A DNA stretch of 64,000 bases from positions 648,290 to 712,289 of the forward strand of contig JAIWZP010000009.1 in assembly GCA_025201375.1 (NCBI GenBank). Direction: 5' to 3'. The DNA is from Gongronella butleri (taxonomy: Eukaryota > Mucoromycota > Mucoromycetes > Mucorales > Cunninghamellaceae). Shown here piece by piece: positions 1 through 64,000 of the stretch (the first letter of the stretch is position 1; every line of letters begins with the position of its first letter). The position numbers and the translations under genes were made by a program. The notes beneath the pieces are model-generated. The model worked only from the letters and a program-made list of their open reading frames with translations, searched no databases and was not told the DNA's origin.

Positions 1-1047
1 CAAGCAGCTCATCGAGTAGGCTGCACTTCTACGCTGTGGAGCCATTACTCGTGCTCACCCTCGTTTTTTTAATTCTTTGCAGGTACGTCAAGCTGTACGG
101 GACGCGTCAATGGAAGATGATTGGCGAAAAGATGGAGCGCACGCGTTTCCACTGCCGCGCGCGCTACACGTTGCTGCTCGAGCGTGGCAAGCAGCCAGGT
201 ATTACCGAGAAAGAAAGAAAAAGAGGTAAAAAAAATCATGGAGCCTGATCGCATACCTTTTTATTTGTGCGACGCGCTAGATGGCGAAAAGCAGCCCAAG
301 GTTGAGTGGACCGACGAAGAAAAGGACATGCTGAACAGCGCATTGAGCAACTACAAGGGCGAGTGGGCCTATTACAAGTGGAACGACCTCGCCATCAACC
401 TCTTCAAGGGCAAACGCAAGGGCCACGAGCTCAAAACACAATGGTAATGGGTGTTTTTGCAAAAAAAAAAAAATGATGCCCTGACCCTTTTTTATTTTGG
501 TACAATAGGCAAAAACGCAACGCAAAAGACGGATTTGGCATTGAGAAAAAGCTGGAAGCCATCAAATGGTAAGGGGCGCGCTCGTGTTTTTTTTTTTTTT
601 TTCTTTTCTTTTTTTCCTTTTTTTCTCACCGGAAATCATTACCTAGCATGCAAAAGCACACATGGGAATCCGAGATGGATATCAATTTCCAGGCGCTCTC
701 TGCCGAATTGGGATAGTAAGTCACTTTTTGCCCAAGAAAACGAAAAATAATTATTGCTCACGCCTCTTTTTTTTTTTTTTTTTTGTTGCTGCATCAGCCC
801 CGCGTCCACCATTCGATCATTCTACATGAAAGCGCGTTCCAGCATACCGGGTTATGAAACCAAGTCTATATCAGGTAAGGGAAACAAGGGCAAACAAAGG
901 CGCTTTGACCAATACGCCACACTTTTTCCCCCCACACGGGCACTCACTGATCTGAACTCTTTTTTTTCATTTTTCTGTAAAAAAAAAAAAAAAGATCGGC
1001 TGTCCATCCTAAAAGACAGGTTTGAGCAAATGGTGGCCAGCACATGA
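1..1047 (+). CDS. Myb/SANT-type DNA-binding protein, 3' part
   Basis: The gene is cut by the window start. A spliced reading joins exons near 1-15, 83-198, 281-443, 509-568, 647-715, 798-874 and 995-1047, with phases agreeing at every junction and a TGA stop at 1045-1047. The predicted product has two Myb/SANT-like stretches. The first contains YGTRQWKMIGEKM followed by CRARYTLLL. The second contains KVEWTDEEKDMLNSALSNY and later WNDLAINLFKGKRKGHELKTQW. The spaced tryptophans and the basic third helix are typical of nuclear DNA-binding repeats. The tail ends with a short basic and hydrophobic segment. I cannot tell whether it is a Reb1-like, Bas1-like or telomere-binding type because the N-terminal part is missing. 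Family assignment is good; the specific role is unknown. Confidence 0.7.
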
Positions 1048-1230
1048 ATAAATAAAAAACGGACCCTTTGATCGAATGATGGATAGAAACCAATCCCTTT
1101 GTTCCATCTTGTGTCACTCTGAGCGGGTGTCAAGCCACCATCTCGCCCTGTTGAACTTAAAATTCGTGGATCGCATCTTTCTTTTTCGTTCTTTTTCTTC
1201 TTTAATCCCTTTTTTTTCTTAATTTTCACT

Positions 1231-2914
1231 ATGAAGTCTGCCATTATCGGTGCGAGCCTTGCGCTCTTGGCCTCCACGGTGTCTGCCCAAGCCCAAAATG
1301 CGCAAGCGTGCGTGAGCAGCTATGACCAAAACACGGACTACTTCCCCAACAAGTTCGACACTGGTAAAAAAAAAAAAAAAAAAAAAAAAGGCACACCCCT
1401 TGAAGCCATTTCCGTTCCCATGGCTCATTTTGTCGCGTTTTTTTTTTTTTTTTTTTTTTCGTTTCTTCTCTCTCTCTCTCGCCTAGGTGCCGATGCTGCG
1501 TCTGGTTTCAGCATCCAATACTTTAAGAATTACAAGCTGGTCACCCTTGGCTCGACCAACGAGTCGTATGCCTTGTATCAATGCGGCACACCTGCACCTT
1601 CTGGTCTGCCCAATGGCACCGAGGTGTACAGCGTGCCTGTGCAGAATGCGGCGGTCTTGTCCACCACCGTGATCCCCTACCTCGAGGTACAGCGACTTTT
1701 ATGAACGCACTTGCCCATTCTTGCATACCATGGGAACACAATGGCAAAATGCTCGATTTGAACCGTGTCACTCACATGATCCGTTTTTTTTCGCTTTTTC
1801 GCTCTTTCGCTTTTTTTTTTCTTAGATGTTGGGCGTTGCCGAGACGGTCAAGGTCGTTGAGGGTGGCGACTGGATCACGTCGGGCTGCTTCCAAAAGTAC
1901 CAGGCCAGCGGCGGCGCGTCTGAGTTGTCGTCGACCAATGCCACTGCCGAGGCCCAGGCTTTGTCGGGCGTCAATGTGCAATTCGGTTACACGCCCGGCA
2001 CCGATGATCCCGTGGCCAACACCACCGTCGACTCGGGCGAGACCTCTGAGAATTCCGTCCTTGGCGTAAGAAAAAAAAAAATGAAAAAGGCTCGAAACGC
2101 GCGGGAAATCTCAATTCTTTTTCATTTATCCACGCAGCGCTCGGCTTGGCTCGGCTACTATGCGGCGTTTTACAACTTGGAAAGCCTTGCGTCGTCGACC
2201 TTGTCGTCGATGACGACGAATTACAACAACATGGCCAAGGCAGCTTCGGGTTACAGCAGCAAGCCCAATGTGGCGTGGACCGTGTACAATGCGCCTGACC
2301 AATTCAACAACAACACGGCTTCGTGGCAATTGTACAGCGGTGGTTATCGCGCGCAATTGACCAAGGATGCCGGTGGTTCCATTGTTGGCAGCGGAGCCAT
2401 GCAATCGTTCACTTCCAGCAAGGACCTCATGTCGGCCATCCAGAATGCCGACATTTGGATCGATGAGACCTACGTTGGCAGCAACATGTCCGATATCCTG
2501 ACCAACTATGGCCTGACCTCCGTCTCTTCTTACAAGTTTGCCAATGCCATCTACCGTGAGGATGGCTCGCTCACAAAGACTGGCGGCTACGACTGGTTCG
2601 GCACTCCCCTCGCCATGGCCGATGCCCTCCTCCAGGACATGATCAACGTCGTCAACCCCTCCGCCCCCAGTGCCTCTTTCCAACGCCATTGGTTCCGCAA
2701 CGTCGCCAAAAACGAGGACATCCACTACGTCACCCAAAGCGACTGCACCTGGGACGAGACAAAGCCCCGCCCAGACATCGCCTCCACCGTTGCCCAGGGC
2801 ACAACCTACACTCTGTCCTCTTCATCCTCCTCGGCCGCCGCACCTGCCGTTGAACGCCTGGGTTTCGCGTCCGTCGCCATGGCCGCCATTGTCGCCGTCG
2901 CCATGGTCTTGTAA
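1231..2914 (+). CDS. Secreted GPI-anchored periplasmic-binding-protein-like protein
   Basis: Four exons (1231-1363, 1487-1686, 1826-2065, 2138-2914) encode about 449 residues. The first 20 residues form a signal peptide ending in STVSAQA. The mature N-terminus has CVSSYDQNTDYFPNKFD, and further on come NYKLVTLGSTNESYALYQCG and VQNAAVLSTTVIPYLEMLGV. This pattern resembles the class III binding-protein fold (iron-siderophore/cobalamin type) in which a domain binds metal chelates. The C-terminus is a Ser/Ala-rich stretch followed by a hydrophobic tail ending AAIVAVAMVL, as expected of a GPI-anchor signal. I infer a cell-surface ligand-binding protein, possibly for iron. The ligand is not shown by the sequence. 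The intron at 1364-1486 contains long A and T runs. Polyadenylation-like AATAAA lies near 2964. Confidence 0.65.
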
Positions 2915-5864
2915 ATCGGCCAATCTCCCAATGAAGACATTGTATGCATGTACTTTTATCTTAATAATAAATCACACTTCATCGCGAACGCTGGCGCGCT
3001 TCGTCAAATGCAATTCATGCCTAAATTCATGCAAAATTGTGAAATGGACACGTCTTTTTTTTTTTTTTCTCCTAAATGAACGACAACCAAAAAAAGAAAG
3101 GGGGAAAGCATGAATGGCTGGCAGGCTGGCTGACGCGCTCGTGAAGCCTGTGTTTTCAAGAGGAAACATCGCAAGGACTGGCGGAGAAATCAACATTTTC
3201 GAAAAATCACCAAATTTTCACGCATTGCTCGACAACAAACTCGCTGACGTGCGAGTTTTTTTTCATCACAGTCGATAGCAGCATAAGCGCTGATCACCCT
3301 GATAAAAGTTCAATTGGTTGTCTACAGGGTATGGTCTAGCATCCCTTGTTTAAGATTAAAAAAAATCGATTTTTATCCAGCAATGGTTGCAAAAATTGTT
3401 AATATGAGGTGATCAAGGCGTCTGCAACAGCCAGTACTGGCGCAGCCACGGCTCTCCCAAGATGGCCGGGCGCGCCACGGCGGCGCATCGAACCGCCATG
3501 GAGGCAAAACCACGAATTTGTCCAAAAAAATGGCTATACTTGACGAAAAAGAAGAAAATGGCACTGTGCACGTATTTAAATCGTGCGTCTGAGGATCACG
3601 GTTGTTGTCAATCAAAAAGAGACTTGATCAGGGAGTACAATCGTGCAACTGAAATAGGCATCTGCTTTAAAATTGTGCAGAGATAGAAAATCGGTCTTTC
3701 TTATGACTTTAGTGGGGCCGATAGCATAAACATCTGATGCAGAAAAGCGAGGCGCTTCGAATGAGCCCTTGATCGCGTCCCTACGATGCCCGAGTCGCGA
3801 GATATCAATCCATTTCGAAATCGCGATTTTTGACAGGGGTGCACCCAGGTGGCCGAAAATTGGAAAATCAAAGTGCTCCAATTGCTTTTATATTTTGACC
3901 CGGAACAGGGCACAACGAAAGACCAGCAAACACGGTGTTAGCGGCCGGGGTCCGCTTGGCCATTGGGCCGTAAAACACAAAAATCTGCGAAAAAGGCCCC
4001 AAGAACAAAGTTGGCGAAAACGGATCGCCCCCTCCCCAAAATAGATTCCACGGCGAGAGCGCGCTCTGGCGCGTATTTTGCTCACCGGGATCGCAATGGC
4101 TTGAATGGCATGTTTCCGAAAACAAGCAGACTCCGTGCCACTAATAATTTTCGACGCGTGATGGTGCGCTCTACAGACGCGTTCCGCGATCTCCGAGTCG
4201 ATGAAATTTGAGCCCTGTGGCCACAACCACGTAATGGACGCGTCGGAACGGCGCCAAATCGTTTTGCGCCCGACGAGACGCGTTTTAATTTAAACATCAA
4301 ATGGCTCATTGCTCATATCATAATTGGCCACGTTGACCCCTCCATTTTTGGCACTGATGCTGCTTTTACCAAGGGGTCCACATTGAGTTTCGCGGAATTC
4401 CGAGTACCTCGACTTCCAACTTTCCGACGCGGTCTCATTTTGCCCATTTTTTGCAAATCCGTTCAACTCGCTCAGACCAACGTTTACAGCCGCGCATTTG
4501 GGCTCATTCGATCCCTGTCGCGACCCTTTCATAGCGATGCGCAGGCAAACAGATTGGACGGATGGAGACAGGCAATTATACACACTAGCGTTTTTGAAGG
4601 TACATGTTTTTGTACAGCGAAAAAAGAGACCAAGGCGCCGCGCCTTACATGCAATCGGATCAACTGCTTGACTGAACGGCGGTTCATTCCATATCAAATG
4701 ATCAGTGGCCAAGGGAGAGATCGCGCAACGAATAAGGCATTTGCTTTAAAATTATTATAGCGCAGAAAAGAAATTAGTCTTTTTTTGAGCCTGAGTGATG
4801 CCGATGGTAGGTTTCTGATGCAGAAAAAGGAGCCCTTTCGGATGAGCCATTGTTTAGGCGTTGACGATGCTTGAGTCGCGAGAAATCGTAAATTTTGGAC
4901 AATGAAATCCTTGACATAGGGAACACCCAGGATGTTGAAATTTGCTTTGATGGCGCGGGACATGGCGCAAAGAAAGACGAACAAACAAGACATCACGTCT
5001 CTGTTTTCAAGATGAACATCCCACGGATGGCGACACAAAGCGATGTTTTTTTTAAAAAGAATATCATCATTTTCATGCTTTGCTCGACAATGCGTAGTCA
5101 TTTTGCGGCATGACTTACGTACCTTTAAACCATCTTCTTTGATGCAACATGCCCGTCTCGTCCAAGTAATCCAAATTTGAACTCATTCGGATAAAGATAG
5201 GGCCAAAATACAGTTTTTTGGATTTTTATGATAAAGTATTTGCGGGAAACACGCTTCATCCTGCTGTCATCCGCGGCGCAAATCGCGGCTCTGGAACGCT
5301 GCAAGGATCCAGACACGTTGCATTATGCATTGTGCATTGGAGCCGCGTTTAATGGCGTGTTCGCGACTTTTGTTCTTTTTTTTCTTTTTGCCCCTTTTGC
5401 CAAGACCTCCCCATGTGAGCACACCGAGCGTCAGCACGGAGACGGCCAAGGAAGCAAGGCAACAGCACGTGCATTGCCAAGGGAGTGATGGACTCCGCTG
5501 TTGGACGTGTTTTGAAAAAAAAAAAAAAAGGAGGAAAAGAGCGCGGCCCGGTAACCGGCTTACAGGGCCCACAGCAATTTGATGTCAAAAATAGCATCGA
5601 CCATGCAGAAAAATCCATGCACGTTGCCAACGGGTCTTGAAAAAAAAAAAAAAAAAAAAAAAAAAGCACGCGCCGCCTGCCAATGGCCGCACACACGTCA
5701 AAAGCACAAAAAAAAAAAAAATCAGGCCCAGATCAAGGTCACGATCACGTGGTACACGCCCTGCGCGAATTTGATGTCAACGACAAAAGTTTACTCTTGG
5801 TACAAGTGGGAAAAAGGGCAAGCTAGGCGCTTTTAAATAAGAAACTAGAGGATAAAAGAGGAAA
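2915..5864. repeat. Gene-free stretch with decayed dispersed repeats
   Basis: No convincing coding exon is visible in this 3-kb stretch. It contains two diverged direct copies of the same segment, about 3600-3935 and 4672-4992. They share CATTTGCTTTAAAATT-like, TCTGATGCAGAAAA-like and GAGTCGCGAGA-like blocks in the same order. A weaker third relative with a CATTGCTCGACAA block lies near 3160-3250 and again near 5010-5100. Palindromic GGACGCGTC occurs near 4229. The last part (about 5380-5720) has several A and T runs. I read it as an old repeat family with no remaining open frame. Confidence 0.5.
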
Positions 5865-6686
5865 TTAAGCGTAGATCGCGGCCATCAAGGCGGGAACGAC
5901 GAGGACAGCGACAGTCCATTGGACAGCACGGCCGGCGGCGCTGGTGGTCTTTGTGGCGGCGGCGGACGAGGCAGCCGAGGTGGCATTGCCCGAGGCCGAG
6001 ACCGAGGCGGACGACGAGACGAGGGTCGACGAGGGCGCGGCGCTCGAGACAACCGACGACGTGGCCGACACGGGGGCCGACGACGCGCCAGATGGAGGCG
6101 CACCAATGGTGCCAGTGCCACCAGTGACCGAGAAAGCATCGCTGTAGGCGTAAACACTATCATTTCAAAAAGAACAAAAGAAAAAGGGAATTAATTTAAT
6201 TTGGTGTCACCTGCGGAGTTCTTGTTTTGTTCAACAAAAAAAAAACGTACGTGCCACCATTGTCATCGGCGTATTGGAATTGGAAGGCAAAGGTGCCACT
6301 GGGCGACAAGTTGGAGGGAACCTGGGATAAACATGGCGTGGGTGAGAAACACATGGGGTCCCCGTTTAGCCTCACTTTTTTTTTTTTTGCTCTTTTGACT
6401 CGTTTGTGCTCCCCAATTGATCTTACCTTGAAGTCGTACGAGTCATCCGAGCCTTGGACCGTGAAGGACGTGCCCGTGGGCGACATGGTTGAGGGGTTGG
6501 TGCCATAGAGCAACAAGACCTTGGCGCTGACATCAGGACCGTTCAACCAGGCTAGAAAATAAAGACAAAAAGGGAGACACATCAGGATCAACTCCACGCC
6601 CCTGGCTCCACAATAAAAAACACGAAAAAAAGGAGCCATTGCATGTCTCCCCACACGCTCAATTCATACTCATGTGATAGCTGTGC

Positions 6687-6720
<34 letters not shown>

Positions 6721-6923
6721 TCAAAAAAAGGAGAGAGCCCATTAGTGTCGTCGCAATATGGTATGGAAAAGAGGTCTCTTGTTGAAAAAAAAAAAAAAAG
6801 GATCGCGCCTTACGTGCTGCCAGCCTTCATCTGGGTGCCCTTGAGAGGCGCGGTGACGTAAAAGGCCTGATCTTGGGCCATGGCGGCGACAGCAAGGGTG
6901 GCAAGGATAGCGAGGACCTTCAT
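5865..6923 (-). CDS. KRE9/KNH-like Ser/Thr-rich GPI-anchored cell-wall protein
   Basis: Five exons on the minus strand (6814-6923, 6670-6680, 6427-6551, 6251-6321, 5865-6156) give about 202 residues. A signal peptide ends near AVAAMAQ. The domain that follows reads YVTAPLKGTQMKAGS, then WLNGPDVSAKVLLLYG, then SFTVQGSDDSYDFKVPSNL and GTFAFQFQYADDNGG. This is the N-terminal Kre9/Knh1-like beta-sandwich found in many fungal Ser/Thr-rich GPI proteins. After it comes a Ser/Ala/Thr-rich region and a hydrophobic tail ending VVPALMAAIYA, a GPI-anchor signal. The second exon is only 11 nt. It restores the frame and adds Tyr-His-Met before the conserved Thr-Trp of the family. The likely role is in cell-wall beta-glucan organisation. 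Start ATG at 6921-6923 is preceded by a pyrimidine/purine-rich leader. Confidence 0.75.
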
Positions 6924-7597
6924 GGTAGCAAGAGAGGTGCGGTGGGTGGGTAAGGAACGACTAGGGAAAGGAAATGAATAAAGAAGAAGAGGAAAAAAAA
7001 AGTTTTGCACCAGGGCCTCTTTCATATTTAAACTTTTTTTTTTTTTTTTTTTGCTCGTGTGACACTGGCATCCCGATATTTGAAAAGAATGGCCGGATTG
7101 GCAAACTCTTCCCTGAAAGAAAAAGGGGAGGCACAAGGATATGTTGAAAGGTGACGAGTGTGTGCAACATTGCAGTGAAATTCAAACGAGTCGATCAAAA
7201 ATGGCAAAAAAAGAGAGACAGAGGCTAGGGGCGCATGAAAAAGAAAAAAAGGAGACGATACGGCCATTGGCAGCCTAGCACTCCTTTTGCCTGATCCCAC
7301 TACTTCTTGAGAAAAAGGACCCAAACCTTGTCCTGTTGCCATGTGCGACGGAAACTAGGCTGAATTGGGCTAACCTTTTGCCCTGACTGACCGACAAAAA
7401 TCAGGACCAATTGGCCAATCAGTCGCAGCGGCACTTTAATCCTGTAAAGCAGGTGGGAGAAGCCCCGCTTGCTTTTTCATCGCTCTTTTTCTCGCAGTTT
7501 TGTGCTTTTTCTTGCTTTTTTCTTATCTTTTCCCTCCTTTTTTTTTTAACCCTTTCCCCCCACCAACCGCGTTTCCTCCGCCTCCCTAGTTGCGACC

Positions 7598-9295
7598 ATG
7601 ATGAAAAAGTCGTCAAGGAAACGCCAGAGGCCCAACCCAGTCGACTTTACTAGGGCCCTCTTTTCGGATGAGCTGATCTTGCATATTTTTGGCTTTTTGT
7701 CGGCCACGGACCTGATCCAATGCAACCAAGTTAACAAGGTGTGGCACCGACTTGCCAACGACGCCATGGTAAGTGGCAAAAACGTTCATTTTTGTTTGGT
7801 TTGTTACGGTTTGGGCCATCATTTACACTTTCCCCCCCCCTTTTTTTCAGCTTTGGAAGCCCCTGTATGACGTATGCTATAATCAGCCGCTCACGCGCTA
7901 TCAGACGACATGGGCCACGCCACCCTTACTTGGCAACGAGCCGGATCGATGGATGGCAAAATATCGTTTGCACCACAATTGGCTTTCTGGTAAGCAAAAA
8001 AAGAACGAGAGAGGGACAACCAAGGGCCTAATGATAACTTTTTCCGGGTGCTAGGCTTTTGCGAGACGTTTACAACGCCCTTTGAGCAGCCATTGACGCC
8101 GTCGATTAGGAATGCAGGACACAACAATCAAGTCAAGCACCTGATTCAATATACCCATCCATTGCTTTGCTTTCCCGAGCACGATCCGCAGCAGCCGCGA
8201 CGCGTCCAGGTGTGGCTGGCCGACGATGGCCACCCGCGCCACATCCACACACTCGCGGACACCATTTTTGATACCCCCGCCGACACCAGCGTGCCAATTC
8301 CTCACATCACGTGTCTTAAACTCGTCCACATCGACATGGATCGTTATCTGCTTGCCATTGGCAGCAGCACGGGTCGCGTCGCGGTCTGGTCGTTCCAAAT
8401 CCAGGGCGAAAACATGAGAAACAAGGCACTAGTGTGCCAAACCCCGCCGGGATCGCGCTACACGCATGATCCTGTGGTCGCCATCGATATCGACGCGTCA
8501 ATTCTGCTCACGTGCACGGCATCGATGAAATTGGCCGCCTACGACATCTCTTCAAAACAGGCCACCGTGCCAAAACTCATCCACAGCCTGCAAAGCACCA
8601 TCACATGGGCCCCGGTCTTGCTGAATCTGACCTTTTCGCAAGAAACACGCCAATGGACGGCTCTGCTTTGCTTTGGCATGCCCGTCGGCATCGGCTCTTC
8701 CTCCATTGGCGCTCAGGTACGCCAGAAATTTAAAAAAAAAATTGGGCGAATTTCTCAATTTTTCCTTTTTTTTCGATAGGAATTGGTGTTGACGCGCGAC
8801 ACCGTGATTTCGTCGAGGCATTGTTCTGTCTTGTGCCACGACAGGTTGTTTTTCACGCCCGAGACCGACACTGCGCACTACCCTCCGACGACGTGCATGA
8901 TTTATTCTGCGCCATTCTTGATGACTGCGCACTCAAACAACACGATCCGCCAATATCAGCTAATTGCCCACGAGAAACACCTGCGCCTAAAGTACATCCG
9001 CACGCTGTTTGGCCACACGTGCCAGGTTGCCACGCTCGCAATCGACGCGCGCCACGGCCGCCTCGTCAGTGCCGACCGCGCCTGCGTTAAATTATGGGAT
9101 CTCGTCAGTCTCGACCTGACCAAGCCGCGCGCACAAGACTATCTGATCACACTGCCGCACGACGCGCTCGCGACACGCAACGACACACCAAGCACACACG
9201 TCGACTGGCTGCAAGTCGACCACCACCAAATCCTTGCGGTCATCCGCGAAAATGACACTGCTCCCTTTGTTCTAAAGTCCTGGCGCTTTGTTTAG
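7598..9295 (+). CDS. F-box protein with WD-repeat-like C-terminal region
   Basis: Four exons (7598-7768, 7851-7989, 8055-8716, 8780-9295) encode about 495 residues. An F-box lies at residues 20-62: FSDELILHIFGFLSATDLIQ followed by CNQVNKVWHRLANDAMLWK. It would bind Skp1 in an SCF ubiquitin ligase. Downstream are WD-like strands, such as YLLAIGSSTGRVAVWSF, VVAIDIDASILLTCTASM and TLFGHTCQVATLAIDARHG followed by LVSADRACVKLWDLVSLD. These suggest a beta-propeller that recruits substrates. Two consecutive ATG codons are present at 7598 and 7601; the first is used here. The substrate is unknown. A Pof/Met30-like assignment would need a database comparison. Confidence 0.8.
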
Positions 9296-11640
9296 ACTCT
9301 TCTTTTTTCATCTTTTTGTAAATTTTAATACCAAGCGATTAAACCCCCGCCGGTCGCTAGAATGGGGACATCCATGACGGAGAAAGTGTGTGCAAAAGAG
9401 GCCTTTTTAGTTTGTTAATGCTTGTCATTTCATTGAGGTTAAGCGCTAGAGCCATGTGGTTGCCGCTTTCTCGGCGAAAACAATGGCGTGTGACACGTGC
9501 ATGCATGGCACGATGGGATTGTAGCGCGTCATGCCGCGTTTCGGCGTGTCGTCATTCTCATCCATTACGAGTCTCCTCGCGTTTATCTGTATTGATGGGT
9601 GCACATGGACGATGGCACACATATCAGATCGCTCGGGCGTGTCGTCATCGAGTTGTGCCAGGTTCAAAAGCAAATCTCAAATATCCTATATTCATCGAAT
9701 TTTCTGCCTACAAATGACTATCAATGTCATAACAAGATATCGGGACACATGCGAGATCTTGCCATGTTCCAGGTTTTGTGGCGCTTTGCCGACCTTTTTA
9801 AGATACTTTCAAAGAAAAATATTGTCCAAACCGCAATTTTTGATTGCATCTTATTCAGGAGTAGACTTGAACATGTCAAATGTTGAGCACGCTTTCACAG
9901 TGAATGAAAGACGAACTGCTTCAGGTTTGATAGACATCGGATACATTGTAACTCAAGAAATCTTGAATTGGAGCGTTTTAATATTTTTATGCATGGATAA
10001 CTTGTGATTTAGGCTATAAGCATTAAAGCGTACAGCGCTTGTTTTGTAAGTTTTGATGAGCAGCGTGCTGTGCAATGGTGCAAAACTGGGATTGATACGG
10101 TGGTTATCGAGAAAACTGCGAAAAATGCGTCTTTGCAGTATTTTGGTCATTTCGCAATGAAAAAGTACCTACAAGGACATTTCTTCTTTACATCAAGAGA
10201 ATACAGCTTACTCTTTCAAGCGAGCCCACCCACGAGGCGCTGCGGCTACTGGATGGCGAGGAACGACGATTTTCAAAAACCACGATTTTTCCAAGGGGTA
10301 CAGTCGTGAACTTGAAAACAGCGAGTTTTAGGTCAGCAGATCGCCACGCCATTCAGCCATATGGTAAACATGCCTCTTTCACCGACAGAAAAGCAATAAA
10401 GAACAGGTGTCCATTGACTGGGCTTCGCGCAAAGCGCGAAAAGCTGCGATTTTTCATCTCAAGGGACACTCGACGAAAATTGGCTAAAGCGCCCTGAAAG
10501 CTATATCATCAGAAAGAGCGCACCTTAAAGCATGCATAGGTACCAATGATCCCTGAGAAAAGATGAGTTTCGGCAGAAATAACGCGACAGTAAGTTTAAG
10601 CCTACGAGTTGGACGCGTGATAAACCGCGTCAAATGTCAAGGTACGCGCGCCTATTCCTGATCGAATATATGCTCCGGGATTGTCTCTTGTCAGTGGACG
10701 CGTCAGCGCGGCTCTATGAGCGCGTTTTTCCCGTGTCATTCGTGGTTGAAATTTAATTTAAAATTGCGCATTGCTCGCCAACGGGCTGAAGGACCTCATT
10801 CTTTTTTGGCATTTCCCGTGGTTTTGCTTTGTGCTCTCTCTTGTGAGTAAGTTTGACTGGATTCTGAGGACCCATTTTTTCGATTTTTGTTTTGGGAGCT
10901 CAACTCGCTCAATTTTTGATTTGCGTGTGGCGCGCCCCAACACTATTGTGATAGCTGTCAGCTGGGTTCCTCCAAGTATTTCTTGCTTGCCTCTTTTCAG
11001 TGGCATGCGTTTCGGCAGTCCTATTGCTTGGGCTAACGAGCTGCAGCTGTTTTTCCGCTAAAATCAAAGCTTTATTAATTCCTTTTGATGGCCCTTGTCA
11101 AGGTGGCCGCAAATTTAAAACTGATGATGGCTCTGACAGCAGCTCGACCGTGCCTAGATTGATCGACATTCGATCATTGCCCTTTTTCGCATTGTTATGA
11201 AGAAATAGTTTGAAACCTGAATTTTTCAATCATATCTTCTCCAGTAGCAGGCTGTGTGTGTGCATACTTTGGGCAGTTCTTTTGGCATTCTGAGGTACCG
11301 ACGGGTCCAGCTTTGACGGAGATTGAATGGATGTGACGCCAGAAATGTCGAATTGGAGCCAACTGATAATTTTCTTTTTTTACGTTTGGACCGCCCAGTA
11401 CGTGAGCTGATATACTTTCAAATGTCCTGCGTATACTTTAATCTCCTGTCCATCGTTTGCTGTGCAATTAATAATGATCAATTTAGTCTAGGTGTGGAGA
11501 AAATCGCTTTATTCCCAGTAAAGCGGGGGAAAGCGTCGAAAAAAAATCAGGTGCGGCTGGTGGCGGAAGTTGTCCGGGGCTTGAAAAGTTGGTCCGGCGG
11601 GAAACGAAATGGGGGAAATCAAGGTCAGAAATAGAGGCGG
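9296..11640. repeat. Gene-free stretch with decayed repeats
   Basis: No supported gene. The stretch holds short blocks shared with other gene-free parts of the window. These include TTGGACGCGTGATAAACCGCG near 10610 and GGACGCGTCAG near 10694. A TTTAATTTAAAATTGCGCATTGC block near 10751 resembles one near 4283, and a CAACTCGCTCA block near 10893 resembles one near 4467. Open frames here are short and have no recognisable product. Confidence 0.4.
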
Positions 11641-11804
11641 CCATTCGCCGTCTTCTTCCTCTTCCTCTTTCCTTCTCTCTTAGGATTACAATTTTGGTGA
11701 GTAGCAGCATGAAGCCCTTTTTTGAGAAAGCAGGTTGACAGCAAGAGAGAGAGAAAGAGACGAACGACACGCCATGCACCCACACACACAACGAGATGGA
11801 TGCA

Positions 11805-12035
11805 CGAGATGGATGCGGATGGATGGATGGATTGGATTCAGAAGGGATCGACATTTGCTCTTTTGACGACACTTTGATGGATCCATCCATCGCATTGCCA
11901 TCCACTGCCATCCATTACCGTCCATTGTAGTCATAAAGCGACCGACGACAAGCATCATGATCCACCGTTCGTGCCAATTGACGACCGCGGCAAACGGATG
12001 GATGGATGGATGTATGACCAAGATGGATGGATACG
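11805..12035. repeat. ATGG/CCAT microsatellite upstream of RPL6
   Basis: Imperfect GATGGATGG runs occur at about 11807-11835 and 11995-12030. CATCCATCG and CATCCATTACCG blocks on the same strand lie between them at about 11878-11925, so the array has units in both orientations. It lies 180-400 bp upstream of the ribosomal protein L6 start codon. A long CT-rich tract (about 12060-12195) follows. Confidence 0.6.
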
Positions 12036-12211
12036 CAAGGAAAAAGAGGAATTGACACTCTTCGTGCTCGTTTCTTTTTCTTCCACCATTTGTTCACTTC
12101 TCGACTCTCTTTCTCTTGCTGTCTCTCTCCTCTCTTTCGACCATTTATCGTCTTTTTATCGCCTTTTTGCTCATTTCCCCCCCTTTTTTTTTTTCTTTGA
12201 ATCTAGTAATT

Positions 12212-12904
12212 ATGTCTAGAAATTCGATCCTTGTTCCTGGCGTGTCCCGCTTCAGCCGCACTGCCATCTACCGCAAGAAGGGCCTCTTCAAGCGCGAGAA
12301 GTACTCGGTTGCTGCCCCCGCCAAGGAGGTTGCTGCCGACAAGACCGTTGAGGTCAAGGGTGCTAAGAACGGTGGCAAGCGCACTGTCCCCGCCGCCAAG
12401 GCCTCGCGCTTCTACCCCGCCGAGGATGTCCCCGTCCCCAAGATGTCCCGCAAGACCGTCAAGACCGCGCCCCTCCGTGGCTCGATCTCTGCCGGCTCCG
12501 TCGTCATCTTGTTGGCCGGTCGCCACCGCGGCAAGCGCGTCGTCGTCTTGAAGCAGTTGGACTCGGGCTTGTTGCTCGTCACCGGTCCTTTCCGCGTCAA
12601 TGGCGTCCCCATCCGCCGCGTCGACCAGGCCTATGTCATCGCCACCTCCACCAAGATCGAGATCCCCGAGGTCGATGCCAAGTTCAACGACGCTTACTTC
12701 AAGAAGTCCAAGGACACCAAGGAGAAGGAATTCTTGGCCAAGAAGGAGTCCAAGGTCGCCACCTCTGCGTCCAAGGTCGAGGATCAGAAGCAAGTTGACA
12801 AGGTCATCCTCGAGGCCATTGCCAAGACCCCCTTCCTCCGTCAGTACTTGGCCGCCAAGTTCTCCTTGTCCAAGGGCCAATTCCCCCACGACATGAAGTT
12901 CTAA
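12212..12904 (+). CDS. RPL6: 60S ribosomal protein L6 (eL6)
   Basis: Single exon of 230 codons beginning MSRNSILVPGVSRFSRTAIY. The eL6 signature is clear: RGSISAGSVVILLAGRHRGK then RVVVLKQLDSGLLLVTGPF and VNGVPIRRVDQAYVIATST. The C-terminus ends in KFSLSKGQFPHDMKF as in other fungal L6 proteins. It binds 25S rRNA in the large subunit. Codon choice is strongly biased to C-ending codons such as AAG, GTC and CGC, as expected for a highly expressed gene. A CT-rich leader ends in TTTGAATCTAG a few bases before the ATG. This looks like a splice acceptor, so a 5'UTR intron is likely. Upstream in-frame codons are therefore probably not translated. Confidence 0.95.
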   Translation: MSRNSILVPGVSRFSRTAIYRKKGLFKREKYSVAAPAKEVAADKTVEVKGAKNGGKRTVPAAKASRFYPAEDVPVPKMSRKTVKTAPLRGSISAGSVVILLAGRHRGKRVVVLKQLDSGLLLVTGPFRVNGVPIRRVDQAYVIATSTKIEIPEVDAKFNDAYFKKSKDTKEKEFLAKKESKVATSASKVEDQKQVDKVILEAIAKTPFLRQYLAAKFSLSKGQFPHDMKF

Positions 12905-13294
12905 ATGCCCCAAAACAGACGATCTTGCATTAAAAAAATAACAACTTGAACATCTTTCTTTTTTTTATTGCATGGCTACCCCCGTTCTTGTCTTTTTCAA
13001 CCCCTTTTTTCATACAATAAATGAATCTTCTAGCACGAAAACACGTCGAAAACGCGCAAAAAACAGATGCATGCACTGCGCGTCCGTGCAAGCATTGACA
13101 GGGGCCAATGGGCCGCAGTGAGAACGAGCTCGTTGAATTTTTCAAAGCTTGAGATTGATTGGTGCGCGATTTGAAACCAGGGGGATGACTGGTGTTTGAT
13201 GGGTTGTGCCTTTTCAAAAAGGCGGGCTTTTTCAAACCTTTGGTCCTTTTACTTCTTTTTTTCTTCTGTTACGTCACTTTTTTTTTTTTTTACG

Positions 13295-15015
<1,721 letters not shown>

Positions 15016-15640
15016 AAAAAAAAGTGGCCCAATTGCCCACCCACCCCCCTGTCCTTCCTTTTTTTTCACCCCTTGATTGTACTGCTTTTTTCACCCTCTC
15101 TAAAAGTGCAAACACGAATAAAATGTGCGTGTTTACTGCCAATTCTGCTCAAAAAGGGCCAATTTGCACGAAAAAGACGTGACAAAAGAAGCATGGCACG
15201 GGCCGTCGCGATGCTTTCACGCAGCACTTTTCGTCATGCGTGCAGCAAGGCGTAATTCAGCCCCATTGATCGATTTTGTCGTGTGATGCATGTGGCACAA
15301 GAAACCAAGCAACTTGCCCAAAAGCGCCTTGACGCGTCATTGAGGAGTGCCTCGGTCAAAAGACACAAGAGGACAAATTGAGGAATGGGCCGCGGCAATA
15401 AATCCGCTGAGCGCGCTAAGCAAAGATATGCTTGATTTGCTTGATTTGCGGTGCATGTCAAGGCATTAAAAAAAGAAAAAAGAACAATTGTAAAAAAGAA
15501 AAGAAAAAAAAAAAGGGAGAAAAAAAGGCCGTGAACACGGCAAACGTTGGCACCTTTTAATACGATAAAATAAAAAAAAAGGAGAAAAAATTGGGCTAAA
15601 CAAGGCGCAACAACAAGCACCAGAACAAAAACTGGGCTTT
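15016..15640. other. Convergent intergenic region
   Basis: This lies between the 3' ends of the proteinase A and ALA synthase genes. It contains several AATAAA-like signals (for example near 15117 and 15398) and A-rich runs. I see no gene in it. Confidence 0.5.
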
Positions 15641-17421
15641 TTAGATGGCGGCCGAAGTGCCGGCGGAGGTGCGGACGGCCTTGTCCTCGTCCATCTTGTC
15701 GAGGCCGAGTTGCTTGTCAGTCCACATGGGCTCGGGCGGGGCCACGTTGGCGCCGACACCGGCACGACCACCGACGGCGGCCCAATCGTCGACGCGCTTG
15801 AAATCATAGCGAGTCCAGATGGTCTCGAGGGCGTGGACAAGCTCGTCAGTCATTTGCTCATTGTGGCCGGGGGTGGGGGTGATGCGCAGACGTTCCTCGC
15901 CGACAGGGACGGTCGGGTAGTTGATGCTCTGGACATAGATGCCGTGTTCCGAGAGCAATTCGTCCGAGGCGTGCTTGGCGGCAGCGGCATCGCCAAGGAG
16001 GACGGGCACAATGTGCGAGGGATTGGGCACGACGGGAATGCCAAGATCGGCAAGGCGCGACTTGACGGAGCGCGTGTTGAGCTGCTGCATGACACGCTCG
16101 CCCGACGATTGCTTGAGGTATTTGACCGATTCAAGCGCGCCAGAGACCACGGCGGGAGGCAACGACGTGGTGAAGATGAATCCAGGCGCGTACGAGCGCA
16201 CCATGTCGACGAAATTGGCACTGCCGGCAATGTAGCCACCAACAACGCCGTACGCCTTGCCGAGCGTACCGGTGATGATGTCAATGTCATCGAGCACGCT
16301 GCCATTGCCCATCGTGGGCTGCTCGGCATTCAAGTCATAGTCCAGATGTTCGGCAACACCAGCACCACGGGGGCCGTACATACCAACTGCATGCACCTCG
16401 TCCAAAAACGTAATGGCACCATACTTTTTGGCAAGCGCCACAATCTCGCGAATAGGGCCAATCGAGCCGCACATCGAGTACACCGATTCAAAAGCAATGA
16501 TCTTGGGCACAGAAGGGTCCACCGACGCCAATTGCTGCTCAAGATGCGCCATGTCATTGTGGCGGAAAATTTTCTTTTGCGCATTCGAGTGACGGATGCC
16601 TTGAATCATCGAAGCATGGTTCAGCGAGTCCGAAAAGATCACGCACCCAGGCATCTTGCCAGCAACAGTCGCAAGCGTCGCGTCATTCGCAACATAGCAC
16701 GACGAGAACACAAGGGCGCCTTCTTTGTGGTGCAAATCAGCCAATTCAGATTCAAGACGCAAGTGGAGATCAGCATTGCCAGCGATGTTGCGCGTGCCAC
16801 CAGCACCAGCGCCATAGCGATCAAGCGTACGCCTGGAAAACGAAAAAAAAGAGTCAAAAACACTGGAAAAAAAATAGAAAAAGAAAAAAAAAGTGCTTAC
16901 TTCATGCTGTCCGTCAAAATGGGGTTGCGGCCCATGCCCAAATAGTCATTGGCACACCAGACGGTGACTTCATCCTCAGTGCGAGCAGTGTGCGCACGAG
17001 GGAACTTTTGCGCCAAGCGATTGATGTTGTTGAAATAGCGATAGCTCTTGTCCGAGTGCTTTTTCTCGAGCTCCGTCTGATAGAAAGCCTCATAATCAAA
17101 GTGCTTGGCCTTGGATTGGTGAGTCACAGGCGAGTCGGCTTTGACTAATGGAAAAAAAAAGGAAATTCGTCAATTTAAGTCACAAATTGGGTAAAAACTC
17201 GCATTACCTTCAGCTTGGACCACCTTGGAAGGCGTGCTAGCAACCTTGGCAGTCGACGACAGCGCGCGCGTCTGCTGGTGCATAGCCTGGCTCATCACAG
17301 GACACTGCTGAGCCTTGTTCAACAAGCCGTTGCCGCCGGACTTTAGGCTGCGCAAGCTAGACGACGAGGCAACGTGGATAAAAGGACAAGCCTTCTTTGC
17401 GTGCATCAAAGCAACTTCCAT
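15641..17421 (-). CDS. HEM1: 5-aminolevulinate synthase, mitochondrial
   Basis: Three exons (17208-17421, 16901-17144, 15641-16832) encode about 549 residues. The enzyme condenses glycine and succinyl-CoA, the first step of haem synthesis, in the mitochondrial matrix. The N-terminal presequence is basic and Ser-rich. It carries two Cys-Pro haem-regulatory motifs, ACPF (C12) and QCPVM (C40). The catalytic core shows [45 protein letters not shown] and [17 protein letters not shown]. The PLP lysine lies in [19 protein letters not shown] chose the ATG at 17421 because [14 protein letters not shown] resembles the family start; an in-frame ATG at 17439 would add six residues. Convergent with the proteinase A gene. 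Confidence 0.93.
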
Positions 17422-17771
17422 GATACGTGATATTAACAAAAAGGTGGAAGGAAGAGAGAAGGGGGAGAGGGAGGCAATACAAGAAAAAAAAAAAGGAAGA
17501 AAAAAGGGAGAGACAAAGAAAAAAGAAAAAGAAAAAAAAAAGCGACAAGGGGGGCCACTTGTTTTGACTTGTTTTGGGGATGTTCAATCGAAAAAAAAAA
17601 AAATTATTCATGGCCCGCTATGGCCAATTGGCGACTTTCAGCCTCGGACCATCCTTCAGCCGTCCAATGGCCGCTGCCGTTTGTCATCAACTTCCACTCA
17701 AAGCGGCAATCCGACTTTTTTTTTTTATTTGATTCGGGGGCAAAAAGGACACACGACATGTGTCACAACAA

Positions 17772-19435
17772 TCACAATTCGTCGCGCCATGTGGGAATCG
17801 CTGTGGACGCTGCCGAGGCGACGGATGAGGCCACCAGGCGCGCATCGTTGGCCATTTTCATGCCATTGGCGTCATTGATGGCATCCATGGCATTTTTGAT
17901 GCTGGTGGTCATGGCTTCGATGGAAGAGGTGATCGTCGTGATAGAATCGGATAGGGGCTTGGCGGCTTGACTAGGGAGAGCAGAGGCCAGGGTCGGCGTG
18001 GACGCGGAAGACGACGAGGACATGGCGGAAATCAAGGACGAGGGCGCCACCGAGGCTGAGACGGGTGCAGATGCAATGGATGAGGTGGCGCTGGCCACGG
18101 TCGTGGCCAGGGGCTCGCGTGCGTGTTGCAGGGTCGATGTCACGAGATGCTCGCTTGCCACGCCGGCCGCGCGTTTTGTGAGCGTGCTGGTGATCCTCGC
18201 GCCGGCATTGGACGACGCGGACGCTGCGCGAGCCGACCCCCTGGACGCCCAAGACACCAATGACACGCCAACATCATACGTGCGCTTCTTGATAATGTAC
18301 ACCACGACAAGGCAAAACATCAACAGGCCCAAACCAAGCACAATGCGATCTAGCCAGTCGGACGCCTCCAGCTGCGTGATCAGCCGCTTCGACATGCCGA
18401 GCAACGACCCTAGATTCTGATATTCATTGACCGTGGCAGACAATGTCTTGGAGGAATCGGCTTTTGTGGAGGAAAAAAAAAAAAAAAAGTTTAGCCTTCA
18501 CATGCCAATGAGATCACACATGAATGTAAAAAAAAGTGACACGATGCGCGGGCCGTTCACACAGTCCCATCTTTGTTCCTGGAAAACCAGCATCTTTTTT
18601 TTGGGTTGCACAATTGGGACATCATCTCTGGATTTTCCTGGGGAAAAAAAAACTTACCCAACGCGCCCATCGAGTATGAGCTCTTCTCCAATTCCTGCTG
18701 CATCAGTGTGCTTGTGCGTTGCAATGCCTCGGTGACGTTTGTCGTCGCCTTGAGTAGCGCATCGGCATTGCTATTGGAGTCGGAAAAACAAAAAAAGCTT
18801 TGTGTGAGCAAACACCGGCATGGATCTCCACAATTCGGAATCATTGCCCCATTTGTCCTGTTTGTTCACCTGCTCTTGTGTCGCTGCAAAAGCTCATATT
18901 GCTCGGTAAAGCTTTTGCCGTCCTTGCCTGCGCCAAAAAGATTGGCTCGTGCGGCCCGTTGTTTCTCTTGGATCCGCTGCCGAGACTTGATGACGGCCTG
19001 CCGTGATGCAGTCTGCAGCCTAATCATGGCAAATTTTCGGATCAGTCGCTTGGCCGATTGAGCGATTAAAAAAAAAAAAAAAAAGGACACGTGACGTGTA
19101 GAGCCTTACTGGTCGTGCTGTTCCTGATATTCTTCCAGACGCTGCAGTATATCTTTTTGCGTCGCCTGCTTGTCCTGCTCATCCGCCAACAGTCGTACGT
19201 CCTAGCCACACTTGAGAGTCAGATGACAAAGCTTCTTTCTTTTTGCAACAAGTTGCTTTTGTCCCCCTTTTTTTATCTTTTTTACTTCAATATCGTTGGC
19301 GAGCGAGCGGATCTGGTATCGAATGACTTGTGCGAGTTCCTCGTGTGTCTTGAGTGTATCTGCCGCCGTCAGGCGCTGCACATAGCGCTGACAATCCGCA
19401 GCCTGCTTGCTGAGCGACCGAAACTTGGCGTCCAT
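17772..19435 (-). CDS. SEC20: Sec20 SNARE (BNIP1-like) with C-terminal RDEL
   Basis: Five exons (19286-19435, 19110-19201, 18870-19019, 18658-18770, 17772-18460) encode about 397 residues. The Sec20 domain is recognisable: LLKATTNVTEALQRTSTLMQ, QELEKSSYSMGALGADSSKT, LSATVNEYQNLGSLL, then SKRLITQLEASDWLDRIVLG followed by a membrane anchor (LGLLMFCLVVVYIIKKR). Sec20 is a Golgi-to-ER Qb-SNARE that acts with Ufe1, Use1 and Sec22 and the Dsl1 tether. A Ser/Ala-rich lumenal tail of about 160 residues follows. It ends in RDEL, an ER-retrieval signal matching the HDEL end of yeast Sec20. The coiled N-terminal exons (MDAKFRSLSKQAADCQRYVQ onward) form the tether-binding part. Start chosen at 19435; an upstream coding exon cannot be excluded. 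Confidence 0.85.
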
Positions 19436-21504
19436 CCCTTTTGTACTAACAAGAATGCAGAAAATGGACAAAAAAATAGGAGTGCGGTCAAGCAAAAAGA
19501 GAGAATGAAATGCCAGCGCGCGTTTGCAATGCCGCCGCTTCCGCCCTCCCCGCCATGTTCTTTGAAAAGGCAGCCAATATGCTTTTTCCACGATTTTTTC
19601 GGTTTTTCATGCGCTATGTATTGCCACTGGCTCCTAACACACACTTGGACGTTCTTCATTTGCACATCTTTCCCGTGTTGGGCCGTGCAGCCTCTGATTA
19701 TGATAACTTGCTTTTATTCCAAAATCTGAAAAAAAAAATCAGAATTCACCACCAAAGGTGCATCGCAGCACCTCGAAACTTTGCAATACGGTATGGAGGT
19801 TTTGGCCACTTTGCACTTTCTTTTCAGAAAAAAAATAAAAAAACCAAATGCCAATCAGGTGATTCGGCGAGAAAAGTTGACATTTTGCAAAAAAAAAAAA
19901 AAAAACATTTCGCGGTACTGTAAAACATGCCTGGATCCCTGGATCACCGCCGAACTTTACTATCATACGTATCATATATTGTACTTGGATACTGCACGTA
20001 TGATACAGTATAAATTCATTGGTTCTGTTTTCATAAAAACTTTATAAAAAGCCAGAGGGCGATCAGTCTGTTCTCGAGACATGCACCATTTGGAGTACAG
20101 TACGAACTACTGTACGAATTTTCAAAAACTATCATACAGTATGATATTTAAATCTTATACAGTACAGTACAGTAAAACACTAAATGATACAAACAATGGT
20201 TGTATCGCCTCCAAAACTGTTTCATTAGGCCAGTTCGGTGCGTCTTTTCTCAACATGGCATTGAAAACCAGAGGTATTATGTTGAGCACTGCTTGAGCCG
20301 TGCGTTGTGCAGAACCGCGACCTGCCTGCCATTCCGTCTGCAAATAGCAAACTGTCGGAGTTACCTGTTTGGGATGCATTGATCACTCGGAGTTTGAAAA
20401 ATCACAAATTTGGCATTTTCTGAGTTTGAATGTGTGACCCCTGAATTTTTAAAAAGTGGTCGAAACGCTTTGGTGTTTTACCTAAGCTTTTTTGTTGCAA
20501 TTTTTGCGTTGAACGCGATGCAGCTGTTTTTGAGCGGGGTCGACCATGCAGATGGCGAGATGAATGCAAAATAGGTCAAATCTGAGATTTTTGGCATTTC
20601 GTGTCAAAAAAAAAAATTGGGCGGTTCCGTCTTGAGCACTGGGCCGTAGTTGACGAGGCCTCGCATTTTTCATTGGCGGGCAAGTAGGCTGTAAAAAATT
20701 TTCTGGAGGCACAGCAGGCCGGCAAAGTCTGAAAAACACGCTCTGTGGTTTTTACAGTATCTTAAAAGGTATGTAATATAAATGTGTACGTTTTCGTGCA
20801 CACGTGCAGTGCAGCGCGCTGCTTCAGGCATTGAAATGATAGCACGCATTTATATGATACTGTACGTATGTAGTGCGAGCCCACTGAGATTGAAATTGGG
20901 CGGATCAAGCACTTTACCAGCAGTTACAGTATCATAACCCCATGATATTTCTGTGCATCCAAATCGAATGAAAATCATGCTTTTGTTCATTTTCTCGACA
21001 TCTCGAGCAAGGACTGGCTGATTATTTTTTTTTTACGTAAAAACAATTGATACAGTATCATTTCATACGGTACAGGACGCACGCTTATTTTCACACTTTA
21101 GGCTTGCCATCTGCTGAGAGAGTCGCTCGGTTACATTAGCAAAACGTTGCAAAGCGCAAAAAAAAATTCATTACAGTACGTACCTACAGTGCAGTAACTG
21201 CCTCACACGAGAGGCGAGACGCAAGCAAATTCGTGCAACTCTGTAGATTGTCTCATCGCCCGGCACTACGATATGCAGGCGCTCGCGCAAGGATTCAAAA
21301 TATACGCATGATATATTGCATGACAGAAAATCACTCAATTTAATCAGGGGGTGAAGCGAGGGGCTGATGCATAACATCGATCGTCTATGATACATATAAA
21401 AATGGGAGAAAGGGAGGGGGGCGAAATGAAAAAAAAGGAAGGGAGGTAAGCCAGAAAAAAAAAAAAAAACAGGGCCACGGCCGGCCGTGGCTCAGACCTA
21501 AGAG
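19436..21504. repeat. Repeat-rich gene-free stretch with TACAGTA motifs
   Basis: No supported gene. From about 19960 to 21190 the sequence is dense in TACAGTA, ATCATACAGTATGATA and TGATACAGTATCAT-type palindromes. One copy of a dispersed repeat lies at about 20325-20870; its close relative is at about 61490-61975. The segment near 19800-19870 contains the block CAGAAAAAAAATAAAAAAACC, a family member also seen near 35655 and 35825. Confidence 0.5.
20325..20870. repeat. Dispersed repeat, copy A
   Basis: Shares long blocks with copy B (61490-61975): AATAGCAAACTGTCGGAGTT, CCTGTTTGGGATGCATTGAT, CACTCGGAGTT, TGTGTGACCCCTGAATTTTT, CTGGAGGCACAGCAGGCCGG and CAAAGTCTGAAAAACAC, in the same order and spacing. 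Confidence 0.8.
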
Positions 21505-22425
21505 TCATGGGCAGAAAGTGACAGTGTAGGCAGAATCACTGCAAGCAAAGACGCTTGTTTCGTCGTCAAATGGAAACGTGTAAACGTCCTGGCACACATT
21601 CTTGACGGCTTGGGCATAGTGGTTGGTGTTGCACTTTTCTGGCGAGCCAAACTGGCCGACACAGCAGAAATTGTCGCTGCCGTAGCGCGAACAAGCGCTG
21701 AGACACGTGGTTTCGATGGCGACAGGGCCATTGGACGCGGTCGCTGCAATCTTTTTTTGCGCGTGGATCAATTCATCAGGGCATGACGGCAATTGCCTGC
21801 ATTCGACAGGCTCGCAATGGCGCTGCTGGCGCGTGAGACCCTTCATGTTCGAGGTTTTGCCTAGGGCCGGCAATTGCGCGAGCGCTGCATGTAGCGCGTC
21901 GGCGGTCGTCGACACCTTTTGCGGCGGCTGTTGATGGCGGTTTGCGGGTGCGACGGCCATTGGCAAATTGAAGCCGTCAACAAACGAAATGTCGTAAAAA
22001 TCTTGGCCATAGTCGGCGGTCATGGTGAATTCCGCGAGACTCGCAGGATTGCCTGCATTGGCAAGGTGTTGGTTGGCGTCGTCGCCGCCACCACTGCCCT
22101 CATCCTTGGCATGGACGCGCGCGCGACGCGTAGCGCGTCGCGTGCTGCTACCTGCGCCCGCCGTGCTAGTACCATTGCCAGCGACTGCGCGGCCCCACAC
22201 GCGCCCTGCCCACTTCGCATCCACGGTAATAGTATGCGTCTGTCCTGGCGGCACGGCATGCATTTCGCTCGATGGCGATCCATTGGTCTGGTAACCCACG
22301 TCCAGCGCGTACGAGCAGTGATTCACAGCCAGAATGGTCTTGGACGATGCATCGTTCCCAAAGGCATCAGAACGACGACATAGGAAAAGGAGCCACAAGA
22401 GAGGATATGCTGGAAGAAGATACAT
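21505..22425 (-). CDS. Secreted thaumatin-like protein
   Basis: Intronless frame of 306 codons beginning MYLLPAYPLLWLLFLCRRSD, a signal peptide. The thaumatin pattern is present: TILAVNHCSYALDVGYQ, then PPGQTHTITVDAKWAGRVWG, then AEFTMTADYGQDFYDISFVD and GFNLPMAVAP. The C-terminal half is Cys-rich, with ETTCLSACSRYGSDNFCCVG, FGSPEKCNTNHY, VCQDVYTFPFDD and a final SDSAYTVTFCP. An Arg/Thr/Gly-rich insertion of about 45 residues (RRATRRARVHAKDEGSGGG) interrupts the N-terminal half after WGRAVAG. The family includes beta-glucan-binding and antifungal proteins. In fungi they are often secreted wall proteins; the role here is not known. The ATG at 22423-22425 is preferred over upstream in-frame ATGs because it starts the signal peptide. 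Confidence 0.8.
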   Translation of the reverse strand: MYLLPAYPLLWLLFLCRRSDAFGNDASSKTILAVNHCSYALDVGYQTNGSPSSEMHAVPPGQTHTITVDAKWAGRVWGRAVAGNGTSTAGAGSSTRRATRRARVHAKDEGSGGGDDANQHLANAGNPASLAEFTMTADYGQDFYDISFVDGFNLPMAVAPANRHQQPPQKVSTTADALHAALAQLPALGKTSNMKGLTRQQRHCEPVECRQLPSCPDELIHAQKKIAATASNGPVAIETTCLSACSRYGSDNFCCVGQFGSPEKCNTNHYAQAVKNVCQDVYTFPFDDETSVFACSDSAYTVTFCP

Positions 22426-22844
22426 TTCAAAAAAAAATAACAGAAAGAAAAAGAAATTGAACAAAAAAAGAAAGAAAGAAGGAGAGAAAAGAGAGCACAA
22501 AAAAAGACAAATCCTGGGCGCCATTGGCGATTTGATCGTATCATACGTTCCTGGCGGCATCGATTGTGGCTCGAGCGTCAAGGGCGCAGATCAAAATGCA
22601 CGGGCACTCCTTTTTTTCTTCCTTTTTTCTTGCTTCACAACGCGTCGTCGCATTGTGCATTCCTCATGACGTCGTTGATCCCACTCCTGTCTTTTATGCT
22701 CACCACGCTCCCCCCTCTCCCCTCCGTGCCGTGATATTACAGAAGACCCCTTTATTTCCCCTCGTTTCTGCTCAGCTTGCTCCTTATGCTGCCCATGGGT
22801 GAAGAATGAAGAAAAAATGCCATAATTTTACTTTTTAAATTGAT

Positions 22845-25719
22845 CTATTGTAATTCCTCGAGGAGCAGCTTGCGGACTTGCTCGAGAACCTTGATCTCGT
22901 TCTCAACATGCTGCTCGGTAATGCCTTTTGAGATGGACTCGGCCGGTATGATGGAGGCAGGCTGGCTCGGCGCGACAATGGCGACAGACGACGACGATGA
23001 TTGGCGCTTGGGCGACGCCGACGCTGAAACGTCTGTGCTGCTGGCGACATCGTCCCTGTCATCGTCAATGGGCGATTCGGCAATGGGTTCCTTTTTCAGC
23101 TTGGTGGTATCAATCTCGTCCTTGGCATCCACAATGTCCATGTCCTCGCCATCCTCCTTGTCCTCTTTGTCCTCCTTGTCCTCTTTATCCTCTTTGTTCT
23201 CATCGTCATCGACTTGGTCCTCCAGGTCATACAGCTCGTCGTCAAAATCGACTTGATCCTCCAGATCATCCTTGTCTTCACGGACAGCCTTGACTTTTTT
23301 GGCTTCTTGCGCTTGCTTGACCTCATCTTCTTCCTTGACTGATTGCTCGTCGTTTGTTTGGTCTTCCTTGGCTTCCCCATCCTCCATTTCTTCGTCGTCG
23401 TCAACGTCCATGTCATCGTCATCGTCCGACGAGGAAGACGGCGCCGCTGATTGGTCGCCGGACGCGACCTTGTGCTTGATCTCGTAAATCTTGGGTATGA
23501 GCGACGCACGGATGCGGAACGCGATGCGTGACGCGTGGAAAAGCGCGCCATTCGCGATGTTGAAGCGCACGTTGATGTCCGCGTCGGTTTCACTGTTGAC
23601 ATGCTCCAACGCCTTGTCAATGATCCTCACCGGCTCAGGCAAACGCGCAAGATCCCTGTAAAAAAAAGACAAATGAGCTGCATTGCACTTTTTTTTTTTT
23701 TTTTTTTTTTTGTCTTACTCCATGAGAGAGCTGAGTGTGGCCTTTGGCTTGGTGTACATGTTGGTCATTTCGCTGTTGCCATATTGGTAGCGATAGACAC
23801 CGGGGCCAATCTATCCGGAAACATGGCGTTTATAATTGTTCCCCTGGATCCCTGTCATTCTTTCATACCTTTAATCGCTTGATCAGCTCCTGACGTCCCT
23901 CTTGCAGCATCTTGGTGTCAAAAGGACCCTTTTTCTCGAGCGCCGGGCACCCAGACAACTTCCAAATGTTCTGAAAAAGAAAACAACGATCAGCTCCATA
24001 CATCTACCCAGACTCGTGGCGCGTTTTACCCAGCTGCGCTCGTGTTTCAGCACAAAACTGGCAAGCTCGGAGAACATGGTGCCGTGCGGCTTGGTGCGCT
24101 TCATGAGGATGACCATTTCAGCCTCAGTCTCGTCGATCCACCTGATCTGATCGTCCGTAACAACGTACGACGGCATCACAAGCACCGCTTTTGCCTGACG
24201 CAACGCCAAAAGCTCCTTGGTGCGCTCGCGCTCGTCGTCAGAGAATGCACGCAGGTACTGGAACAGAATCATGTATTGCAGCAACACGCTACGGCGCACG
24301 CGCATGTCGCGCATCTGCAAAGAAATAAATAAAATAAATAAATGTGAGAACTTTTTTTTTTGTTGTTGTTGTTGAGCGCCGTCATACCTCCAATTCGAGC
24401 AAATGTCGACTTGTCAGAAGGCGGGGAAAGACGTAGGCGTCATTGATCTCTTGCAAAAGTTCCTTGACATCGAGATCATGCTTTTCGGGCAGCTCGTCGT
24501 CCATATTTTTGCGCTTAATGCTTTCGAGGGTGGATGATTTGACACCAGCAACCTGCTGGTCCTTGTCGGCAATGCGCTGGAACTTTTCCATGATGATTTT
24601 TGTGCGCTAAACAATAAAAAAAAGAAATTAGCTTGAAATGTCACGTTTTATGTCATTCCCCTGGCATTTTCCAATGTACGTTTTGCAAATCTTCAAAGGC
24701 ATCGTCATTCAACAGTGACGGCGGATTACTAAAGTACTTGCGCGTCCCCCAGAATGTCTTGTAAAACTCCTTGTGCGAGTCTAAATTGGTGTCAAAACGA
24801 TGAACATCGCGTGAAAGACACTTTTTCTGTTTTTACCTGTCATATCGGGATCATTGTCGATGGTTTCATCGTCTTCGTAGATGACAGGCTCCGTGTTAAA
24901 GTCGCCTCGCAAGTTGACACCGGAGCGCTCGCTGAGAGGGAAGGATTTGGCGAGGAGAAAGAGGACGCGGCCGCAAAGCACGGTCCCTGTCTCCGTGGAC
25001 AGGCGTCGCAGTAGCTCGTTGCACAAGCGCAGCAGAATCAGTGACTTGCCCCTCGATGGCACCATGCCCTAGAACAAAAAAGACGCGTCAGATCCGCCGT
25101 AAACACGATTTAAAAAGAGAAAAAGCGTACAATCATAAGGCGATCGCGCCGCGTTTCGACAAATTCAAACACGCGTGCGCACCCTTCAATGGAGTGGATA
25201 TCCAGCAACTCCTCGACAAACATGAATGGAATCGTCGCGTCGACAAAGCCTAAAATAAAAAGAAAAAAAAAGTGAGAAAAGAGCAAAAAAAGCGTCATGG
25301 CCAAGCATTGCTACCTTTTGCCTCGATAATCACGGTAATATCCAGCATGTCGAATATGAGAGTGAAGCGTTCGGGATCGGTTTCTGGATGTTGTGTCTTG
25401 AAAACAAGAAAATAAAGCGTGAGCAGGCGTGTTTTTGTCCCATTTTTCCCTTTCTTTGTGTTCTTACAACGATATCGAGAAATTGTCGGCGCACGACATG
25501 CTCTAGGGCAGTGCGACGCCAATCAGGCTTGCCTTCCATGATGCCATACAAGGCCTTGGTGTCAGGCCCACACATGGGCAACAATTCGTCGGCCACCAGC
25601 GCCTCGGCGGCCGATAGCATGCTGCATCCGGGATCGCGCTTGCGCGTCTCGTAGCACTGTGCCAATATCTTCTGCAGCACATTCCTCGTCGTCTCTTCAA
25701 ATTGCTCGTATGACACCAT
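22845..25719 (-). CDS. THOC1: THO complex subunit 1 (THOC1/Hpr1)
   Basis: Ten exons on the minus strand (25468-25719, 25315-25396, 25131-25249, 24837-25068, 24680-24780, 24388-24606, 24030-24314, 23869-23970, 23719-23810, 22845-23655) give about 764 residues. The THOC1 core is distinct: [60 protein letters not shown] and [15 protein letters not shown]. Later come [36 protein letters not shown] and [18 protein letters not shown] couples transcription to mRNA export and suppresses R-loops in the nucleus. The last exon has a very acidic tract ([17 protein letters not shown] and long Glu/Asp/Lys runs) of about 130 residues. The start is uncertain: a CTAG acceptor-like site abuts the ATG, so an upstream exon or 5'UTR intron may exist. 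Confidence 0.88.
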
Positions 25720-26855
25720 GATCTAGCCGAAAAAGAGAGTGGTGACGAAAAAGAAAGAAAGAAAAAATTGAAAAGCGCCCTGTAGACCATTCTCGCCTTT
25801 GTGCATCGTGTTCAGACTCCGCTGCTTTCAGCAAAATGTCGCATTTAAGCGCATTGACCAACTTTTCTTGCTGCAGACCCACACACAGGCAAACAACGAA
25901 TTTAAATGCCAAAATATAACAGCTTCCATTCCTTGAAAAGTACAAGTTGGTGTTTTTTGTGATTTTTTCGCCGAATTACTGAGATTGCAATGCATGGTTT
26001 TGATAAAATTGCGTTTTCTTGTCGTGCTGCGCCAATGGCAGGTGTGTGTTTATACGTATTGCGTGAAAATGCGCGTATTTAGGTGGAGTCCCATCCAATG
26101 CATGGTTTGAATTAGAGCAGACGCGTGTAAATCGGCGATGGACGCGGTTTTCACGCGTCGAATAATATACATGATTTTGAAAACGTGTCATAATGGCCAA
26201 AATGCTTTTTTTTTTTTTGCATAAGCTGATTTTCAACGCATCCCAATGCCGTCCTCATCTAAGCACCTCCCCGACGTTAATGGGTCCTCGCCAGGCTAGT
26301 GTGCCACCAATTACAATCCTATTAAACAAAATTTCGAGCTCACACGCGCTCTTTTTTTGTTTTTGTTTTGCTGAATTAAAGAAATCCAGAGGTTGGTGCA
26401 CTACCGATTGCACCTCACCTGGCCGGCACACCTCCATGAAAGCATCCGTGACCGCGCGCCTAGACGTAAAACCGTCGCCCCAAGCCTTTCTCTTTATTTA
26501 TATTTTCACACAATCTGTCATAACCGGCTAAAATGCAGGAAATCTAGGTGAAATATTTTTCACGCGCAGGTCACAAGGGTGTTTTGGAAGGCGCTCATTT
26601 CAGAAAACAAGGAAAACCAAAGATCGATCTAGTCTGTCGTCGAGACATCGCGACGTGTTCGACTGTTTTTTACAAAATCCAATGTAGCACATCCAAATGA
26701 TTGATCTTTTGGGGATGCAAATCATCACGCGGGGGGTAAAGTGCCAAGGAGCGTGGTGTGACCCCTGATCGGGCCCCATTAAGGTACGCGCGGGCCCCCA
26801 TTTCTCACCCTTTTGCCTCTTTTTCTTTCTTTTTGTCCCTTTTTTTTCCATTCGT
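25720..26855. repeat. Intergenic region with a dispersed-repeat fragment
   Basis: This is the shared upstream region of the divergent THOC1 and hydrolase genes. About 26085-26200 is a fragment of a dispersed repeat also seen near 34490-34600 and 49500-49600. It carries the hairpin GACGCG-GTTTTCA-CGCGTC at 26141-26159. No gene is seen. Confidence 0.5.
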
Positions 26856-29800
26856 ATGTCGTTTCAGCTGTCGAATACGTGGCAAGCACTTGGCCCGTTC
26901 CCTGCGGGGATGCGCGAGCATGACTTTGGTGCCGATCCCTTGGAAGCGTACGGTAAAAAAGATAAAAAGATAAGAAAATAGGCGTTTTTTCTTGTCTTGT
27001 CTCACGGTTCTTGGCAGGTGGGTTCCAACATCTCAAGTTCTCCAAGACGGCGCAGTATCCGTCCGAGCTTGGAAGCAAGGGAAGTGTCGGGTGGTCGACG
27101 GTCAAGGCGGTACCTGAGCACACGGTGGTGCCACCATTCAGCGACATTGCTTGGCAGCAAATGACGGGGCCATTTGGATGGTCCATGGAGTGCTACCAGG
27201 CGTGGTTTCGCGGCAGCTTGCGCGTGAATGCGACGAGCCGCCTACTCATTCAGGTGCACGGTGCACCCGTCTTTTTTTTGGATGGAAAACAATATTCGGG
27301 CGATTTCTACGGATACAAGACGACAACACACGTCGTCGCGCTCGAAAAGGGTCTCCACCAAATCGATGTTCGCCTGGTCAACGATGTCCGTGTGTTTGGC
27401 GGCGCGCGCCCACACCAACAGCCCGATTGCCGCTTTTCTGTGACCATCCGCCCGCTCGAAGGCTCCACCGCCGTCGATGACCTGCTGACAGGCACCGCGC
27501 ATGCCCGCAACATGGTCAAATCGACATTGCTTCCTTCGTTTCTCGTTCAATACGGCTTTGCCGGCGTCCACGGCTCCGTCACCCTCCAAAACGTCTTGAC
27601 CGTCCCTTTCCAGGTCATGTCCATCCGCCTCATTTTCAATGCATACAATTCAGACATGGACGTCACTACCGTCTTGGTAAAAAAAAAAAAAAAAAAAAGC
27701 GCGACAAAGCGACATGACGCGTGAAATCTTGCGAAAAAGCGCGTTTTTTTCTTTTTTTTTTAACCCTTTTCCTCAATTTTTTTTTAGAGGCCTGCGACGC
27801 TCCTCCAACGGTCAATACACGCGACACTGATGAGTGGGCAGCAACGGGCAATTGGATTCAAATATGATTTGTCAAATGTCAAGGATCCGATCTTTTTGCA
27901 TGCGACGACGGTGCACATCAAGGTGATTGTGTCTGTGGCGACAGCGTCGAGCACATTCAGCCTGGTGGATGAGTCGCGTATCCCGACAATTGATTGGCGC
28001 GTCCAGCTTGCCTTCCGCTATACGTTTGTCGATTTTGACGAATCTGTCCAATATGCATACGCTAAACGTCCGCGCACGCTCACGACAGACACCGACAAGC
28101 CGATTCTGCTTGCTCTTCACGGCGCGGGTGTCGATGCCGGTTCCAATTTTTGGACCGCGGCCATTGCCCAGCAGGAGCAGTCGTGGATTGTGTTTCCCAC
28201 TGGCCGTACGCCTTGGTAAAGCAGCTTGGATTAGTCAAAAACCTATTGTAAATTGGTCTCATTCTCTTCATGACCAATACATAGGGGCTACGACTGGCAT
28301 GGGGCAAGCATGAAGAACGCGTTCAAAGCCATTGATGGTCTGGAGAGCGTCATGTCCCTGGTGACGGCCAGCGGCACCGCCGGAAATGGTCCAGACGCGA
28401 TATCGCCCACACCTGCTGAGGAGGACACGGATTGGATTGTTGGTAAACGCAATGGAGACGCGTTGCCGCGACGCGTCGTTTGCTGAACGCGCGACTTTTT
28501 ATTTGCTATGGTAGTGGAACGCGGCAATTTCATCTCCATTGGCAACAAAAATCGGCTGATTTATATTGGTAAGAGGAGGCACAAGCACAAAAGACGCCTT
28601 GGCCCACGCATTCATGTTGCTAAATCATGACAGGCCATAGCAACGGCGGCCAAGGCGCGTGGCATCTCGCGACACATTTCCCAGACCGCGCCATTGCAGG
28701 TAAATTCCATTTTTTGTCGCCAAAATGACGCGAATTTCTCACCATTTCCCCTCCATCCTGGTAGTCGTTGCGGCAGCTGGCTATACCAAGATTCAGGACT
28801 ATGTATCCTATGCTAATTGGGTGAGCAAATCGTACGTGGACCCGTTTTTATATGGCGTAAGTGTCAAATAAGCCTATTCGAGCTTGATCCGCAACGACAT
28901 TGAGAACCTTGATTTTTTCATTTTTTTTAGGTGCTCGAGTCGTCCATTGCCGAATTTAACAACGACTTGCACCTGTCCAACATGGTAAACAACTTTTGAT
29001 CCGTGAAAGACGCGCTCAAAAGCGCGATTTTTTTTTTTGTGATCCGCGGCAGGTGGGTCTTCCTGTGCTGGCTCGCTATGGCGCAGATGACGACAACGTG
29101 CCACCGCTACACTCGAAAAAATATGCGCGCATCCTCAATCAATACAATAAGAACGCGTCATTTGTGCAGTAAAAACTTCACAGACGGGGGGTGGGGAAAA
29201 AAAAGGAGCGTGGGGGCCGAGAAACATCCTCATTCTTTTTTTTTTTTCATTGGCCAGGATCTCGGAAGTGCCGAATCAGGGCCATTGGTGGTCGACGGTG
29301 CTGAATGACCGCCCCGTGAACCAATTTTTGACACGCAGCCTGCAGCAGCCAGCGCGGCATGGTCCACAAGACACGCCATTCTCGTTAGTGACGACGAATC
29401 CCGCGACCATTGGGCCCGTGCATGGGATTCAAATCGAGCAGCTGAGCATCCCCTTCAGGTACGACGGGCATATGTGCTTTTTTCATTGTTTTCATTAACC
29501 TTTTTTTTGCATTTTCTTTTGTGTTTAGAAAGAGCACGATGCAAGGACGTGTTAAGGATGCGATGCTGTACCTATCAACCGAGAACATTTCAGCCTTTAG
29601 GGTGGTGGGCCGGCATGAAAAAGCCATCATGGTCAACAACACGTTATTCCACAATGACAGCGGTCATCTGAATGCCCTGTTTGTCATGGATCAGCAGCAA
29701 CAATGGAGGGTACTGATGAAAAAAAAAATTGACGTCACTGAGCTGTTGTCTCATTTTGTCCTCTTCCCTCATCCCCCCCTTTTTTTTTTTGCCTCCGTCC

Positions 29801-30782
29801 AGATCGAAACACAAAAATGGCCCAAGAAAGGATGGCGCGCACGGCAGATGTATGGTCCCATTCATCGTTTATGGGAGTCGCGCAAGCCGTTGTTGCTGGT
29901 GACGCCCAGCAAGCCGTCGTCGGCAGCGCATGCGCAGGTGTACGAGCATTTGGCATTGCAATTGGCGCATGACTGGCACTTGTACGGTCATGGGGACGCC
30001 ATGGTCGTGACGGATGATCACCCGCTCGTCACATTTGAGGAGGTTGACCTCAGCTCCAGCGGCACAAGCGGCATGGACGCGCATGAACCTTGCAGCTGGC
30101 GCGTCTACTTTGGCATCGGCACCGACAATAACGCCATGGCCCAGATCCTCGCCACTGCACCCATCCGCATCCAGGCCGGCAAACACTCCCTGACCGTCGG
30201 CACAAACCAATATTACGACCCAGGCACAGGTGAGACGAAAAAAAAAGCCAAAAAAAAAGCCCAAAAAAAAAAAAATGATCCGCATGGGCGCGCTCTGACA
30301 TGATGTCTCCCTCCCTCCCCCCACTCACTTTTTATTTTTTCCCCCAGGTGCGATGTTCCTCTGCCCTGGTGGTGGCAACGAATTGGCTCTCATGATCTAT
30401 GGCGTGGATGTGCAGGGCTTGCAACTTGCCAGCCAACTCATCCCCAAGCGAACAGGCATGCTGATGCCGGAATGGGGTAAAAAAAAAAAAAAAAACAAGG
30501 TGTTAGGCGGGGTGCCCATTGTTCACGTTCCCCCCGTCCCCCCATTTCTCACTCTTTTTTGCGCATTTTGTTGGCTATTTTTGGTGTAAATCCAGCGGTG
30601 ATCAACCCGGTTGCCAAGGAGCAAGGCCTAGGTGGCATCAAGTCAGCGGGGTAAGCAATGAATGGCAATCCAGCTCGTGTTGGCTTTCGGATGAGATCAT
30701 TGACGTCCCTCTTTCATTCCCCATTCTTATTTTTAACACTTTTAGCTTTTTCCATAACAACTGGGAACCCTTTGGCTACTAG
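26856..30782 (+). CDS. Large alpha/beta-hydrolase (prolyl-oligopeptidase/esterase-like)
   Basis: Fifteen exons (first 26856-26952, last 30746-30782; the largest 27018-27676, 27788-28215 and 29803-30229) all agree in phase and give about 917 residues. The N-terminal 320 residues look like a beta-rich binding module (GPFGWSMECYQAWFRGSL, LLIQVHGAPVFFLDGKQY). The catalytic part has KPILLALHGAGVDAGSNFW, the nucleophile elbow GHSNGGQGAWHLATHFPDR, an acid candidate in LARYGADDDNVPPLHSKKY and the histidine in PNQGHWWSTVLND. This gives a complete Ser-Asp-His triad. The C-terminal 350 residues contain another beta-rich region (LLLVTPSKPSSAAHAQVYEH). The order resembles fungal proteins annotated as S9-type peptidases or esterases. 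No signal peptide is evident. The substrate is unknown. Confidence 0.75.
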
Positions 30783-31046
30783 ACGTGCGTGTGTAATTTA
30801 ATGATCGTTTGTTTTCCCTCCCTGTTGGGTTCCCTGGAAAAAAAAAATACAAAGAAATAAAAAAAATACAGAGAACAAAAAAAAAAAAAAATTGAGGTCA
30901 CGTTGCACGACGCAATAGAAGGTGACACAAGGAAAGCCAGACCACGCTCTCATTGCGCAGAAAAAAAAAAAAAGACAAAACGGGTGGGGAGGCAAGTCGA
31001 TCCCTTTTTTTCCCCTCTTTCTTCTTCTTTTTCACTTTGCAACCCA

Positions 31047-33223
31047 ATGTCAACCACTTCACCCACCGCAAAAACACAGCCGATATCCATCCTCAAGGTA
31101 AGAAACGGTTCTCTTGTGCCTTTGAGAACACCCTTTCCCTGCAAAAGACGCGCGTTTGGCTTGCTCACCTTGTCAATTTGTTTATATTTTGACTAGCCGT
31201 CACTGCGATCGCCTATGGCTGGCCCGTCCACACACCACAAGACGGCCCATATTGTGCTCAGCGAGGACGAGGACGAGGACGACCCAAAATACACCGTATC
31301 AGACGGCGAGGACGAGGACCCGGCGTCCATGCCTTCTGGCAAGGCGCTTGAATTGCTGCAGACCGAGAAGGTTTGCTTTGCCGGCTACCTGCTGAAAAAA
31401 GGGGAGAAGCGACGTGTAAGAAAAAAAACACACCAACACCACAGAGCACCCTGTATTTTTTTTTTTTTTTGCTCTTTTTTTCCCTGTCATTTTTACTTAT
31501 TTTCTCGTTTTTATGAGATTAGACGTGGAAAAAACGATGGTTTGTCCTGCGCACGACCAAGCTTGCCATGTACAAGGACAAAAAGGTATAATTGTGGACC
31601 GGGAGCGGGAGAATGAGGGGAAAAAAAAAATCAATAGTGGGCTGATTTCCCCTCTTTTTCTTTTTTTCCTTTTTTTCTCATTTTCTATTTAGGAATACAA
31701 GCTTTTGCGGATCATTGACCTGCACGACATCCACAGCGTGGTGCAGGTGACGTCCAAGAACAAGTATCGCAACGTGTTTGCGATCATCACACCCAAACGG
31801 ATGTACTATGTGCAAGCAGATGACCAGCGGTCGATGGATGGCTGGTTTGAGGCCATTGAACATGCCAAGCAGGATCTGCGGCTGTACGACGCAGATGATG
31901 ACGAAAGCTCCGTCAATCGCGATCATGAGTTTGCCAAGGATGTCGTGTCGTCGTACAAATCCAATGCCAGCAATAGCAGCAATCCACTGGCGCAGCAACA
32001 ACACCACCAATTGCCCTCCACGTCGCTTTCTTCCTCCTCCTCCTCAGCTCAGCAGCGCAGACGCTCTTCCATCACCATCGACACGGCACGCCGCGCGTCC
32101 CTCGACCAACATCGCCAAATCAGCCCCATTACCACCTCCCCCGTCGCCGCACCACCATCAGCAACCGCCAATGCTGCTTCAGCAGCTGCCACGCCGCTCA
32201 CTCAGCAGGCGGACAGTGCTGCGGTGCCCCCAGCGACAACAAAAACGACGCCTGCCAAGACACAACCTACCAATCCACGCATTGAGATCCCTCCCACCCG
32301 AATCGACACGTCAATCACATCGTCATCGTCCGCATCGCCACCAGCCCCGCGCCACCCGCAGCAACAGGTCACATTTGCGTCGTCGTCGCTCAGCGAGTAT
32401 ACCACCGGCCAAATCTATCCCGTGTCACCCACCCTCGAGCACGCGCAGCATATTGCCGATGGAATTGCAAGCTCAGAAGACGACGAGGAATACAGCGCAA
32501 CAAACAGCATCATCGACCTTAAAAAGGAGGAGGACAGGAATCGTGTCCTCGTCGAAGGTTATCTGCTCAAGCTCGGACGCAACAAGGGTTGGCAGAAGCG
32601 ATGGTTTGTCCTAAGAACAGACACATTGGCCTATTATGAGAATGACAAGGTAAGAAATCAAAACAAGGAAAGAAAACTAGAGTGGAATATTGATTGGTTT
32701 TTTTTTTTTTTTTTTTTTGTCGTAGGAATACTCGCCGCATCGGATCATCCCGCTGCAACACATCATTGACTCGCTGGAGATCGATGCCATGAGCAAAAAC
32801 AAGCAATACTGCTTCAAGATCATCATCCCCAAGCGCAACTATGTGCTGTGTGCAAGCACCGAGAACGACATGGAATCCTGGCTTAATGCGCTGAGCATTG
32901 CTATCCGACGCGCCAAAAAGGATGCCAAGAATCCCGCAGCAGCCGCTGGCACCGCCGCCGATCATGCCGCTGCCACATCGCCCACCAGCCCACTCGCGTC
33001 ATCATCATCGGCGGCAGCCGCGACGAGTGACAAGGTCGGCAAATCTCATCATCACGCACCACACCATCAGGCTCTGCGACTCGAGCGCATCCCAGAGATC
33101 CAAAAGCTGCCCAGCGCCGTGCGACGCCTGTCCATAGAATCCTTTGAGAATTCAAGCCATATCTCGGGAGTCAGCGGCGCAGGCGGCGTCGGCGGTGCCG
33201 GTGGCGCCCTCGGCCGACGATAA
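31047..33223 (+). CDS. Tandem PH-domain protein (Opy1-like)
   Basis: Five exons (31047-31097, 31197-31415, 31523-31585, 31693-32649, 32726-33223) encode about 595 residues. PH domain 1 starts at FAGYLLKKGEKRRTWKKRWF and runs through YYVQADDQRSMDGWFEAIEH. PH domain 2 starts at LVEGYLLKLGRNKGWQKRWF and runs through YVLCASTENDMESWLNALSI. Both keep the K-x-R-W-F core and the C-terminal tryptophan helix. About 200 residues between them are low-complexity and rich in Ser, Ala, Gln and Pro. The arrangement of two PH domains matches yeast Opy1, which binds phosphoinositides at the plasma membrane. In both PH domains an intron falls just before a Glu-Tyr pair, consistent with duplication of one exon unit. 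The C-terminal tail is Ala- and Gly-rich. Confidence 0.8.
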
Positions 33224-36200
33224 ACAATTGCTCCCCCTCTCTCCCATCCTGCACACAAAACACTTTTTTTTTTTGATTCCCATGCCCGCATAGTATACAC
33301 GCGCCGTAGCTGCCCTTTATTTCATAGTTGCTCGATGTTGTTCATCTCCAACTCTTTTATCCTTTTCCTCCAATCTCCCACTCCCTCCATAATAATAATA
33401 ATGCTTTAATCTTTCTAGTACATTACCGGTTTTGTCCAACAAGTTGGCGCGAAACAAACAGCTTTCAAAACGCTAATTAAATTTATTTGCCTGTAAATCA
33501 GATTGAGCACGCGCAAAAGTGATTTTTTTTTTTGAAGTGCGCGCGGACTTATTGTTGTGGGGCGGGCGGATTGCTTGGTGTGTTTGATGACGCGTGGCGC
33601 ATGGTCTAGTTCGGAGTCTCTGACGCGCTTTGTCGTTGAGAAATGACGTGTTTCACCCAAATTGTATACATTTGGCACTAGCTCAGCAAAAGCGCATTGA
33701 ACTCGCGTTTCTTTGGCACATTTCGCGTCTTTTGCGATTGTTCTTTTTTGGTTTAATTAGAAATTTCTGACGCGCTTTGACGTTGACAAGTGACGCCTTT
33801 CACCGAAGTGCCTACATTTGGTACTAGCACCCAGCAAATGCACATCTCCCTCGCGTTTCCACTTCGCATATGATATCGCGTCTCTCGTGATTGACCCTGT
33901 GCCGATTTACAGTAATTTGGAATTTCTGACGCTCATCTTCGTCGAGAAATCACGACGCGTTTCTCTTTTTCACAATCCAGTCGTAAGGTCCACAACAACA
34001 AAAAGGATGTCCCATGGCACTCTTGACGTGTCGTAAGCAGCTTTTGAATCTCTTTTGAATGGCACCAGTTTCACCGGGATCAAATCAAAACTGATGAAGA
34101 AATCTCGCTTTTCCAACAAAATATTTAATGGCAATTTTCTTGACAACGGCCTAGGCGGCTCCCAATTTTTATTCCAGATTTACTAACGAACAGAGGGGCA
34201 AAACATCTAATGGGATGACTTGCAGCGCGCTGGAGGCACGCCAAGCGCAAATTATAAAATGGCCATCTCAGAGCTTCAAAATTAAAATCGAAAAAATGAT
34301 TCTCGGGATATCCTCCAAACTTGCAACACAAGAGGCACCGCATAGGGAAACCATGAAACATGCCAAAAAAAAGTGAGATCAACTTGCTGGTTGGCAAGCA
34401 ATTCGTAATTTTAGAATAAACTTTGCCGACAAATGGCACGCAGGAGCGCGTTCCTGGAGCCGCGTCGACTCATTTACTAGCAAAAGAGGCACCAGGTGCA
34501 TGGATTTGACTTGAAATGGACGCGCTTAAATCAAAGTTTGACGCGGTTTTTCACGCGTCCAAGTTACCCCGCAAACAACCTGTTTGCATGATTCCGTCTA
34601 GAACTCATTTTTTGAAATGATCATCGATGGTCTCGTACGCAGCAGATCGTGCTCTTTCTTTTGAGCCGCGTTTCGAGGATCTGCGGTCAGTTTTCGTCGA
34701 GATAGCCTTGTGGCAAAAAATACGAAGCAAATTGCATTTTACGCAGTACTCAGTCGATGGAGTCCTTGGTTTGATGACATTTTCATCGTTAAATGGATGC
34801 ATTCTATCCTGCAGTTGAATGTCGCGGCGATCCGAGGACCTAATTTTCACTGATTAAAAATCCGTGACCGTACCCCTTGGAAAATCGGCGGAAAATCGTG
34901 CTTTTTTCAGTTCGACATTGGGCGCCTTCGAGCACTCTCAGTGGCACGAAACTTTGACATATGTGCATTTTGGCGTCTCTCTTTTCAGAACAAAAGTAAA
35001 AACCGGGGATCAATATGGCCGTTGGCGAGAAAATCGGCAATTCCCTTTAAAATCACAATTTTGTCTCGTGCGCGTCAGGTTGCTATTCGGCCATGCTTAA
35101 ATCTTACAAGTGGCAAGCGAAGCCCATGGGTGTCATTTCGTCCCTGCCCGGCAGCGCCGACGCGCAACATTTGTACACTTGCAACGCCCAATCAAACATT
35201 TCAGCTTCGATTTTCTCAGCAATGGACAAGACAAATGACGGTATGCTGCTGTGACCATAGATGCAGAATTCGATTCTCTGTCGGATGAATCCAGTTTCAC
35301 CACCGTACGACCAAAACTGATCCAGAAATCTCAATTTCTTACATTTGGCTTTGATCACTTTTGCTTCGAAAACGGCTCGATCGACCCCCGATTTTTATTG
35401 CAGATTTGCTTAGTAAGAGGGGGTCAATGCATCTAATGACATGACCCTTTGGTCCCCAGTGTGTAGGTTGCCAAACGGATTTGAGATCTTTGTCTGGGCC
35501 AAACCCTCTCAAAGCGGGAGACCCTCCAGATGCATTTTGACCTGACCCACCTTTTTTTTTTTTTTTCTAAATTTGAAAAAAAATTCGTCGCCAAGCAGGG
35601 CCTCATCGCAGCGCCACGAAACTTTTACATGTAGTGGATGTTGCCCCTCTCTTCTCAGAAAAAAATAAAAAACCAAAGGTCCGTCATGTGGTTTGTCGGG
35701 AAGCACGACATTGCTGAAAATTTGGCTGTAGCGCGTTTTTGTAAAATTTATTTCGCGGTAAAACCATGATTCGATCATCGCCAAACTTTGCCACTTGGTT
35801 ATTTCAGCACTTCTCTTTGAGAAAAAAATTAAAAAACCAGAGGCTGATCGGGCCGTTTTCGTGGCATGCGCCGTTTTCAAGGATTGTCTCAAATCCATGG
35901 ATGACCAGCGCAAATCATGATTCGATTGCCTCCCAACCGTTGCTCTCTGACTACTTCGCCGCGCCTTGTTCAACAAGACAATGAAAACTCAAGATTGACT
36001 GGATTTTTGTGCAGATGAATTCGAAATCTCGACATTTTTACAAATGCAGAATTAAATGCCACAAATCGTCATGGTTGGGTGGCCCAAAATCTACACATAA
36101 TGTTATATCGACGCGTCTCTTTTTGAAAAGACGTTCAAAACCAAGAATCAACCGAGTCATTGTGCAGACGAATCCAAAATTCTGACATTTCCACAAATCC

Positions 36201-36740
36201 AGCACGAGTCTCTCAAAATATTTTGTGGATCGCGGTGAAAATGGCACCGAGCGAAAGAGATGCAGTCGGGTGTCATCTCCTGATTGTTTGCTCGCCCGAT
36301 GGATGAACTCTGCGCGCTTGCAAAAGTCGATCAAACATTGGATCAATTTTCAAACTTGCTTTTCTCGAGATCTCGAAACAGGATGATGCGCTGCCGTCGC
36401 ATCAAAGTTCATCCCATGATGCGTCTTTCGTCAGCGGGCAGTTGGGCTGTAAAAATTTTTCTGGAGGCAGAACAAACGGGCAAAAGTTCGAAAAACACGC
36501 GTTTTTACGTAAAAGGCGAATGTGTATTATGCAAGGCTGTATGACAAACTCGCAAAAGTTTATTGAAATGAAGCTTGGTCCTTTTTTCTCCTTGGTGTCA
36601 AAAAAAAAAAAACGAGGTTACAGTATGATATCATTGCATTTTTTTATTACAAAATGAGACTATGAGCGATGCAGAAAAAAGAAAATTGAAATTTTACAGA
36701 ACGGGGGGAGCAATGCTAGAAGGGAAATGTAGAAAAAAGA
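33224..36740. repeat. Long gene-free stretch of decayed dispersed repeats
   Basis: No supported gene. About 34320-34910 is a diverged copy of about 49335-49920, with shared blocks in the same order: CTTGCTGGTTG/CCTGCTGGTTG, GGTGCATGGATTTGA, the GACGCG...CGCGTC hairpin at 34540-34559, GTACGCAGC, and ACCCCTTGGAAAA near the end. Further related blocks (CATCTAATGGGATGACTTGC near 34206, CATCTAATGACATGACC near 35429) recur near 61216. A fragment at about 36420-36520 matches the repeat at 20660-20740 and 61830-61910. Tandem-like motif AAAAACCAGAGG recurs near 35680, 35830 and 36130. Confidence 0.5.
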
Positions 36741-37202
36741 TCAACCATCATATGAAAACGTGGCCTTGAGCCAAAAGTTGGCATCATTGTCCATCTTCTG
36801 CACGAGCATGCGCTGGTAAAAGATCGCTGGCTTGTCCACATCGTCTTTCTCGCTACTCAAGTCGTCCCGCTTGCGTTTGCCCAAGTGTATGTAAGCCATA
36901 GGATTTGGGCAGAGGCTGGACATCAATTGTTCGACCTTGGCCAGTGCCTCGTCTGACTCGTCGAAGCTGGATGATGCCCCAAGCATCCCAAAAAAATGAA
37001 TTCAGTGTCATGAAGTGAGATTTCGGGTGTACTTACGCAAAGGGAATGCGATTGAAGAGCGGGTCGTCCTCGGAGCCATACGCATAGGCCATCAGCTGCT
37101 TCCCCTCCTCGTCCTGAACCACAAAGGTCACACGCTGCACCGGCCGGCCGTCAGCGAGGTTGGAGCCACACGCGTGGCAATAGCGGGCATAGCGACCAGA
37201 GC

Positions 37203-37233
<31 letters not shown>

Positions 37234-39070
37234 CATGGCGCGCGAAAAATGGAATAAAAACGAGATGAGTCGCTTTCCCGGTTGCAACCTGAGTTTACCA
37301 TTCGCCACAGTCGCCGCATTGCACCATCAAGGCGTCAACGAGGTCCAATGGCTTGTAACTGACCACGGTGGCCCTGATCACAGATTCCTGGTCCTAAGAA
37401 AGATGCGGATGATCAGATCGCACGACGGTGTGCTCCTTGCAATGCCCCCTTTTTTTTGGCGTCCTTACTGTGCCAGTCTCGAGGGCGTCGGCAATGGACT
37501 TGTGATCAACACCATTTATACCCTTGCAGACTAAATAAAAAACAGCAAATGTGAGCCGCGTATCTCATTGGCAACAAGCGATCGCGTCCAAACTTACTGA
37601 CAGCGACGGGCGCAAGCTGGATCTCTTCTTGGATGGGAACGTCAACAACCAGTTTGCGTCGTGCCTGCTCCTTTTTGCGCTCAACTTTGTACTTTTCGTA
37701 CGTCCTACAGTAAAAAAAAAAAAAAAAAAAAAACAGTAAAATTCGTCAATTCCTTCCATTTTTTGCCATTGCTGTGCCGCTCATTGTTAACGAGGGGTTG
37801 CGTCTTACTGAATGAGATGCTTTAGCACCGGCATATGGTCGGCGTCGAGCGGATCGAGCCAGTGAACCTTGATGGACCTCTGAATCGTCTCGCCATGAAT
37901 GGCGAGCTCAAGGAACTCGCGGCCGTTGATTTTTTTTTTGGAGCACTGGACGTTGCGGAACTCGGCCACGTCGCCGGCCTTGAAATCAGGGCAGTCTTCC
38001 GCATTCTCGTCAAACAGCGACATGCCAATGGTGATTTCGGGGTCGATGGGGTAGTCGGCGCCCTCGATGGACGTCATTTGTGGCATTGGGTTCTTGGTGA
38101 AATCCGTAAGATACATCATCTTGACCTTGTGCTCCCCGACGTATTGGATCCCAGGGAGAGGATCAGCCGCGATCTTGATTTTTTTTTAAAAAAAAAAAAA
38201 AAAAAAAGGTGAGCGACACGTGCCATTGCTTTTGCTGCTTTGCTTACCATGGCGGTGAAGCTCTTGTAGTAGAATTTGCCACACAACAGGTCTTTGGTGC
38301 AGATCGGGGTCGTGATGTTATATGATTTATGCTCACTCGTGCCCAGGAACATGTTGTCCTTATTGTCGTACATCGAAAGATCCAAGCCGAGGTTCTTGCG
38401 CGGCCTGGATTTGCCGGTATCATCGGTGCCGTCGCCACCACCAAGCGCATGCTTGACCCAGAAGCTCATGAGCTGTGCCACCTGCTTGGCAGAATCGTTC
38501 AACTCGTACTCGACACGCGGAAACCGGATGGGCTCGACGCTGGGGTAGCTGAAGCCGATGTACCTGGTGCCCCATGCTCCCGTGAATCCTCGGTCTTTCT
38601 AGTAAAAGGGAAAAAAATTAGTATCATCCTTGCCGATTTCGCCACTTTTTGTCATTTTTGCCGGTTTTTTACCTTGAAGTTTTTCACCAGTATAATATCA
38701 TTGAGCTTCATTGTGACCGGACTCGGTAGCGATTCCTTGTCTCGGGCAAAGAGGCGGATCTTGATGCTGAAATTTTCAGCCAGCGAGGGCGATGCGAGAC
38801 GAATGCCAGTGATGTTATATGATTGTCCGTTCCTGGCCGTCCTCGGCTCTTCTAGCGACTCGATAGCGCCAACGACAAGGTCGACGTTCCCATTCAACTC
38901 ATCAAGCGCTTCCTTGGGACACACGTTGTGAGCCTAGAAAAAATATACAGAAAACAAAGCTGTCAAAAGGCAAAAAGTCCCTCTTTGGCGGCAAAATGCT
39001 TGTCGTTCGCGATCCCTACCATGATTTTTTCGTAAATGTCTTCGACACTGAGCTTGTCAAACTGGGTCAT
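36741..39070 (-). CDS. POT1: Protection of telomeres protein (POT1-like)
   Basis: Nine exons (39020-39070, 38673-38933, 38248-38598, 37809-38173, 37598-37704, 37469-37530, 37299-37393, 37037-37201, 36741-36966) encode about 560 residues. The first OB fold reads VDLVVGAIESLEEPRTARNG, QSYNITGIRLASP, IKIRLFARDKESLPSPVTMK and LNDIILVKNFK, close to the Pot1 telomere-binding domain. The C-terminal part contains VCKGINGVDHKSIADALETG and a Cys cluster (VQCGDCGECSGRYARYCHAC). These match the Pot1 C-terminal region, where Cys residues hold zinc and the fold binds Tpz1/TPP1. The protein would cap the single-stranded telomeric overhang. The last acceptor (36966/36967) was chosen by phase; other sites are possible there. 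Confidence 0.8.
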
Positions 39071-39505
39071 GGCGGCAAGGGGCTGAAATGGAGAAGAAAG
39101 GGGAAGCAAAAACAAGAAAAAAAAAACACTCAAGCGACGCCTTTTTTTAATCATTTCATACTCCGCATCGCGTCGTTTCTCAGCTGGCCACTTGATCTCG
39201 CGATCATTGATTACTTTCAAATGAGAAAGCACGTTGTTGTACGTCCAAAATACAGCATCGGGACACTAAAAAGAATGATTTTTTTTTCCTTTTTTTTTTT
39301 CTTTTTCTAGGGTTAGCCTGATTCCACGCGCCATTTTGACGCGTCCGAGGTGTGCATTGACTTGATCAAGGGCTATTGTTGGGCACAATTGCGCAGCAAA
39401 TGCGCTCTTCGCTGCTCATATGGCTAACAGACAGCTAATAAACCGTATTTTTATTCTTGCAGGTTGTCAAAACACAAAAAACGGGCTCAAAAATATGAAA
39501 GGATA

Positions 39506-41471
39506 TCAAATTGGGATATTCTATAAAGAAAAAAGAAAAAAAAAATTCCCTTGTGAGTGCGATGCCCATTTTTCAATGTAGTTGTCACTCACGTTGGTCT
39601 CGCAATGGTGTTTGATGTTTTCAAACACCTTTAACATTTTCCGACGCGCTCCCAGGGCGGATACGCCCTTGTCTTCCAGCTGCTGCTCGTCCAATTTCAC
39701 GATGTCTTGCCATCGCATCGTCTCAAAGTTGGGCGTGTACTTGTGCAAGCGCAGACTACGCAGCCAAGCGGGGATGTCTGTGATGTTTTTACAAAAAGAT
39801 GAGATTTTGTGCTCGACTTCCGTTGATCGAGAGGTTTACCTGTCAGGATGTCCATGTTGACGACATTGTCATTGTTCTTTTTTGTGTCCTTTTTGTTGTG
39901 ATGCTTGTTGCCATGGTACTTTGTGTACTTTTTGCGGCTCGAGTGGCTCTTGTAGGAAGAAGCTTCGCTATGATCGCTCATTGCGTCGTCTCCAAAGGCG
40001 TCGTGTGGAGCGAGGTACGTGCCGTATTGCTGAGTGTGCGTGTGGTGGAGCTTGTTGCTGTTGTTTTGCTTTGTGCGGGATGTTTGGCCATAGCTGGCGG
40101 GGGTGGACAGCGACGGGACCGGGGATGTGTTTTGTGCCGAGTAGTACTGGGCAAAAGCGGCTGCGGGTGACAATTGAGCCGAGTTTTGCGGTGGGCGTTG
40201 CGCGGGGACGTATTGCGGAGCGCGATAAGCGTAAAATTCGTCGTCGTCCTCTTCTTCTTTTTCGGCGAGAGTGGCAATGCGTGGCAATGGCTTGTCCGAG
40301 TAAGGGGCAAGGTCGCCTGCTGCCGATGGGGTGGTCCAGGGCTGGAAATGGTGATGGCTAGCAAGGGATGTGGTGGAGCTGTTGCGATCGCCAAAGAGAT
40401 CGGCGGATTTGGGCCGTTCAATGACGCTGCTCGCGCGGTCACCGATGCTGCCGACCATGGCACTATTATTGTTGTTGTGATTGGCATTGGGCGAGGGTCG
40501 CTGCTGCTGCGATGAGCGCCATGCCGAGAAGAAATCAGGCGAATCCATATCGACGCCCGATGACGGCCGCGAATGCGTCGACCGCGGGAATGTCGCAGTG
40601 CGTGGCGATGTGAGCGACGTCGAGTGCGTTCCAGAAGGCCGCGGCACGCTCAATTGGCTGCCGCTGCCGGCAAATTGGTGGCTGTACAGATTTGCCCCGC
40701 CCAAACCAACGGGATCGTCCATGTCCCCCAGCGCAACAGAGTGTCGGTCAAACGCAGGTGTCGACCGGCTTGCAGGATGGCTCGAAGCAAGCTTGTTGCC
40801 GCTGCCGCTCGTGCTCGTTGGAGCCTGACCCGTCTTGTAAGGGAGCACATTCATTAGCCACTGACTCGCTTCCTTTTCGGCTTGCTGGAACGGCGTCGGA
40901 TCTGCATTCAAAATTAAAAAAAAAAAAAAAAAAAAGAGATCAGTGACCGCCCCGCTTTCCTTTTTTTTTCATTTCTGTTTTTCGCACTTTATCGCGTTTT
41001 CGAGCCAATTTTCGAGCCAATTTTTTCTTTTTTTACCTGGATCGGAGAGCGTCATGACCGAGTCGCGTTTCTTTTGCTGTTGCAAAAGATTCATGAAGAA
41101 GCGTGTCTGCACAGGGGTCGAGTGTTGCAGCAAGGTATAAATGGTGGCGGTGCGTTCGGCATCAGACAGATAACAAAACCATTGATTCACGTGCTGAAGC
41201 TCCTCTTTGAAGCTCTGGTCCAATGTCACGGCCGCCATGTCCTCCAGGCACCGCTCGTACCGCTGCAGGTCCTCGTACGCCGCTAAAAAAAATTAAAAAA
41301 AAAAAGTGGAGAAAGATGAGAAACACTGTACCTGAAGTTTCAAAATTGACAAACAGCTTTGCCCGCTTCTTTCTTCTTACAATGCTCAGACAGCTGGCTT
41401 TGTCTTGCTCGCAACACCTCGGACGCAGGGCGCATGGTGGAAGGATACGTGCGATATTCGGCAGCCTTCAT
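39506..41471 (-). CDS. VTS1: Vts1/Smaug-type RNA-binding protein (SAM domain)
   Basis: Five exons (41381-41471, 41037-41282, 39840-40901, 39593-39777, 39506-39520) give about 532 residues. The N-terminal conserved block reads [15 protein letters not shown], then [20 protein letters not shown] and [20 protein letters not shown], as in fungal Vts1. A Ser/Gln/Asn-rich middle region of about 330 residues follows. The SAM domain ([20 protein letters not shown], then [20 protein letters not shown] and [15 protein letters not shown]) is nearly identical in pattern to yeast Vts1. It includes the Ala-Leu-Gly-Ala-Arg-Arg-Lys segment that grips the CNGG loop of target hairpins. Vts1 recruits Ccr4-Not to degrade mRNAs. 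The end is ambiguous. A strong GTGAGT donor and T-rich acceptor give a 15-nt last exon ending Asn-Ile-Pro-Ile; without splicing the frame stops near 39521. Confidence 0.88.
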
Positions 41472-42439
41472 AACGAGCAAATAAAAAAAAAACCAAAAAA
41501 AAAAAAAACAGATAAAAGGGGAGGGAAAGAAGAAAAGAGGAAAAATGTGCGCACGAGGGGTAGAGCGTGTTCCCCTCTCTCTTTTTTGTGTCTGAGCTTC
41601 GGCGTTTGAAATGGTTTGCCTGAGCGCTCTCGATGCGATGCAGGTGTTACGAACTTTTTGTGTTTGAAAAATCTAGATTGTGGGCAAATTACCTGTTGCC
41701 AGCTCCTTCAATGAGAGCCAGAGCCCTTGTTGCACAAAGAAAATAAAAACAAGGAGACCCGCCAATTGCTCTGTGGGCGGCGGCGTCAAGCAAAACACAG
41801 GCTGCAAAAAATCAACACGTTGCCAATGGCATCCAATTGCCCTCCCCGCCTCCCTGGACCATGCCTATTTTTTTTTAGAAGCGTGTCGTTGATCGGATGA
41901 TCGGCATGGAACGTGAACGGCAAACTGCAACACCCATGGTTCTCGCAAAACAACGCGATTTGCTTGCTGACAACCAAGAAAAACAAGGCGCATGCATCAG
42001 AACGCGCGCCACTCACGCGTCAATCGCGCTCCTTTTGTTCTCATCATTGAAAAAGAACCCCATTGATCCATGACGGCCCTCGGGGGGAAATGCAAAAAAG
42101 TTTAACGCATGAAAATTAAAGGAGAAAATGAGTGTGCATGCGGCCTCACCTAGACGATTACCATATTTGGCCACGAGCCATGCTGCGCCAGATGCCAATG
42201 TGGCCCAGACCCATCTTTTTAGATCGAAGAAAGGAGCAAAAGAGATTGCCCTGGACATAAAATGGGCTATTTTTACAAAAAAAATGTCTATTTTTTTATT
42301 GTGAGGGCTATGCATCAGATGTCAATAATGTACAGAGATGGGGTGGTGCAAAGAAGAAAAAAAAGGGGTTGGGGGATCGGGGGAAAAAAAAGAATTGGAC
42401 GCGTCGCGACGTCTTTTTTTTTTTTTGTCAATTTCGGCC
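41472..42439. other. Region with possible small spliced gene, strand unclear
   Basis: Two incompatible readings exist. On the minus strand, MSRAISFAPFFDLKRWVWAT and LASGAAWLVAKYGNRL (about 42150-42258) look like the start of a small membrane protein, and LLVFIFFVQQGLWLSLKELA (about 41693-41770) follows a TTTTTTGCAG acceptor. On the plus strand, a TTTTTTTTAG acceptor at 41878 opens KRVVDRMIGMERERQTATP followed by LAKQRDLLADNQ, ending at 42073. Neither could be joined into a full model by phase. I recognise no family. At least one small gene is plausible. Confidence 0.3.
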
Positions 42440-44331
42440 TTAGTTGTGGAAGCCGGGGACATGGACGACAAAGTTTTCGACATTGACCTCATTGCAGTCA
42501 TCGTCGGGGATGCCAGATTCGTGGACGTAGACAGCAAAGTCGGTGGTGTCGTCGAGGGCGACCATGGGGTGATGCCAGATACCTTCGCGATAGTTGACGC
42601 CCTGGGTGGAGGAGGCGACAAAGGCCTTGAGGGTGGACATGTCGGGCTTGTCGTCGGCGCCATTTTGGGCAACGGCAACGAGGTAGCCGCGGGTTTGGCC
42701 GTGGGTCATGGGGATGAAGAATTGGGACGAGTACGGGTGGCGCTCGAGCAACTTGATGGTGAATGGCAGGCTGTTGGTGGGTGCGCAGCGGAAAATGCAC
42801 ATGTTGACCTTGCCGCCATTGTTGGGGTGGTTGTTGACAATGTTGGCGACGTGGTGGTACTTGAAGGCCGTGCCCTGGTTGGCGCCCGTCACCTTGTAGT
42901 TCTTGGCATCCTTGGTGTCCACATCAATGACATCGCCAAAGGGAGCAAAGGCATCGGTCGTCAAGGGTTGCGCAATCATCACGTTCTTGGGGCTAGGAAG
43001 CACAAGCGGAAGCGACGGCAAAGTCGCGCCCTCGCGCACACCATAGAGACGCACGCGCTTCAGAGCACCATCAGGAATGATGCTGACCTTGACGTGCGAA
43101 AACACCTTGTCCGTGTGCAGCGTGTCGAATTGGAACAAGCCGTGCGCACCAACCTTGGATTTGCCAACAATCGTCGTCCACGTCGCATTCTTGGGCAATT
43201 CATCGTTGGACAACGTCGCCTCCAAAAGAATCGCGTTGGGGAAATTGCCATGGAAATCAGACCTTTGGAAAAAAAAAAAAAAAAGGTTAGCTCTCTTTTT
43301 TTCAATTTTTAACATTATTCCCCTTTCCAGTTTTTTCTTCTTTTCTCTTTTTCTTCCTTTTCGCTTCTTTTCTTTTTCCCCCCATCTTACGTGTCCAATT
43401 CCGCCTTGAGAACATGACCCTTGGCACCCAGCTTGATGATTGCGTGATCGGCGTGGTTCTCCTCGCGCGAGCGCTTGCTCTGCCAGCCATCATCGGCGGT
43501 CTTGCCACGACCAGGCAACAACAGGTTGCTGCCAGGGCCATAGTGCTCCTCGGTGACCTCAACGACGCGACCACCGTGGCCGCTGTAAGCCAGATCGAGG
43601 ACCTCATTCACATCCTTGGGAAGCACGGGCTCGACGGTGCCATACACGCGGAAACGCGCAATGCCGCCATCAGGGTGGTTGTTCAAGCGGACGTGCGTGA
43701 ACACGGCCGACGCCGAGTCCAACACGCACACATTGTGGCACGAGGGAGGCAGATCCACCTTGGGCAAAACCTCGACCCACTGCACCGCATCCGAAAGCGC
43801 ATCTTGGCCCTCGGCAACAAACGCAGCCTCCACAGACGCAGCAGGCGCTTGGTTGCCAGTGAAATAGTGCGTGTCAATATCAAAACCGCGGATCGTGCCA
43901 GGGAAACCAAGCTTCACAATCGCCCAGTCGTGGCTCGCATTGTGACGCTTCGACTCCCAGCCGTCCATCCACGCGCCAGTCGCTTAAAAAAAAAAGGAAT
44001 AGATGGCATGAGTCGCGGCCGGATCAAGCAATGGATCCATTCAAAAAAAAAAAAAAAAAAGGTACCCGATCTAACTTACCAACAAAGCGACCAGGGCATG
44101 AGATGGGCGCAGCAGGGTTAATCATGTTCGTGGCAGGAGCAAAGAATTCGTCCGTCACCTTGACAATTGAGCCGCCAATAGCCGAGTTGGCGAGATCTGC
44201 GTGTATAAAAAGAAAAAAAAAAGCGATCAACAAAACGTCTTTTTTACTTTTTTGTCTTTTTTTTTACCAATGCACTGAGCCAAAGGGGACGTGGAAAGTT
44301 GCTCGTAGGGGATACGTTGGAAGGACACCAT
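42440..44331 (-). CDS. Allantoicase-ureidoglycolate lyase fusion
   Basis: Four exons (44268-44331, 44080-44196, 43391-43982, 42440-43262), phases agreeing throughout, encode about 531 residues. Residues 1 to about 340 are allantoicase, with its two tandem jelly-roll repeats: DLANSAIGGSIVKVTDEFFA, GAWMDGWESKRHNASHDW, then a second DLAYSGHGGRVVEVTEEHYG and DDGWQSKRSREENHADHAII. Residues from about 350 are ureidoglycolate lyase: MIAQPLTTDAFAPFGDVIDV, LLERHPYSSQFFIPMTHG, GVNYREGIWHHPMVALDD and DDDCNEV. Allantoicase splits allantoate to ureidoglycolate and urea, and the lyase releases glyoxylate and a second urea. In budding yeast these are separate genes (DAL2, DAL3). No frameshift or stop separates the halves; the join lies inside one exon. 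It is transcribed divergently from the neighbouring Fanzor gene, and uricase is 7 kb away. Confidence 0.9.
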
Positions 44332-44737
44332 ACTTGTTAAAAGGGGATATACAAAAAGAGGAGGGGGGAAAAGGTGTTGTAAAAAAAAAAAAAAAAAAGA
44401 GGGGAAAAAAAGACAAAAGGGCAAAAATGAGGGGCAAAGCGGGCCCCTCTTTATAATTGTAAACGCACGATAGACAATGGCCAATCACAGCACGTTTATA
44501 CCCAAATCGCTTCAAACCCCGCGCAATAGTGTCTAAAATTTTCCTTATGGAATACCAGCAAGCTGATTGGCTGAGATTCCTTGAAGTGCTATTGTCACCG
44601 ATTTTTTTTTTTTTTTTTTGTGGAAACACCGATTCTAATCCGCAAGGATTGACTTTTTTCAAAACGCGTCGGAGATACAAAAAGAGGGGCGTGCCCAAGA
44701 TTGTTTATTTTTGCTTTTCTTTCCCACTTGCTCCTCT

Positions 44738-47045
44738 ATGGCAAACTTTTCATCATATATCAAGCGAAAACAACGACAGCGAGCTGAAATTGTGCGTCAG
44801 CAAGCGGAGCGGCAGGCAGCAGCGGCAGCAGCGGCAGCGGCAGCGGCGCAAGCGGAGCATGCGGCGCAAGCTGCACTGCAGGCGACAGAACAGCCTGAAT
44901 CGTCTCGCATGGCCCAGGCTCGCGCACAGCAAGGTGATGCCACTGAAGCAGGCACGATCCAACGTCAAGAAAGCGAACCAGCGCCAGGTAAGTGTGTGTG
45001 TGTGTGTGTGTTTGTGAACTGGGCTGACCCACCCTTTTTCTTTTTTTTTTAGCCAAGCGCCAGCGCACTGGCAAGGCACGGTCCACGGCCAAGCGGCGAC
45101 AGAATGCCGACGAGAAGGAGGGGAAAATCCAAGCCAAAGATGCACACGCGGAATCGATCAAGGAGATGACGACGGTGGTGCCGAATCCTTGCGCCCAATG
45201 CACGCACGATAGCAAGGAGGCCGACGCGCAGGCCGACGCCATCCTTTGCGCCCAGCCCGATCACGCCGATCAGCCTGCAGCCGCTCATGCACGCCTGATG
45301 GCGAGCCACGAGGAATATAGTCGGCTTCGTGCCCTTGCTTTGTTGCGACTCGACCAAGCTCGCACGCACGAACGCACAACAAATAAGCTTTGTCCAAGCT
45401 ACAAGCCTCGGCAGAAGGTCCTTACGCAACAGCGGATGGGCGAGGGTGTGAAGCTGCGGTTGATGACGGTGAAGCACGGCCTGCAGACGCTGCTGCGCAC
45501 GGACATACCAGAAAACGATCAGGCGGCCATCCTCCATGCCATCGGGCATGTCGTCCATTACAATCGATGCCTCGTGATCCACGCCATGGCCTTTGTCCGC
45601 TTTTACCTCACCGCCATCTTGGAATCCGGTGTACATGTGCCACGCGCCCTTTTCTCGCCCGCATTCTTCATTGGTGTCTTTCAACTCTTGGCAGGCGACG
45701 AATGGACCAACACAAAGATCTTTGAGGGCGCCCAACGGGACACCTTGTTCTACATCTTTGCTCAATTCCGCCAGAGCTTCCCGCACATCATCATGGGCAA
45801 GATCCCCTCATCCAGCGGCCGTCCCGCGTCTCGCTTTTCAAACATCACCGACTACACCGCCATCGAGCTCGCCGCATCCATCAAGAATCACGTTGTCGAA
45901 GACTTTGCAGGCTTCTATATCAGCTATCTACAGGGCGAAATGATGCGGCAACACGAGGTAAAAAGAAAAAAAAGAAAAGAAAGAAAAAAAAAGCTGAACC
46001 CTTTTTTTTTTTTTTTAGGAGCTAAAGCCCGGTCATGCGCGGGCTTACGCGATTTACGCGTATGACCGAGCGGCGAACGACGAGAAATTTGATGCGGAAT
46101 TGCCGACCCCTAGGCTTCCACAGGAGCGCAAGGAAGCGTTGCAGGCGACGGCTGAGTCTTTGGCGACGGCAAGCGAGGCAAGATGGCGCCAGGTGCATGC
46201 CAATATCATGGAAGAGAAGCGGCGCATTGCAGCCGCGACGCGTATTCGACAAGCGCAAGCGCAGGAGATGCAGCGAGCCACCTTGGCCGAGCGAGAGCGG
46301 CGCATTCGAGCGACAACAGGGCAGGCGGAGGGTCCACCGGTGGACGAGGCCATACTGGACCAAAGCGACACGGGCACCATGCCTGGGGACGTGGATGCAA
46401 GCAGCGAGCCAGCCTCGGATGTGGCTGACACGGCCAGCGTGCCTGGGGACATGGATGCCACGACGACATCTCGCGTGTCTGTCACGACGGCCAGCCTCAC
46501 GCGGCACCCGCACCATTTCCTCAAGGTAATGTATGAGATCCTGCAGACCATGGAGTCCTGGGGAGACGCCGATGAAATCCAGCCCGCCGAGCCACAGGAA
46601 AGCGTGACCTTTCCTTGGGTCTTCCGCCAATTGGCCGACAATGTCACGGAATGGACACGTCTCAATCGACGCAAGCGGACACGATTGACGCACCTCGTCT
46701 CCGACCTCATCAACAAGGGCGATGCCATCGACCCACAGCGCCTGCCTTACAATCTGTCGGTTGCCTCGCGATTCGCCATCCATCATCTTGGCCAGGACAC
46801 CATCGACCGCATCCACCAGGGCCAATTCACCCCCGACACCATCATCGCACGCTCGCGAGTGCGCCTGTTCACCATCGCCCCCGTTCCAGCATTACGATTC
46901 AAATTTATACACATCAGTCACAACGCCCTTATACAAATTTTACGACATTTCAATCTGGCAACGTATGCCATTGGCCCAGAGGCGGCGCCCCCTGATGGCG
47001 AAATGCATCCCGTGCTGGAGATTTTCAACTGGAAAAAGCTACGAC

Positions 47046-47086
<41 letters not shown>

Positions 47087-48473
47087 TCTGACGCGCTTTT
47101 TTTTCTTTCATTTTTTTTTGAACTTAGACCCGCCGGCTCGGCTTTCGAGAATGCATTTGTCACGGACGCCTACTCCGTGGGCATGCTGTTCAAGAAGGCT
47201 GTGCCAGCGGACCGCCCGCCAAAGCTGACGCTGGAGGACTTTGACGCGACCGACCTTGACACGTGTCGTTTTTGGGGCATTGACCCCGGTGTGACGGAGG
47301 TATACGTAGCGGTGGATGGCTCGTCGGAAAGCCATGGCATTTACAACACGCTGCCGCCTGCCATGCCATGTCAATTAGCACACATCCGCCCTGTTCCTGG
47401 CACCGAGGCATGGCGTCCATTTGACTACTATGCAGCGCCGATCAGCTCATGCTCCGTGCGGTGCGCCGAGGATCCCGTGCGCCTGCCTGTCCGTACCCCT
47501 GCGCGTCCACGATCATTGTCCGCTCCCCCACGCAAGTCGCATCCAATGGCCCTCCGCCTACACAACCGCCATGAGATCCGCCGCGTCTCGTCGGCTGAAT
47601 TTGACCGAATGACGGGCCGCCACATCACCAACAGACGTATAAACGCCATGAAACAGACGCCCATCGGCGACCAGACCGTCACCAATATCGAGTCGACCAT
47701 CTCCACCGCCAAGACCGCGCGAATTGACCGCATGACACGCCATGTCCGCGAGCTTTTGGCCGCTTTGCCACGTCTGCTGCCTTTTTACGGTCCTCATCAT
47801 CAGGCGCTCCGCTTTTTAAACTACCAAGGCAAGCAAAAAGCGACGGCCAACATGGTCAACGTGCTAATCAATGGAGGCAACAAGTACCCGCGCCGTGACG
47901 ACGACACGATCTCCATGAGACGATCCACGGACAAGCCCATGAGGTAAGGCAAGCGCGTCCAAAGCGCCATTTGTCGCGAGACTGACCTCCTTTTTTCATT
48001 TGGCACACAGATGGCGCCCCGCCCCATTCGATGCGAACCCCCAAAAATGCCCGGTGGTGTGTCTTGGCAATGGCCGGTTCGATCGCGTCCGCTTTCGCGG
48101 CAAGTCCCATGGGCATGCAAAGCTCCTAAGACGCGCACTGCTACAAGCTCAACAACAGCATCAGCTGATTGTCGTCGACGTCGACGAGGCATACACGTCG
48201 AAAACGTGCTCAACCTGCGGCCAGCGAGCATTGAAGAATCTGAAGATTTGGCCGCGCGACTTTACGTCCGCGTACTCGTTGCATGGCGTGCAAATTTGCA
48301 ACAATTGTGCACGTCCATGGCAGCGTGACGTGAACGCTGCGCGGAACATCCGATCCCTGGCCATCCTCTCCATCCTCTCCCGCACTGTCCTCCCTCAGCA
48401 CCCGCGAATGCCATCCTCAAGACCCGTCGTGTTTACCAAGGCCTATGATCCCAAAGCACAATATTTCCACTAG
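44738..48473 (+). CDS. Fanzor: eukaryotic TnpB-like RNA-guided nuclease
   Basis: Five exons (44738-44987, 45053-45957, 46019-47046, 47128-47943, 48011-48473), all in phase, encode about 1153 residues. The C-terminal third is a TnpB-type RuvC nuclease. RuvC-I is FWGIDPGVTEVYVAVDG (D780). A displaced glutamate, VDVDEAYTSKTCSTCG (E1059), directly precedes a zinc ribbon with C1066/C1069 and C1096/C1099 (QICNNCARPW). RuvC-III is QRDVNAARNI (D1106). The usual RuvC-II position, near CPVVCLGNGRF (about 1013-1023), lacks an acidic residue at the expected place. This matches the rearranged site reported for Fanzors. The first 720 residues include an Ala-rich helical N-terminus, CAQC and charged coiled-coil segments. 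Fanzors are transposon-borne and cut DNA under guidance of an RNA made next to the gene. Here the triad is intact and the introns are host-like. Confidence 0.88.
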
Positions 48474-48660
48474 CAAAAATTGGAATGTTTGCGCTTTATT
48501 TTTATCAAAATAAAGGTAAGAGTGAGGGACGGGGGTGTGGGGCGAACGTGCTCCCCTTTTGTCGCCATGGGGGAGCATAGCAAATGGATTCGTGCGTTCT
48601 CATTGGCCACTAACCTTTATTTTTTTCCTTTTCTAGTGCAATAGAGTCTATTGCCCGTAA
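48474..48660 (+). other. Fanzor 3' flank: 3'UTR-type intron enclosing a hairpin
   Basis: After the Fanzor stop, a GTAAGAG donor at 48516, a CACTAAC branch site near 48608 and a TTTTCTAG acceptor ending at 48636 define a 121-nt intron with no coding role. Inside it TGCTCCCC (48549-48556) pairs perfectly with GGGGAGCA (48570-48577) around a 13-nt loop. Directly after the acceptor comes a 15-bp palindrome, CAATAGA-G-TCTATTG (48639-48653). Guide RNAs of TnpB and Fanzor proteins come from the 3' end of the nuclease gene, so this is a candidate scaffold. That function is inference. Confidence 0.4.
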
Positions 48661-51204
48661 ATATGTCTTTTTGCAGAACCAGGGCTAAATAATGCCTTTT
48701 GGGACGCCCAAATGCATCCCATTCAGGCCATCCTTCCACGGAGCAGAGGCAAAAAGCAGCATTTAAGCCTTTGGTCTCAAAAGCGCTTTTCTGCCGCATG
48801 GTGGCCCCAAACAAGGCGTTCTCATTTGTCAGCTGATGGAACACACATCATGCAACATCTGTGTTACACATCCCATTTCTTTGTCTTTCTGTCTTTTTTT
48901 TTTTTTTTTTTTTGTGGGCACGCTCGGCCACGCGTTCCAGCGCCCCAGTGCCATTTGACGCGATCAAAAAATGCAAAAAAAGGCGCGGATTTTAAAATCC
49001 CGCGCTGTGGCATAATAAAAAGATCACTCTTTGATCCCTTCAGCCACGTTATTCGACTGCTGAGCGGAGGTGCGATATCACTGCAATAAAAAAAATCAGG
49101 ATCAAGTGCATCGCGTTCGCGCAAATCTCCAAAATGGCGATTTTTGCATGTTACAAGGCCGCATCGCGTCAACCTGGCACGAAACAAGTCCCAAAATGCG
49201 TTCCAGCGTGTTGCAGCCAACTGGAAACACCCCGTGGAAGGCACCTTTTTGGACCAGGCGCAAATCATTGCCGCGCAAAACACGCAAATCAAAATGAACC
49301 GTGGCGAGCTCTCAAACCAAAAATCACGCCAAACTTGTACACGAGATGCATCGTAAGGTGAAACGATGAAAAACACCCAAAAAGAATTGGATCGCCCTGC
49401 TGGTTGACGAGCAATGGGCAATTTTAGATTTAATTTCAACAGCAAATTGCATAAGAAAAACGCGCTCATAGATCTCCGCTGACACATCCACTAGCTCGAG
49501 AGACGCCGGGTGCATGGGTTTGATTGAAGCAGACGCGTCTAACTCGACTCTAGACGCGCTTCATCACGCGTCGAAAATTATATATGATTTTGAAACCGCA
49601 TCAAAAATGCCAAAAATGCACTTTTTTAATTGATCAGCCATGTCCACGTACGCAGCGAGCCACACTCTTTCTGATGGTGTGAGTTTCTCGGAGATACAAG
49701 CACTTTTCATCGAGATGCCCTTGACCTGAAAATAAAGCCTCAGTCTCATTTTGCGTCAGAACCAGTCAATGAACCCCTGGTTTTTATTCGACTTTCGTCG
49801 GTGAATGAGATACGTGTATCATGTGGTTGAATGGCGTGACGATTACTCGACCTAAATTTCGTCATTTCCAATTCCTCGACTGCACCCCTTGGAAAAAATC
49901 GTGGTTTTGAAAATCGTGCTTGCGCGCAACCCGGCGATCGTGATGCTGCGTGAATGGGCTCATACGAACGTAAAAGGCTGAAAGCATCGATTGGTTGAGT
50001 GGACTTACCTGTAGGCTGTCAATTTTTCACCAGTAATCAAAAAAATCGATAAAAATCTCTGTTTGCCATTTTGTCTGCAAACACACGCGCTGATCTCCAT
50101 TATTGCTGCGTGAGCATTCGAGTACAAAAAAAGCCGGAATCTTTCTACAGCTCACTTAAAACATATGTAAACTTTAAAGCATGGAGCTATGCATAAAAAT
50201 GACAAAAAATACGCCAATTCAATTTTTCTGGCGTTACAGCCATCCGATCGTGAGCAAACTTGGGCCCGTCGCTCTTCATGTGTACTGAAGGAATCGGTCA
50301 AAGTTTGGGCAGTCAAAGCTGGTCTGCGGAAAAGATACGCTTGAAAAATCGAATCCCAAGAGTGCACGACAAGCCGTTTGCCGCGAAATCTAATAAAAAG
50401 TCAGCAATCTTCCGTTTCAGTATCATATACATCAGTTTGGGCTCACTTGGACGAGTTCATCCACGAGAACTCGCAAGGTGAAGCGTGAATCAGTCAAAAA
50501 ACCACATTTTAGTCGTTATTTTCTCGTTTGACAGAGAAACAATCAATTGAAACGTGCGAGATCTCACGAAAACATCGAGATGAGGTAGCCAAGAGCCTTG
50601 TGCTCTAATGACTATTATACAGCATTGCGCAAACTTGGCAAATTTACTATAAGCAACTCGTAAAAAAAGGCAAATCCTCTTTTTCCTGACGCGTTGTAGC
50701 TTTCGGCGCGTTGCCTGTGACATGCCTTTTTTTTTTCTTGTAGGCCACGGACCGTGCGTGTAAACAGAACCCCAAATCAGCCCGCCCAATGGCATGTGCA
50801 TCACAGCTTGCGCGGTGAAAAAAAAATTAAAAAATTAAAAATTGATCACCACGGCCTTTTGACGTGGTCCCCTTTTTAGCCTTGGGCGCCGTGCACGGGC
50901 GACTGACACCAGTTTTTCGGAGACGAGAGCGGCGTACCAATTCTGATAGCTATTCATTTGTCACATTACCGGGTCTAGCCGGTATATGTGTGCTATCATT
51001 GGTCAGGCATGACGCACGAAACAAGGGTACAATTCATGCTCCAGTTCAATTTCAAGGTCGATTTTTTTATTTTAAGAAGGTTATGTTACAAGGTGTTGGT
51101 ACAAAAAAAAATAAAACCCAAAAAAGCACCAAAGACAAGGGGACGCATCCTCGGTACAAAAAAAAAAAGTTGGAGATCTCTATTTGACGCAGATCAGAGC
51201 AAGC
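48661..51204. repeat. Gene-free stretch with dispersed repeats
   Basis: No supported gene. About 49335-49920 is the partner of 34320-34910 (see that entry) and contains the GACGCG-n8-CGCGTC hairpin at 49553-49572. The remainder (49950-51200) has short AT-rich frames only. The poly-T run near 48893-48914 and A runs near 51100-51170 are the only other features I can see. Confidence 0.45.
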
Positions 51205-52423
51205 TTAAAGCTTGGAGGCACCCTTGCGAGCAACGGTGGCGGTGATAAGACCTAAAAAAGAAGGGAAAATTCAAAAATCAGCTCATTGTTCCGTGTACCC
51301 TTGCCCAATGGGTCCCTTTTTTTTCCTTTTTCCATGGTGCTTACCGGAGGGGTCGGCCTGGGGGTGGTAGACCTCGAGGTTCTTGCCCTCGTTGTTGATG
51401 CCAAACTTGCCCAAGTCAACGCCAACATAGTGCTTGTTGGGCAGAGCATACGAGACCTCGGCGATCTCGGGGTAGGCCTCCAAGGCGCGGGTCTGCATGA
51501 GGTACATGGTGGCCTGGACGGACGCGGAGTCGTCAGTGGCAAAGGTGTCGCAGGTGATTTGGCGCATGCCCTGGTGGATGACGGGGTAGTTGATGTTGCG
51601 CAGGGTTTGCGAGTCGGAGGCGGTGAAGGTCCACTCGCAATCGACGGCAGTGGAGAAGATGCGGTCCCAGACCTCGGGCAGGGAGGTGTATTGGTCGCGA
51701 TAGAAGCCGTGGAAGGCCGAGCCGGTCGTCTTGAGCACAAGAAGCTTCTTCAGGCCAGACTTGATGGTGATCTTGTTACCAGCACGTTGGTGCACCACAG
51801 AGGTGGTCTGGACATCCTCGCCGTCACGGACGAACGAGTGGGGGTGGGGCTTGCCATCGACAACCAGGCGAGTCCACTTGTGCTTGATGATGTCGACGTA
51901 AGCGTGCGAGATGTGCGCATACTGCTTCAAAACGTGCTCAGTGATCTCCTGGGCAAACACCTCAATGTTGTCGACGTTTTGCGACTTCTTGGCAATGATC
52001 TGCACAGTGTTCTTGCAGGTATCTGATGCAAAAAAAAAAAAGCAAAAAAAAAGAACCCTTGTCAGCGCCAATTCCTCCTCTTTTTCCCAAATTCACCCCA
52101 ATGCGCCTTCCCCCCCCCCCAATTCCTTGTCCTTTTGCTTACCGGTGGTGACGACAACCGAGTTGTCGGCGTGGGTGTAAGAGGTGGCAATATCACCATC
52201 CAACAACAAGCGAACCTAAGAAAAAAAACGACAAAAAAAAAGGCCGTGTGAGTAACCTTTGTTCTTGTCGCGTGGTATGCGTCTTCGCCATCGTCCAAAA
52301 AGGCCAACTTACGGTGAGTTCAGTGCAGCGCTGGGTCTGGCCCTCGCGGTAGACACGCATAATGCGGACAAGGTCCTTGCCATAGCGGGTCGCCTTCAAG
52401 TAAACGTTGTTGTTGGAAGCCAT
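51205..52423 (-). CDS. Urate oxidase (uricase), peroxisomal
   Basis: Four exons (52313-52423, 52143-52215, 51345-52022, 51205-51251) encode 302 residues, the normal size. Uricase motifs are plain: NNNVYLKATRYGKDLVRIMR, DGDIATSYTHADNSVVVTTD and DTCKNTVQIIAKKSQNVDNI, with the catalytic Lys and Thr positions present. Further on are HKWTRLVVDGKPHPHSFVRD, KTTGSAFHGFYRDQYTSLPE, YPVIHQGMRQITCDTFATDD and PNKHYVGVDLGKFGINNEG. The protein ends in SKL, a type 1 peroxisomal targeting signal, encoded by the short last exon. It oxidises urate to 5-hydroxyisourate. Together with the allantoicase-lyase gene at 42440-44331 it marks a purine-nitrogen utilisation neighbourhood. A pair of inverted GATAAG sites lies about 410 bp upstream. 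Confidence 0.95.
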
Positions 52424-54008
52424 AGTTGTAAAAGTGTTGAGAGTTGGAGAGGTAAAGAGATAAAGAAAAGAAGAAAAAATGAAAATAGGGGGGACCCGCT
52501 TTTATAGCATCCATTTGTGCCCAAAAAGCGCATTTGGGCAAGCTCCGAAAAATATAGCAATTATAGCGATTGTACGCCCGCCCTCCCCCACAATTTTGCT
52601 GGCCGGCCCTGCTCAGTGCCTCACCTTTGCGTGTGAATCATTATAATTGGTAGAATTGACTGACAGGTCCCTCATTAAAAGGAAAAAATAAAACAAAAAG
52701 AAAAGATGGCGTGACAAATCGAGCCTTCGTTGACGCGTTCATGCGATTAGACTTTTCTTTCCTTCCAAGATGGCCCTCACTATGTAACAATGAGAGCCAG
52801 GGCCATGCTGCCCCACGTTCAAAGCTTATGTTGCTTATCTGGAAATTGATAAGATATGCCGGCCCCATTCCCTTTAAAATACAAGACGCGTCCCCCCCCC
52901 TTGGCCTTGTTCCTTTCATCACATGGCTCGACATATAATGTGGTCAGAAAATACAGAGGCCAGAACAATTGTCTTGTACCGCCGCGTCAAAAGCAAGCGT
53001 GGCACACCGGGTGTGGGGAAAAACGAGGCGCATCTGCTCCCAATTGAGGCAGCCAGGCAATCGCGTGGAAGGGAACACGAACCCTGTCTAGGTGCCACCA
53101 GAAAATAGGGAAGCAACAGAATTTCAGCCAAGGAAAAAAAAAAAAAAAAAAAAAGAGAGAGAGAAAATACGCGTGTGAGCGTGTCAATGTCCCATTGCCG
53201 TGCTATTTTGCGACAAACGAGGGCGCCCTGTTGTGGTGCATGATAATGCGTTCGAGAAGGTCATGTAATGGCTAGGGTGGAGGTGACCAGGGATCTTTGG
53301 GATGGCCGGAGGTGGAATTTTCGCGTCCAACCCCGCATACGTGGCGTGCCATCTTGTAGTCGGCACAATTGTGCCAAGGACGGCCCGCTGCAAAAGGTGT
53401 ACTTAGCCATTGCCATTGCGCAAGATGCATGGGCCACATACTTTGGTCGTCCAAACGCGTTTGCAATTGAGATTTTGCGGTTTGTGGCATTTTGGTCGCC
53501 CTGAAGGACCCCATATTCCAGATAATGGACAAGCCTACTCTCTATAATCGATATCCTCGACGCTCTGTGTAAGGGTCGTGCGAAAAATTATACTTGTTCC
53601 CAAGAGCCATTTTTTACGCTTCTTCATTCTAAAACACGGCAATACACCTTGTCCAGCCACCAAACCCGCATCATGAAACGTCCATATTGGTCCTGGAAGA
53701 TGCATGCGCTTTCTTTAACAGCTCACGTTGTCATGAAATAAATCGGGAGCCCACCACAATCCTCAATGTCAATTAAAAAAAAAAAAAAAAAAACGAAAAT
53801 GCGGGGTCCATCTTTCTGCAAATGGTCGGCAAAGGCCTTGTACGACATGGGGTCCATACACGTGGCTACACCGACCTCGATTTATAAGATTGAAGGGATA
53901 GATGGGAAAATGCAATTGTTGAGGAAAAAAAAAAGAAGGGATGAGAGACATTGCAAAAAAAGATGAGAGAAATGGCAAGAGAGATGAAAAAAAAATAAAG
54001 AGATTGGA
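52424..54008. other. Intergenic region between uricase and PUS7
   Basis: Apart from the GATA pair, I see A-rich runs at about 53133-53155 and 53774-53793 and a purine-rich AGAGAGAG tract near 53153-53164. Open frames are short and have no recognisable product. No gene is called. Confidence 0.4.
52834..52853. promoter_or_regulatory. Inverted pair of GATAAG sites upstream of uricase
   Basis: CTTATC at 52834-52839 and GATAAG at 52848-52853 form an inverted pair separated by 8 bp, about 410 bp upstream of the uricase ATG. Fungal nitrogen regulators of the AreA/Nit2/Gln3 GATA family bind such sites and activate purine-catabolic genes when ammonium is scarce. Position and orientation fit; binding is inferred. 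Confidence 0.45.
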
Positions 54009-56711
54009 CTACGAATGCTTGAGCTTTGCCTGCGATTGCGAGGCGGTCTCGGAGCGCATGATTTCGCGGAGTGCCATGGTCGCGTACTGGCTTGTGCCAA
54101 GCGTGAATTCCGTGCGGAGCGCGAGATGCTGGCCATTGGCGACACCCGTGGGTTCAGGATTGCCTTGCGCGCGATCCAAGTCCGTGTTGAACAGCTTCTC
54201 TGTGGGGTCGTCGTACCGGATGAACGTCCACGACAGATCCTTGGGCATGGCCATCATGCATCGGTAGTCACCGGCAAAATCGCTGCCAAAAAAAAAAGGC
54301 AAAATTGTAAATATGATGCACTCTGCATGTTTGAGCGCGATTTCTACCTGTAGAAATTGTCTTTTTTGTTGAATTCGATACCATCCTCGTCTAATGCAAA
54401 AACATGGAGAGCGTCAGTGACGTTGTTTTGCGCTTGCCACCACACTTTTTACCCATGAATTGCTTGAACAAAAGGCCAATGTCATTGTCAGGGTACACAG
54501 AGCGCGTGCCGGGCAGAGGATACACAACGTCGTGGATGGTATACTTATCGATATTGTCCTTGGTCAGAACAATCGGCACCTTTCTCTAAAATGGAGAGAG
54601 AAAAAAAAAAAAGAGGGTGAGTTGACCCATTGTGTATTCCAAGCGCTGCGTGCTTACAACCGAGGGATCGCGGCGGCCGACATTGTTGTTTTTCTGCGAC
54701 TTGTTAGTCTTGTTGGCCGCGCCCTTGTCTTGTTCAGCAAGAACAAGATCGCCCAGCAGGGGTGCTGTGCATCCATGGCGTCTGGAGCGCTCGGACACCA
54801 CGCGATTCCAAATATATGACTGGTAGGCATGGATGTACATGGTATACATCGATCGAGGCAACTATAATCGATATAAAAAAACAGGGTGGAGAAGATGGAT
54901 GGTGTAAGCAACTTTAAACTTTTTTTTTCTCAGAACTCTTTTTTTTTCTTACGCATTTCAAGGCGCGGAAATGGTCCTCGGGAAAGCGCTCGTAGCTACG
55001 CAGCAACTTGATCTCCACATTGGCACGCTTGGGCATCAAAGCCAACGTTGCCTCAGCATCGCGCGTCTCTTTCCATTTTTGGCGCGCACGATCAAAGCCC
55101 TCATTATCTATATTGTTGCGCAAGAGATGCCGGGGTAAGCAAATATGAAAAGTAAGGGAGAAAATGAGCATTACCACCAGGTCGAGGCATGAGGATGAGG
55201 TCGGTCGCCTTGGCAAAGTCCTTTTTCATCATGCAGCGGCCAATTTCATGCGTCATGATCGTGCCCGTGCCAAAGCGCTGCATGCCAAAGTAATTCAAGA
55301 ACCCGTGCGCCTTGAGCTCCTCCAGCGACTTGGTGATTGTCGCCTCATCGGCGCCCGTCACATCTCGGAGCACAATCGTGAACCTGTTACCACCGTGATC
55401 GCCGAGCGTCAGACCCTGCTTGACAAACCTGAATGATTTTAAAAAGACATCCATGAGACGTGACACGCTCGACAAGCCATCCAAAAAGTTGATCAAACTT
55501 ACTTTAGGTCGCCCACATAGATGCCGCGACGCTCGAGCTCCTCGCGCGCAGCCAAAAAGCGTTCGGGGCGGCCTCGGCTGATCGTCATGGATTGCACCGT
55601 GATGGCACGCGCGTCCTTGGTGCCCGCGTAGCCAATATGCTTGAGCGGCGTGCTAATTTTTTTTTTAAAAAAACAAAAAAAAAAAAACAAAATGAGCGAC
55701 GCCAAATCAGCAAACGCGCAATTTCCTCTTTACCGAGTCGACTTTGCAATTGTGTGGACCGCATTCATCGTGTCGCTGCCAGTCTTGAGCACAGTGAATT
55801 GCAGGTAGTTGCCGAGCTTATCAAAATCAATGTATACGGTGCGTCCTGCAGATCAAACAAACAACAAAAAATGATAAAAATGAGGATCCATGCCTCTTTT
55901 TACACTGGTGTCGCATCAACGCACCGAAATCATCGTTGTTCTCGGGCCAGCACACGGTCAGCAACTCATTGCGCGCGCTCGACTTAAGCGTCACGCCCAA
56001 ACGCGCCACAAGGTCGTAAAAGCCCATTCGTTGTTCCTGCGTGGCCTATAAACACCAAAAAAAAAATCCATTCAGCCCGTTTTGCGCACTAATTCCCACC
56101 CTATAGAGTGATGTTACCTTGACTTCAAAGAGGCGATCAATGTCGTCGGGATGAGCGAGGAAATCGCGGAATTCAGCAGCCACCTTGTCGTCAAAAAGGG
56201 CAGCCACTTTGGCATCGCGCTCATCGTCCGTCATCTTTGGTTCATCCGTCTAGTATGATCGCAAATGCAAAGAAACAGGCATGTCAGCCGACGTGATGGA
56301 AAAGAGGAGGGCGGGCCGAGCGCTTGATTTACCTGCGGCTTGAGGCTGGGTTGATCAAAATTCGTGAGATGCACCGTGTTGCCCTCCATATCCACTTCAT
56401 TGACAAGAAAATCCTCCTTTCTACGACAAAAAAAGAAATGCTTGTTGAGACCATGATGTGCTCCCCATCCAATCATTGCTCTAGAAAGCCACCACGGGCC
56501 CTTACCGGTGCTTGAGGATACAATGGAAGCTGGGCAGATCAGGGTGCACGTAGGCCGTGATGCCCACATCCTTCTCCAGCACGGTCGGCATGTCCTTGCG
56601 CACACGCTTGTTGCTGCTGCCGCTCATGTTGCTATCCTCGGCGTCATCAGAGCTCGTGCGCTTGCCGAGAGAGCCCTGATTCTTGCTAAAAGTGCTGGCG
56701 ATCTGTCCCAT
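54009..56711 (-). CDS. PUS7: tRNA/RNA pseudouridine synthase Pus7 (TruD family)
   Basis: Twelve exons (56506-56711, 56333-56420, 56118-56249, 55925-56045, 55734-55845, 55503-55652, 55175-55428, 54953-55107, 54658-54861, 54453-54585, 54348-54390, 54009-54282), phases agreeing, give about 623 residues. TruD motifs are present in order: DVGITAYVHPDLPSFHCILK, RKEDFLVNEVDMEGNTVHL, LQFTVLKTGSDTMNAVHTIA, the catalytic motif HIGYAGTKDARAITVQ with its Asp, GGNRFTIVLRDV, and FLNYFGMQRFGTG. Pus7 modifies U35 of tRNA-Tyr, U13 of several tRNAs, U2 snRNA and mRNAs. A late exon carries YIHAYQSYIWNRVVSERSRR. The N-terminal 45 residues are Ser-rich and basic (NKRVRKDMP), probably a nuclear-localisation segment. 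A Lys/Asn-rich loop (KTNKSQKNNN) is an insertion. Confidence 0.93.
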
Positions 56712-59159
56712 GGTGAAGAAAACGAAAAAAAAGAGTGAGAAAAAAAATTAATTTTGAAACGGCGCGCCTTTTTGACACCTTCAGGTCCCCGCTGGCGCAG
56801 GCTGGCGCATAATTCATAATTATATCATAATAAATATCAAGCAGGCCATTTGACTTATACTATAGGTACTGTATTCAGCGAGCATCCTCAAAACAGCACT
56901 TTGGCCCCATTGTACTTTTACAAAAACCACCTACTGTATCATATTGTCGAGACAACAGACAAAAATGAAGCGAATCACATTTTTTGCCAAGTCACATATG
57001 ATAATCACCCTTTGGTTTTCAATACGGTATCATTTTCGTAGATGAACAATGCAGGTTTACCCTTGGTATGACTTATGATGAGTGGCGTGGCGATCCGAGT
57101 ACTGTACTGAAATTTTACTGCTCTGAAATGCCCACTGGCCCCATTTCAAAAGCATTACAGTAGAAAATCCCCATTCATGATGTGATAAGCAACACTGCTC
57201 GCTAGCAAGTGTGCGCTCGTCCATGAGACTTATTGTCATTTGTGCTTTTTGGCTACTTGCTATGTACTCGACAGCAAAGTAAAAACCGGAGGTAAATCGG
57301 GCCGTTGACGAGCGAGAAAATCGATATTTCTCTAAGAATTCACAATTTCGGCTCTGGCGCGCTAAATTACGTATTGTTATTCGATCATGCGGCTAAAACG
57401 AGCTGGGGGTTTTCTTCGAATTTTACTTTGTAATATTAGCAACCATGATACGTTTGCGCTGCTTCACTTCAAGGACGAAGATCGAAGAGCAAGCGGCAAC
57501 CTTTTATTACCTGTACGCCATTGAAAAAAATATTATCCATCTGCCCAAGGCTTACAGCCGAGGCCAAAGTCAACCCAAGCCTAGTGCACAACAAGACCGT
57601 CATTTACATAAGTTAACGTGCCACAGGCAGCAATAACAGCGCGGGGCGGGCATTGAAAGAGCTACGCGCAATTTGGTAGATGCACCGGCGGTCACCTACT
57701 CACCTTGCTGCTCGTGCAGCCATGGAATGGAAGTGATGTCGCGCAGAGAGCTGTGCGTGCGCACAAGTTCCAGGGCTCTATGAGCACTGATGCCATCAGA
57801 GGGCGTGATGCCATTGTACAGCACCCCAGCAAACCCCAAAAGTCCACAAGCTATTTGTGCAAAAAAAAAAAGGGGGAGGCGCATCGACAATCACTATCGC
57901 CGCTGACGAAATTGAGATGTTTTCATTTGTTAGGATATCTCCAAAGTCCAACGGCGTTTATCCACCAAATGCCGATGCGCACCGCAGCCACCACCATCGT
58001 CACCATCGACCATCCGCAACGGCGTCACACGCGCGTCGCAGACCCATCACCATCGCCACCATCCCCAACGGCGTCACGCGCCGCGGCACCGTCACCATCG
58101 CCACCATCCCCAACGGCGGCGTCACGCGCGCGTCGCAGCACCAGCAGCACCAGCACCATCCCCGTGCCTACCTACAGTATGATTTTCTGTTGTTCATAAA
58201 TCGAGAATTGGGCAGCTGCATTTTTTGACTTTAATACAGTAATATCTTGCTGAGCGCCCAGGAATGCACTGAGATGAATTAATAACGCGATGATGCCCCT
58301 GGATGTAAAATTTGATTTGGAATCCAATGGTGTTACTTTCAAGCCTCGCTCGTTTAGTAAAAACACCTGATGATAAGCGCACTTTTTTTGCCGCCAAAGG
58401 CCAAAATACTGTAATTGCGTACTGTAAACCGCGTAAAGTACAATTATCTCGAAATTTCATTAAGTTAACGGACACCGTGTGAGAAATTTATTCAATTCTA
58501 AATCAAATTTTACATCTGTTTACGTGCGCAGAATTACGAAGTGAGCGATTTTTGAAGCACTTGTATTAGAGCAAACTTCAAAGACAGGGCAAAATCGGCG
58601 CAAATCGCTAAATGCTCAAAATCCAGCAATCTGACATGCATTTCAGACTTCACCGTGCGATTTAGAATCATCAATTACCCCTAGAACGTCTGTCAAAGCA
58701 TCACAAATGCAAAGCCAAATGCACTCAAAAAGCCAATGCGATTGCCCAATTCTCGATTTTTATGAACAGAAAATCCTAGCTAGGCCTTGAGTGAAAGCCG
58801 TCCAAACAGTACAAAATTTTCAATGTCGAATTGTCGATATTCTCAGCAACGTATACAGTACTGTACAGTAATGACACCAGTTTCATCGATGGATGGCTCG
58901 ATGGCTACTGTAAAACTCGCAGAAAAAATTCACTTTTCCATCAAAATCTTTGATCGCTATCATACGTACGGTAGTTGCTCGACAATGGTCTAATAAACGT
59001 GTGATTTTTATTCCGGTATTACTAACAACAAGGTCCGGAGGCCTTGGCCTGGCCTGGCAAGATGTGGGGTCACTTCTTGACGTTGAAAAATGCTGGGCCA
59101 CGATAGCCATATTTTTTGATTTCCTCTTCTCATGAGCAATTATAATAAAACCCGCATGT
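56712..59159. repeat. Gene-free stretch with decayed repeats
   Basis: No supported gene. The block AAGTAAAAACCGGAGGTAAA near 57277 matches AAGTAAAAACCGGGGATCAA near 34995, followed in both by GGCCGTTG and CGAGAAAATCG. TACAGTA-type motifs occur near 56870, 56935 and 58855. A block GATTTTTATTCCGGTATTAC near 59003 resembles one near 34160. Confidence 0.45.
57975..58160. repeat. GC-rich minisatellite
   Basis: Three to four imperfect units built from CACCATCGCCACCATCCCCA and ACGGCGTCACGCGC blocks, about 45-50 bp each. The units keep an open frame on the plus strand rich in Pro and Ser, but the surrounding sequence shows no gene. Confidence 0.6.
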
Positions 59160-60910
59160 CGACCGGATCTGAAACCGCAACACTCGCCCAACAGCCATTT
59201 TTGGAATGGAAAGACGAATGACCCCCAAGGTTTGCATAAAAAGTGAATCGAGACATTCAAGCTCTCATTTCTCGTGATGCCCATTTGCCTTTTTTTTTTT
59301 TTGGCTGCAATGAAACACAATACTCGCCCAACAGCCAACAGCCATTTTTGGGATGCATGATGCGCACACCGACGAGCTATTGAGGGTTTCTGGACTAAAA
59401 AAAAGGACGAGCAACCCACAACACTCTAACAACGGCAGCCACCTTGGAATCCATGACCAATCTTGCCAAAAAAAAACATGATTCCAAGTCTCTCTCCTCG
59501 CGCCTTTTTTTGTTGTAGGTGCTACTGGCCGTTTTGTGTGTAGCAGCTTCTTTATTAAATTGAGTGAAGACAAAAGAGAGAGAGAGCTCTTACCTTGGCT
59601 CTAAATCATCTTTGGGGGCCCTGAAGCGCTGATGTCGTTGCTGCTGGTGCAAATCGCTGCTGGCCCCATTGATTCATCGAGCAATAGCCATCAAAAAGAC
59701 AGCGAACACCGATTGTTTTCATCGATTTCCGGTGCTTTCATAGTGTGTTGCGTGGTGTCGAGCGCCCATATGCTCGCATGGCCTTGAGAAAAAAAAAACA
59801 GGACAAAGGATGTCAGGCAACAACATGATGCGTGCCCAAGGCTGCAAAAAAAAAGTGATTATCAGTTGTTTTCGTTCATTTTTGGTGCTTTTGCAGCGTG
59901 TTGCACGGTGTCATGCTTGCATGTGCTCGCATGGCCATTAGAGAAATAAAAAAAAGAGGACAAAGCCAGGCAATGGGACGCGCCAAGACACCCAAAAAAA
60001 AAATAGTGAATATCAGCGGCTTTTGTCCTTTTCCAGTGCTTTTTCAGTCTGTTGCGTGGTGTCGTGCTTGCATGTGCTCGCATGCGCTCATGGCTATGAA
60101 CGGAAAAAAAGAGTAGCGTAGGAAAAGAACGCGGCTCCAGGGCGGGCTTTAAGCAGGGTGACGAATTCATGCTTTATTGCGCGCGTCCTTGGGTTTGTAC
60201 GACGACGTCGACATTTCCCCTTGGTATTGTGCTGTGTCCTACCATTCACACCGAACAATTGGGAGTTGCTGGACTAAAAAAAAGAGAAGCGACCCCCGAG
60301 GTTTGCACAAAAAGTGAATCGATACACTCATGCTCTCATTTCTCGTGATGTCCATCCAATTGCTGCAATGAAACCACAACACTCACACAACAGCCATTTT
60401 TGGGATGCATGAATGATGCGCAGCACACGGACCTATCGAGGCCTTTTTTTTCTGCAATGGAACCACAACCCTCGCTCAGCGGCCATTTTTGAAATGCATG
60501 ATTGTGCACACCGACCCATCGAGGGTTTCTGGATAAAAAAAAAAAAAAATAGGAGCGACTCCGCGCCGAGGTTTCCACAAAAAGTGAATCGAGCCACTCA
60601 TGCTCTCGTTTCTCGTGATCTCCACCTGCAATGGAGCCACCACACTCGCCCAACAGGCATTTTTGAGATGCATGATGCGCAGCACACGGATCTATCGAGG
60701 GTTTGTGGACTAAAAAAAAGCAGGAGCGAGCCCTGAGGATTGCGGAAAAAGTGAATTGAGACACTCAAGCTCTCATTTCTCGTTCTCGTGATGTCCATCT
60801 GCAATGGAAGCACAACATTCGCCCAATAGCCAATTTTGGAACGCATGATGCTCACACCGAGCTGTCATATCGAGACTTTTTTTTCTGCAATGGAACCACA
60901 CACTTCGCCC
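59160..60910. repeat. Diverged tandem repeat array (about 200-bp units) interrupted by another array
   Basis: Recurring blocks in fixed order are: CACTCGCCCAACAGCC, ATTTTTGGGATGCATGATG, CGCACACCGAC, ATCGAGGGTTTCTGGACT followed by A runs, GAGGTTTGCACAAAAAGTGA, ATCGAGACACTCAAGC and CTCATTTCTCGTGATGTCC. Copies or part copies begin near 59175, 59310, 60365, 60465, 60640 and 60805. The array is split by an unrelated segment (about 59420-60240). Confidence 0.65.
59712..60115. repeat. Three-unit tandem repeat (about 130-150 bp)
   Basis: Three units share GTGCTTTCATAGTGTGTTGC / GTGCTTTTGCAGCGTGTTGC / GTGCTTTTTCAGTCTGTTGC, each followed by GTGGTGTCG or CGGTGTCATG, GCATGTGCTCGCATGGCC and an A-rich tail with AGGACAAAG. 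They lie inside the gap of the surrounding larger array. Confidence 0.6.
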
Positions 60911-61489
60911 GAACGAAAAAAAGCTGCCCGGCATCCATTACCAAGTTCGATCAACCCCAATTTTTTTCACGGACCGATGCGCAACAGCTTCCATGCGTTC
61001 ATTTTTTTCACCAGCCAAACGCTTCATTTTTTTCCATGAAATCCGGGATTGCTCGTCAACTAAGAACATTTTTCTTTTTTTTAAACGCTCCATGGGCATC
61101 CGACGTAAAAATACACCTCCAGTGAAAATATTAGCCAAATCCTATTAGTACAACAATCTAATCTCGGTAATTTTCTTGCCGATTTTACTATTTAAGAACA
61201 GGGGTCCAAAGCATCTAATGGGATAACTTGCGATACGCTAGCTTGGGTTTGAATTTTTTGCATCGGTCATTTCACCAGCCTGCGGCCCACTCATCAGCAT
61301 AAAATTTGCAAAATAAAAAAATATAAAAATATAAAAAAATCCCATGTTCCATGCAATCCACGCACCTTAATTTGGAAGTGTCAACCTTAAATTTTTGCAA
61401 AAAAAATCTTGACCAAAGTAAGCACTTTTCTTAGTCGATCGCCGTTCATGCGTCACTCTTTGGGTTTTTTTCTTACGCTGGTGAGACCT

Positions 61490-61975
61490 GTCATTTTGTC
61501 TGCCAATAGCAAATTGTCGGAGTTGCCTGTTTGGGATGCATTGATCACTCGGAGTTCGAAATTGCTCGTTTTTGGGATTTAAATGTGTGACCCCTGAATT
61601 TTTCAAAAGTGGTCGCAGGCTCGCAGCGCGTTGGGGGTTTAAGCGTTTTTGTTGCAAATTTCGCACTGAATGCGATGCAATTATTTTTGAGCGGGATCAA
61701 CCGAGCAGACGGCAAGATGAATGCAAAATACTACAAATTTGAATTTTTTAGAATCTGCGGGTTCAAAAAAAATCGGGCGGACCCATCCCGCTCACAGCCT
61801 GTAGTTCATGATGTCGTGGCGCGACTCTTATCCGCGGGCAGCTAAGCTGTAAAAAAAATCTGGAGGCACAGCAGGCCGGCAAAGTCTGAAAAACACACTC
61901 GTTGATTTTAAAAGGTAGTAATACGTTTTTGTGTAGTAGTGTAGCGCGATGCCTCATGCGTTGAAATGTTAGCAT
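61490..61975. repeat. Dispersed repeat, copy B, cut by the hAT element
   Basis: Partner of 20325-20870 over nearly its full length. Similarity stops at 61975, exactly where the hAT terminus TAGGGTTGTC begins. Confidence 0.8.
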
Positions 61976-64000
61976 TAGGGTTGTCTATCGAGAGTCTCGC
62001 TCGAAATCTCGATGGTCTCGAAGCGTATTCGAGACAATCGAGAAGCCTGCGATCTCGATTGTCTCGATTGAAATCAATTTGGATCTCGCTCGAAATCTTG
62101 ATAAATCTCGAAAAAAAAAATTCGAGAGGATCGAGCGAGACAATCGAGAATCTCGATTGATCTCGATTGATCTCGATATCTCGATATGTTTTTATCATAC
62201 TGTACAGTACAGTAGGCTTATTTACAGTAGTACTGCCGCCAACCTTGTGCCGGTCACTTTTTTTATGTGGCAACATGCCATCTTTCTTTTTATTGATTGA
62301 ATTCATAATATGATATTGCATGAATTTACTGCAAGAAAAAAAATAGGGCTAAGGTATAATAATTCAAGATAAAAAAAATAGCGTCATTCGTCAGCATCAT
62401 CATCATCTTCCGATGACGACGACGACGCGTCCTCGTAGTCTTCATCATCATCGGAGATGTGTTGTTCGTAAGGGTCGCGCTGTTGTTTTTGCAGCGCTGC
62501 CGTCAGATCATCTCCATTGAGAAATCGTGTCCAGTATGAGGCTAGTAGCTGCTTTTTTGCATTTTCAGGCAAAATTCTGTTTCTCTGAGGCGTTCCCATC
62601 ATGACGCGCGCTCTTGAAAACATGCGCTCTGAGGACGTGGATGTCGCCGGAATGCCTATGTAATCTTGAGCCATGTTTGCCAATCGTGGCCAACGTTGAG
62701 CGTGTTGTTTCCAGAATACGAGTGGGTAGTTTTCTCGGTCCCCACCGGGCACGCGCTCCATGTCAGGACGTGGTTCAGCCACGTATTCCTCCAGGTTGTC
62801 CTTTTGAGGCACAGGAACCTTTGGGTAATGGTGGCGTTTCAGAAGGTTTTTGATCACCTTGCGTTTTTTAGCTGCCATAGGCGCCAATGATGCTGCAGAA
62901 GATGAGGTGGATGATCCTGAAGCACCGCCGCCACCAGGCGCATAGTTCGCATGCCAAACGTCCATCACCTTGGTCTTGCACAAAGATGCGTAATCAATCC
63001 AAGACGGATCTTCGTCCCAGTACCCAAAACGTTGGCGGGGCTCGATCGTTGTTGCCACGGAATACACACTAGTCAAATCGGTCTTCTCGTAATATTCTGT
63101 AAGCTTCAACCAAGCTTGGTGCGCAGCGTGTCTTATGTCGGGATGGTAAATCTTGGTTTTTTGCCGCGCTTGACCGTCGCCGCCATTAGATCCATCATTC
63201 GTTTCGTGACCGTCGTCTTGGCCGGGCCGGAATGCATGTTCAAGAATGGCCAGCAGGTCATTAAAAACAGGTATCACCGTCACAATGGAAGGATAAGACA
63301 CGGATGATGAGACATACGCTGTTGCGCGCGCAAAGCCCCGCAGGAGGTTCTTGAGTGTCATGATGTGGTCCCATTCGCCTTCCGTCAACAGGTACTTGGA
63401 AAGACCTGGATCGTGGCGCAGCATGGCCTCAATCGCCAGTCGGCACTCTATAGCGCGCTTCATCATGGCGTAGGTGGATCCCCATCTTGTACGAACGTCC
63501 ATTATTAGTTGGCGAACTGGCTGATCCAAGTATTCCACCTTGTGGCATTGATTGTAGCGCCCTTTTCGTAAAGGACTCGCGCTATTACAGTATAAAGAAA
63601 AAAAATAAGCAAAAAATCCAAATTCGCCGTTGTTGCGCGTCGAACCCCTCTTTTTTTTTTATCTTACCGTATTTGCACAATTCCTTCTCGAAGTTTTTTG
63701 AGCGCACTCGCAGGGCTCTCGTCCACAATGCCGTCCATGGTATTTTCATTTTGCTGATGATCTACCCGACTGTTGCTGTTGGCAGTCTCATCGACCGCAG
63801 CGATACCCAGGCCATCGGCCGCCAAGAATGTTTGAACGGCAAGGTTGATAACATGCGCCATGCACGGCACATGTGCCTCCTTGGCGTTGATTGGATAGCT
63901 AAAACAACGGAAATCGCCGTTAAAAATCAAAAAGAGCGAGCAACGAGTTTTTTTACCTCCATTTTCCCGTTGTCTCCAACTCCAACTCCTTCATCATTCG
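61976..64000 (-). mobile_element. hAT transposon, one end plus transposase (cut by window end)
   Basis: The terminus TAGGGTTGTCTATCGAGAG at 61976 has the T/CAGGGNTG-type start seen in many hAT elements. It is followed by a 210-bp subterminal zone with about nine TCTCGA and five TCGAGA motifs, likely transposase-binding sites. The 8 bp before it (GTTAGCAT, 61968-61975) is the candidate target-site duplication. The other end is beyond the window. Confidence 0.7.
62384..64000 (-). CDS. hAT-family transposase, C-terminal part
   Basis: Exons 63957-64000 (open at the window edge), 63668-63898 and 62384-63581 read in phase for about 490 residues. hAT features in order are: HVPCMAHVINLAVQTFL, QLIMDVRTRWGSTYAMMKRA, a helical insertion (SVYSVATTIEPRQRFGYWDE), and the C-terminal dimerisation domain YPLVFWKQHAQRWPRLANMA with QDYIGIPATSTSSERMFSRA. 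The tail is acidic (DDDEDYED and Ser/Asp runs). The catalytic first Asp and the BED zinc finger would lie further upstream. The frame has no stop or frameshift, so this copy could be active. Introns have the host's GTAAG and T-rich acceptor style. Confidence 0.88.

Follow-up and report, generated by a model that had tools for sequence, protein, structure and literature searches.

The window, a 64,000-nucleotide stretch at the end of contig C100 in the 33-Mb, 110-contig genome of Gongronella butleri, contains a five-exon gene for a Fanzor nuclease. This gene lies inside an approximately 4.1-kb element with transposon-like ends and is followed, between its stop codon and the right end of the element, by a predicted intron. 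The features of the element are as follows:

44503..44505, + strand: CAA, candidate left copy of a 3-bp TSD (same letters as 48639-48641; uncertain, as the element is single-copy)
~44506-48638, + strand: the window element, ~4.1 kb
44506..44737, + strand: left end and 5′ leader (exact left boundary inferred), reading ATCGCTTC and not CAC
44563 and 44586, + strand: leader motifs CTGATTGGCTGAGATTCC (44563) and GTGCTATTGTCACC (44586), with counterparts in families A, B, and D
44738..44987, + strand: Fanzor exon 1, with the start codon at 44738
45053..45957, + strand: Fanzor exon 2
46019..47046, + strand: Fanzor exon 3
47128..47943, + strand: Fanzor exon 4, carrying D780 (DPG motif) at 47282-47284
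48011..48473, + strand: Fanzor exon 5, carrying E1059, the C4 ribbon, D1106, and the stop codon; absent from the public model
47282-47284, 48186-48188, and 48327-48329, + strand: catalytic codons of D780, E1059, and D1106, respectively
Residues 1066-1069 and 1096-1099 of the product: C4 ribbon (CSTC and CNNC)
48494..48515, + strand: 9-bp hairpin CTTTATTTT-TATC-AAAATAAAG with AATAAA (48509-48514), ending at the intron donor
48516..48636, + strand: predicted 3′-terminal intron, with donor GTAAGA, CTAAC at 48610-48614, a T-rich tract, and acceptor CTAG at 48633-48636
48637..48638, + strand: last two transposon bases, the TG of CTAGTG (placed by motif; boundary from copies in families A-E)
48639..48641, + strand: right flank CAA, candidate right TSD copy; a putative guide would start here or just after

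The Fanzor gene and its product

Joined together, the five exons yield 1153 codons plus TAG with no internal stops, and all four introns are of the GT-AG type. The uninterrupted spliced product of 1153 residues that the first-pass annotation had placed at 44738-48473 (+) is thus confirmed to the base, and translation returned D780, E1059, D1106, and the zinc ribbon exactly where they had been reported. Spliced alignment of the protein to the DNA recovered identical exons, a consistency check only, because the query was the window protein itself. Independent support for the exon model comes from the Pfam ribbon match in exon 5, detailed below, and from a paralogue (L012) that is 61% identical to the window Fanzor over 1133 aligned codons and has the same five-exon layout; the public model of this paralogue (P0002) begins at a methionine homologous to the start of the window Fanzor. 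The closest public protein is BC940DRAFT_178544 of Gongronella butleri (879 residues; 100% identity over the aligned part), which spans the middle of the window Fanzor. Because this model ends before exon 5, the public entry is without E1059, the ribbon, and D1106.

Domain and profile searches bear out the assignment of this protein to the Fanzors. Pfam recognizes one domain only, the Cas12f1-like TNB ribbon (PF07282) in exon 5 (E 1.3e-12; 48.1 bits, cut-off 26.3), and matches to NCBIfam fall far under the cut-off. A PDB search with the single window sequence gave nothing real (one chance match, E 4.1); with a profile of six sequences, the top match is the Fanzor1 of Guillardia theta (GtFz1; 9cer, E 1.9e-9). 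Here, the DPG motif (D780), the glutamate (E1059), the ribbon, and D1106, as the third catalytic position, all align with their GtFz1 counterparts. The last of these, in R1105-D1106, follows the ribbon and is aligned to an N in GtFz1, in keeping with passages of PMC11423790 that give N at the third catalytic position of that protein. Below GtFz1 in the profile search are other TnpB/Cas12f-like chains, which match through the ribbon; the Spizellomyces Fanzor1 is weak (E 0.35), and no Parasitella Fanzor1 is among the 26 matches listed.

The glutamate had been described as adjoining the ribbon in place of its position in TnpB, and this holds: where the TnpB glutamate would normally lie, the window Fanzor has GN from residue 1019 and all 12 aligned sequences, the window included, have G[ND], and the alternative glutamate is invariant in the same 12. 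Passages of Yoon et al. (PMC10711439) treat DPG and a glutamate at the alternative site as hallmarks of Fanzors, and the presence of DPG at D780 together with a glutamate adjoining the ribbon supports Fanzor identity. With the Fanzor1 nucleases GtFz1, SpuFz1, and PpFz1, as portrayed in passages of PMC10432273 and PMC11423790, the window protein shares DPG, the alternative glutamate, the C4 ribbon, and the third catalytic position, as well as the location of its gene inside a transposon with host flank after the right end; it differs from them in its 1153 residues with a long N-terminus and in its five coding exons. In sum, the gene is real and intact-looking, and it represents another member of an already known nuclease type. 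Parasitella parasitica, the host of PpFz1, belongs to the Mucorales, the same order as Gongronella butleri, whose genus is assigned to the Cunninghamellaceae.

Few protein relatives were retrieved: residues 600-1153 yield 3 of 7,995 scored candidates, and the homologue P0003 retrieves 1 of 5,539 (P0003 itself), so fungal coverage is thin. The predicted structure of P0003, made from a three-row alignment, has a mean pLDDT of 32.

Fanzor families and their transposon ends

The genome harbors 21 Fanzor-like loci, made up of 20 ribbon matches (window included) and a fragment, L037, that was found through its right end. Several of these loci group into families of closely similar copies: family A (L010, L013, and L016; three copies, ~95%), family B (L014 and L015; two copies, 90-93%), family C (L022 and L023; two copies, 97%), family D (L017 and L018; two copies, 98%), and family E (L012 plus the truncated L020). 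A separate Fanzor lineage comprises L025 and L027, which are 93% alike. The window element is apparently single-copy according to DNA searches of the genome, whose copy counts are lower bounds. Catalytic and zinc positions are retained wherever the region is present in the gene models, with the exception of L021, a broken copy with frameshifts and a stop that has Q for E. Frameshifts also occur in L009, L015, L020, and L024, with L020 additionally containing a stop. A ~700-base intron in the gene models of families A-C was rejected as a model error; L010 has an open Ala-rich insert there.

Each of the five pairs of recent copies compared has a dN/dS under 1 (0.28, 0.45, and 0.32 for the three pairs of family A, 0.41 for family C, and 0.53 for family D; range, 0.28 to 0.53), values that may be inflated by poorly modelled N-termini; the pair of family B was left out on account of a frameshift. 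Between L010 and L014, dN/dS is 0.17, and between the window Fanzor and L012 it is 0.13, with dS saturated. By this measure, the Fanzor protein has been under selection, from which present activity does not follow. The window gene is apparently single-copy, and the TDG motif of the Fanzor1 WED domain reads TDA at its residues 740-742, as it might in a dying or domesticated copy devoid of nuclease activity, but such a fate is distinctly improbable for a gene whose frame is full, whose catalytic and zinc positions are kept, and whose dN/dS against L012 is as low as that just given. Moreover, L022 and L023, both recent copies, have TDA too (TDG being found in L012, L009, L010, L013, L014, L016, L017, and L018). 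The window Fanzor could be an active nuclease, a possibility that both its sequence and the signs of selection fit.

Copies in families A, B, C, and D align along their whole length before matching breaks off abruptly. For the 11 elements (five families) whose boundary was obtained from copy comparison, the right break falls at YAG in every case and is followed by TG in 10, the exception being L014. Left termini in families A, B, and D conform to CAC[AT][GT]CAAAA, and the left end of family C differs. Among the two-ended copies of families A, B, and D, CAC is present on the left in 7/7 and GTG on the right in 6/7. The window element has GTG on the right and ATCGCTTC as its likely left end; its own ends were set by analogy, because the element seems to be single-copy. 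The acceptor half of the predicted intron is partly forced, YAGTG being the complement of the CACTR terminal repeat.

TSDs of 3 bp are perfect in four of the seven two-ended copies (CAA, GAT, ATA, and AGA); two others share two of the three bases, and one has no agreement. The CAC...GTG frame was picked after several had been viewed, and a scan of 49 placements of both termini (within 3 bases), run afterwards, gave four perfect TSDs for this frame and at most two for any other.

These CAC...GTG ends and 3-bp duplications, common to families A, B, and D, are likewise those of EnSpm/CACTA transposons: passages of PMC12730594 use both features as criteria for fungal EnSpm assignment, and the CACTA criteria in passages of PMC4158355 are close to them. 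Carriers of Fanzor1 named in passages of Bao and Jurka (PMC3627910) are Helitron, Mariner, IS4, Sola, and MuDr. What the Fanzor elements lack, in contrast to EnSpm/CACTA, is a transposase of their own, for which they have no room, the Fanzor being the only large gene. The genome does encode CACTA-type transposase domains at other places (9 matches, 8 above the cut-off), and a comparison of Fanzor element ends with these transposases, based on the flanks of one family, gave no exact inverted match longer than 12 bases. Searches for end-only “ghost” elements like those of S. punctatus recovered only known loci and the fragment L037 (DNA searches, lower bounds), and a strict pattern search for ends returned two known loci and nothing new. 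We call the window element non-autonomous and EnSpm/CACTA-like, as distinct from a full member of the superfamily.

A predicted intron at the right end

All 17 elements examined have a donor, GTAA[GA], after the stop codon and a branch motif, CTNAY, 17-34 bases before the element end, and 14 of the 17 have YAG at the very end. The boundaries of 11 of these elements come from copy comparison, and all 11 are YAG; L021, L011, and L024, whose ends were placed by eye, have no YAG. The parts of the right ends recur in one order: the donor comes first, then a segment that varies and in many elements includes a motif around GCATAG, and next ATTGG or TTGG, present in almost every element; CTNAY, a T-rich tract, and YAG complete the series. 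Variation is observed in L020 and L022, where the donor is GTAAA, and in L017 and L018, which have an extra GTAAG upstream and the terminal GTAAG 163 and 166 bases past the assumed stop; in L019, the donor is present and the end is not recognisable. The arrangement of GTAAG, CTNAY, and YAG is absent from the separate lineage of L025 and L027.

Within 75 bases of the stop, 11 of 12 representatives carry GTAAG, L022 being the exception, compared with 46 of 1520 control windows (3.0%) drawn from the Fanzor loci, the GTAAG counted for L018 being the upstream one and not the terminal donor; because the families are related, this enrichment reflects conservation and not twelve independent draws. Among internal introns, 20 of the 31 from eight gene models (window included, with six ~700-base model errors dropped) have CTNAY within 60 bases of the acceptor, and the terminal introns are therefore at least as canonical. 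Donor, branch motif, and acceptor occur in order and at host-like spacing, as is characteristic of introns. That the end of the element is an apparent 3′ splice acceptor is well supported by these sequence features, and it is the part that a specialist might not expect.

An ordinary Fanzor element could take on the look of an intron through its CACTR repeat and an A-tract, with GTAAG inherited and unused and the mRNA ending after the AATAAA at 48509-48514. The complement of CACTR is YAGTG by definition, and AATAAA adjoins the donor in the window, L012, L019, L037, L017, and L018; yet no AATAAA precedes the donor in families A, B, and C, L009, L011, or L021, and both the donor and the branch motif are situated outside the terminal repeat and nevertheless recur in 17/17 elements, although their surroundings align poorly (mean column identity, 40%). 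Nor does the terminal repeat alone force YAG, since the seven two-ended copies, when their left termini are reverse-complemented, keep YAG there in only 1/7 (and any AG in 3/7), versus YAG in 7/7 right ends. On this evidence, we consider an ordinary element unlikely and favor an intron.

This predicted intron at the transposon end distinguishes the window element from known Fanzor1 elements. In passages of Fanzor1 papers, we found nothing on an intron at a transposon end, and passages of Bao and Jurka (PMC3627910) yielded nothing on an intron. Among the titles and abstract openings listed for the Fanzor, TnpB, IStron, and CACTA literature and for splice sites in transposon ends, in which subscription journals are thinly covered, none describes such a terminal intron. 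A precedent for splicing at CACTA ends exists in Spm/dSpm, in which the YAG/TG of the CACTA repeat serves as acceptor and splicing removes the insert from the host gene. Splicing of the window element would instead join the element to its host.

Host flanks, a putative guide RNA, and a proposed splicing conflict

In eight of the 16 right flanks inspected, what looks like the start codon of a sense gene lies 82-206 bases further on. Four of these flank genes have a Pfam match above the cut-off (DnaJ, Spt4, TCP-1, and CTNNBL), those at L037 (UEV), L018 (RPC82 HTH), and L012 (Nop14) fall below it, and that at L020 has no match. With half of the right flanks leading into sense genes, host 5′ leaders are where spliced read-through would end up. 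The gene near the window element encodes an allantoicase/ureidoglycolate-lyase and is divergent, on the left side. An interpretation of the sense-gene flanks as an orientation bias was dropped; divergent frames exist on some left flanks too.

The same neighbors raise the question of whether the elements are situated in promoters and the right end mainly serves the host, with ATTGG and the T-rich tract forming the promoter or 5′ leader of a downstream gene. ATTGG, a CCAAT box backwards, is conserved near right ends and is present near the left ends of the window element and families A, B, and D as well, and an apparent sense gene start follows in 8/16 flanks; but no such gene is seen in the other 8/16, the window's among them, whose near gene is divergent and on the left, and a promoter leaves the donor unexplained. 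A role confined mainly to the host neighbor is, on balance, rather doubtful.

We instead propose that the locus is probably an EnSpm/CACTA-like, non-autonomous Fanzor1 transposon with a 3′-terminal intron, in which splicing may compete with guide RNA for one transcript. Splicing of transcripts that run on into the host would connect 48515 with 48637, so that host sequence directly follows the last part of the Fanzor mRNA. Read-through transcripts that escape splicing would retain the right end together with the flank and act as the guide-bearing RNA (wRNA/reRNA) of the nuclease; a single primary transcript could in that case yield spliced mRNA or guide RNA, never both. The nuclease would then cut the empty site, favoring retention of the element. 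Retention through cutting of the empty site has been proposed for TnpB.

The guide-RNA half of this proposal draws on analogy, because neither a conserved fold at the right end nor constraint at silent sites was found. An alignment of ten right ends, in which the donors are misaligned, gave zero consensus pairs; single-sequence folding of right ends produced unremarkable z-scores (-1.9 to +1.4); and silent-site conservation had no excess at the 3′ end of the Fanzor gene or inside it (seven pairs). Rfam, searched over 40000-52000 at E up to 1, returned three weak sub-threshold matches, all of them away from the right end and none to an intron family, and the window has no tRNA genes. The analogy itself is to Fanzor1 systems: passages of Yoon et al. 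(PMC10711439) describe Fanzor1 reRNAs that include the TIR and TSD and extend ~15 nt beyond, and passages of Saito et al. (PMC10432273) identify the flank as the guide. Published Fanzor1 guide RNAs thus come from right ends of this kind; if the same applies here, the acceptor would lie within the guide scaffold, and splicing would excise that scaffold and so destroy the guide RNA.

Splicing might, conversely, make the guide, with a mature wRNA composed of the Fanzor mRNA end spliced to the host flank and the intron excluded. The junction would coincide with the end of the element, ahead of the guide, and the hairpin at 48494-48515 ends at the donor, as do similar ones in L012 and L020. However, that hairpin is seen in these three elements only, silent sites near the stop are free of detectable constraint, and the Fanzor1 guides reported in passages of PMC10711439 retain the TIR and TSD in their scaffold, all of which makes a spliced guide highly improbable. 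Splicing and guide RNA are more readily pictured as opposed outcomes, with a spliceosomal intron and the guide-RNA right end sharing the same bases and the host spliceosome choosing for each transcript between a nuclease mRNA fused to the host and a guide RNA, a eukaryotic, spliceosomal counterpart of the IStron conflict that, by analogy, we regard as possible and put forward tentatively.

IStrons combine a group I intron with an IS, some of them with TnpB, and in these the transposon end doubles as a splice site and as the location of the guide RNA, as proposed here. A conflict between intron and guide RNA in bacterial IStrons was reportedly described by Zedaveinyte in 2024. In IStrons, the whole element is the intron. 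The intron of the window element would, in contrast, be spliceosomal, of ~120 bases, and at the right end only, whereas IStrons self-splice (PMC4227781); the Rfam matches in 40000-52000 include no intron family that would point to a group I ribozyme, which sets the element apart from IStrons.

If the proposal is true, the tip of the transposon would offer a direct handle on the role of a Fanzor in its own host, as mutating one base of the donor should alter how much mRNA arises relative to guide RNA. Two matters of caution also arise: public gene models can lack the catalytic exon, as is the case here, and splicing in the native host may remove Fanzor guide RNAs that are predicted from genomes. 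More broadly, bacterial IStrons and eukaryotic Fanzors would have reached the same conflict with different splicing machinery.

Fanzor lineages and family A flanks

Besides the window-type Fanzors, the genome of G. butleri carries a second, distinct lineage of two copies (L025 and L027), which are 93% alike across 3.4 kb, have DCG at the position of the DPG motif of the window-type proteins, and contain the stretch LIDEYR[TN]SKVCPVC.

The Fanzor protein of L010, a family A locus, contains a big in-frame alanine-rich insert (L010:3540-4270) that is missing from the window gene. Families A, B, and C appear to carry such an insert at the equivalent place: it is directly shown for L010, and in the others the gene models have a gap at that point. 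Two further family A copies, L013 and L016, located on different contigs, have in common eight extra bases directly outside the left end (GCGTCCAG).

Gene left of the element

42443-43489 (-): open frame left of the element, combining a ureidoglycolate lyase domain with an allantoicase repeat

Because both domains lie in a single open frame, this suggests a fused gene for two steps of purine degradation.

Hairpin at the predicted intron donor

48494-48515 (+): 9-bp hairpin with AATAAA inside, its 3′ edge exactly at the donor of the predicted 3′-terminal intron

Similar hairpins are present in L012 and L020 (family E). An AATAAA hairpin at a predicted donor could set polyadenylation against splicing.
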